Assembly: GCA_947459205.1 (NCBI GenBank) | Contig: CANHCR010000023.1 | Location: 1-36,981 of the forward strand | Direction: 5' to 3' | Length of the DNA stretch: 36,981 nucleotides | DNA from: Caryophanales bacterium | Lineage (GTDB): Bacteria > Bacillota > Bacilli > Paenibacillales > CANHCR01 | Shown here: in pieces, positions 1 to 36,981 of the stretch | How positions within the stretch are numbered: position 1 is the stretch's first letter | Layout of the letters: each line of letters starts with the position of its first letter | The notes under the pieces: model-generated | Databases searched by the model: none | What the model was told of the DNA's origin: nothing | Seen by the model: only the letters and a program-made list of their open reading frames with translations | Position numbers and translations under genes: made by a program

Positions 1-210
1 AGTGGGGGAATTCACGAAAAGGATACTGGCGAATTGCAGGCAGTCCGATTCTTTCAAGGGTGCTGAACAACAAGTACTGGACAGAATGCGGATTGCAAAG
101 TCTGTTGGAACGATACAAACACATGCGTTATATTTCATGAACCGCCGTATACCGAACGGTACGTACGGTGGTGTGAGAGGTCGGGGGCTAACCGTCCCCT
201 CCTACTCGAT
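1..210 (+). mobile_element. Group II intron, 3' part (cut by the window edge)
   Basis: The segment holds the end of an intron-encoded reverse transcriptase, then domain V and domain VI. Domain V folds from 141-172: ACCGCCGT (141-148) pairs with ACGGTGGT (165-172). Above it lie a two-base CG bulge (162-163) and a short stem closed by a GAAC loop (151-160). The CGC in the lower stem fits the catalytic triad of bacterial class C introns. Domain VI is a GC-rich hairpin (about 178-203) with a candidate branch-point A at 204. The intron should end at CGAT (210), which fits the usual AY 3' end. The 5' part lies outside the window. Class C introns typically insert just downstream of terminator hairpins; that cannot be tested here. 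Confidence 0.88.
3..140 (+). CDS. Group II intron reverse transcriptase/maturase, C-terminal fragment
   Basis: Only the last 45 residues are visible, in the frame beginning at base 3. They read WGNSRKGYWRIAGSPIL followed by a tail with NNKYW and LLERYKHMRYIS. The GYWRIA-SPIL pattern with a following YW is typical of the C-terminal end of bacterial group II intron-encoded proteins (LtrA-like), after the maturase domain. These proteins help the intron fold and copy it into new sites by target-primed reverse transcription. The stop codon TGA (138-140) directly abuts domain V, a compact layout. The start is outside the window, so whether the full protein is intact cannot be judged. Confidence 0.85.
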   Translation, partial: WGNSRKGYWRIAGSPILSRVLNNKYWTECGLQSLLERYKHMRYIS

Positions 211-242
211 TTATAAAAAGTGACTCTATCCAACAACTGTCA

Positions 243-272
243 GCATAGTGCGCGTCCATCTCGTCGATGCTA
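243..272 (+). promoter_or_regulatory. Sigma-G type promoter of sspF
   Basis: GCATA (243-247) fits the sigma-G -35 pattern GHATR. After an 18-base spacer, GATGCTA (266-272) matches the -10 pattern CATNNTA except for the first base. Forespore sigma-G control is known for ssp genes in Bacillus. The arms AGCATAG (242-248) and CTATGCT (270-276) also form an inverted repeat around the spacer. Confidence 0.6.
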
Positions 273-302
273 TGCTCATCCTTTGTTAAGGAGGAATAAC
301 TC

Positions 303-485
303 ATGGCACGCAGACGATCCGGCATGATGTCGGAGCAGATGAAAATGGAATTGGCCAAGGAACTCGGGTTTTACGAGACGGTGCAACGCGATGGCTGGGG
401 AGCAATCCGCGCCCAAGATGCAGGCAACATGGTCAAACGTGCGATTCAAATTGCGCAACAGAAATTGAGTCAAAAACAGCATTAA
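303..485 (+). CDS. sspF: Small acid-soluble spore protein, SspF type
   Basis: This 60-residue protein belongs to the alpha/beta-type SASP group as the SspF variant. These proteins coat spore DNA in the forespore and change its conformation, protecting it against UV and other damage. The sequence shows an RRR start, the segment [11 protein letters not shown], then [19 protein letters not shown], which is the conserved SASP core. Length matches B. subtilis SspF (about 61 residues). The ATG at 303 follows a strong AAGGAGG (288-294). It lies upstream of ispE as in B. subtilis, where veg precedes it; here a group II intron occupies the upstream side. Expression is probably forespore-specific, from the sigma-G promoter at 243-272. 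Confidence 0.9.
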
Positions 486-494
486 GCAAACGAG

Positions 495-520
495 AGCTGG
501 AGCGTAGGCTTCAGCTTTTG
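495..520 (+). terminator. Terminator after sspF
   Basis: The stem AGCTGGAG (495-502) pairs with CTTCAGCT (509-516) through seven good pairs and one mismatch, with a six-base loop and a short T-run. It lies ten bases after the sspF stop. The tail is short, so it may be leaky. Confidence 0.55.
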
Positions 521-536
521 TATTCATTTGCCAATT

Positions 537-545
537 TGTTATAAT
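537..545 (+). promoter_or_regulatory. Extended -10 sigma-A promoter of ispE
   Basis: TGT followed by TATAAT (540-545) is a full consensus extended -10 element. The matching -35 (TTGTAT at 519-524, or nearby) is poor, which fits extended -10 promoters. It lies about 57 bases upstream of the ispE ATG. Confidence 0.6.
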
Positions 546-601
546 AAAATAGAGTGATGACATTCACCATAGTGCGCGTGCAGACAGGAAGTGGATGAGC
601 A

Positions 602-1456
602 ATGAAAATCTTTGAGCGGGCTTCGGCGAAAATTAATTTGTCGCTTGACGTGTTGGGAAAACGAGATGACGGTTATCATGAAGTGGAAATGGTGATGACG
701 ATGGTTGATCTCGCCGACCGTATCGAGATGGAAGACTTAGAACGAGACACGATTATTTTGGCCAGTGAGGCTGGTTACATACCGTTAGATGAAAAAAATC
801 TTGCGTTTCAAGCTGCAAAGTTGCTGAAGACACGTTACGGAGTCACTCGCGGCGTATACATTCATTTGGATAAGCATATTCCCGTAGCTGCAGGATTGGC
901 GGGGGGGAGCAGCGATGCGGCTGCCACTTTGCGAGGTTTGAATCGTCTTTGGAAGCTCGGCATCCCGCAATCGGACTTGGAGACATTAGCCGCTGAACTT
1001 GGATCCGACATTCCGTTCTGCGTGCGTGGTGGGACGGCAGTTGCGCGTGGGCGAGGCGAGCAGTTGCAGTCGCTTGATGCACCGCCGCCGTGTTGGGTGG
1101 TGCTCGCTAAACTGCCATTCAGCGTCTCTACAGCGGACGTTTATCGCAAATACGATGCGCAGACGATGGGCAGGCACAAGTTCACACCGCAAGTGTTACG
1201 TGCAATCGCTGACAAAGATTATTCGCGGTTGTGCGACTCCATAGGCAATGCACTTGAGGAAGTGACCTTGTCGTTGCACCCGCAGGTGCAGCAACTTAAA
1301 GAACTGATGATCCGGCTCGGTGTCGACGCGACGTTGATGTCGGGCAGCGGCCCAACCGTTTTCGCTCTCGTACAAAAAGAAGGCAAGGCGGAGCGCGTGC
1401 TCAACGGACTGCGCGGCTTTTGTCGTGAGGTGCATGCAGTACGCCTGCTCGTGTAA
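602..1456 (+). CDS. ispE: 4-diphosphocytidyl-2-C-methyl-D-erythritol kinase
   Basis: IspE phosphorylates CDP-methylerythritol with ATP, the fourth step of the non-mevalonate (MEP) pathway to isoprenoid precursors, in the cytoplasm. The 284-residue length matches the family. It is a GHMP kinase: K10 in the SAKINLSLDV start and D136 in GSDIPFC are the expected catalytic residues. The ATP-binding loop PVAAGLAGGSSDAA is at about 94-107, and the C-terminal GHMP motif LMSGSGPTVFAL is present. The ATG at 602 is preceded by AGGAAG (586-591). It lies between sspF and purR as in B. subtilis (yabH), and probably has its own promoter at 537-545. Confidence 0.96.
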   Translation: MKIFERASAKINLSLDVLGKRDDGYHEVEMVMTMVDLADRIEMEDLERDTIILASEAGYIPLDEKNLAFQAAKLLKTRYGVTRGVYIHLDKHIPVAAGLAGGSSDAAATLRGLNRLWKLGIPQSDLETLAAELGSDIPFCVRGGTAVARGRGEQLQSLDAPPPCWVVLAKLPFSVSTADVYRKYDAQTMGRHKFTPQVLRAIADKDYSRLCDSIGNALEEVTLSLHPQVQQLKELMIRLGVDATLMSGSGPTVFALVQKEGKAERVLNGLRGFCREVHAVRLLV

Positions 1457-1469
1457 CTGTATCTTTTTG

Positions 1470-1499
1470 TTGAGAAAACACGTACAATAGTGTTATATT
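1470..1499 (+). promoter_or_regulatory. Sigma-A promoter of purR
   Basis: TTGAGA (1470-1475), an 18-base spacer and TATATT (1494-1499) preceded by TG (1491-1492) make a good extended sigma-A promoter. A second -10-like TATAAT lies at 1505-1510. Either would start transcription in front of purR (ATG 1537). Confidence 0.6.
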
Positions 1500-1520
1500 G
1501 TCTTTATAATATTCGGAATT
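1476..1520 (+). promoter_or_regulatory. Candidate pair of PurBoxes (PurR operator)
   Basis: On the minus strand, 1508-1520 reads AATTCCGAATATT, which matches the Bacillus PurBox AWWWCCGAACWWT at 12 of 13 positions. Upstream in the opposite orientation, 1476-1488 (AAACACGTACAAT) matches at 10 of 13, with a weak core. The inward-facing pair overlaps the promoter, so autoregulation of purR is a reasonable inference. The spacing (19 bases) is slightly wider than I remember for B. subtilis. Confidence 0.5.
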
Positions 1521-1536
1521 TGGTTGGGAGAATGGC

Positions 1537-2394
1537 ATGAAAAAGTTAAAGCGCGGATCCAGATTGATCGAAATGACGCAGTTTTTGTTACAGCGTCCGC
1601 ATACACTTATCCCGTTGACTACGTTTGCCGACCGCTATCAATCGGCGAAGTCATCCATCAGCGAAGATATCGTGATGATTAAGGAATTGTTCGAAGAAGA
1701 AGGTTTAGGAGAGGTGTTGACGATTGCTGGTGCGGCTGGCGGCGTCAAGTATGTGCCGCGTGTCGCTCGCGAAGAAGCAGAAGCCTATGTCGCACAAATA
1801 TGCGCAGAACTGGGTCAAGCCGAGCGTGTGTTGCCTGGCGGCTATCTCTACATGTCGGATTTGCTTGGACGTCCGCAAGTGGTGCGTGAAGCTGGCAAAC
1901 TGTTTGCTTCCGTGTTTGCTGACCGCACGATCGACGTGATTATGACCGTTGAAACGAAAGGCATTCCGCTCGCATATGCAACCGCCTCTTTTCTCAACGT
2001 GCCGGTCGTCATCGTTCGCCGCGATGCCAAAGTGACCGAAGGTTCGGCCGTTAGCATCAACTACATATCCGGCTCGGCGAAGCGCATTCAAACGATGTCG
2101 CTCGCGCGCCGACTGCTCCGCCAAAAGGCGCGGGTGCTCATTATTGATGATTACATTAAAGCGGGCGGTACAGTGCGCGGGATGATTGATTTGCTCGGTG
2201 AATTCGAGGCGGAACTGGTTGGAGTCGGCATTTTTGCGGAATCAGGTGATGCGCAAGATCGCTTGGTCGACGACGTCATTTCACTCGTTAAACTGCAAAA
2301 AGTCGATGAGCGTGCGCGAGTGGCGCAACTGACCGCAGGCAATTTTCTCGAACAACTAACGTCAAAACAGGAGAATGATGAGAATGAGCATTGA
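1537..2394 (+). CDS. purR: Purine operon repressor PurR
   Basis: PurR represses purine synthesis and related genes. DNA binding is relieved by PRPP, which reports low purine levels. The 285-residue protein has the two expected parts. An N-terminal winged-helix segment covers about residues 1-75 ([18 protein letters not shown] onward). A phosphoribosyltransferase-like domain follows, with the PRPP loop [13 protein letters not shown] at about 198-210 as in B. subtilis PurR. The ATG at 1537 follows GGGAG (1526-1530). The gene overlaps the start of ridA by 11 bases, the same purR-yabJ pairing as in B. subtilis. Candidate PurBoxes in the promoter suggest autoregulation. Confidence 0.95.
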
Positions 2395-2770
2395 AATCAT
2401 ATCGAGTGCGGCTGCTCCGGCGGCAATCGGTCCTTATTCGCAAGCAACACGTGTAGGTAATATGGTATTTACGTCTGGACAAATTCCGCTGGATGCGAGT
2501 GGGCAATTGATTGAAGGTGATGTGGCTGCCCAAACCCATCAAGTATTTCGTAATTTACAAGCTGTGTTGACTGCTGCGGATTGCTCGTTAAGCAATGTGG
2601 TGAAAGCAACCGTTTTTTTGCGTGACATGAATGATTTTGCGGTTGTCAACGATATTTATGCTTCTTATTTTGGTGAACACAAACCGGCGCGCTCGACCGT
2701 ACAGGTCGCGCGATTGCCGAAAGATGTAGCGGTAGAAATTGATTTGATTGCATTTGTAGATACGAAATAA
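2384..2770 (+). CDS. ridA: RidA family reactive enamine/imine deaminase
   Basis: RidA (YjgF/YER057c/UK114 family; YabJ in B. subtilis) hydrolyses reactive enamines and imines released by PLP-dependent dehydratases, protecting other PLP enzymes. Family hallmarks are present: [20 protein letters not shown] near the N-terminus, [14 protein letters not shown], then the C-terminal [19 protein letters not shown] with the conserved Arg. Three ATGs are close together (2375, 2378, 2384). AGGAG at 2369-2373 is ten bases from the third, so I chose 2384, giving 128 residues, the usual length. The start lies inside the end of purR, so translation is probably coupled. YabJ is reported to be needed for PurR function in B. 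subtilis, which fits the pairing. Confidence 0.93.
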
Positions 2771-2841
2771 TATAAATTTGTAAAAAATGTGAAATTGTAT
2801 AAACAAATACGTATAATATTTTTGTAAAATGTTGCAAAAAA

Positions 2842-2868
2842 GAAGGAATTTTCACCTTTGCGTTGAAT
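2842..2868 (+). promoter_or_regulatory. Sigma-H promoter of spoVG
   Basis: GAAGGAATT (2842-2850), an 11-base spacer and GTTGAAT (2862-2868) match the sigma-H consensus RnAGGAwWW-N11/12-RnnGAAT at every position. The preceding 70 bases (2771-2840) are very AT-rich, as upstream of B. subtilis spoVG, where AbrB binds. spoVG is a classic sigma-H gene. Confidence 0.8.
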
Positions 2869-2916
2869 ATATAGGGTACGATACAAGTATTCAACATGAG
2901 AAGGTGGTGATTGCAG

Positions 2917-3210
2917 ATGCAAATCACAGACGTAAGATTGCGCCGCGTGGCTGCAGAAGGTCGCATGAAGGCGATTGCTTCGATTACGATTGACAACGAG
3001 TTTGTTGTTCATGACATCCGCGTCATTGAAGGCAACACAGGATTGTTTGTCGCAATGCCGAGCAAGCGAACGCCAGACGGAGAATTCCGCGACATCGCGC
3101 ATCCGATCTCGGCAGCAACTCGCGAAAAGGTGCAGTTGGCTGTTTTGGCGGCATACGAACAGTCGGCGGATGAGCCGGCGATCGAAGCCAACCCTGCTGA
3201 GGGCGAGTAG
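2917..3210 (+). CDS. spoVG: Septation/sporulation regulator SpoVG
   Basis: SpoVG is a small RNA- or DNA-binding regulator that affects asymmetric septation, sporulation and other cell-surface traits in Firmicutes. The 97-residue protein has the highly conserved core: ITDVRLRRV at the start, [21 protein letters not shown], and [21 protein letters not shown]. The acidic tail (about residues 85-97, ending EGE) is variable in the family. A TTG lies in frame at 2911, but ATG 2917 is correctly spaced from AAGGTGG (2901-2907), so I use 2917. It is a single gene with its own sigma-H promoter upstream and a terminator downstream (3229-3252). Confidence 0.96.
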
Positions 3211-3228
3211 TGAATACGAACGAAAGAA

Positions 3229-3252
3229 AAGTCCTGTGAAGGGCTTTTTTTT
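3229..3252 (+). terminator. Terminator after spoVG
   Basis: AAGTCCT (3229-3235), loop GTGA, AGGGCTT (3240-3246) and a run of T to 3252 form a compact intrinsic terminator 19 bases after the spoVG stop. Its T-tail runs into the -35 element of the glmU promoter. Confidence 0.85.
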
Positions 3253-3279
3253 GTATAAGGAAGCCGATTTGGCTATAAT
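3251..3279 (+). promoter_or_regulatory. Sigma-A promoter of glmU
   Basis: TTGTAT (3251-3256), a 17-base spacer and consensus TATAAT (3274-3279). The -35 starts within the T-run of the preceding terminator. The start codon of glmU is about 43 bases downstream. Confidence 0.75.
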
Positions 3280-3321
3280 AGACTCATGAAAAATTTGGTT
3301 ATAAGGGTATGGGAGTGACGG

Positions 3322-4716
3322 ATGTTGGTAAAACGAATGGCAATTGTGCTGGCTGCTGGTCAGGGCAAGCGGATGAAGTCAAAATTATATAAAGTGTTGC
3401 ACAAAGTATGCGGGCAACCGCTCATCGGTCATGTGGCCGATGCGTTGAGTGGTGTGGCGGAGCGCGCGGTGGTCATCGTCGGCCATGGAGCGGAACAGGT
3501 GCGCAGTTATGTGGAGCAGACGTTTCCTGGGCGGTTTGAGTTCGCGCTGCAGGAGCAGCAACTGGGTACCGGACATGCGGTGATGCAGGCTGAGTCGCTA
3601 TTGCAAGGGGAGCAGGGCATCACATTTGTCGTTTGTGGCGATACTCCGCTCGTGAGTGCGGAAACATTGCAGGAGATGACGGACTTGCATCTGTCATCGG
3701 GTGCTGCGGCGACCATTTTGACGGCACGCCTTGATGAACCGACTGGCTACGGACGTATTGTGCGCGATGAGGCAGGGCATGTGCTGCGGATTGTCGAGCA
3801 AAAGGATGCTTCGCCGTACGAATTGGCGATTGACGAAATCAACACGGGCACCTATTGTTTTAATCACGAACTGCTGTTTGCTGCTTTGAAGAATATTAGC
3901 AATCAGAACGCACAAAATGAATATTATTTAACGGACGTGATCGGCATCTTGCAATCGCAAGGTGAGAAAATCGCAGCCTACTGTGCACCTGATCCGAGCG
4001 AGGCGATCGGCATTAACGACCGTTTGGCGTTGGTCGCAGCCGAGCAGGCGATGCGTGCGCGCATCAATGTCGGGCATTTGCTGAACGGCGTGACGATGAT
4101 TGATCCGAACAGTACGTACATTGAGAAATATGTGCAAATCGGTGCAGACACCGTCATCTATCCGGGTACCATTTTGAAGGGCCAGACGGTCATCGGTGAA
4201 GATTGTGTGCTCGGTCCAAATAGTGAGATTACCGATTGTCAGATTGCTGATGATGTGCAGATTCGCCAGTCGGTCTTGACGCAATCTACCGTCGGTTCGC
4301 ATACGACGATCGGTCCTTTTGCTTATTTGCGTCCGGGCACGAGTCTCGGTGAGCATGTGAAAATCGGCGATTTTGTCGAGTTGAAAAATGCGACGCTGGA
4401 CGACCATTCCAAAGTTTCACACCTAAGTTATGTTGGAGATGCGAGAGTCGGCAAAAATGTCAATATCGGTTGCGGTGCGATTACGGTCAATTATGACGGT
4501 TACAGCAAGCATTTGACAGAAATTGACGACGATGCTTTTATCGGTAGCAACGTCAACTTGATTGCGCCGGTCAAAGTCGGCAAAGGAGCGTATGTCGTCG
4601 CCGGTTCGACGATTACCCATGAAGTGAGCGAAAACGATTTGGCGATTGCCCGCGAGAAGCAAATCAACAAACCGGGTTATGCGGAGAAACTGCGCAACCG
4701 CAAAAAACCGAATTGA
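3322..4716 (+). CDS. glmU: Bifunctional UDP-GlcNAc pyrophosphorylase / GlcN-1-P acetyltransferase
   Basis: GlmU acetylates glucosamine-1-phosphate and then couples it to UTP, giving UDP-GlcNAc for peptidoglycan and teichoic acids. The N-terminal half is a nucleotidyltransferase with LAAGQGKRMKSKLYKVLH at about 10-27 and VVCGDTPLV near 108. The C-terminal half is a left-handed beta-helix of hexapeptide repeats (about 250-440), ending with the acetyltransferase region NVNIGCGAITVNYDG and GSNVNLIAPV. Length is 464 residues against about 456 in B. subtilis. ATG 3322 is preceded by GGGAGTGA. An internal ATG at 3337 would be short. The gene is followed after 12 bases by pth; in B. subtilis prs and ctc lie in between and are absent here. 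Confidence 0.97.
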   Translation: MLVKRMAIVLAAGQGKRMKSKLYKVLHKVCGQPLIGHVADALSGVAERAVVIVGHGAEQVRSYVEQTFPGRFEFALQEQQLGTGHAVMQAESLLQGEQGITFVVCGDTPLVSAETLQEMTDLHLSSGAAATILTARLDEPTGYGRIVRDEAGHVLRIVEQKDASPYELAIDEINTGTYCFNHELLFAALKNISNQNAQNEYYLTDVIGILQSQGEKIAAYCAPDPSEAIGINDRLALVAAEQAMRARINVGHLLNGVTMIDPNSTYIEKYVQIGADTVIYPGTILKGQTVIGEDCVLGPNSEITDCQIADDVQIRQSVLTQSTVGSHTTIGPFAYLRPGTSLGEHVKIGDFVELKNATLDDHSKVSHLSYVGDARVGKNVNIGCGAITVNYDGYSKHLTEIDDDAFIGSNVNLIAPVKVGKGAYVVAGSTITHEVSENDLAIAREKQINKPGYAEKLRNRKKPN

Positions 4717-4728
4717 CGGGAGGACGTC

Positions 4729-5289
4729 ATGAAATGGATCGTCGGTCTCGGAAATCCGGGTAAAAAATATGAAGATACGCGCCACAACGCAGGTTTCATG
4801 GTGATCGACCGCTTGTCCGAGCGTTGGGGTATTCCTGTCAATCAGGATAAGTTTCGCGCGCTCGTCGGCGAAGGTCGTGTGCAAGGTCAAAAAGTATATC
4901 TGTTGAAGCCGCAAACGTACATGAATTTGTCGGGGGAATCGATGCGCGCGTTCGCCGATTTTTATAAGGCCAATTTACAAGATATGATTCTTATCTACGA
5001 TGATTTGGATACGGCACTTGGCGCGATTCGCTTGCGCTATCAAGGCAGTGCGGGTGGTCATAATGGTCTCAAATCGATCATCGCGCACATGGGGACGCAG
5101 CAATTCAACCGGATTCGCGTCGGCATTGACCGACCAGCTACGGGCGTCAACATCGCTGACTATGTGTTGGCACCTTTCCCCAAAAGTTCACGTGAGACTT
5201 TACAGCTTGCACTCGACCGCGCATGTGACGCGGCGGAGTCGGCGCTCAGCAAGCCCTTCGAAAAAGTGATGGGCTCATACAATTCTTAA
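4729..5289 (+). CDS. pth: Peptidyl-tRNA hydrolase
   Basis: Pth cleaves peptidyl-tRNAs that fall off the ribosome, recycling tRNA. It is called SpoVC in B. subtilis. The 186-residue protein has the bacterial Pth signatures: WIVGLGNPGKKYEDTRHNAGF with catalytic His19 and Asn20, LKPQTYMNLSG, ILIYDDLD with the catalytic Asp, and GSAGGHNGLKSI. ATG 4729 follows GGGAGG (4718-4723). It lies 12 bases after glmU and 16 bases before mfd, so the three are probably co-transcribed. The small anti-sigma factor gene fin, usually between pth and mfd in Bacillus, is not present. Confidence 0.97.
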   Translation: MKWIVGLGNPGKKYEDTRHNAGFMVIDRLSERWGIPVNQDKFRALVGEGRVQGQKVYLLKPQTYMNLSGESMRAFADFYKANLQDMILIYDDLDTALGAIRLRYQGSAGGHNGLKSIIAHMGTQQFNRIRVGIDRPATGVNIADYVLAPFPKSSRETLQLALDRACDAAESALSKPFEKVMGSYNS

Positions 5290-5305
5290 TCGAAAAGAGG
5301 ATGTC

Positions 5306-8300
5306 ATGTTAACCAAGCAAATCGACATTTTCTTGCGCGACAGCCAGTTTAAACAGTTGGTTGATGGGTTTCGTGCTCGCCACAAGGAACAGCAAGTCCT
5401 TGGATTGTTCGGCTCGGCGCGCGCAATGATGCTCGCGGCACTCCGCCACTCACTCGGGGTGCCGCTTATTGTCGTTACTCACAATATGCACGGTGCACAA
5501 AAATTAGCGAGCGATTTGCGCGAGTGGTTCGGTGCAGAGCAGGTGTTGACGTATCCGGTGAACGAGGTGTTGGCGGCCGAATTGTCGCTCGCCAGTCCTG
5601 AGATGTTGGCGCAACGTGTGGCTTCGCTTGTCAGGTTGGCCGATGGTTTCGACGGCGTACTTGTCTTGCCTTATGCTGGTTTGCGGCGCTTGTTGCCTGC
5701 GAAAGAGGAATGGCTGACCATGCGGACTGTTTTGCGGAACGGCGAAACAACCGATTTTCAGCAATTGCGAGCGCGCATGGTGGCTCTCGGCTATGAGCAT
5801 GTGCCACAGGTGGAAAATCGCGGCGAGTTCAGTGTGCGCGGAGGAATTATCGATTTTTATCCGCTGATTGCTGATACTGCCTATCGCGTTGAATTTTTCG
5901 ACGACGAAATCGACTCAATTCGCGAGTTTCAGGTGGAAGATCAGCGCTCTGGACAGCGCTGTGATGCAGTGGAAGTGACGCCTTGCCGCGAGACGTTCGC
6001 TACGGCAGAGCGATTCAAGCAAGCTGCTGGTCGTGTGCGCGAATGGCTCAATCGCCAACTGGCGGTGACGACCGATCTATCCTTGAAACGGACGATGGAA
6101 CAGGCGATTGGCGCGGACATCGAGATGCTTGAACAGCAACAGTCGTTTCCTGCCTTATACAAATATATGTTGCAGCTATATCCAGAGAAGAAGACGTTGT
6201 TCGACTATTTTGCAGACGATGCCGTGATGGTCATGGATGAGCCAACGCGGCTTAGCGATGTGGCGACGCAAATGGATTATGATGAACAGCAATGGCGCGA
6301 GGAGATGAGTGCGGCTGGCAGTATGTTGCCGGCTTTTCAATGGGCGATACCGTCGAACGAGGTGTTTCATCGTCAACGTCATCGGCGCTTATATTTGTCG
6401 CGTCTTGTCGCGAGTGTGCCGATTGGCAAACCGTCTGATAGTGCGCAATACACGTGCAGCGAATTGCCGAACTATTTTGGCCGGCTTGATATTTTGAAAA
6501 AAGATGTCACGCGCTGGCGTAAAATTGGTTCTAAAGTGCTGTTCCTCGCTTCGAATGAGGAGCGGCGTGAACGCCTGCAACGGATGCTTCATGATTTTAA
6601 CATTGAGTACGACGATCTGCTAGAAGGCAGTCTGCAGGACGGCTTCGAGTTGCCGGCGCAGCGCTTGGTTGTCGTCAGTGAAACGGAGATGTTTCACAAC
6701 CGCCAGAAGCGTGTGCGGACAGAGCAGAAGCAAACTGAAAATGCGCTGACTCTCAAAAGTTACAAAGAGTTGAACGTCGGTGACTATGTTGTCCACGTGC
6801 ACCATGGCATCGGCCAGTATACGGGCATCGGGACGATTGTTATCGAAGGTGTGCATCGCGATTTCATGCACATTCAGTATGCGGGTGGCGATCGTTTGTC
6901 TGTTCCGATTGACCAGATACAGCTCGTGCAAAAATATATGGGCAACGACGACCGTTCGCCCAAAATCCATCGTTTGGGCGGTGCAGAGTGGGCGCGTGCG
7001 AAGGCGAAGGCGCGTTCTTCGGCGAAGGACATTGCCGATGAATTGATTCGTCTCTATGCCGAGCGGGCAGCGCGTCAGGGTTATGCATTTGCCCATGACA
7101 TTCCCGAACAACGAGAATTCGAAGGAATGTTCCAATACGAAGCGACCGCCGATCAGTTGCGTGCGATTCGTGAGATTAAGGCAGATATGGAATTGGCGCG
7201 TCCGATGGATCGATTGCTTTGCGGCGACGTCGGCTATGGCAAAACAGAGGTGGCGATGCGTGCCGCTTTCAAGGCCGTTTGTGACGGCAAACAGGTGGCA
7301 GTACTCGTGCCGACGACGATTTTGGCGCAGCAGCATTATAAGACATTTGTCGATCGCTTCGCTTCGTTCGCCATCCAAGTGGAAGTGCTGAGCCGTTTTC
7401 GCTCGGCCAGCGAAGTCAAAAAAGTGATGGAAAATGTGCGCAAAGGTTTGGTCGACGTCGTCATCGGCACACATCGTCTGCTTTCGAAAGACGTAAAATT
7501 CAAGGATCTCGGTCTGCTCGTGGTCGATGAGGAGCAGCGCTTTGGCGTCTCGCACAAAGAGAAACTGAAAAAACTGCGCAGTAACGTTGACGTACTGACG
7601 TTGACGGCGACGCCAATTCCGCGTACGCTCCACATGTCGCTAATCGGTGTGCGCGATCTGTCTGTCATCGAAACGCCGCCCGAGAATCGGCTACCTGTAC
7701 AGACGTACGTGGTCGAGCATAGTTTTGCTTTGGCACGCGATGTCATCGAGCGCGAGTTGGAGCGGGAAGGGCAGGTTTTCTACATGTACAACCGCGTTCA
7801 AGGGATGGAAGCGATTGTTGAAAACTTGCGTACGCTGCTGCCCAAAGCACGCATCGCGATGGCGCACGGACAGATGCCAGAGCAACTTTTGGAGCGTACG
7901 ATTCTCGACTTTCTTGACGGCGAGTATGACGTGCTCGTCAGTACCTCAATCATTGAGTCGGGCGTCGATATTCCGAACGTCAACACGTTGATTGTCCATG
8001 ACGCTGACAAATTAGGACTTTCCCAGTTGTACCAACTTCGCGGGCGCGTCGGTCGCTCGGCAGGGCGCATCGCTTTCGCATATTTTACCTACCAGCGCAA
8101 CAAAGTGCTGACGGAAGTGGCCGAACAGCGTCTATCGGCCATCAAACAGTTCACCGAACTCGGTTCCGGCTTCAAAATTGCGATGCGCGATTTGTCGATT
8201 CGTGGTGCCGGCAACTTGCTCGGCGCCGAACAATCGGGCTTCATCGCTTCTATCGGTTTCGAATTGTATACTCAGATGCTCGCGGAGGAAATCGAGCAGC

Positions 8301-8857
8301 GCAAACTGGACTTGAATCCACAAACAGAGGAGCAACAAGCAGACAAACAAACAACGCCGACGGTCGATTTGCAAATTGTGATTGACGCCTACTTGCCTAG
8401 TCTGTATATTTACGACAGTAAGCAAAAAATCGAAATCTACAAGCGCATTGCGGCACTCGAGTCGATTGCCGAGACCGTCGAACTGAGCGAGGAGTTGCTC
8501 GACCGCTTTGGCAAAATGCCGGCTGCTGTGGTAAACTTGCTGAACATAGCGAAATTGAAACGGTATGCTACTACATACGGTTTTGAAAAAATCGCCTATA
8601 AAAACGGGAAGTTGTCGCTGTTGCTGACCGTCGCACAAAATGAGCGCATCGACGATAAGTTGCTTTATGATTATTTGAAACAGCACAAAGGTGCGATGCG
8701 ATTGTTGCTTGCAGGCACGCAAAAGCAACGCGAAATTCAATTCCATGATCCGGACATCACGGTCGATAAGGCGGTTCAACGTCTCATCACATTTTTGGAA
8801 TCGTTCGGTGAGGTGTATATTCCGAGAGGAGATCTGGCAAATGTTGAAAAAGTTTAG
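5306..8857 (+). CDS. mfd: Transcription-repair coupling factor Mfd
   Basis: Mfd is an ATP-driven DNA translocase that pushes off RNA polymerase stalled at DNA damage and recruits the UvrA repair machinery. It has 1183 residues, normal for the family. An N-terminal UvrB-like region (about 1-350, including GEFSVRGGIIDFYP) comes first. The CarD-like RNA polymerase interaction domain follows (about 486-548, GDYVVHVHHGIGQYTG). Then come the RecG-like helicase motifs: Walker A GDVGYGKTE near 640, DEEQRFG near 740, TATPIPRTL, and the QLRGRVGRS motif. A C-terminal domain covers about 1030-1160. ATG 5306 follows AAGAGG. Its 3' end overlaps the next gene by 17 bases, implying coupled translation. Confidence 0.97.
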   Translation: MLTKQIDIFLRDSQFKQLVDGFRARHKEQQVLGLFGSARAMMLAALRHSLGVPLIVVTHNMHGAQKLASDLREWFGAEQVLTYPVNEVLAAELSLASPEMLAQRVASLVRLADGFDGVLVLPYAGLRRLLPAKEEWLTMRTVLRNGETTDFQQLRARMVALGYEHVPQVENRGEFSVRGGIIDFYPLIADTAYRVEFFDDEIDSIREFQVEDQRSGQRCDAVEVTPCRETFATAERFKQAAGRVREWLNRQLAVTTDLSLKRTMEQAIGADIEMLEQQQSFPALYKYMLQLYPEKKTLFDYFADDAVMVMDEPTRLSDVATQMDYDEQQWREEMSAAGSMLPAFQWAIPSNEVFHRQRHRRLYLSRLVASVPIGKPSDSAQYTCSELPNYFGRLDILKKDVTRWRKIGSKVLFLASNEERRERLQRMLHDFNIEYDDLLEGSLQDGFELPAQRLVVVSETEMFHNRQKRVRTEQKQTENALTLKSYKELNVGDYVVHVHHGIGQYTGIGTIVIEGVHRDFMHIQYAGGDRLSVPIDQIQLVQKYMGNDDRSPKIHRLGGAEWARAKAKARSSAKDIADELIRLYAERAARQGYAFAHDIPEQREFEGMFQYEATADQLRAIREIKADMELARPMDRLLCGDVGYGKTEVAMRAAFKAVCDGKQVAVLVPTTILAQQHYKTFVDRFASFAIQVEVLSRFRSASEVKKVMENVRKGLVDVVIGTHRLLSKDVKFKDLGLLVVDEEQRFGVSHKEKLKKLRSNVDVLTLTATPIPRTLHMSLIGVRDLSVIETPPENRLPVQTYVVEHSFALARDVIERELEREGQVFYMYNRVQGMEAIVENLRTLLPKARIAMAHGQMPEQLLERTILDFLDGEYDVLVSTSIIESGVDIPNVNTLIVHDADKLGLSQLYQLRGRVGRSAGRIAFAYFTYQRNKVLTEVAEQRLSAIKQFTELGSGFKIAMRDLSIRGAGNLLGAEQSGFIASIGFELYTQMLAEEIEQRKLDLNPQTEEQQADKQTTPTVDLQIVIDAYLPSLYIYDSKQKIEIYKRIAALESIAETVELSEELLDRFGKMPAAVVNLLNIAKLKRYATTYGFEKIAYKNGKLSLLLTVAQNERIDDKLLYDYLKQHKGAMRLLLAGTQKQREIQFHDPDITVDKAVQRLITFLESFGEVYIPRGDLANVEKV

Positions 8858-9914
8858 TGGTGGGCTGTACGGTAAGACTTGGTTGGCGATATTGATGGTG
8901 CTCGCTGCTCTAGTGTTACTGGCTGCATGTGGCGGCGGTGACGAGTCAGCGAAAAACGACGAGCAGAAGCAGGATGAACAAAAACAGGGCGAACAAAAAC
9001 AGGATGATAACAAGCAAGGCGATCAAGAGGCTAGTAAACCGATTGTACTGCCTGAACTAGTTGCAGAGTACAAAGGTGGCAAAGTTCAAAAGGCAGAATT
9101 CGAGAAATTCATGAACATGATGCGCTTCTTGAACCCTGATTACCAAGAAACTGAAAAGCAACCAGGGTATATGACACAATTGGTCGAAGCGTACGTTTCT
9201 TACCGTGTGGTGCCAGAAAAAGTTGATGCATCGTTACTGAAAGACATGAGCAAAGATGTTGAGCAACAAATCTCTAGCATTGAGCAAGGGATGAATCAAT
9301 CATTCGGTGAGAACGGATTTAACAATCGCTTAAAAGAGTTTTCGCTTAGCAAAGCCGACTTGACAAGCTATTTGAATGATCGTTACCACATGATGAAATA
9401 TGTAACAAACCGCGTATCTGATGCAGAGGTAAAAACGGAATACGATACGGCTGCGAAAAAAGGTGAGATGAAGCAAACAGTTGCTACAGTCAGCCACATT
9501 TTGATTGGTACCAATGAAGGTCAGCCGAATGCACGCACCAAGGAAGAAGCGTTGAAAAAAGCGAAAGAAGTGTTGGCCGAACTGAAGGCTGGCGCTGACT
9601 TTGCGGCGGCTGCAAAAAAATATTCGGACGACCCTGGCTCCAAGGATAATGGGGGCACATATGCGGATGCCAACGTTGACGAGTGGGTGCCTGAATTCAG
9701 AGAGGCAGCGATTACACTTAAATTGAACACGTTGAGCGAACCGGTCGAAACGCAATACGGATACCATATCATGAAAGTGTCCAAGCGCGCAGAAAAGGTG
9801 AAAACATTTGCTGAGATGGAGGAAGAGCTGCGCGGCAAATTGTCACAAGATGAATTCATTTCCATCATGGAAAATGAGGTAAAGCCGATCATTACAAAAA
9901 ACAACGTGAAGTAA
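8841..9914 (+). CDS. Parvulin-type peptidylprolyl isomerase lipoprotein, PrsA/SurA-like
   Basis: This is probably a membrane-anchored foldase that helps secreted proteins fold outside the membrane. The 357-residue product starts MLKK and has a hydrophobic signal (about 13-28). A lipobox LLAAC with Cys30 is the expected lipidation site. A charged, Gln-rich linker of EQKQ-type repeats follows (about 40-60), then a SurA-like N-domain. A PpiC rotamase domain covers about 212-312 (VSHILIG, KKYSDDPGSKDNGG, VPEF, ETQYGYHIMKV). I chose ATG 8841, after GAGAGGAGA (8824-8832) within the end of mfd. B. subtilis has a related gene (yacD) between hslO and cysK, a slot that is empty here. Exact orthology to prsA is uncertain. 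Confidence 0.9.
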   Translation: MLKKFSGGLYGKTWLAILMVLAALVLLAACGGGDESAKNDEQKQDEQKQGEQKQDDNKQGDQEASKPIVLPELVAEYKGGKVQKAEFEKFMNMMRFLNPDYQETEKQPGYMTQLVEAYVSYRVVPEKVDASLLKDMSKDVEQQISSIEQGMNQSFGENGFNNRLKEFSLSKADLTSYLNDRYHMMKYVTNRVSDAEVKTEYDTAAKKGEMKQTVATVSHILIGTNEGQPNARTKEEALKKAKEVLAELKAGADFAAAAKKYSDDPGSKDNGGTYADANVDEWVPEFREAAITLKLNTLSEPVETQYGYHIMKVSKRAEKVKTFAEMEEELRGKLSQDEFISIMENEVKPIITKNNVK

Positions 9915-9943
9915 CAGCAAATCATGCAACGTCTTCCGTTTTA

Positions 9944-9973
9944 GTATAAAATGTCGCCGCCGATTTCATAATA
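9944..9973 (+). promoter_or_regulatory. Sigma-G promoter of spoVT
   Basis: GTATA (9944-9948), an 18-base spacer and CATAATA (9967-9973) match the sigma-G consensus GHATR-N18-CATNNTA at all defined positions. spoVT is a known sigma-G gene. The promoter lies about 57 bases upstream of the ATG. Confidence 0.75.
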
Positions 9974-10029
9974 AACACAGAAACGGCAGAGGGATGCACA
10001 TTTTCATACGAAAGCGAGGCTGAGATGGC

Positions 10030-10572
10030 ATGAAAGCGACGGGCATAGTGCGCCGCATCGACGATCTTGGGCGAGTGGTGATTCCGAAGGAAATTCGACG
10101 CACGTTGCGAATTCGCGAGGGAGACCCGCTTGAGATTTACGTCGATCGCGACGGAGAAGTGATTTTGAAAAAGTATTCGCCGATTGGTGAATTGGGTGAA
10201 TTCGCCCGAGAGTATGCAGAGTCGCTTGCGGAAGGTACAGGGCATATGACGATGATTGCTGATCGTGATGCAGTCATTGCGGCCGCTGGACCTGCGAAAA
10301 AAGAGTACGCCGACAAAGCCGTCGGTCCGATGATTGAGCAGGCGATGGAAAATCGGCGGGTATGGTTGGAATCGAATGGTGGCTCGTACGAGGTATTTAA
10401 GGAACTCGTGGAAAGTTACTCGTCCGTCTGCATCGCACCGATTGTTGCTTCAGGCGATCCGATTGGCGCGGTCATCCTGCTGAGCAAGCAAGAACAGGTG
10501 AAAATGGGACAGATGGAAGCCAAAATGACGGAAACGGCGGCAGCATTTCTGGCAAAACAGATGGAACAGTAA
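10030..10572 (+). CDS. spoVT: Stage V sporulation regulator SpoVT
   Basis: SpoVT is a forespore transcription factor that modulates sigma-G-dependent genes. The 180-residue protein begins with an AbrB-like swapped-hairpin DNA-binding domain (about 1-50: TGIVRRIDDLGRVVIPKEIRRTLRIREGD). A C-terminal GAF-like domain (about 55-178) follows. The first domain is near-identical to AbrB/SpoVT family members. ATG 10030 follows GCGAGG (10014-10019), with a long but tolerable spacing. The gene stands alone, with a sigma-G promoter upstream and a strong terminator at 10580-10629. It follows mfd (plus the prsA-like gene), as spoVT follows mfd in B. subtilis. The polysaccharide exporter gene yabM (spoVB-like) that usually follows is missing. 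Confidence 0.95.
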   Translation: MKATGIVRRIDDLGRVVIPKEIRRTLRIREGDPLEIYVDRDGEVILKKYSPIGELGEFAREYAESLAEGTGHMTMIADRDAVIAAAGPAKKEYADKAVGPMIEQAMENRRVWLESNGGSYEVFKELVESYSSVCIAPIVASGDPIGAVILLSKQEQVKMGQMEAKMTETAAAFLAKQMEQ

Positions 10573-10579
10573 GACGAAT

Positions 10580-10629
10580 AAACTGCATCGGCAGCGTCGC
10601 CTTCGGGTGGCGCCGTGGTGCAGTTTTTT
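10580..10629 (+). terminator. Strong terminator after spoVT
   Basis: The outer stem is AAACTGCA (10580-10587) with TGCAGTTT (10619-10626). Inside it is a GC-rich hairpin capped by a TTCG tetraloop (10602-10605). The whole ends in a T-run. This is a long, stable intrinsic terminator eight bases after the spoVT stop. Confidence 0.88.
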
Positions 10630-10657
10630 GAACTTTTTCGGTTAGGGGGGCGTGCAC

Positions 10658-12133
10658 ATGGGGATTACGGTGATTGGTTTGGGGAGCGGTGACGAACGGC
10701 AGTTGACGCTCGGTAGTTTGCAAATTTTGGAACAGGCGCAGCATTTGTATGTCCGTACGGCACTCCATCCGGTGCTCGATTTTTTACGCGCGCGGGGCGT
10801 TGAGTGGGCTAGTTTTGATGAAGTGTATGAGCAGTCGTCGCAATTTGAAGAGGTGTATGAGCAGATTGTCGAGCGCTTGCTGGTCGCAGCAGCGACGGCG
10901 GAAGTGGTGTATGCTGTGCCTGGTCACCCGTCCGTAGCAGAGCGTACGGTGCAGTTATTGCGCGTCCGCTGTCCGCAATATGGCATAACGTTATCCATCG
11001 AAGGCGGCGAAAGTTTTTTGGACCAGGCGTTCTTGCGGTTCGCTTTTGATCCGGTGGAAGGATTTCAATGTGTCGACGGCACGGCGGTACATGAGGGTTT
11101 ATGGAATCCGAATTTGCATACCGTCATATGCCAAGTGTATGATGCGACGGTTGCCTCTGAAGTAAAACTTTCGCTGATGCGCATGTATCCTGATGAATAT
11201 CCTGTATATGTTGGTCATTCGCTTGGTGTGAGCGGTGCCGAGCAGATTGTGCAGGTGCCGTTATATGAACTGGATCGCATCAAAGGATACGGAAACTTGA
11301 GTGTCGTTTGGGTGCCGAAAAGCGATGACCAGCGCTTGCTCAATCGGACGTTTGCGCGGTTGCGCGAAATTGTCGAAATATTGCGTAGTCCGGAAGGATG
11401 CCCGTGGGACCGCGAGCAGACCCATCAGAGCATTCGCAAAAACTTAATCGAAGAAACGTGTGAAGTGCTCGATGCGCTGGATAACGATGAGCCACAAGAG
11501 ATGTGCGAAGAGTTAGGTGACTTGCTTTTGCAAATCATGTTGCATGCGCAAATGGAGGACGAAGTCGGACAATTTTCGGCGCATGATATTATTCAGACGC
11601 TTAATGAAAAGTTGATTCGACGCCACCCACACGTGTTCGGCGAGGCACAAGCGGACGACGCTGAGCAGGCGTTGCAAAATTGGCAACAAATCAAGTTGGA
11701 AGAGAAACGGCGTCGCGGCGTCGATGTCGCTGCACAATCGTTGCTTGCAGGTTTGCCACGCGAGTTAAGTTCGCTGCTCCGTGCGCTCAAACTGCAGAAG
11801 AAGGCGTCGACCGTTGGCTTTGACTGGTCGACTTACGAGGAAGTTGTAGCCAAAGTGGACGAAGAATTCGCGGAATGGCAGGCGGCTGTCGCTGGCGGCG
11901 AGCACAAGCAGATTGAAGACGAGTTTGGCGACGTGTTGTTTGCGCTTGTCAACGCTGCACGTTTTCTAAAACTCGATCCAGAGGCTGCACTGGCGGGCAC
12001 CAATCGTAAATTTGAAACACGATTCGCCTACATTGAGCAACAACTGCGGGCGCGTGGGCTAGATTTTTCACAAGTGACGCTTACACAAATGGATGTCTTT
12101 TGGAATGAAGCGAAACAGCAGGAATTTTCATGA
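10658..12133 (+). CDS. mazG: YabN: tetrapyrrole methylase-like domain fused to MazG nucleotide pyrophosphohydrolase
   Basis: MazG hydrolyses nucleoside triphosphates to monophosphates and pyrophosphate, a house-cleaning role. The N-terminal half (about 1-220) resembles SAM-dependent tetrapyrrole (corrin/porphyrin) methylases (ITVIGLGSGDERQLTLGS, VYAVPGHPSVAERTV). Its substrate is unknown in this family. MazG begins near 228 (REIVEILRSPEGCPWDREQTHQSI) with metal-binding EETCEVLDALD and EELGDLLLQ. A second MazG repeat carries EDEFGDVLFALVN. It has 491 residues, matching B. subtilis YabN (about 489). A GTG at 10652 is too close to the binding site; ATG 10658 is seven bases from AGGGGGG (10644-10650). 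It precedes rqcP as in Bacillus. Confidence 0.93.
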   Translation: MGITVIGLGSGDERQLTLGSLQILEQAQHLYVRTALHPVLDFLRARGVEWASFDEVYEQSSQFEEVYEQIVERLLVAAATAEVVYAVPGHPSVAERTVQLLRVRCPQYGITLSIEGGESFLDQAFLRFAFDPVEGFQCVDGTAVHEGLWNPNLHTVICQVYDATVASEVKLSLMRMYPDEYPVYVGHSLGVSGAEQIVQVPLYELDRIKGYGNLSVVWVPKSDDQRLLNRTFARLREIVEILRSPEGCPWDREQTHQSIRKNLIEETCEVLDALDNDEPQEMCEELGDLLLQIMLHAQMEDEVGQFSAHDIIQTLNEKLIRRHPHVFGEAQADDAEQALQNWQQIKLEEKRRRGVDVAAQSLLAGLPRELSSLLRALKLQKKASTVGFDWSTYEEVVAKVDEEFAEWQAAVAGGEHKQIEDEFGDVLFALVNAARFLKLDPEAALAGTNRKFETRFAYIEQQLRARGLDFSQVTLTQMDVFWNEAKQQEFS

Positions 12134-12181
12134 AGATAGCGAATATATAAAAGTAGTATATAAGGGAGTACGGAATGAAGC

Positions 12182-12445
12182 ATGAGAGTAGATAAATTTT
12201 TAAAATTATCGCGCCTGATTAAGAGGCGGACGGTCGCTAAAGATGTGTCAGAACAAGGACGAGTCTGGTTAAACGGACGTGAAGCGAAGCCAAGCACGCA
12301 TGTGAAGATTGGTGATGAGTTGCAGATTCAATTCGGACAAAAACTGGTCAAAGTGAGAGTAGAGCAACTGCCGGAATCGCCGCGCAAAGATCAGGCGGAT
12401 TCGATGTATACACTGATTGAAGAAACGCGCATTCCGCAAGCATGA
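12182..12445 (+). CDS. rqcP: RqcP (YabO), S4-domain ribosome quality-control factor
   Basis: RqcP is a small S4-type RNA-binding protein. Together with RqcH it acts on obstructed 50S subunits carrying stalled peptidyl-tRNA, helping add C-terminal alanine tails. The 87-residue product is essentially one S4 domain: MRVDKFLKLSRLIKRRTVAK, then GRVWLNGREAKPSTHVKIGDEL. It is homologous to Hsp15. ATG 12182 gives the family N-terminus. The nearest binding site AGGGAG (12163-12168) is 13 bases away, longer than usual, so expression may be modest. It lies between mazG and yabP, as in B. subtilis. Confidence 0.92.
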   Translation: MRVDKFLKLSRLIKRRTVAKDVSEQGRVWLNGREAKPSTHVKIGDELQIQFGQKLVKVRVEQLPESPRKDQADSMYTLIEETRIPQA

Positions 12446-12469
12446 CCTTGCGTGTATCTTAAATCACAG

Positions 12470-12498
12470 GTCTATCCCATGAGCGCTCGGCATACACT
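12470..12498 (+). promoter_or_regulatory. Sigma-E type promoter of yabP
   Basis: CATACACT (12491-12498) matches the sigma-E -10 pattern CATACANT exactly. The -35, GTCTATC (12470-12476), 14 bases upstream, matches only in part. yabP is in the mother-cell sigma-E regulon of B. subtilis, which supports the call. Confidence 0.55.
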
Positions 12499-12529
12499 GA
12501 CTGTAGAAACACTACAGGAGGTTATGGTG

Positions 12530-12808
12530 ATGGAAGCGGCGAAAGAAAAGAAGCATGCATTGAAGATGAATATCCGCAAATCGCTGGAACTGAGTGGGGT
12601 TGTCTCGGTAGAACGATTCGATCGCGATCGTTTTGACTTACAAACGGACTGTGGCGCACTTCATATTCAAGGTCAAAATCTGCACATCAAAACGCTTAAC
12701 CTGGAGCAGGGTCTACTCATCATTGAGGGTTATGTACATGGCATGCATTATACCGATGGTCGTCCCGTCAAGAAAAATAAGACGTGGATCGGTAAGATGT
12801 TCCGGTGA
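12530..12808 (+). CDS. yabP: Spore coat/cortex protein YabP
   Basis: YabP is a small mother-cell protein needed for normal sporulation in B. subtilis; its biochemical role is not established. The 92-residue product has the YabP/YqfC-family pattern: SLELSGVVSVERFDRDRFDLQTDCGALHIQGQNLHIKTLNLEQGLLIIEG, where the RGxxLxxxxLd-type centre is typical. Several in-frame starts exist upstream. AGGAGG at 12516-12521 is eight bases from ATG 12530, which I chose. Its stop TGA overlaps the GTG start of yabQ (GTGA, 12805-12808), so the two are translationally coupled. Transcription is probably from the sigma-E promoter at 12470-12498. Confidence 0.88.
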   Translation: MEAAKEKKHALKMNIRKSLELSGVVSVERFDRDRFDLQTDCGALHIQGQNLHIKTLNLEQGLLIIEGYVHGMHYTDGRPVKKNKTWIGKMFR

Positions 12809-13182
12809 GTTTGCATGACCAATGGGTGACCGTCGGTTACATGTTGTATGCCGGGGCGATACTCGGCGTTACATATGATTTGTGTTACATCTTGGAAACA
12901 AAATTACAAATCGGTCGTTGGTTCGGCTGGTTATCCGCCGCTTGCTACTGGCTGTTTGCAGTGCTGTTCGTCTTTGATTGCATCATGCAGGCAAATGACG
13001 GACAAATGCGCATTTATGTACCGATTTTTATATTGCTTGGTGGATGGCTTTATTTTCGCGTTCTTAGTTCACGAATGCGTAAATTTATGGTATTCTTAAT
13101 GTTACCGATCATTGTAGGAAAGAGGTGGTCAAACAGATGTCGTCGGAAGAAAAACGGAATAACAAAAAAAAATCAGGTTTAA
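12805..13182 (+). CDS. yabQ: Spore cortex biosynthesis membrane protein YabQ, short form
   Basis: YabQ is a polytopic mother-cell membrane protein needed for spore cortex formation. This version has 125 residues, clearly shorter than in B. subtilis (about 211). It shows about four hydrophobic segments (roughly 8-28, 40-60, 68-84, 94-105), including YMLYAGAILGVTYDL and LSAACYWLFAVLFVFDCIM. The GTG start (12805) overlaps the yabP stop. The tail after residue 105 is basic, lies largely inside the divIC start region and overlaps divIC by 46 bases in another frame. The run of nine A at 13164-13172 lies in that overlap. The tail could be genuine or the result of a past frameshift. Confidence 0.82.
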   Translation: MSLHDQWVTVGYMLYAGAILGVTYDLCYILETKLQIGRWFGWLSAACYWLFAVLFVFDCIMQANDGQMRIYVPIFILLGGWLYFRVLSSRMRKFMVFLMLPIIVGKRWSNRCRRKKNGITKKNQV

Positions 13183-13457
13183 AACGTCGGCTTCGTCTGT
13201 TTGTGATGTTGCCTCTTTGTGTACTTATCGTTTGGAGCACCGTCAAAATTGTCGATAATATGATTATCGCTGCTGAGAAGCGCGAAGTCATATCTGATTT
13301 AGAACAAAAATTACAAAAAGAGCAAGAAATGAAGCAACATTATGAACAAGAAATCAATCGTTTGCAGGACAAAGAATATCGAGAACAGCAGGCGCGCAAA
13401 CAGTTTAACATGATAAAACCGGGTGAAACGATGTATTCGGTGCCAGAAACACAGTAG
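13137..13457 (+). CDS. divIC: Septum formation initiator DivIC
   Basis: DivIC is a bitopic division protein that forms a complex with FtsL and DivIB at the septum. The 106-residue product has a short, highly basic cytoplasmic start (about 1-22). One transmembrane segment follows (about 24-42, LFVMLPLCVLIVWSTVKIV). An external coiled coil covers about 50-88 (EQKLQKEQEMKQHYEQEINRLQ). The conserved end GETMYSVPE closes it. Family length is about 105-125. ATG 13137 is eight bases after AGAGGTGG (13121-13128), all within yabQ. The upstream GTG at 13125 lies inside this binding site and is rejected. There is no separate promoter in sight, so it may be read with yabPQ or from upstream. Confidence 0.93.
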   Translation: MSSEEKRNNKKKSGLKRRLRLFVMLPLCVLIVWSTVKIVDNMIIAAEKREVISDLEQKLQKEQEMKQHYEQEINRLQDKEYREQQARKQFNMIKPGETMYSVPETQ

Positions 13458-13484
13458 TCAATGTAAATTTCTTCAAAAAAAAGA

Positions 13485-13514
13485 TTGATTTTTTTCGACA
13501 ATTGATGATATATT
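13485..13514 (+). promoter_or_regulatory. Sigma-A promoter of yabR
   Basis: TTGATT (13485-13490), an 18-base spacer and TATATT (13509-13514) make a plausible sigma-A promoter in the AT-rich gap after divIC, about 40 bases before the yabR ATG. Confidence 0.45.
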
Positions 13515-13554
13515 TACAGTAGGATTGATATTTTCAGGGAGGCTTCTTTTTTTC

Positions 13555-14013
13555 ATGTCCATCGCTGTTGGTGACAAATTGCAAGGCAAAGTGACCGGTA
13601 TAACAAACTTCGGTGCATTCGTAGAATTACCTGGAGGTGTCACTGGACTTGTGCACATTTCCGAGGTTGCAGACAACTATGTCAAAGACATTCACGAACA
13701 TTTAAAAGTAAATGATGTCGTGACGGTAAAGGTTCTGCAAGTGGAACCGAGCGGTAAAATCGCTTTGTCGATTCGTAAGGCCGTTGATCAACCAGCGCGA
13801 ACAGAGGCACCACCACGTCGCGAACACCGCCCTCATCATGGTGAAGGGCCGGGCGGACGCTCGTCTAGACCTCCTAAGCATTCTGATCATGGCGGTAAAG
13901 GTACGTTTGAAGATAAGGTATCGCGTTTCCTCAAAGACAGCGAGGAGCGTATTTCTTCGTTGCGCAAAAATACCGATTCAAAACGTGGCGGCCGTGGCGG
14001 TCGCAGAGACTAA
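13555..14013 (+). CDS. yabR: S1-domain RNA-binding protein YabR
   Basis: This is a general-stress-type S1 RNA-binding protein. Its exact target is unknown. The S1 domain fills residues 1-76: MSIAVGDKLQGKVTGITNFG, then GGVTGLVHISEVADNYVKDI and GKIALSIRKA, nearly identical to B. subtilis YabR. The rest (about 77-152) is a low-complexity tail rich in Pro, Arg, His and Gly, ending with GGRGGR repeats, likely disordered and RNA-binding. The segment FEDKVSRFLKDSEERISSL (about 118-137) is the conserved YabR-family helix. ATG 13555 gives the family N-terminus. GGGAGG (13537-13542) is 12 bases away. In B. subtilis two tRNA genes follow; none are here. Confidence 0.92.
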   Translation: MSIAVGDKLQGKVTGITNFGAFVELPGGVTGLVHISEVADNYVKDIHEHLKVNDVVTVKVLQVEPSGKIALSIRKAVDQPARTEAPPRREHRPHHGEGPGGRSSRPPKHSDHGGKGTFEDKVSRFLKDSEERISSLRKNTDSKRGGRGGRRD

Positions 14014-14030
14014 TTTTCGATAAAATGATG

Positions 14031-14057
14031 AGCTCGACCTGAGGGTCGGGCTTTTTT
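14031..14057 (+). terminator. Terminator after yabR
   Basis: AGCTCGACC (14031-14039), loop TGAG, GGTCGGGCT (14044-14052) and a T-run to 14057. Nine base pairs, including one wobble. This is a clear intrinsic terminator. Confidence 0.9.
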
Positions 14058-14075
14058 AATGGAAATATAGTTGCA

Positions 14076-14157
14076 CGTCGAATCGCGATATTTGTCGTAA
14101 AATTTATGCGTCGACCTCGTTAAACTGACAAACTTTGCATCATGCGCCCTATATAAT
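14076..14157 (+). promoter_or_regulatory. spoIIE promoter: 21-bp-spaced sigma-A with candidate Spo0A boxes
   Basis: CTGACA (14125-14130) and TATAAT (14152-14157) are separated by 21 bases. That odd spacing is known for the Spo0A-activated, sigma-A-dependent spoIIE and spoIIG promoters of B. subtilis. Upstream are Spo0A-box-like sites compared with TGTCGAA: CGTCGAA (14076-14082, 6/7), TGTCGTA (14093-14099, 6/7) and CGTCGAC (14109-14115, 5/7). Direct activation by phosphorylated Spo0A is therefore inferred. Confidence 0.7.
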
Positions 14158-14197
14158 CAGTCTCAAATTCGATTTATATGAGTCTGGAGAGGGTATT

Positions 14198-16618
14198 ATG
14201 CAAGGACATACAATGGTTTCGTTTCATCGCTGGTTTGGCAATCACACCATTTGGTTGGTAGCCATCGCATTTTTACTTGGACGAGCGGTCATTTTGAATG
14301 GTATTGCCCCATTCGCTTTAGCGCTGTTCGCCGTCGTCTTCTTTATTCGCAAAGATCGCGCATTGCACGTTGCCTTGGCTTTGTTAGCGGGCAGTTTGAC
14401 GACAAGCGAGCCCCAAACCGTCCGCTTCCTATTTGAATTTGCGGTTTTTGCCGGACTTACCCAAGGTCTGCAACGCTTCATCAAAGGGGATTTGAATTTT
14501 GCGCCACTGCTCGTATTCATCAGTAGCGCCGCAGTGCTAGCGAGCAGTCTAATCCTAAGCGCCTCCGCCCCGTTCGTTGACATCTTGTTTCTCTTGTTAG
14601 AGGCAGGCATGGCGCTTGTGCTTACCTTGATTTTCGCCCAGGTGTTGCCGTTGCTCATGATTCCACGCGAGCACCGTGGCTTACGCAGCGAAGAGTTCAT
14701 CTGCTGTGCGATTGTCGCGGCCTCATTGCTGCTCGGCATTTCCGACTGGACATTGTTCGGTTTGTCAGCCGAACATGTGTTATCGCGCTACGTCATTTTG
14801 CTACTGGCGGTTGTCGGCGGCGCCTCATATGGTGCTATCGTCGGCGTCATCACAGGACTGGTGCTAAGTTTGGCCGTTCAGGATACGCTTTATCAAATTA
14901 GTCTGCTCTCGTTCTCGGGCATGTTGGCTGGATTGCTGCGGGAAGGCGGGAAACCGGCTGTTTCACTCGGATTATTGCTCGGTTCGGCGATTTTGGCAAT
15001 CTATATCGAAAATCCGCTCATGTTAATGGAATCGACTTGGGAATCGCTACTTGCCATCGGCTTATTTCTTCTCACACCGAAGGCTTGGATTCGCACCATC
15101 GCATCATTCGTCCCCGGCAGTGGCGAGCAAATCCGCTCGCAGCACGAATACACAAGACGAGTGCGCGAGTTGACAGCGAAGCGCGTCGAGCAATTTTCTC
15201 GTGTGTTTCGCGAATTGGCTGGCAGTTTTATGCAGTTCACGCGCGAAGTACCGACGCTTCAAACGGAGTCGAAAAAATTAATCACGATGGCGGCCGAGCA
15301 AGCATGTGCGGACTGTCCGAATCATGCCCGTTGTTGGAGTGAGCAACCGTATCAGACGTATCTCTATTTTCTCGACGTCGTGCATGAAGCCGAGCATCAT
15401 CCACACACTCTCAGCGAGCAAATGCCGCCGACCTGGCACTCGTTCTGCATTGCTCCAGAGCGTGTGTTGGAATCGACGCACAACATCCTCAAATGGCATC
15501 GAAACGACCTACATTTGCGTCGTCAAGTTCGTGATAGCCGGCAACTCGTAGCGGAGCAACTATCCGGAGTTTCACAGGTGATGGAAGATTTGGCGAACGA
15601 AATCAAACGCGAAGGTCGCCAACGCAATCATCGCGAGGAGCAGATTCGCAGGGCGTTACAGGAACTTGGCTTGGCAGTCTACCAAATCAACATGGTTTCC
15701 CTAGAAGAGGGGAACGTGCAGATTGAGCTGATTTTACCGGGTGATTCGCGTCACGATGTGTCGCGCATGATGATTTCGCCGCTGCTCTCGAGTATTTTGC
15801 ATGAAAATATCGCCGTTAAAGCGGAGCGCGCTTTTCAAGAGCAGGCCGGCTGTTCATTGGTAACATTCGGTTCGCACAAAGAGTTTTATACCGATATCGG
15901 TGTGGCGATGGTCGCGAAAGGTGGCGATTGGCTATCTGGTGACAGCTATACATCGGTCGATTTGGGCAATGGGGGCAAGTTTGCCGTCGCCATCAGTGAT
16001 GGCATGGGGAACGGCGAGCGCGCCAAAATGGAGAGCCGTTCGGCCCTGACGATTTTGGAACAGTTGCTGAAATCGGGCATGGATGAGCGCCTTGCAATCA
16101 AATCGGTAAACTCCATTTTAAATTTACGTTCTTCCGATGATGTATATGCTACCGTAGACGTAGCCTTGATTGATTTATATAACGCTGAAACGACGTTCAT
16201 GAAAATCGGCTCGATGCCCAGTTTCATCAAACGCGGACGGACGATTATCCCAGTGAGCGCCAACAACTTGCCAATCGGTATTTTACAAGACATTGACGTC
16301 GATTTGATTCGTCTGCAACTGCAAGAAGACGATTTGCTCATCATGATGACCGACGGCGCGTTTGCTAGTGGCGGCTGTGATGCCGAGTCGGAACGGCAAA
16401 TGATGCAACTCATTCAAACGATTGATGTGGAGGACGCACAATGTTTTGCCGATTTGCTGCTCGAAAAAATCATGCGCCGTCAACGCGGACACATTCACGA
16501 CGATATGACGATTGTCATCACAAGAGTAGAACGTCATCGAGAACCGTGGGCCAGTTTCGCTTGGCCAAACGTAACGGATTCGCAGCGAGATCGCGACCGT
16601 GAGCGCGTGGTCAGTTAA
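14198..16618 (+). CDS. spoIIE: Stage II sporulation protein E (PP2C phosphatase)
   Basis: SpoIIE localises to the polar septum and dephosphorylates SpoIIAA, which releases sigma-F in the forespore. It also interacts with FtsZ. The 806-residue product (about 827 in B. subtilis) starts with a large multi-pass membrane region (about 15-310, roughly ten segments). A central coiled region with a Cys-rich patch (ACADCPNHARCW, about 368-379) follows. The C-terminal PP2C-type phosphatase (about 575-795) carries AISDGMGNGERAK near 597 and LLIMMTDGAF. ATG 14198 is preceded by GGAGAGGG (14185-14192). An in-frame upstream ATG at 14135 precedes the -10 box and so cannot be used from this promoter. Confidence 0.96.
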   Translation: MQGHTMVSFHRWFGNHTIWLVAIAFLLGRAVILNGIAPFALALFAVVFFIRKDRALHVALALLAGSLTTSEPQTVRFLFEFAVFAGLTQGLQRFIKGDLNFAPLLVFISSAAVLASSLILSASAPFVDILFLLLEAGMALVLTLIFAQVLPLLMIPREHRGLRSEEFICCAIVAASLLLGISDWTLFGLSAEHVLSRYVILLLAVVGGASYGAIVGVITGLVLSLAVQDTLYQISLLSFSGMLAGLLREGGKPAVSLGLLLGSAILAIYIENPLMLMESTWESLLAIGLFLLTPKAWIRTIASFVPGSGEQIRSQHEYTRRVRELTAKRVEQFSRVFRELAGSFMQFTREVPTLQTESKKLITMAAEQACADCPNHARCWSEQPYQTYLYFLDVVHEAEHHPHTLSEQMPPTWHSFCIAPERVLESTHNILKWHRNDLHLRRQVRDSRQLVAEQLSGVSQVMEDLANEIKREGRQRNHREEQIRRALQELGLAVYQINMVSLEEGNVQIELILPGDSRHDVSRMMISPLLSSILHENIAVKAERAFQEQAGCSLVTFGSHKEFYTDIGVAMVAKGGDWLSGDSYTSVDLGNGGKFAVAISDGMGNGERAKMESRSALTILEQLLKSGMDERLAIKSVNSILNLRSSDDVYATVDVALIDLYNAETTFMKIGSMPSFIKRGRTIIPVSANNLPIGILQDIDVDLIRLQLQEDDLLIMMTDGAFASGGCDAESERQMMQLIQTIDVEDAQCFADLLLEKIMRRQRGHIHDDMTIVITRVERHREPWASFAWPNVTDSQRDRDRERVVS

Positions 16619-16691
16619 TTGCTTCGACAATACGTCTATAAACAGATGGATACGGTCAAACTATAGATAGTAAATGATAGGAGGCCGAGCG

Positions 16692-17414
16692 ATGAAACAG
16701 ATACTTTTGTTGACAGACGGTTGTTCAAATTGCGGGATGAATCCAGTGGCGGCTGCAGCCCAAGCGTATAGTGACGGAATTACGGTCAATGTGATTGGCA
16801 TTCTTGACGACGAGCATGGCGAAAGTGAGGGCGCACGTGAAGTCGCGGAGATTGCAGCGGCGGGTGGTGGTATGAGTCGAAATGTTCATGTGCGGCGCTT
16901 GTCGCAAACGATGCAAATGATGACCCAGCAAACGGTTGCTCATACCATCCAACAAGTCGTCAATCGCCAATTGCAACAAGTGTTCGGACAACCGCAGATG
17001 GAGCAATTAGCGCCGCAGAAGAAGGCGGCAGTCGTACAAGTGATGGATGAATTGCAGGAGACGAGCGGATTGCGCATCGCCTTGCTGGTGGATAGCAGTT
17101 TGAGCATGAAAGCAAAACTAAAAACGGTGCAGGAAGCGATTGCTGACTTGCTCCTTAATTTACGTGCACGACGCGGCAAAAGTGAAATTTGTGTGTTTCA
17201 CTTCCCCGCCGGAAGCGATGGTCAGGGTGCCGGTTTGTTGCTCGATTGGACGAGCGACTTGGCGGCTGTGCAACGCTTATTTGCTGATGTGCAAAGTCGC
17301 GGCGTGACACCGACTGGCAATGCATTGTTGCAAGTGCTCGATTATGTTTTGGCGAGACGAGTGCAGCCAGCAGTTAACGAAGAGCGTGGCTTGTGGAGTG
17401 AGTACGTCGTGTGA
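16692..17414 (+). CDS. yabS: VWA-domain protein YabS
   Basis: This 240-residue protein is the YabS family of sporulating Bacillales. It has a short N-terminal part (LLLTDGCSNCGMNPVAAAAQAYSDGITVNVIGI) and a linker rich in Gln (about 70-110). A second VWA-like section follows with the MIDAS-type motif LLVDSSLSMKAK (about 130-141), then SEICVFHFPAG and GVTPTGNALL. A metal-dependent protein-binding role is inferred; the partner is unknown. ATG 16692 is seven bases after AGGAGG (16679-16684). Its stop overlaps the GTG of yabT by four bases. The pair probably functions together in sporulation. Confidence 0.88.
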   Translation: MKQILLLTDGCSNCGMNPVAAAAQAYSDGITVNVIGILDDEHGESEGAREVAEIAAAGGGMSRNVHVRRLSQTMQMMTQQTVAHTIQQVVNRQLQQVFGQPQMEQLAPQKKAAVVQVMDELQETSGLRIALLVDSSLSMKAKLKTVQEAIADLLLNLRARRGKSEICVFHFPAGSDGQGAGLLLDWTSDLAAVQRLFADVQSRGVTPTGNALLQVLDYVLARRVQPAVNEERGLWSEYVV

Positions 17415-18316
17415 GCAGTTGGTGTCAGTTGTTGCTTCGTGAAAAAACGATTATCCGTGGCAAGTGGCACGGCAATCGCTACGAAATCGTGCGTGCGCTC
17501 GGTAAAGGGGCGAACGGTAACGTCTATCTCGTCAAAACTGCAGACGGCAGCAAACGCGCCCTCAAAATTTCTGCTGAATGGCAGGTTCTACAATCGGAAA
17601 TCAATGTCTTGCAGACGCTACACTTTAGTAACGGACATCGTTATGTGCTCGATGCCGATGAGTTTGAATTGGCCGGCGAACTATGCGCATTTTATGTAAT
17701 GAAATGGGTGGACGGATGCGACTTACGCACCTATGTGCAGCACCATGGCCGAGACTGGTTGGTTCCGCTTGGGACGCAAATGCTCCGGCAATTGCGCGAA
17801 CTCCATCTGCAAGGTTATGCATTTTGTGACTTAAAAGCGGAAAATGTGCTCGTCGAGCGACATGGTCGACTGCAACTGATTGACTACGGAGGCGTGACGG
17901 CATTCGGTCGTTCGTTACGGCAATACACCGAACAAACCGACCGCGGCTTTTGGCGAGCGGGCGAGCGCATCGCATCAGCCGATTATGACTGGTTTGCGTT
18001 TGCTATGATTTGCATCGATTGTATCGTTCCTAAATCGTTGCAACAGTTGGCTGCGAAACCGCATGGTGAACGTTCGCTGGCGACCCTTTTGCAACTGGTC
18101 GAACAGGAAACTGCGCTAGTGGCACTGCGACCGTTTCTGCGCGGGGCGCTGAGAGGGCGTTTTGGCTCTCTGGACAGCGCACTTGTAGCTTGGCAATCGA
18201 TGCGTCGTCAGACAACGGTGATGCCACTGCCGAAGTCCTTTTCATCCTGGTTGAAAATCACCTTTGCTTGCTCTATATTGTTATTTATATGCACGATTCT
18301 CTATGTCATCCCATAA
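17411..18316 (+). CDS. yabT: Serine/threonine protein kinase YabT, membrane-anchored
   Basis: YabT is a Hanks-type kinase that in B. subtilis acts in early spore development, is activated by DNA and phosphorylates RecA. The 301-residue product has the kinase motifs in order: glycine loop GKGANGNVYLVK (31-42), Lys52 in ALK, catalytic FCDLKAENVL with Asp140 and Asn145, and metal-binding DYG at 158-160. The canonical HRD and DFG are thus CD and DYG, a variation shared with relatives. One transmembrane segment ends the protein (about 280-299), placing the kinase in the cytoplasm. There is no extracellular PASTA domain. GTG 17411 overlaps the yabS stop. Confidence 0.9.
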   Translation: MSSWCQLLLREKTIIRGKWHGNRYEIVRALGKGANGNVYLVKTADGSKRALKISAEWQVLQSEINVLQTLHFSNGHRYVLDADEFELAGELCAFYVMKWVDGCDLRTYVQHHGRDWLVPLGTQMLRQLRELHLQGYAFCDLKAENVLVERHGRLQLIDYGGVTAFGRSLRQYTEQTDRGFWRAGERIASADYDWFAFAMICIDCIVPKSLQQLAAKPHGERSLATLLQLVEQETALVALRPFLRGALRGRFGSLDSALVAWQSMRRQTTVMPLPKSFSSWLKITFACSILLFICTILYVIP

Positions 18317-18346
18317 GTGGATGGCATCGTGGCGGGAGCGCAATCA

Positions 18347-19702
18347 ATGATGGATGTTATGGCGCGGTTCAGACAATCGATTCGTCAACAAGCATGGCAA
18401 TTGAATGGTAAAAAAGTGATTGTCGCCGTATCCGGTGGAGCGGATTCGACGGCACTTTTGGCGTTGTTTCATGCGTATGCCAGCATTGCGGAGATCGAGC
18501 TCGTTGTCGCTCACGTCAATCATAAACTGCGTGCTCACGAATCAGATGCAGACGAACAATTTGTGCGCAGTTTGGCCTCGCGCTTTGAATGCCCGTTCGT
18601 CTCACAAGAAATCGATATGCAATCATGGAAAGCGGGCGCTCGAGGCAACTTGCAAGATGCTGCGAGACAGGCCCGCTATCAGTTTTTTCGTGACTTGGCG
18701 GAACGGACGGAAGCTTCATTTGTAGCAACTGCGCATCATTTGGACGATCTCGCGGAAACGCTGATGATGCGTTTGTTGCGCGGTTCAGGAACAGCTGGAG
18801 TAAACGCTATCGCTGTCGCCAGACCACTCGGTACGGCCACACTGATTCGTCCCCTGCTTGACATTCCGAAGCAAGCATTGCTTGAGTACTGTGAGCGCGA
18901 ACAACTCGCTTGGCGACTCGATACAAGCAACTTAACTGATACATACACGCGGAATGCGCTGCGCTTGCGAGTGTTGCCAGAAATCGCAAAATTGTTTCCC
19001 AACTATCGTACGGCATTCGCCCGCTTTACTGCCATAACGGCTGATGAGGATACCTTTTTGACGGAACAAACGCAACAATGGTTCGCTCAAATCGTAGCCG
19101 AAGATGAGCGCGGATATACAATGTCGCGCACTCGTTTTTTACAGGTGCCGGTTGCTTTACAAAGAAGATTGATTAAATTACTATTGAACTGTCTATCGGA
19201 GGCGGAATATACGTTTGCCTCGATTGAAGCGCTTCGCGCTGAGATGATTGTGCAGAATCGACCGAATGTCGTCATGCCGATTAGCGAGCAGGTGCGGATG
19301 GTGCGCAGTTATGATGAGATTCGATTCTCGCTCGAGGATGGTTCTTTTCACGAATTACAAGGTATGATAAAGGTAGATGAAATTGCAGTTTCCGATTGTG
19401 ACGTTTCGATGGCGTCATCGTTGCCTGCGAATGAAGCATGGTTCGATGCGGACAAATTGCTCATGCCGCTGCAAGTGCGAACTCGCATGGATGGCGATCG
19501 ACTGGAACCTTTCGGGATGAGCGGGTCTATAAAGGTGAAAAAAGTGATGATTGATCAGAAAGTTCCTGCTGCTGCGCGCGCGCGCATGCCGCTCGTTTTT
19601 GACAGTCAAGGTAAATTGTTGTGGATTGCTGGATTACGTCGATCGCGGCATGCTCCTATCGATCACCAAACGAAGCGCGTTATCCGTGTCCTTTGGTTAT
19701 GA
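18347..19702 (+). CDS. tilS: tRNA(Ile)-lysidine synthase
   Basis: TilS attaches lysine to C34 of the AUA-reading tRNA-Ile, changing both its codon and amino-acid identity. It is essential in most bacteria. The 451-residue product has the PP-loop SGGADS at 29-34, HVNHKLR, ATAHHLDDLAETLMMRLLRGSG and the dimer-region motif SNLTDTYTRNALR (about 202-214). The C-terminal TilS-C domain ends in WIAGLRRSRHAPI. A GTG at 18317 begins right after the yabT stop, but GGGAG (18334-18338) is eight bases from ATG 18347. That start also gives the family-like N-terminus. It precedes hpt and ftsH as in B. subtilis. Confidence 0.95.
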   Translation: MMDVMARFRQSIRQQAWQLNGKKVIVAVSGGADSTALLALFHAYASIAEIELVVAHVNHKLRAHESDADEQFVRSLASRFECPFVSQEIDMQSWKAGARGNLQDAARQARYQFFRDLAERTEASFVATAHHLDDLAETLMMRLLRGSGTAGVNAIAVARPLGTATLIRPLLDIPKQALLEYCEREQLAWRLDTSNLTDTYTRNALRLRVLPEIAKLFPNYRTAFARFTAITADEDTFLTEQTQQWFAQIVAEDERGYTMSRTRFLQVPVALQRRLIKLLLNCLSEAEYTFASIEALRAEMIVQNRPNVVMPISEQVRMVRSYDEIRFSLEDGSFHELQGMIKVDEIAVSDCDVSMASSLPANEAWFDADKLLMPLQVRTRMDGDRLEPFGMSGSIKVKKVMIDQKVPAAARARMPLVFDSQGKLLWIAGLRRSRHAPIDHQTKRVIRVLWL

Positions 19703-19743
19703 GCGAGCACATGTGCTAATACTTTAAGTTGGGGGCGAAAAGC

Positions 19744-20280
19744 GTGGAAAACGACATTAGCGAAGTGCTTTTTTCGGAAGCGCAACTGAAACAGCGAATC
19801 GCTGAGTTGGGACAACAACTTAGTGAAGATTTCAGCGGTAAGAATCCGCTCGTTATTTGTGTGCTTAAGGGCGCTTTTATTTTTATGGGTGATTTGATTC
19901 GCAAAATGTCGATTCCGTTGGAAATCGATTTTATGGCCGTATCGAGTTATGGAGCAGCTTCCAAAAGTTCCGGTGTCGTAAAAATCAACAAAGACTTGGA
20001 CGTTCCCGTCGAGGGGCGTGACTTGATTATCGTCGAAGACATTACCGATTCAGGGTTGACGCTACAGTTTCTGCAAGACGTGTTGCGTCGTAAAAAGGCC
20101 AACTCGATCTCGGTGGTCGCGTTGTTCGACAAACCGGCGCGCCGCAAGGTAGACATTAAGGCGGATTATGTCGGATTTTTGTTGCCGGATGAATTTATTG
20201 TCGGGTACGGATTGGATTATGCGGAAAAGTATCGAAATTTGCCATATGTTGGTATTTTGAAACGTGAAATTTATTCGTAA
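19744..20280 (+). CDS. hpt: Hypoxanthine-guanine phosphoribosyltransferase
   Basis: Hpt salvages hypoxanthine and guanine with PRPP, giving IMP and GMP. The 178-residue product has the HPRT signatures: [34 protein letters not shown], the PRPP-binding loop [13 protein letters not shown] (about 95-107) and [11 protein letters not shown]. The ending [20 protein letters not shown] is diagnostic for the bacterial family. A TTG at 19729 is in frame, but GGGGG (19731-19735) is eight bases from GTG 19744. That start gives the B. subtilis-like N-terminus and is chosen. It lies 41 bases after tilS, with which it is probably co-transcribed. Confidence 0.95.
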
Positions 20281-20288
20281 TGATGATT

Positions 20289-20317
20289 TTGAGAAAGTAT
20301 TGAGAATATGTTAAAAT
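20289..20317 (+). promoter_or_regulatory. Sigma-A promoter of ftsH
   Basis: TTGAGA (20289-20294), a 17-base spacer and TAAAAT (20312-20317) with an extended TG at 20309-20310. This is a strong sigma-A match between hpt and ftsH, about 32 bases before the ATG. Confidence 0.75.
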
Positions 20318-20348
20318 ATATTCGTGAATATTAGGGAGGAGGTAAGGG

Positions 20349-22259
20349 ATGAATAAAATCATCGGCAGAGTCGGACTATACATCGTAATTATTTTGCTTG
20401 TCCTCGGAATTGTACAGTATATCAGTAATCAGGGCGAGGAGAGCCAAATCATCACTTATGACAAATTCCTTGTCGAATTTAAGAAAGAAAATGTCAAGGA
20501 TTTAACCCTTAAAGTGCAGGGTTTGACATACTTGATTAACGGTGAATTGAAAAAAGAGAAAAAACCGTTCGTTTCGACGGCGCCATTTGACGCGAGTTTC
20601 GTCAAACTGATTTCTGAAAGTGACGTTAAGCAGACGTGGAAAAAGCAAGAGGGCCCGAGTATTTGGGTGACCTTACTAACTTCGATCATACCGTTTATCA
20701 TTATTTTCTTCCTGTTCTTTTTCTTGTTGAACCAAGCACAAGGTGGCGGCGGGAAGGTAATGAACTTCGGCAAAAGCCGTGCGCGTCTCTATAATGATGA
20801 CAAAAAGCGTGTCACGTTTGAGGATGTTGCTGGTGCGGATGAAGAAAAGCAGGAATTGGTGGAGTTGGTCGAATTTTTGAAGGATCCGCGCAAGTTCGCT
20901 GCGCTCGGTGCACGTATTCCGAAAGGCGTGTTGCTTGTGGGTCCTCCAGGAACGGGTAAGACGTTGCTGGCGAGGGCGGTTGCCGGTGAGGCGGGCGTGC
21001 CGTTCTTCACGATCAGCGGTTCCGATTTCGTCGAAATGTTTGTCGGTGTCGGTGCATCCCGTGTTCGTGATTTGTTCGAAAATGCGAAGAAAAATGCTCC
21101 TTGTATTATTTTTATCGACGAGATTGATGCAGTTGGTCGTCAGCGTGGCGCCGGTTTGGGCGGCGGTCATGACGAGCGTGAGCAAACGCTGAACCAGTTG
21201 CTTGTAGAGATGGATGGATTCGGTGCCAACGAAGGGATTATCATCGTTGCCGCGACGAACAGACCTGATATTTTAGACCCTGCTTTGCTTCGTCCAGGCC
21301 GTTTTGATCGCCAAATTACAGTTGACCGTCCAGACATTAAAGGTCGCGAAGCTGTTTTGAAAGTGCATGCTCGCAACAAACAATTGAACGAGGATGTAAG
21401 ACTCGACTCACTTGCCCGCTATACGATCGGGTTCTCCGGTGCCGATCTCGAGAATTTGTTGAACGAAGCAGCGCTCATTGCTGCTCGTCGCAACCGCAAA
21501 GATATCGGGATGGATGAGGTTGAAGAGGCGTTCGATCGGATTATTGTCGGAACGCAAAAGAAAAATCGTATCGTCAGTGAGCGTGAACGTAAAACGGTCG
21601 CTTATCATGAAGCGGGTCACGCTGTCATCGGGCACTACATCGAAAACGCCGAAGAAGTGCACCGTGTAACAATTGTTCCACGCGGTCGTGCTGGTGGTTA
21701 TGTGATGATGTTCCCGAAAGATGCGGAAGATCCGTTGATTACGACGAAAACCGAATTGTTCGATCGCGTAACCGGTTTGCTAGGCGGTCGCTTGGCGGAA
21801 GAAATTTTCATCGGTGAAATTAGCAGTGGTGCATTCAGTGATTTCAAGAAGGCAACAGCGATTGTGCGCAGCATGATTGTCGATTATGGTATGAGTGACA
21901 AACTCGGACCGATGCAGTTCGGCACATCACAGGGCCAGGTGTTCCTTGGGCGTGATATCGGACATGAGCAAAATTATAGCGAAGCGATTGCCTATGAGAT
22001 TGATAAAGAAATGCAGTCATTCATTCGCACTTGCTATGAGCGTGGTCGCGAGGTGTTGACCAAATACGAAGATAAAGTTCATCTTGTCGCCAAAACGCTC
22101 ATCGAGAAAGAAACGCTCGAGAAGGATGAAATTCAACATTTGCTTGATCATGGAACGTTGCCTGACAAAGGTAAAGAAGTGAAAGTGAATATTCAAGAAA
22201 ATGAACGCGACTCGAACGAGTTGGAATTAGATAAAGACAAAGACAAAGATAAAGAATAA
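20349..22259 (+). CDS. ftsH: ATP-dependent zinc metalloprotease FtsH
   Basis: FtsH is a membrane-bound AAA+ protease that degrades misfolded membrane proteins and selected regulators as a hexamer. The 636-residue product has two membrane segments (about 8-24 and 105-128) flanking an external domain. The AAA module carries Walker A GPPGTGKT at 198-205, Walker [10 protein letters not shown] at 252-260 and the second region of homology [18 protein letters not shown] (304-321). The zinc site is HEAGH at 420-424. The C-terminus is a charged tail with DKDKDKDK repeats, typically variable. ATG 20349 follows AGGGAGGAGG. Transcription is from its own promoter at 20289-20317 and ends at the terminator at 22274. 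Confidence 0.98.
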
Positions 22260-22273
22260 TCAAATCATATGAC

Positions 22274-22313
22274 AACCATTATTTTCGGTGTGATTACTGG
22301 AATAATGGTTTTT
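22274..22313 (+). terminator. Terminator after ftsH
   Basis: AACCATTATT (22274-22283) and AATAATGGTT (22301-22310) are perfectly complementary, with a 17-base loop and a short T-tail. The stem is AT-rich and the loop large, so efficiency is uncertain. Confidence 0.65.
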
Positions 22314-22342
22314 GTTTCAATAACAGAAAGAGGGGATTGCAC

Positions 22343-23281
22343 ATGGAGGCACTTGCACAGGAACGCAAAGCGGAGCAAAACCGAATACTAAAAGAGCGAT
22401 TGCTTGAGTTGAAGAAAGAGCGCAATGCGATTATTTTGGCGCATTACTATCAGCGCGATGAGATTCAGGAAGTTGCTGACTTTCGCGGAGATTCGTTTTT
22501 GTTGGCACAAAAAGCGGCGCAAACGGATGCGGATGTGATCGTTTTTTGCGGTGTTCATTTCATGGGAGAGAGCGCGAAAATTTTGGCGCCGAATAAAACG
22601 GTCATCATTCCCGATGAGCGTGCCGGCTGCCCGATGGCTGACATGGTGAATGTCCGCGGGCTTCAAGATTTAAAGAAAAAACATCCGAATGCGAAGGTCG
22701 TCACTTACATCAATTCTTCGGCAGAGATTAAGGCGGAAACCGATATTTGCTGCACCTCCTCCAATGCGGTGAAGGTTGTGCAGTCGCTGGACACCGATGA
22801 AGTGATTTGGGTGCCGGACAAAAATTTGGGTCATTACGTGTCGCAGTTCACCGACAAGAAGATGATCATTTGGGAAGGGTATTGCAATACGCATGATATG
22901 TTGACCGTCAAGGATGTTGTGGAGATGCGTGCGCAATATCCGAATGCACAATTTATCGTTCACCCAGAATGTCGCCCAGAAGTGGTGGAAATGGGGGACT
23001 TCGTTGGCAGTACGACGGGGCTAATCAAATATGTGCGTGAGTCGGACTGTAAAGAGTTTATTGTCGGCACTGAAGATGGTACTGGTTACCAAATGCGCGT
23101 AGAAAACCCGGATAAATCGTTCCGTTTTGCGACGAAATATTTGGTTTGCCCGAATATGAAAGTGAATAATTTGAAAAAACTCGTGAAATGTTTGGAGACG
23201 ATGTCGCCGGAAATTTATGTCCCGCCGCAAGTTGCAGATAAGGCGCGCTTGTCGTTGGAACGGATGTTACAAGTCCAATGA
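22343..23281 (+). CDS. nadA: Quinolinate synthase A
   Basis: NadA condenses iminoaspartate with dihydroxyacetone phosphate to quinolinate, the second step of de novo NAD synthesis, using an oxygen-sensitive [4Fe-4S] cluster. The 312-residue length is normal. Conserved segments include LAHYYQRDEIQEVADFRGDSF, GVHFMGESAKIL, HPECRPEV and CPNMKVNNL. The likely cluster ligands are Cys96 (AGCPMAD), Cys179 (WEGYCNTH) and Cys267 (CPNM). ATG 22343 is seven bases after AGGGG (22331-22335). It overlaps nadB by four bases (ATGA). I see no clear promoter between ftsH and nadA, so reading-through from ftsH is possible. Confidence 0.96.
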   Translation: MEALAQERKAEQNRILKERLLELKKERNAIILAHYYQRDEIQEVADFRGDSFLLAQKAAQTDADVIVFCGVHFMGESAKILAPNKTVIIPDERAGCPMADMVNVRGLQDLKKKHPNAKVVTYINSSAEIKAETDICCTSSNAVKVVQSLDTDEVIWVPDKNLGHYVSQFTDKKMIIWEGYCNTHDMLTVKDVVEMRAQYPNAQFIVHPECRPEVVEMGDFVGSTTGLIKYVRESDCKEFIVGTEDGTGYQMRVENPDKSFRFATKYLVCPNMKVNNLKKLVKCLETMSPEIYVPPQVADKARLSLERMLQVQ

Positions 23282-24891
23282 TTCCACGCTATAGTGTTAA
23301 TTTCCGACTTTCGGAATTGCCCTGCGAAGAGACGGATGTGTTAATGATCGGTGCGGGCATCGCAGGTCTGTTCACAGCCATTCAAGCCAGTAAAACTCGG
23401 CGCGTATTGATGGTCACAAAAAAATCATTATTGGAAAGCAATACTCGTTATGCGCAAGGCGGGATTGCGGCTGTCATTTCAACCGATGATTCGCCGGCGT
23501 ATCATCGACAGGATACGCTCATTGCTGGTGCGGGCCTATGCTCAATTGCTGCTGTTGATGTGCTCGTTCATGAAGGACCCCGCGGAATCGACGATTTGAT
23601 TGAGATGGGCGCAAAGTTTGATCTGGAAGATGGCGAGTTCGCTTTGACGCGCGAGGGAGCGCACAGTCAGCGACGAATTTTGCATGCAAACGGTGATGCG
23701 ACAGGCTATGAAATTGTGCGCGCGCTTTCGGAACAAGCGATGCGAAATGAGTGTATCGAGGTTTGGGATGACCACTTCGTCATTGATTTGGTGACGCATC
23801 AAAATGTCTGTTGTGGCGCCATCGTACTGAAACCAGACGGACAAAAAGTGTTTGTCAAGGCTATGGCGACCGTGCTGTGTACCGGCGGAGCGGGTCAATT
23901 GTATCGGTACACGACAAATCCTGAAATTGCTACAGGAGATGGCGTGGCGATTGCCTATCGTGCGGGAGCGGTTATTAAAGATATGGAGTTTGTTCAATTC
24001 CATCCGACGGCACTTTCGTACCCTGGGGCGCCGCGCTTCCTCATTTCTGAGGCTGTGCGCGGTGAAGGTGCTGTCTTACGGAACGTTAAAGGCGAACGTT
24101 TCATGGAAGATTACCATCCACAATTGGAATTGGCACCGCGTGATGTGGTTGCGCGTGCGATTGTCAGTGAGATGGAGCGAACGAAATCAACGTTTGTCTA
24201 TCTTGATATTACGCATGAATCGGCGGAATTGATTAAGTCTCGTTTCCCAACGATTTATGATTTTTGCTTGCGTTACGGTTTGGATTTGACGAGCGATTGG
24301 ATCCCCGTATCGCCAGCTGCGCATTACATGATGGGCGGGGTCAAAACAAATTTGTATGGTGAAACATCCGTACATCGCTTGTTTGCCTGCGGTGAGGTAT
24401 CCTCTACAGGGGTGCATGGCGCCAATCGTCTAGCGAGTAATTCATTGTCGGAAGCGATTGTTTTCGGGCGACGAATCGTCGAGACGATTGCCACCTTGTC
24501 TGCTTTACCGACACTTGAAGAACTTGTTTTCGCGGAGATTGGTTCAGAGCCAGCGGGACAGCCGTTTATTGAAAAACGTTTAAAACTACAAAAAATTATG
24601 TTGAGATATGCTGGGTTGCGACGCAACGAGAAGGGTTTGCACAAAGGGTTGGAAGAGTTGCGCCGTCATTTGCCAGTGATGCGTACCGCCTTGCAGCGCC
24701 GCGAAGATTTTGAATTCATGAACCTGCTCACGTGCGCGTTGATTACGGTCGAGGCAGCACTGTTACGTGAAGAGAGTCGTGGCGGACATTTTCGCGAAGA
24801 TTTCCCAGATCGCGATGACCTATTATGGCGTAAACATTTACTGTTCCAACGCGACCATGGTGTGACAGAGGAGTTATGCGAAGATGCTTGA
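23278..24891 (+). CDS. nadB: L-aspartate oxidase
   Basis: NadB oxidises L-aspartate to iminoaspartate using FAD, the first step of de novo NAD synthesis, and hands its unstable product to NadA. The 537-residue product starts with a Rossmann FAD-binding motif (DVLMIGAGIAGLFTAI, about 20-35). It shows the succinate dehydrogenase/fumarate reductase family segments SNTRYAQGGIAAV, FVQFHPTAL, SEAVRGEGAVLRN and GVHGANRLASNSLSEAIVFG. A helical C-terminal domain follows, ending near HFREDFPDRDD. ATG 23278 overlaps the nadA stop, and its own end overlaps nadC by eight bases. The three genes are clearly one translationally coupled unit. Confidence 0.97.
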   Translation: MIPRYSVNFRLSELPCEETDVLMIGAGIAGLFTAIQASKTRRVLMVTKKSLLESNTRYAQGGIAAVISTDDSPAYHRQDTLIAGAGLCSIAAVDVLVHEGPRGIDDLIEMGAKFDLEDGEFALTREGAHSQRRILHANGDATGYEIVRALSEQAMRNECIEVWDDHFVIDLVTHQNVCCGAIVLKPDGQKVFVKAMATVLCTGGAGQLYRYTTNPEIATGDGVAIAYRAGAVIKDMEFVQFHPTALSYPGAPRFLISEAVRGEGAVLRNVKGERFMEDYHPQLELAPRDVVARAIVSEMERTKSTFVYLDITHESAELIKSRFPTIYDFCLRYGLDLTSDWIPVSPAAHYMMGGVKTNLYGETSVHRLFACGEVSSTGVHGANRLASNSLSEAIVFGRRIVETIATLSALPTLEELVFAEIGSEPAGQPFIEKRLKLQKIMLRYAGLRRNEKGLHKGLEELRRHLPVMRTALQRREDFEFMNLLTCALITVEAALLREESRGGHFREDFPDRDDLLWRKHLLFQRDHGVTEELCEDA

Positions 24892-25747
24892 ATTTAATGG
24901 TGAAAAATTAACGACAATGATTCGCGCTTGGTTAGAAGAGGATATCGGCATGGGCGATGTCAGTACGTTGGCGACTGTTCCGAGTGAGCAACGAACCAAA
25001 GCCATCATTCATGCAAAACAGAAAGGTGTCGTGGCCGGACTACCTGTTGTTGAGCAGGTGTTTCTGACTGTAGACGATTCGCTTCAGGTGCGCTTGATGA
25101 AACAAGATGGTGACCGCATCGAGAAAGGCGATCATTTGCTTGAAGTGAGCGGTGCTGCTCGGAGCATACTGAGTGCTGAACGATTGGCGCTTAATTTGCT
25201 GCAACGGATGTCTGGTGTTGCGACAATTACCGCAGAGTATGTGCAAGAACTGACAGGATTGCCGACGAACCTTGCCGACACCCGTAAAACAACGCCTGGA
25301 CTACGAATGTTGGAAAAATATGCGGTCCGTGTTGGTGGTGGCCACAATCATCGCTTTGGCTTGTTTGATGCCGTCATGATTAAAGACAACCATATTAAAG
25401 CAGCGGGGAGTTTGGCGGATGCGATTGCAAAGTCGCGCGCATTTGTACCGCACACGATGAAAATTGAAGTGGAAATTGAGCGGCTTGAGCAAATTGAGGA
25501 GGCACTGGCGGCGGATATCATCATGCTCGACAACATGCCGGTTGAGATGATGAAAGAGGCCGTTGAGCGGATTCGCAGTCGCAAACCGCATATTTTGATT
25601 GAAGCTTCTGGCAACGTCTCGCGCTTAACCTTGCGTAGCATCGCCATGACCGGCGTCGACATCATCTCGGCAGGTGCGATTACCCATTCTGTGCCGGCGC
25701 TTGACATTAGCCTTGATTTATTCGCTCAGAAGGAGTCGATGAAATGA
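24884..25747 (+). CDS. nadC: Nicotinate-nucleotide pyrophosphorylase (quinolinate phosphoribosyltransferase)
   Basis: NadC converts quinolinate and PRPP to nicotinate mononucleotide with loss of CO2, joining the de novo route to NAD. The 287-residue product has the family pattern: [10 protein letters not shown] near the N-terminus, [56 protein letters not shown] (about 145-170) and [14 protein letters not shown] 24884 follows GAGGAG (24869-24874) inside the end of nadB. Its stop overlaps the coaX start (ATGA). Placing NAD synthesis next to CoA synthesis gives a cofactor cluster. Confidence 0.97.
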
Positions 25748-26508
25748 TTCTGACCATCGATGTGGGCAATACAAATATCGTATTAGGCGTATTTGATGGC
25801 GAGCAACTTCGCTGTCATTGGCGCATCAGCACGAATCGTCAGGCGACCGCCGACGAGTATGGCATGCAGCTGCTTGCCTTATTTCGTCACACCGGGCTTG
25901 TGATAGAGCAAATTCAAGGCATTATGATTTCAACAGTCGTACCGCCACTTGTATTCACGTTAGAACAACTATGCGAAAAATATTTGCCAGTCAAGCCACT
26001 GTTTGTCGGTCCTGGCATGCGAACCGGTTTGAATTTGAAAATTGACAATCCGCGCGAAGTAGGAGCCGACCGCATTGTCAACGCTGTGGCGGCGATTGAG
26101 ACCTATGGTTCTCCGCTAATCATTGTTGATTTCGGTACGGCGACCACGGTCTGTGCTGTTGATGAGCATGCTAACTACTTGGGCGGTGCGATTGCGCCGG
26201 GCATCGGCATTTCCACAGAAGCCTTGTATCAGCGTGCAGCCAAATTACCGCGCATCGAACTTAGCGCACCACCGCAAGCCATTGGCAAAAATACGCTGCA
26301 TGCGATGCAGTCCGGCATCATTTACGGATTCGCTGGTCAAGTGGACGGCATCATTGAACGAATGTTGCCTGCCTTTCATCTAAAACCGAAAGTGATTGCT
26401 ACCGGCGGCTTGGCGGAATTGATTGCTAGCGAATCGCGCTTGATTGAGGTCGTTGACAGTTTGTTGACGTTAAAAGGGTTGCGAATACTATATGAGCGAC
26501 AGAGGTGA
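25744..26508 (+). CDS. coaX: Type III pantothenate kinase
   Basis: CoaX phosphorylates pantothenate, the first step of CoA synthesis. Type III enzymes belong to the ASKHA fold, are not feedback-inhibited by CoA and need a monovalent cation. The 254-residue product starts [19 protein letters not shown] with the phosphate-binding Asp6. It then shows [24 protein letters not shown] and the motif [14 protein letters not shown] 25744 overlaps nadC. It follows ftsH in B. subtilis directly; here nadABC intervene. It is likely part of the nadA to hslO transcription unit. Confidence 0.95.
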
Positions 26509-26512
26509 TTGC

Positions 26513-27388
26513 GTGGAGGGTACATATTTTCGCGGCATGGGATTTGACGGACAGATCCGAGCATTTGCAGCAGATACGAGAGAAATTGTAGAGTATGCGC
26601 GCGAGCGCCACGGTTTGACGCCGACCACGACCGCTGCTTTTGGACGTGCGCTAACGGCGGGAGCGATGATGGGCGTGATGCTGAAAGACCAGCAACGCGT
26701 GTCTATTCAAATTAAAGGCAATGGACCGATTGGTCAAATTGTTGTTGATGCCAATGCGCTTGGTGAAGTGCGCGGCTATGTTGACGAACCGCACATCGAT
26801 TTGCCACTGAAGCCGAACGGTAAGCTCGACGTTTCTGGAGCGGTCGGGAGCGAGGGCTTCATCCATGTCACGAAAGATATCGGACTGCGCGAACCATACC
26901 GTGGCGGGGTACCGATCATTTCCGGCGAACTCGGCGAAGATTTCACCTACTATTTCGCTCAATCTGAGCAGACGCCGTCTGCTGTTTCGCTTGGCGTATT
27001 GGTGAACGAGGCACAGCAACCAGCGGTCATCGCTGCCGGAGGGTTTCTCGTACAAGTCATGCCAGGCACAACAGATGATGTAATCGCTTTGATTGAACAA
27101 AACATTAGCCAGACGCCTCCCGTAACACAGATGCTCAATGATGGGTTGGGCTTGGCGGAAATTTTAGCGCATGTGTTGGGAACCGTGACACGCCTTGAAG
27201 AAGGTAAGTTGAGCTATAAATGCAACTGTTCCAAAGAACGCGTGGAGCGAGCACTGATTAGCGTCAACAAACAAGATTTGCAAGAAATTTTAGAGGAAGA
27301 CGGTCAAGTCGAATTGACATGTCATTTTTGCAATAGCAAATATTTATTTGACGGCGATGATTTGCAAAGACTCATTGCCCGCCAATGA
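26513..27388 (+). CDS. hslO: Redox-regulated chaperone Hsp33
   Basis: Hsp33 is a holdase activated by oxidative unfolding: four cysteines bind zinc when reduced and form disulfides on stress. The zinc site is visible near the C-terminus as CNC (CxC) and CHFC (CxxC), 27 residues apart. The N-terminal core has GNGPIGQIVVDANALGEVRGYV and FTYYFAQSEQTPSAVSLGVLV. An ATG at 26492 is in frame, overlapping the coaX end. AGAGG (26501-26505), seven bases from GTG 26513, supports the shorter start. That start gives 291 residues, as in B. subtilis, and a matching N-terminus. In B. subtilis a PrsA-like gene (yacD) follows; here cysK is next. Confidence 0.93.
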   Translation: MEGTYFRGMGFDGQIRAFAADTREIVEYARERHGLTPTTTAAFGRALTAGAMMGVMLKDQQRVSIQIKGNGPIGQIVVDANALGEVRGYVDEPHIDLPLKPNGKLDVSGAVGSEGFIHVTKDIGLREPYRGGVPIISGELGEDFTYYFAQSEQTPSAVSLGVLVNEAQQPAVIAAGGFLVQVMPGTTDDVIALIEQNISQTPPVTQMLNDGLGLAEILAHVLGTVTRLEEGKLSYKCNCSKERVERALISVNKQDLQEILEEDGQVELTCHFCNSKYLFDGDDLQRLIARQ

Positions 27389-27402
27389 GTTCAGCTGCTA
27401 TC

Positions 27403-27432
27403 TTGACACTTTCAGATACTTTTTGCTATTAT
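27403..27432 (+). promoter_or_regulatory. Strong sigma-A promoter of cysK
   Basis: Consensus TTGACA (27403-27408), an 18-base spacer and TATTAT (27427-27432). The predicted start is near 27439, with a leader of about 60 bases. This is one of the best matches in the window, in line with high cysK expression. Confidence 0.8.
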
Positions 27433-27440
27433 ATTTGTAC

Positions 27441-27467
27441 TAAATCCAACTGATTGAGTCGGAATTA
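27441..27467 (+). promoter_or_regulatory. Candidate CymR operator at cysK
   Basis: An imperfect inverted repeat, AAATCCAAC (27442-27450) and GTCGGAATT (27458-27466), sits right after the -10 box. It resembles, from memory, the CymR site of Bacillus, whose consensus contains TAA followed by GGAATT. CymR represses cysteine genes in complex with CysK itself. The assignment is inferred. Confidence 0.45.
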
Positions 27468-27497
27468 AACCAAACATACGTTTTAGGAGGAAATAAA

Positions 27498-28436
27498 ATG
27501 GCACGCATCGTTCAAAATGTAACAGAATTGATTGGCGACACACCTTTAGTGCGTTTGAACAACGTTGTTCCTGCAGGTAGCGCTGAAGTTTATGTCAAAC
27601 TTGAGTTCATGAATCCAGGCAGCAGCGTAAAAGACCGCATCGCAATTAGCATGGTGGAAGTGGCTGAGCAACAAGGTTTGATCAAACCAGGCGACACTAT
27701 CATCGAGCCAACGAGCGGTAACACAGGAATCGGTTTGGCCATGGTAGCGGCTGCAAAGGGCTACCGTTCGATTATCGTTATGCCAGAAACAATGAGTATG
27801 GAGCGCCGCAACTTACTCCGCGCATACGGTGCAGAGCTCGTATTGACACCAGGAGCAGAAGGAATGAAAGGTGCGATTCGCCGTGCTGAAGAAATTTTGG
27901 CAGAAAACCCGCACTACTTTATGCCGCAACAATTCAACAACCAAGCGAACGTAAAAGTTCACCGTGAAACAACCGGTCCAGAAATTGTCGAAGCAATCAA
28001 TGCACACGACGGCAAATTGGATGCGTTCATCTCTGGTATCGGAACAGGCGGTACGATTACGGGTGCTGGCGAAGTGTTGCGCAAAGCATTCCCAGGCATT
28101 CAAATCGTTGCTGTTGAACCAGCTGCATCGCCAGTTTTGTCTGGCGGCAAACCAGGTCCACACAAAATCCAAGGAATTGGCGCTGGCTTCGTTCCACAAA
28201 TTCTCGACACCGAAGTATATAATGAAATCATCACCGTTGAAACGGAAGAGGCGTTTGAAGTTTCCCGTAAAGTTGCTCAAAAAGAAGGTATTTTGGGTGG
28301 CATCTCGACCGGTGCAATCATCCATGCAGCGTTGAAAGTGGCTGAGCGTTTGGGCGAAGGAAAACGCGTAGTTGCGGTTGTTCCGAGTAACGGCGAGCGC
28401 TACCTCAGCACGCCGCTTTACCAATTCGAAGATTAG
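27498..28436 (+). CDS. cysK: Cysteine synthase (O-acetylserine sulfhydrylase)
   Basis: CysK replaces the acetyl group of O-acetylserine with sulfide to make cysteine, using PLP. The 312-residue product has the PLP lysine at Lys45 (GSSVKDRIA), the phosphate loop [11 protein letters not shown] (about 69-79) and [15 protein letters not shown]. In B. subtilis, CysK also partners with the repressor CymR. ATG 27498 follows AGGAGG (27484-27489). Codon choice differs from neighbours: proline is mostly CCA (about 12 of 18), while coaX uses mostly CCG. This fits high expression more than recent transfer, because the gene order is conserved. The gene has its own promoter and terminator. Confidence 0.96.
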
Positions 28437-28466
28437 TTTTCGTTGCTTTTCACCATATCGTCACAC

Positions 28467-28506
28467 AACCCCCGTTGCCGATCCTAATCGGTGGCGGGGT
28501 ATTTGT
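28467..28506 (+). terminator. Terminator after cysK
   Basis: ACCCC (28468-28472) to CCGAT (28478-28482) pairs with ATCGG to GGGGT (28487-28500), with one bulge and a few wobbles, giving a long GC-rich hairpin. The T-tail is short (ATTTG), so termination may be partial. Confidence 0.6.
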
Positions 28507-28532
28507 CATATACGGCGAAATTAAAGTATACT
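28503..28532 (+). promoter_or_regulatory. Sigma-A promoter of the folate operon
   Basis: TTGTCA (28503-28508), an 18-base spacer and TATACT (28527-28532) form a good sigma-A promoter just behind the cysK terminator stem. The pabB ATG is about 52 bases downstream. I see no riboswitch or attenuator in this short leader. Confidence 0.65.
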
Positions 28533-28583
28533 TAAAAAATACATGTCAAGCAAAAGTCAGGCGTATGTCAGGGGAAAGACAGC

Positions 28584-30134
28584 ATGGAACAAACGTCTTT
28601 TGCGCAATGGCGCGAATGGTTCGGACAATATGAATATTTGCCGTTTGTCGCTCGATTTTCACCGGGACATGCTGACAATTTGGATGCACGCTGCAACCCG
28701 TTATCTTGGGAACCGCTGTGGCAGTCCGCTGGCGCTGGTTGCGCCTTCGTTTTAGAAAGTGGCAAGCGCGGTCGTTACACCTACTGCGGTGTCGCTCCTA
28801 AGGACGTTGTGTCCGGCAAAGGTGGTCAACCATTAACTGCGCTCAAACGATGGATGGGAGAACTGCGTGCGCCACGTCTTACTGAAGCGCCCGACTTTCT
28901 CGGCGGATGTGTCGGTTACTTGGCTTACGATGTTGCCCGTTCAATCGAGAAATTGCCTGAACAAGCGCAAGACGATTTGGCGATTCCCGATTATTATTTT
29001 TCTCGTTATGAGAACATCTGGATTGTCGATCATCAGCAGCAACAGTTGTTGTGCGTTGGTTACAGCGATGTTCGCGGACTGTGTGAGGACGATTTGGGCG
29101 AATGGTATAACCATGCAGAACAGCAATCGCAGCAGATGAAAGCGCAATGGGATGCGTGGGTCGAGCAAGCGAAGCATATGGGGAAATGGCGCCGACAGGC
29201 GTTTAGCCAATGGACAGAGGCACAGCGAGTGAAACAAGATGGGCAAGATGGGCATGACGGCGAAATCCGCACCTCGTTCAGCAAACAACAGTTCATCGAT
29301 GCCGTTCTAGCAATCCAAGACTACATTGCTGCCGGCGACGTTTTTCAGGTAAATTTATCCGTCCGTCAAAGTCGACCGTTGCAATCGGAACCGACGGATG
29401 TGTACGAGTGGTTGCGTATAGTCAACCCCTCACCTTACATGGGTTACTTGAAATTCCCTGAATTCGACCTCGTATGTGGCTCGCCTGAACTGCTGATCAA
29501 ACTGCAAGACCGGCGCTTAACGACTCGTCCGATTGCCGGCACTCGCCCGCGCGGTGATGATGCCGAACTGGACAGCGAACTAGCGGCCGAACTCATTTTG
29601 AATGAAAAAGAACGAGCCGAGCACATCATGTTAGTCGATCTCGAACGCAATGATATCGGCCGGGTTGCACAACTCGGATCGGTTCACGTCAGCGATTTGA
29701 TGACGATTGAAAAGTATTCGCATGTCATGCACATCGTCTCTCAAGTGGAGGGCCAGTTGCGCGAGGATTTGGTTGCTTTCGATGCCATTGCGGCGACGTT
29801 CCCGGGTGGCACCATAACAGGTGCGCCGAAAATCCGGACGATGGAAATTATCGAAGAATTAGAGCCTGTGCGCCGCGGTCCGTACACTGGTTCGCTCGGT
29901 TGGATTGACTACAACGGCGATCTGGAATTGAATATCATTATCCGCACGATGCTCGCTCACAACGGTTGGGCGCACGTGCAGGCTGGCGCAGGAATCGTCA
30001 TCGACTCTGTGCCAGAGAAAGAATTTGTCGAATCGCTCAACAAGGCGCGCGCCATGTGGACGGCGGTCCGTTTAAGTGAGCAGATGAAAAACGAAGACGG
30101 GAGTGGTTTAAGCGATGATTTTAGTGATCGATAA
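28584..30134 (+). CDS. pabB: Aminodeoxychorismate synthase component I
   Basis: PabB converts chorismate to 4-amino-4-deoxychorismate with ammonia from PabA, the first step to p-aminobenzoate for folate. The 516-residue product has the anthranilate synthase-type N-domain (about 1-200) and a Gly/Asp-rich linker ([11 protein letters not shown]). The chorismate-binding domain carries [31 protein letters not shown] (about 315), [10 protein letters not shown] and [11 protein letters not shown]. The PIAGT motif has Ala where E. coli PabB has the nucleophilic Lys (PIKGT), so motif alone does not separate it from TrpE. The neighbours pabA, pabC-folP, folB and folK support PabB. ATG 28584 follows AGGGGAAAG. 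It overlaps pabA by 20 bases. Confidence 0.9.
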
Positions 30135-30696
30135 CTACGATTCATTTACGTACAATCTTGTGCAATATTTAGGTGAATTTGAACAGGATATCCGCGTCTA
30201 TCGCAACGACGAGATTACGCTTGATGAAATCGAACAGTTGCAACCGGATCATATTCTCATTTCTCCCGGTCCGTGCACGCCCAACGAGGCTGGCATTAGC
30301 CTTGATCTGATTGACCGCTTCAAAGGTATGTTCCCGATTCTCGGTGTCTGTCTCGGCCATCAGTCGATCGGTCAAGCGTTCGGTGGCGATGTCGTGCGCG
30401 CAGAACGGTTGATGCATGGCAAAACGTCGGAAGTGTTTCATGATGGCAAATCGATTTTCGCTGGTGTGCCTTCGCCGTTCGTTGCCAACCGCTATCATTC
30501 GCTCATCGTCAAGCGTGAGACGCTCCCTGATTGTCTTGAAATTACCGCAGAAACCGCGGAGGGTGAAATTATGGGATTGCGTCACAAGCAATTTTTGATT
30601 GAAGGCGTGCAATTTCATCCGGAATCGATCATTACGGAACACGGCAAACAACTGTTGAAAAACTTTTTGACGCTCCAAAGCGTGCAAGGTGCCTAA
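30115..30696 (+). CDS. pabA: Aminodeoxychorismate/anthranilate synthase component II (glutamine amidotransferase)
   Basis: PabA releases ammonia from glutamine and passes it to PabB. In B. subtilis the same protein also serves tryptophan synthesis (TrpG). It is a class I glutamine amidotransferase of 193 residues. The triad is visible: Cys79 in [15 protein letters not shown], then His168 and Glu170 in VQFHPESI. The start [18 protein letters not shown] is typical. ATG 30115 lies inside the pabB end, so translation is coupled. Only two bases separate its stop from the next start. A shared role in tryptophan synthesis is possible; trp genes are not in this window. Confidence 0.95.
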
Positions 30697-30698
30697 CG

Positions 30699-32399
30699 AT
30701 GCTGCTGATGATGAACGGTCGTCTGCTGGACGAGCGCGAGGCGACGGTATCCGTCTATGACCATGGATTCATGTATGGCGTCGGTTTATTTGAGACGTTA
30801 CGTACCTATGGAGGTGCGCCGTTTCTGCTAGACCGGCATTTACAAAGGCTGCATGCAGGTTGCCGTGAGTTCGGCATTACACTAAATTATTCGGAAGACA
30901 TGGCACGAAGTGAAATCGCACGGTTGCTATCGGCCAATCGCTTGGACGATGCGTATGTGCGCATCAGTGTCAGCGCGGGTAAGGCGCCACTCGGTTTGCC
31001 GACCGCAACATATGATCAGCCGCAAGTCGTTGTCTATCTCAAACCGCTCTCGCCAGCGCAAGAGTTTGCGCACCGTCCGAGCAAAACGTTACAAGTGCTG
31101 GCTCTGCGTCGCAACACACCAGAGGGCGCGGAACGGCGCAAATCGTTTCATTATCTCAATAACATTTTGGCCAAACGCGAGCTTCAAGCAAAAGTGGTAG
31201 CACCTGAGGTGGAGGGGCTGTTTCTCGATGCGCATGGTTACATCGCGGAAGGCGTGGTCAGCAATATCTTTTTTATCAAAGACGGTGCACTCAAAACACC
31301 TTCGTTGCAGACTGGTATTTTGGCAGGCATCACGCGCGGATTTCTCATCGAACTGGCCAGCCAACTAGGTATTGCGGTTGAGGAAGGATTGTATACCGTT
31401 CAAGATTTGCTAACGGCCGACGAACTGTTTGTCACGAACTCCGTACAAGAAATCTCCTCGGTTCATCAGTTGATTGATGAAAATGCTGAAACCTATACAT
31501 TTGCAACGGGTCCGCTCACTATTCAGTTGACACAACGCTACGAAAGTGTGCGCAACCATTTGCCGCTTGCGAAACAATATGATTTCCGGGACAAGCAAAG
31601 ACTCGGCTTGCCAATCGGCGAACGCACAATCATCATGGGTATTCTCAATGTAACGCCGGATTCCTTTTCCGACGGGGGCCAATTTGACGATGTAGAGCGT
31701 GCGGTTGCCCGTGCGAGACAGATGGTTGCTGAGGGGGCGGATGTCATCGATGTCGGCGGCGAATCGACACGGCCGGGTGCTGAAAAAGTTGCATTGGAAG
31801 TAGAATTGGCGCGCGTCATTCCCGTCGTTCGTGCGCTACGTAACGCGTTGCAAGTGCCGATTTCAGTCGACACATACAAGGCGGAAGTCGCTCGCCAAGC
31901 GCTCGCGGCAGGCGCGCATATCATTAACGACGTCTCTGCGCTTCGCGCCGATCCGCAAATGGCTGCGGTCGTTGCGCAGCATCAATGTCCGGTCATTCTC
32001 ATGCACAATCGAGCACAGCCTGATTACACAGCGCCAGTTGCCGAAGAAGTGAAGCAAGAGTTACTGGATGGAATCGCCTTCGCACGAGCTGCAGGGGTCG
32101 CCGCAGACAACATTTGGCTTGACCCTGGAATCGGTTTTGCCAAAACGCACGAACATAATTTGCAATTGATGAATCACTTGCGAGACCTAGTCGAACTAGG
32201 CTATCCTCTTGTGCTAGGCACCTCGCGCAAACGGTTCATTCGCAATACAATCGATGCCGAGGCGGATGATTGTGTGGAAGGTACGGCTGCGACCGTTGCA
32301 TACGGCATTTTTCAAGGATGCCATGTGATCAGAGTGCACGATGTTCGCCAGATGAAACGCGTAGCTGTCATGTGCGATGCGATGTTGCATGAAAAGTAA
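30699..32399 (+). CDS. Fused aminodeoxychorismate lyase / dihydropteroate synthase (PabC-FolP)
   Basis: One uninterrupted 566-codon frame holds two enzymes that are separate in B. subtilis. Residues 1 to about 290 are PabC, a PLP-dependent lyase making p-aminobenzoate: YDHGFMYGVGLFETLR, catalytic Lys148 in RRKSFHYLNN and GYIAEGVVSNIFF. Residues about 305-566 are FolP, which joins p-aminobenzoate to the pterin pyrophosphate. Motifs are MGILNVTPDSFSDGG (312-326), DVGGESTRPGA (351-361), LMHNR, DPGIGFAKT and GTSRKRF. The link (about 285-308) is short, with no stop. A fusion would place consecutive steps of the pathway in one chain. A sequencing error that erased a stop cannot be excluded. ATG 30699 lies two bases after pabA. 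Confidence 0.9.
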   Translation: MLLMMNGRLLDEREATVSVYDHGFMYGVGLFETLRTYGGAPFLLDRHLQRLHAGCREFGITLNYSEDMARSEIARLLSANRLDDAYVRISVSAGKAPLGLPTATYDQPQVVVYLKPLSPAQEFAHRPSKTLQVLALRRNTPEGAERRKSFHYLNNILAKRELQAKVVAPEVEGLFLDAHGYIAEGVVSNIFFIKDGALKTPSLQTGILAGITRGFLIELASQLGIAVEEGLYTVQDLLTADELFVTNSVQEISSVHQLIDENAETYTFATGPLTIQLTQRYESVRNHLPLAKQYDFRDKQRLGLPIGERTIIMGILNVTPDSFSDGGQFDDVERAVARARQMVAEGADVIDVGGESTRPGAEKVALEVELARVIPVVRALRNALQVPISVDTYKAEVARQALAAGAHIINDVSALRADPQMAAVVAQHQCPVILMHNRAQPDYTAPVAEEVKQELLDGIAFARAAGVAADNIWLDPGIGFAKTHEHNLQLMNHLRDLVELGYPLVLGTSRKRFIRNTIDAEADDCVEGTAATVAYGIFQGCHVIRVHDVRQMKRVAVMCDAMLHEK

Positions 32400-32450
32400 A
32401 ATTGCGGCGAATGAAGATGACAAATGGACATGATGAAGGAGGCCTGGGAT

Positions 32451-32813
32451 ATGGATAGAGTCTCGTTGCAAGCATTGGAATGTTACGGTTATCACGGCGT
32501 ATTTCCTGAGGAAAACAAACTCGGTCAGCGCTTCATTGTCGATCTTGACCTTGATCTTGACTTGGTGCGTGCTGGACGAGACGACGACCTGTTCGCCACC
32601 GTCAATTACGCGGAAATTGCCGAGCGCGTCAAACAAATTGTCGAAGGTCCACCATACAAACTGGTGGAGGCAGTCACCGAAGCGATTGCAGCGATGTTGA
32701 TTCGTGAATACCCGTTAATTGTAGAAGCGCACGTTCGTTTGACCAAACCCAACCCGCCGGTGCCGTTTCATTTTGCCGGGGTAGCGGTCACCATTCATCG
32801 CAAAAGAGAGTAG
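32451..32813 (+). CDS. folB: Dihydroneopterin aldolase
   Basis: FolB splits dihydroneopterin to hydroxymethyl-dihydropterin and glycolaldehyde in folate synthesis. The 120-residue product matches the B. subtilis length. Conserved parts include LQALECYGYHGVFPEENKLGQRF with the catalytic Glu region, TVNYAEIAERV, YKLVEAVTEAIA with the catalytic Lys, and RLTKPNPPVPFHFAGVAV. ATG 32451 is eight bases after AAGGAGG (32436-32442). An ATG upstream at 32424 precedes that site and is rejected. A small DLDLDLDL repeat (about residues 35-42) comes from a GATCTT-like hexamer repeat. It lies 51 bases after the folP end. Confidence 0.95.
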   Translation: MDRVSLQALECYGYHGVFPEENKLGQRFIVDLDLDLDLVRAGRDDDLFATVNYAEIAERVKQIVEGPPYKLVEAVTEAIAAMLIREYPLIVEAHVRLTKPNPPVPFHFAGVAVTIHRKRE

Positions 32814-32822
32814 TGATGCAAG

Positions 32823-33377
32823 ATGTCTATGAATCAACAATCCCAGAGCCATGGAGCGACGTTGGCATATGTCGCACTTGGCGCCAATATCGGTGAGCGC
32901 GAGCAGTCTTTGCGCAGTGCCATCGAACGCTTAGATGGATGCGAAGGCATTCGCGTCGTCGGGTGTTCGCCTATTTATCAAACGCAACCGGTAGGCGTGA
33001 TCGATCAACCCCTTTTTCTCAACATGGTCGTCGTCGCTGAAACAACACTTGACGCGCATCCATTTTTCGAACAGATGATGCTTGTGGAGCAGTCGCTTGG
33101 CCGCACGCGCGAAGTACATTGGGGACCGCGCATCATTGATCTCGATTTGCTTTGGTTTGGTGAGCAGACGATCGACAGCGCGCAATTAACCGTGCCTCAT
33201 CCGCACATGTTCGAGCGAGCGTTCGTCTTGGCACCGCTGCTTGACGTCGTTCGTCAATTTTCACCAAACAAACAATCGCTCATCGCTGACTGTTTGCAAC
33301 GACAACCTGACAAGGAGGATGTACAACTTTGGATCCATATCGACTGGCAAACCGCATCAGGTCGTTCCGCAAATTAA
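32823..33377 (+). CDS. folK: 6-hydroxymethyl-7,8-dihydropterin pyrophosphokinase
   Basis: FolK transfers pyrophosphate from ATP to hydroxymethyl-dihydropterin, giving the substrate of FolP. The 184-residue product has the HPPK signatures: YVALGANIGEREQSLRSAI, PIYQTQPVGVIDQPLFLNMV, and the ATP/metal motif RTREVHWGPRIIDLDLLWFG with the paired Asp. PHPHMFERAFVLAPL follows. ATG 32823 and ATG 32829 are both possible; I see no strong binding site to decide. Its 3' end overlaps the next gene (yazB) by 49 bases in another frame. That overlap is unusually long but the same gene order is found in B. subtilis. Confidence 0.95.
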   Translation: MSMNQQSQSHGATLAYVALGANIGEREQSLRSAIERLDGCEGIRVVGCSPIYQTQPVGVIDQPLFLNMVVVAETTLDAHPFFEQMMLVEQSLGRTREVHWGPRIIDLDLLWFGEQTIDSAQLTVPHPHMFERAFVLAPLLDVVRQFSPNKQSLIADCLQRQPDKEDVQLWIHIDWQTASGRSAN

Positions 33378-33550
33378 AAGGCTATACACAATCCGACTTT
33401 GCTAAAAAGTTGGGCGTATCGTTGGTGGTGTTAGGAGAAATCGAACGTGGCAATCGACCGCCGAAAGCGCAGATGCTGGATCTAATCAGCAACGCTCTAG
33501 GAATTACAACGGCAGAACTGACCGATTTCGGTCAGCAAGAGGTGAAATAA
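33329..33550 (+). CDS. yazB: Small XRE-family transcriptional regulator (YazB-like)
   Basis: This 73-residue protein is a single helix-turn-helix domain of the Cro/C1 (XRE) type: RIRSFRKLKGYTQSDFAKKLGVSLVVLGEIERGNRPPKAQMLDLISNALG. The two HTH helices are TQSDFAKKLG and SLVVLGEIERG. It lies between folK and dusB like yazB of B. subtilis, whose role is not established. The start is TTG 33329, ten bases after AAGGAGG (33312-33318), inside folK. No other start would keep the full domain with such a site. It probably is co-transcribed with the folate genes. Its target is unknown. Confidence 0.85.
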   Translation: MDPYRLANRIRSFRKLKGYTQSDFAKKLGVSLVVLGEIERGNRPPKAQMLDLISNALGITTAELTDFGQQEVK

Positions 33551-33552
33551 CG

Positions 33553-34539
33553 ATGTTAAAAATCGGTAATGTAGAAACGAAAAACAATGTAGTGCTGGCA
33601 CCGATGGCCGGTGTCTGCAATCCCGCTTTTCGGCTAATCGCCAAAGAGTTCGGCTGCGGTCTCGTGTGCGCCGAAATGGTCAGTGATAAAGCGATTTTGC
33701 ACGGCAATGAACGAACACTGCAAATGCTATATGTCGATGAGCGCGAGAAACCGCTTAGTTTGCAAATTTTTGGCGGCGATAAGGAGACTTTGGTCGAAGC
33801 GGCGAAAATTGTCGATAAACAGACGAATGCCGACATTATAGACATCAACATGGGGTGTCCAGTGCCGAAAATTACGAAATGTGATGCAGGCGCTCGGTGG
33901 TTGCTTGATCCGAACAAAATTTATGAGATGGTAGCTGCTGTCGTCGATGTCGTCGATAAGCCGGTAACCGTCAAAATGCGTCTCGGTTGGGATGCCGAGC
34001 ATATTTATGCTGTCGACAATGCACGCGCTGTCGAGCGGGCAGGCGGTCAAGCAGTCAGTGTTCATGGTCGCACGCGCGAACAGATGTACACTGGCACCGC
34101 GGACTGGAACATGATTCGTGAAGTGAAACAGGCTGTCAATATACCGGTAATCGGCAATGGCGACGTGTTCACGCCCGAAGATGCGCGGCGCATGCTCGAT
34201 ACGACCGGCTGTGACGGTGTGATGATCGGACGCGCGGCACTTGGAAACCCGTGGATGCTCTATCGTACGATCGAATTTTTGACAACCGGCACGTTGCCTG
34301 CAGATCCGAGCAATAGCGAAAAACTGCGGATCGCCCTTCTGCACTTAGACCGCCTAATCGCCCTCAAAGGTGAACATGTTGCCGTCAAAGAAATGCGTAA
34401 GCACATGGCGTGGTATCTGAAAGGTATGCCGGGTGCAGCACGTATTAAAGACCAAATCATGGAGCAGACGGAGCGTGAAGCGCTCGTTCGCCTGCTTTCC
34501 GAATACATCAGCGAATTAGACGCAATCGCTGTAAATTGA
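33553..34539 (+). CDS. dusB: tRNA-dihydrouridine synthase B
   Basis: DusB reduces specific uridines in the tRNA D-loop to dihydrouridine, using FMN and NADPH. The 328-residue product has the TIM-barrel FMN enzyme features: VLAPMAGVCNPAFRLIAKEFG at the start, CAEMVSDKAI, DINMGCPVPKITK (about 97-109) with the catalytic Cys, VTVKMRLGW, VHGRTREQMYTG and IPVIGNGDV. DGVMIGRAALGNPW binds FMN phosphate. ATG 33553 follows AGAGGTGA (33539-33546), three bases after the yazB stop. It is the last gene of the folate unit. The greA promoter starts at its stop codon. Confidence 0.95.
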   Translation: MLKIGNVETKNNVVLAPMAGVCNPAFRLIAKEFGCGLVCAEMVSDKAILHGNERTLQMLYVDEREKPLSLQIFGGDKETLVEAAKIVDKQTNADIIDINMGCPVPKITKCDAGARWLLDPNKIYEMVAAVVDVVDKPVTVKMRLGWDAEHIYAVDNARAVERAGGQAVSVHGRTREQMYTGTADWNMIREVKQAVNIPVIGNGDVFTPEDARRMLDTTGCDGVMIGRAALGNPWMLYRTIEFLTTGTLPADPSNSEKLRIALLHLDRLIALKGEHVAVKEMRKHMAWYLKGMPGAARIKDQIMEQTEREALVRLLSEYISELDAIAVN

Positions 34540-34564
34540 CTTTTTAGCATTTCTGCATTAGAAT
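34536..34564 (+). promoter_or_regulatory. Sigma-A promoter of greA
   Basis: TTGACT (34536-34541), a 17-base spacer and TAGAAT (34559-34564). The -35 overlaps the dusB stop codon (34537-34539), so the promoter begins inside the upstream gene. Confidence 0.7.
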
Positions 34565-34601
34565 ACATTCGTGTTTGATCTCGCAAATGAGGTGATTAGC
34601 C

Positions 34602-35051
34602 GTGAGTGACAAAGAAGTATATTTAACGAAACAAGGGCTTAAGAAATTGGAAACGGAACTCGAGCACTTGAAAACGGTCAAGCGTCCTGAAATCGCTGCC
34701 CGTCTGAAAGAAGCGACCAGCCACGGGGACTTGTCTGAGAACTTTGAGTTCGAGGAAGCAAAGAACGAGCAAGCGTTCAACGAAGGGCGCATTACTTCGC
34801 TTGAGAATAAACTGAAAAACGCTCGCATCATCCGCAGTTTTGAAATCTCGGTCAAAGATTTAGACACCGGCAATGTTTACGATTTCACAATCGTCGGTAC
34901 GGATGAGGCAGATCCTGACTTCAATCAGATTTCCAACGAATCGCCGGTCGGTCAAGCGCTTAATGAGAAAAAGAAGGGCGACTTGGTCGAAGTGAGCGTG
35001 CCGTCGGGCGTCGTCCGCTACGAAGTGTTGGACAGCAAAATCGGAGAGTAA
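34602..35051 (+). CDS. greA: Transcription elongation factor GreA
   Basis: GreA rescues backtracked RNA polymerase by stimulating cleavage of the displaced RNA 3' end. The 149-residue product has the N-terminal coiled coil (about 5-75) with the acidic tip DLSENFEFEEAKNEQ. A C-terminal FKBP-like domain (about 80-149: YDFTIVGTDEADPDFNQISNESPVGQALNEKKKGDLVEV) follows. Length is a little below the usual 157-158. The start is GTG 34602, with GAGGTGAT (34589-34596) just upstream. Its promoter is at 34536-34564 and a terminator lies between it and lysS. In B. subtilis greA is elsewhere. Confidence 0.95.
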   Translation: MSDKEVYLTKQGLKKLETELEHLKTVKRPEIAARLKEATSHGDLSENFEFEEAKNEQAFNEGRITSLENKLKNARIIRSFEISVKDLDTGNVYDFTIVGTDEADPDFNQISNESPVGQALNEKKKGDLVEVSVPSGVVRYEVLDSKIGE

Positions 35052-35060
35052 AGTAACATT

Positions 35061-35095
35061 AAGGGAGCGCTTAATTGAACGGCGCTCTTTTTTAT
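35061..35095 (+). terminator. Terminator between greA and lysS
   Basis: AAGGGAGCGC (35061-35070), an 11-base loop, then GCGCTC with a following T-run (about 35082-35093). The GAGCGC/GCGCTC core is perfect. No clear promoter follows before lysS, so some readthrough to lysS is likely. Confidence 0.7.
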
Positions 35096-35097
35096 AG

Positions 35098-36621
<1,524 letters not shown>

Positions 36622-36651
36622 CGGTCAAGTCGAAAACAGAAGATCAAGGAG

Positions 36652-36689
36652 AAAAAGCGGATTCAGCATGATGCGGATTCGCTTTTTTT
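36652..36689 (+). terminator. Terminator after lysS
   Basis: AAAAAGCG (36652-36659) and CGCTTTTT (36680-36687) form the stem, with an inner GCA/TGC pairing (36665-36674) and a long T-run. It isolates lysS from the rRNA promoters. Confidence 0.75.
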
Positions 36690-36708
36690 AATTATTTTTT
36701 TTGAAAAC

Positions 36709-36737
36709 TTGCAATCTCATTTTGAGCGTGGTATAGT
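36709..36737 (+). promoter_or_regulatory. rRNA promoter P1
   Basis: TTGCAA (36709-36714), 17-base spacer, TATAGT (36732-36737) with an extended TG (36729-36730). Confidence 0.75.
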
Positions 36738-36795
36738 AATTTTCGCCGTCAAAAACGGTGTTGCAAGTCCGGTAGAATTTGGTCGGGAAGAAATC

Positions 36796-36825
36796 TTGCA
36801 ATGCTATTGTCGGATGTGGTATAGT
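36796..36825 (+). promoter_or_regulatory. rRNA promoter P2
   Basis: TTGCAA (36796-36801), 18-base spacer, TATAGT (36820-36825) with the same GTGGTATAGTA context as P1, 88 bases downstream. Confidence 0.75.
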
Positions 36826-36949
36826 AGCAAAGCGCCTTCGGAAGCGGGAGGCGGAACGCACCTTGAAAACTGATCAACGAATGAGGAAAGAAAGCAACAA
36901 AACGTTAGCAGATCATGAGTTCTAGATGAACTTTTTAGATGAAGGAAAC

Positions 36950-36981
36950 TTTATTGGAGAGTTTGATCCTGGCTCAGGACG
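36950..36981 (+). rRNA. rrs: 16S ribosomal RNA, 5' end (cut by window edge)
   Basis: The last bases are the universal 5' end of bacterial 16S rRNA. GAGAGTTTGATCCTGGCTCA (36957-36976, the primer 27F region) follows TTTATTG, the usual Bacillales mature start. Only about 32 bases are within the window, so the taxonomy cannot be read from it. It starts an rRNA operon on the same strand as lysS. Confidence 0.95.

Follow-up and report, generated by a model that had tools for sequence, protein, structure and literature searches.

Class C (IIC) group II introns, among them GsI-IIC from Geobacillus stearothermophilus and B.h.I1, recognise a hairpin together with a short pairing to the 5' exon, and Robart 2007 is said to be the original report on terminators as their sites. 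According to PMC4424553, terminator motifs are the insertion sites of IIC introns, which have no endonuclease and are primed by strands of the replication fork, and PMC4028801 gives the class C boundary consensus as GUNYGCCNRGCAUGG at the 5' end and CCUACYCGAU at the 3' end. The window, by which we mean the whole stretch of 36,981 nucleotides analysed here, opens inside an element that we assign to this class. With a probability of about 0.93, we read it as a class C intron in the sense orientation, placed immediately after the intrinsic veg terminator and ahead of the promoter of sspF.

The features at the start of the window are collected in Table 1. The Rfam family RF00029 (Intron_gpII) matches positions 140-210; the score is 44.4 bits, for a gathering score of 40, at an E-value of 9.3e-8 when bases 1-320 were searched and of 1.7e-7 in a search of the genome; the default Rfam scan of the whole window listed zero matches, this one presumably having been dropped by the fast filters. 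The predicted fold of domains V and VI (141-220) has an energy of -35.9 kcal/mol (z -3.96), and none of 200 shuffled sequences folded as well. The initial annotation had proposed a class C-like group II intron ending 92 bases before sspF (intron end at 210, ATG of the spore-protein gene at 303), which agrees with this match, with the fit of both boundaries and with the closeness of a relative's reverse transcriptase (RT) to that of GsI-IIC, as detailed below. Its description of domain V as folding cleanly and carrying a CGC triad also stands, but the bulge that it gave as CG is AC at 161-162 in the predicted fold, a difference of one base in register, and AC represents the usual 'AY' bulge of this domain. 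The branch point is expected near the 3' end of the intron, and the unpaired A at 204 in the predicted fold of domain VI is likely to be that residue. The annotation had also placed the stop codon of the open reading frame against domain V and given the start of the downstream exon; the TGA at 138-140 indeed directly precedes domain V at 141, and TTATAAAAAG is read at 211-220.

Table 1. Features at the start of the window, with the evidence behind each.
Feature	Position	Strand	Basis
Class C group II intron, 3' portion, remainder past contig edge	1..210	+	RF00029 match; 76% DNA identity over 3-211 to G015 introns of 1891 nt
Intron-encoded RT/maturase, last 45 codons, stop TGA 138-140	3..140	+	28/45 residues identical to G015 RT C-terminus
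Domain V hairpin with CGC triad (143-145) and bulge A161-C162	141..172	+	RF00029 match and predicted fold
Domain VI hairpin	174..208	+	Predicted fold
Class C 3' boundary motif CCTACTCGAT, closing the intron at 210	201..210	+	Class C consensus comparison
Candidate sigma-G-like sspF promoter, AGCATA (242-247), 18 bases, GATGCTA (266-272)	242..272	+	Layout by eye against intron-free relatives
Alpha/beta-type small acid-soluble spore protein, named sspF from gene order	303..485	+	PF00269, 30.3 bits, cut-off 22
ispE	602..1456	+	TIGR00154, 307.6 bits, cut-off 138.7

The first base of the window is also the first base of contig C23 in a draft assembly (G000) of 2.52 Mb in 73 contigs, so the remainder of the intron has to be sought on other contigs. 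Complete introns of about 1.89 kb are present in two genomes of the same order, with four copies of 1891 nt each in G015 and two copies in G001. When G000 was searched with one complete G015 copy, 18 matches were obtained at E-values up to 10, four of which were clearly significant: 3' ends on C23 and C7, and 5' ends on C38 and C17. One 5' end closes contig C38 (C38:25135-25281; L129:5136) and the other lies on the minus strand at the start of C17 (L130), thus also at a contig edge. Both 5' ends open with GTGCGCCCAGCATGG. The motif of Table 1 closes the two 3' ends (at 210 in the window and at 148 in L008), which are 99% identical with one difference in 149 positions. The second 5' end and the second 3' end, on C17 and C7, show that G000 has at least one further intron copy. 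An ill-chosen sequence pattern for the 5' end gave one match on C1 and missed both real ends. The last 18 intron bases also occur at the ends of contigs C64 and C26 (L131, L132), where the match extends to 19 bases with the next base included, and in both they sit in a common stretch of 156 bases that is 98.7% identical. No 5' ends matching the C26 and C64 ends were found in the G000 search, and the two ends hint at a third insertion or at a repeat that includes an intron 3' junction.

The two ends of the proposed copy agree with the class C consensus. The 5' boundary fits at the end on C38, whose linkage to the window is presumed, and at the end on C17, while one relative's intron (L036) is one base off; the 3' boundary fits at position 210 of the window and at L008 148. 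Among solved structures, the 420-aa RT of G015 is nearest to the GsI-IIC RT (E 1e-164), with LtrA at 3.3e-39, and by Pfam it contains RVT_1 and GIIM only, without an endonuclease domain, whereas the window's own copy is readable for its last 45 residues only. This tail shares 62% identity with the C-terminal end of the complete G015 protein and, being so short, was assigned to no family by Pfam. These comparisons of sequence support the assignment of the window element to class C. It is a known kind of element at an ordinary kind of site.

The genes around the two contig ends suggest how they belong together. Upstream of the 5' end on C38 are rnmV-like and ksgA-like genes, identified from their translations, followed by veg and a terminator hairpin, whereas the 5' end on C17 is preceded by lipA-like and yutD-like genes, likewise identified from translations, and a hairpin of 16 pairs; the analysis of the latter also listed one unrelated site of 5 pairs. 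The veg gene on C38 matches PF06257 with 92.9 bits against a cut-off of 25, and its NCBIfam score of 97.6 bits is below that family's own cut-off of 135. Veg was matched in 59 of the 60 genomes searched, G000 included; 58 relatives thus had a match, and the region downstream of veg was examined in the best 29 of them. In all 29 loci, an sspF homologue follows after 89-292 bases, a gap too small for the intron, which is absent there; the annotation had suggested such a comparison with intron-free relatives. In G000, veg precedes the 5' end at the close of C38, while sspF comes after the 3' end at the start of C23, and the order in the relatives supports joining these two ends. No sequence in the assembly bridges the C38 and C23 ends, which are on different contigs. 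The repeat has two 5' ends and two long 3' ends, and the intron sequence by itself does not tell which belong together. The 5' end on C38 could then be paired with C7 or another contig and that on C17 with C23, or a rearrangement involving the intron could have occurred, but given that veg is directly followed by an sspF homologue in 29 of 29 loci, we consider this very unlikely. Much the simplest interpretation is a single intron separating veg from sspF, with an inferred linkage across two separate contigs. The annotation had suspected the terminator of the upstream veg gene as the insertion site and had asked for the 5' splice end and the insertion hairpin; both are found on the separate contig C38, with the 5' end directly behind the veg hairpin, and they bear out the suspicion in so far as C38 adjoins the window.

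Parts of the intron are found at several contig edges of G000, and the intron is the likely cause of the contig break at the first base of the window. Its interior of about 1.5 kb, as judged from the G015 introns, with most of the RT, is absent from the assembly. The last-numbered contigs C71, C72 and C73 are 3592, 3547 and 3373 bases long, and a contig of 1.5 kb with the interior could therefore have been lost to a minimum length of about 3 kb. The G000 genome yielded no group II RT core, and a GIIM search gave a single match of 15.7 bits, below the cut-off of 23; an intron copy from which the RT has been deleted is therefore possible. Three RVT_1 matches in G000, two on C10 and one on C71, were considered as the missing intron RT and rejected as loci of the type found in diversity-generating retroelements (DGR), since they carry IGNMTSQ where the G015 group II RT has QGGPLSP, a difference in motif that we take to distinguish the two kinds of enzyme. 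These loci (L009 3582-5495 and L010 2248-3521) are alike, with 74% DNA identity, and the RT on C10 is near a bAvd gene. Each of the two RTs is split over two frames, and both may thus be broken or mis-sequenced.

With its interior absent from the assembly, the copy might instead be a dead remnant that has lost part of its RT or ribozyme and can no longer move by itself, and one of the six complete relatives examined does have a broken RT frame (L036, with 289 codons between stops compared with 425-461 in the other five). We regard this as unlikely, although less so than an altered pairing of the ends, in that the intron has canonical ends, the reading frame of the RT C-terminus runs unbroken to its stop codon, and near-identical ends at different sites point to recent movement. 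On our reading, the copy between veg and sspF would include the middle of the RT and may be mobile.

A hairpin of 16 pairs with a T-run precedes both 5' ends in G000, the one on C38 being located behind veg, and a terminator-like structure precedes the 5' end at all six sites in G015 and G001 as well as at these two. To place this in a wider context, we collected loci from named genomes with a probe for the conserved intron end, namely the open frame of 73 codons at 2-220 rather than the RT frame at 3-140. Within the best 80 of 458 confirmed places, a 5'-end profile gave 40 hits, of which 37 were kept and 3 dropped, the kept ones starting within 3 profile positions and having at least 50 bases upstream. 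A terminator-like structure was present at 32 of these 37 5' ends, compared with 139 of 2000 random positions drawn on both strands of the same loci, in intergenic regions and elsewhere. The profile was built from the G000, G015 and G001 ends and so favours similar introns, the thresholds were set by us, and the 37 sites are non-independent, as several genomes contribute many of them. Among the five that failed, the upstream bases of L102 at 4189 are the 3' end of another intron, L048, L052 and L054 (Alicyclobacillus mengziensis) have hairpins with few T residues, and L070 is without a T-run.

Downstream of the intron, the product of the gene at 303..485 had no family match in NCBIfam. The annotation had set the start of the sspF promoter 32 bases past the intron; the position, 242, is right, and the promoter itself is plausible by eye, with two mismatches in its second element. 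We take it to be sigma-G-like by comparison with the sigma-G consensus. By eye, some relatives have similar layouts, for example CGAATG-N18-CATACTA (L147, L148), GGAATG-N18-CATACTA (L153) and TGAATG-N18-CATACTA (L150), and the layout is missing in others. The motif CATA[CT][ACT]A occurs in 23 of the 29 veg-sspF gaps of the relatives but is missing ahead of sspF in the window, which has GATGCTA there, two mismatches away from CATACTA; GCATAGTG at 243-250 may compete with it as the second promoter element. The 12-mer CATAGTGCGCGT occurs exactly twice, at 244-255 upstream of sspF and at 568-579 upstream of ispE; with up to one mismatch, a mean of 0.26 occurrences is expected, and two or more were seen in 4 of 100 shuffles. 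An inverted repeat, AGCATAG/CTATGCT at 242-276, overlaps the proposed promoter.

Upstream of the intron, the veg hairpin is intact, as is most of its T-run, and with the candidate sspF promoter also remaining, the insertion is probably near neutral; it seems to spare veg and sspF and would be harmless. From its position alone, flanked by a terminator that acts during growth and a promoter of the forespore, the intron might have gained a regulatory role in veg read-through or in sspF expression during sporulation, which we consider the least probable of all the readings.

The introns in G015 and G001 resemble the window copy at the DNA level, with 76% identity over 3-211, but the 5' exon ends with TTAA at five of their six sites but with TTGTT at both G000 sites. 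In G027, from another family, the intron 3' end is found at 90% and 92% DNA identity while Veg is 53% identical, which fits horizontal transfer. Across a broader set of 392 genomes of the order, a match at an E-value of 1e-30 or better was present in 25, one of them G000. The near-identical ends, the likeness to G027 and this occurrence fit a mobile element of recent spread, as far as sequence comparison can indicate.

These results are best explained by a scenario in which a class C retroelement would have inserted in sense orientation just past the veg terminator, using strands of the replication fork as primers as described for its class, and in which the intron is predicted to splice out of any transcript that reads through the terminator. 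Repeats of this kind can break draft assemblies, and the edge of the window is itself probably a product of the intron. The locus provides a clean example of class C introns landing at terminators while seemingly sparing the neighbouring genes, and leaves the known picture of these elements unchanged. Compared outside its interior, the copy differs in no respect that we found from GsI-IIC and B.h.I1, and it is like them in its boundary motifs, in the CGC triad and in following an intrinsic terminator with the same orientation as the gene upstream.
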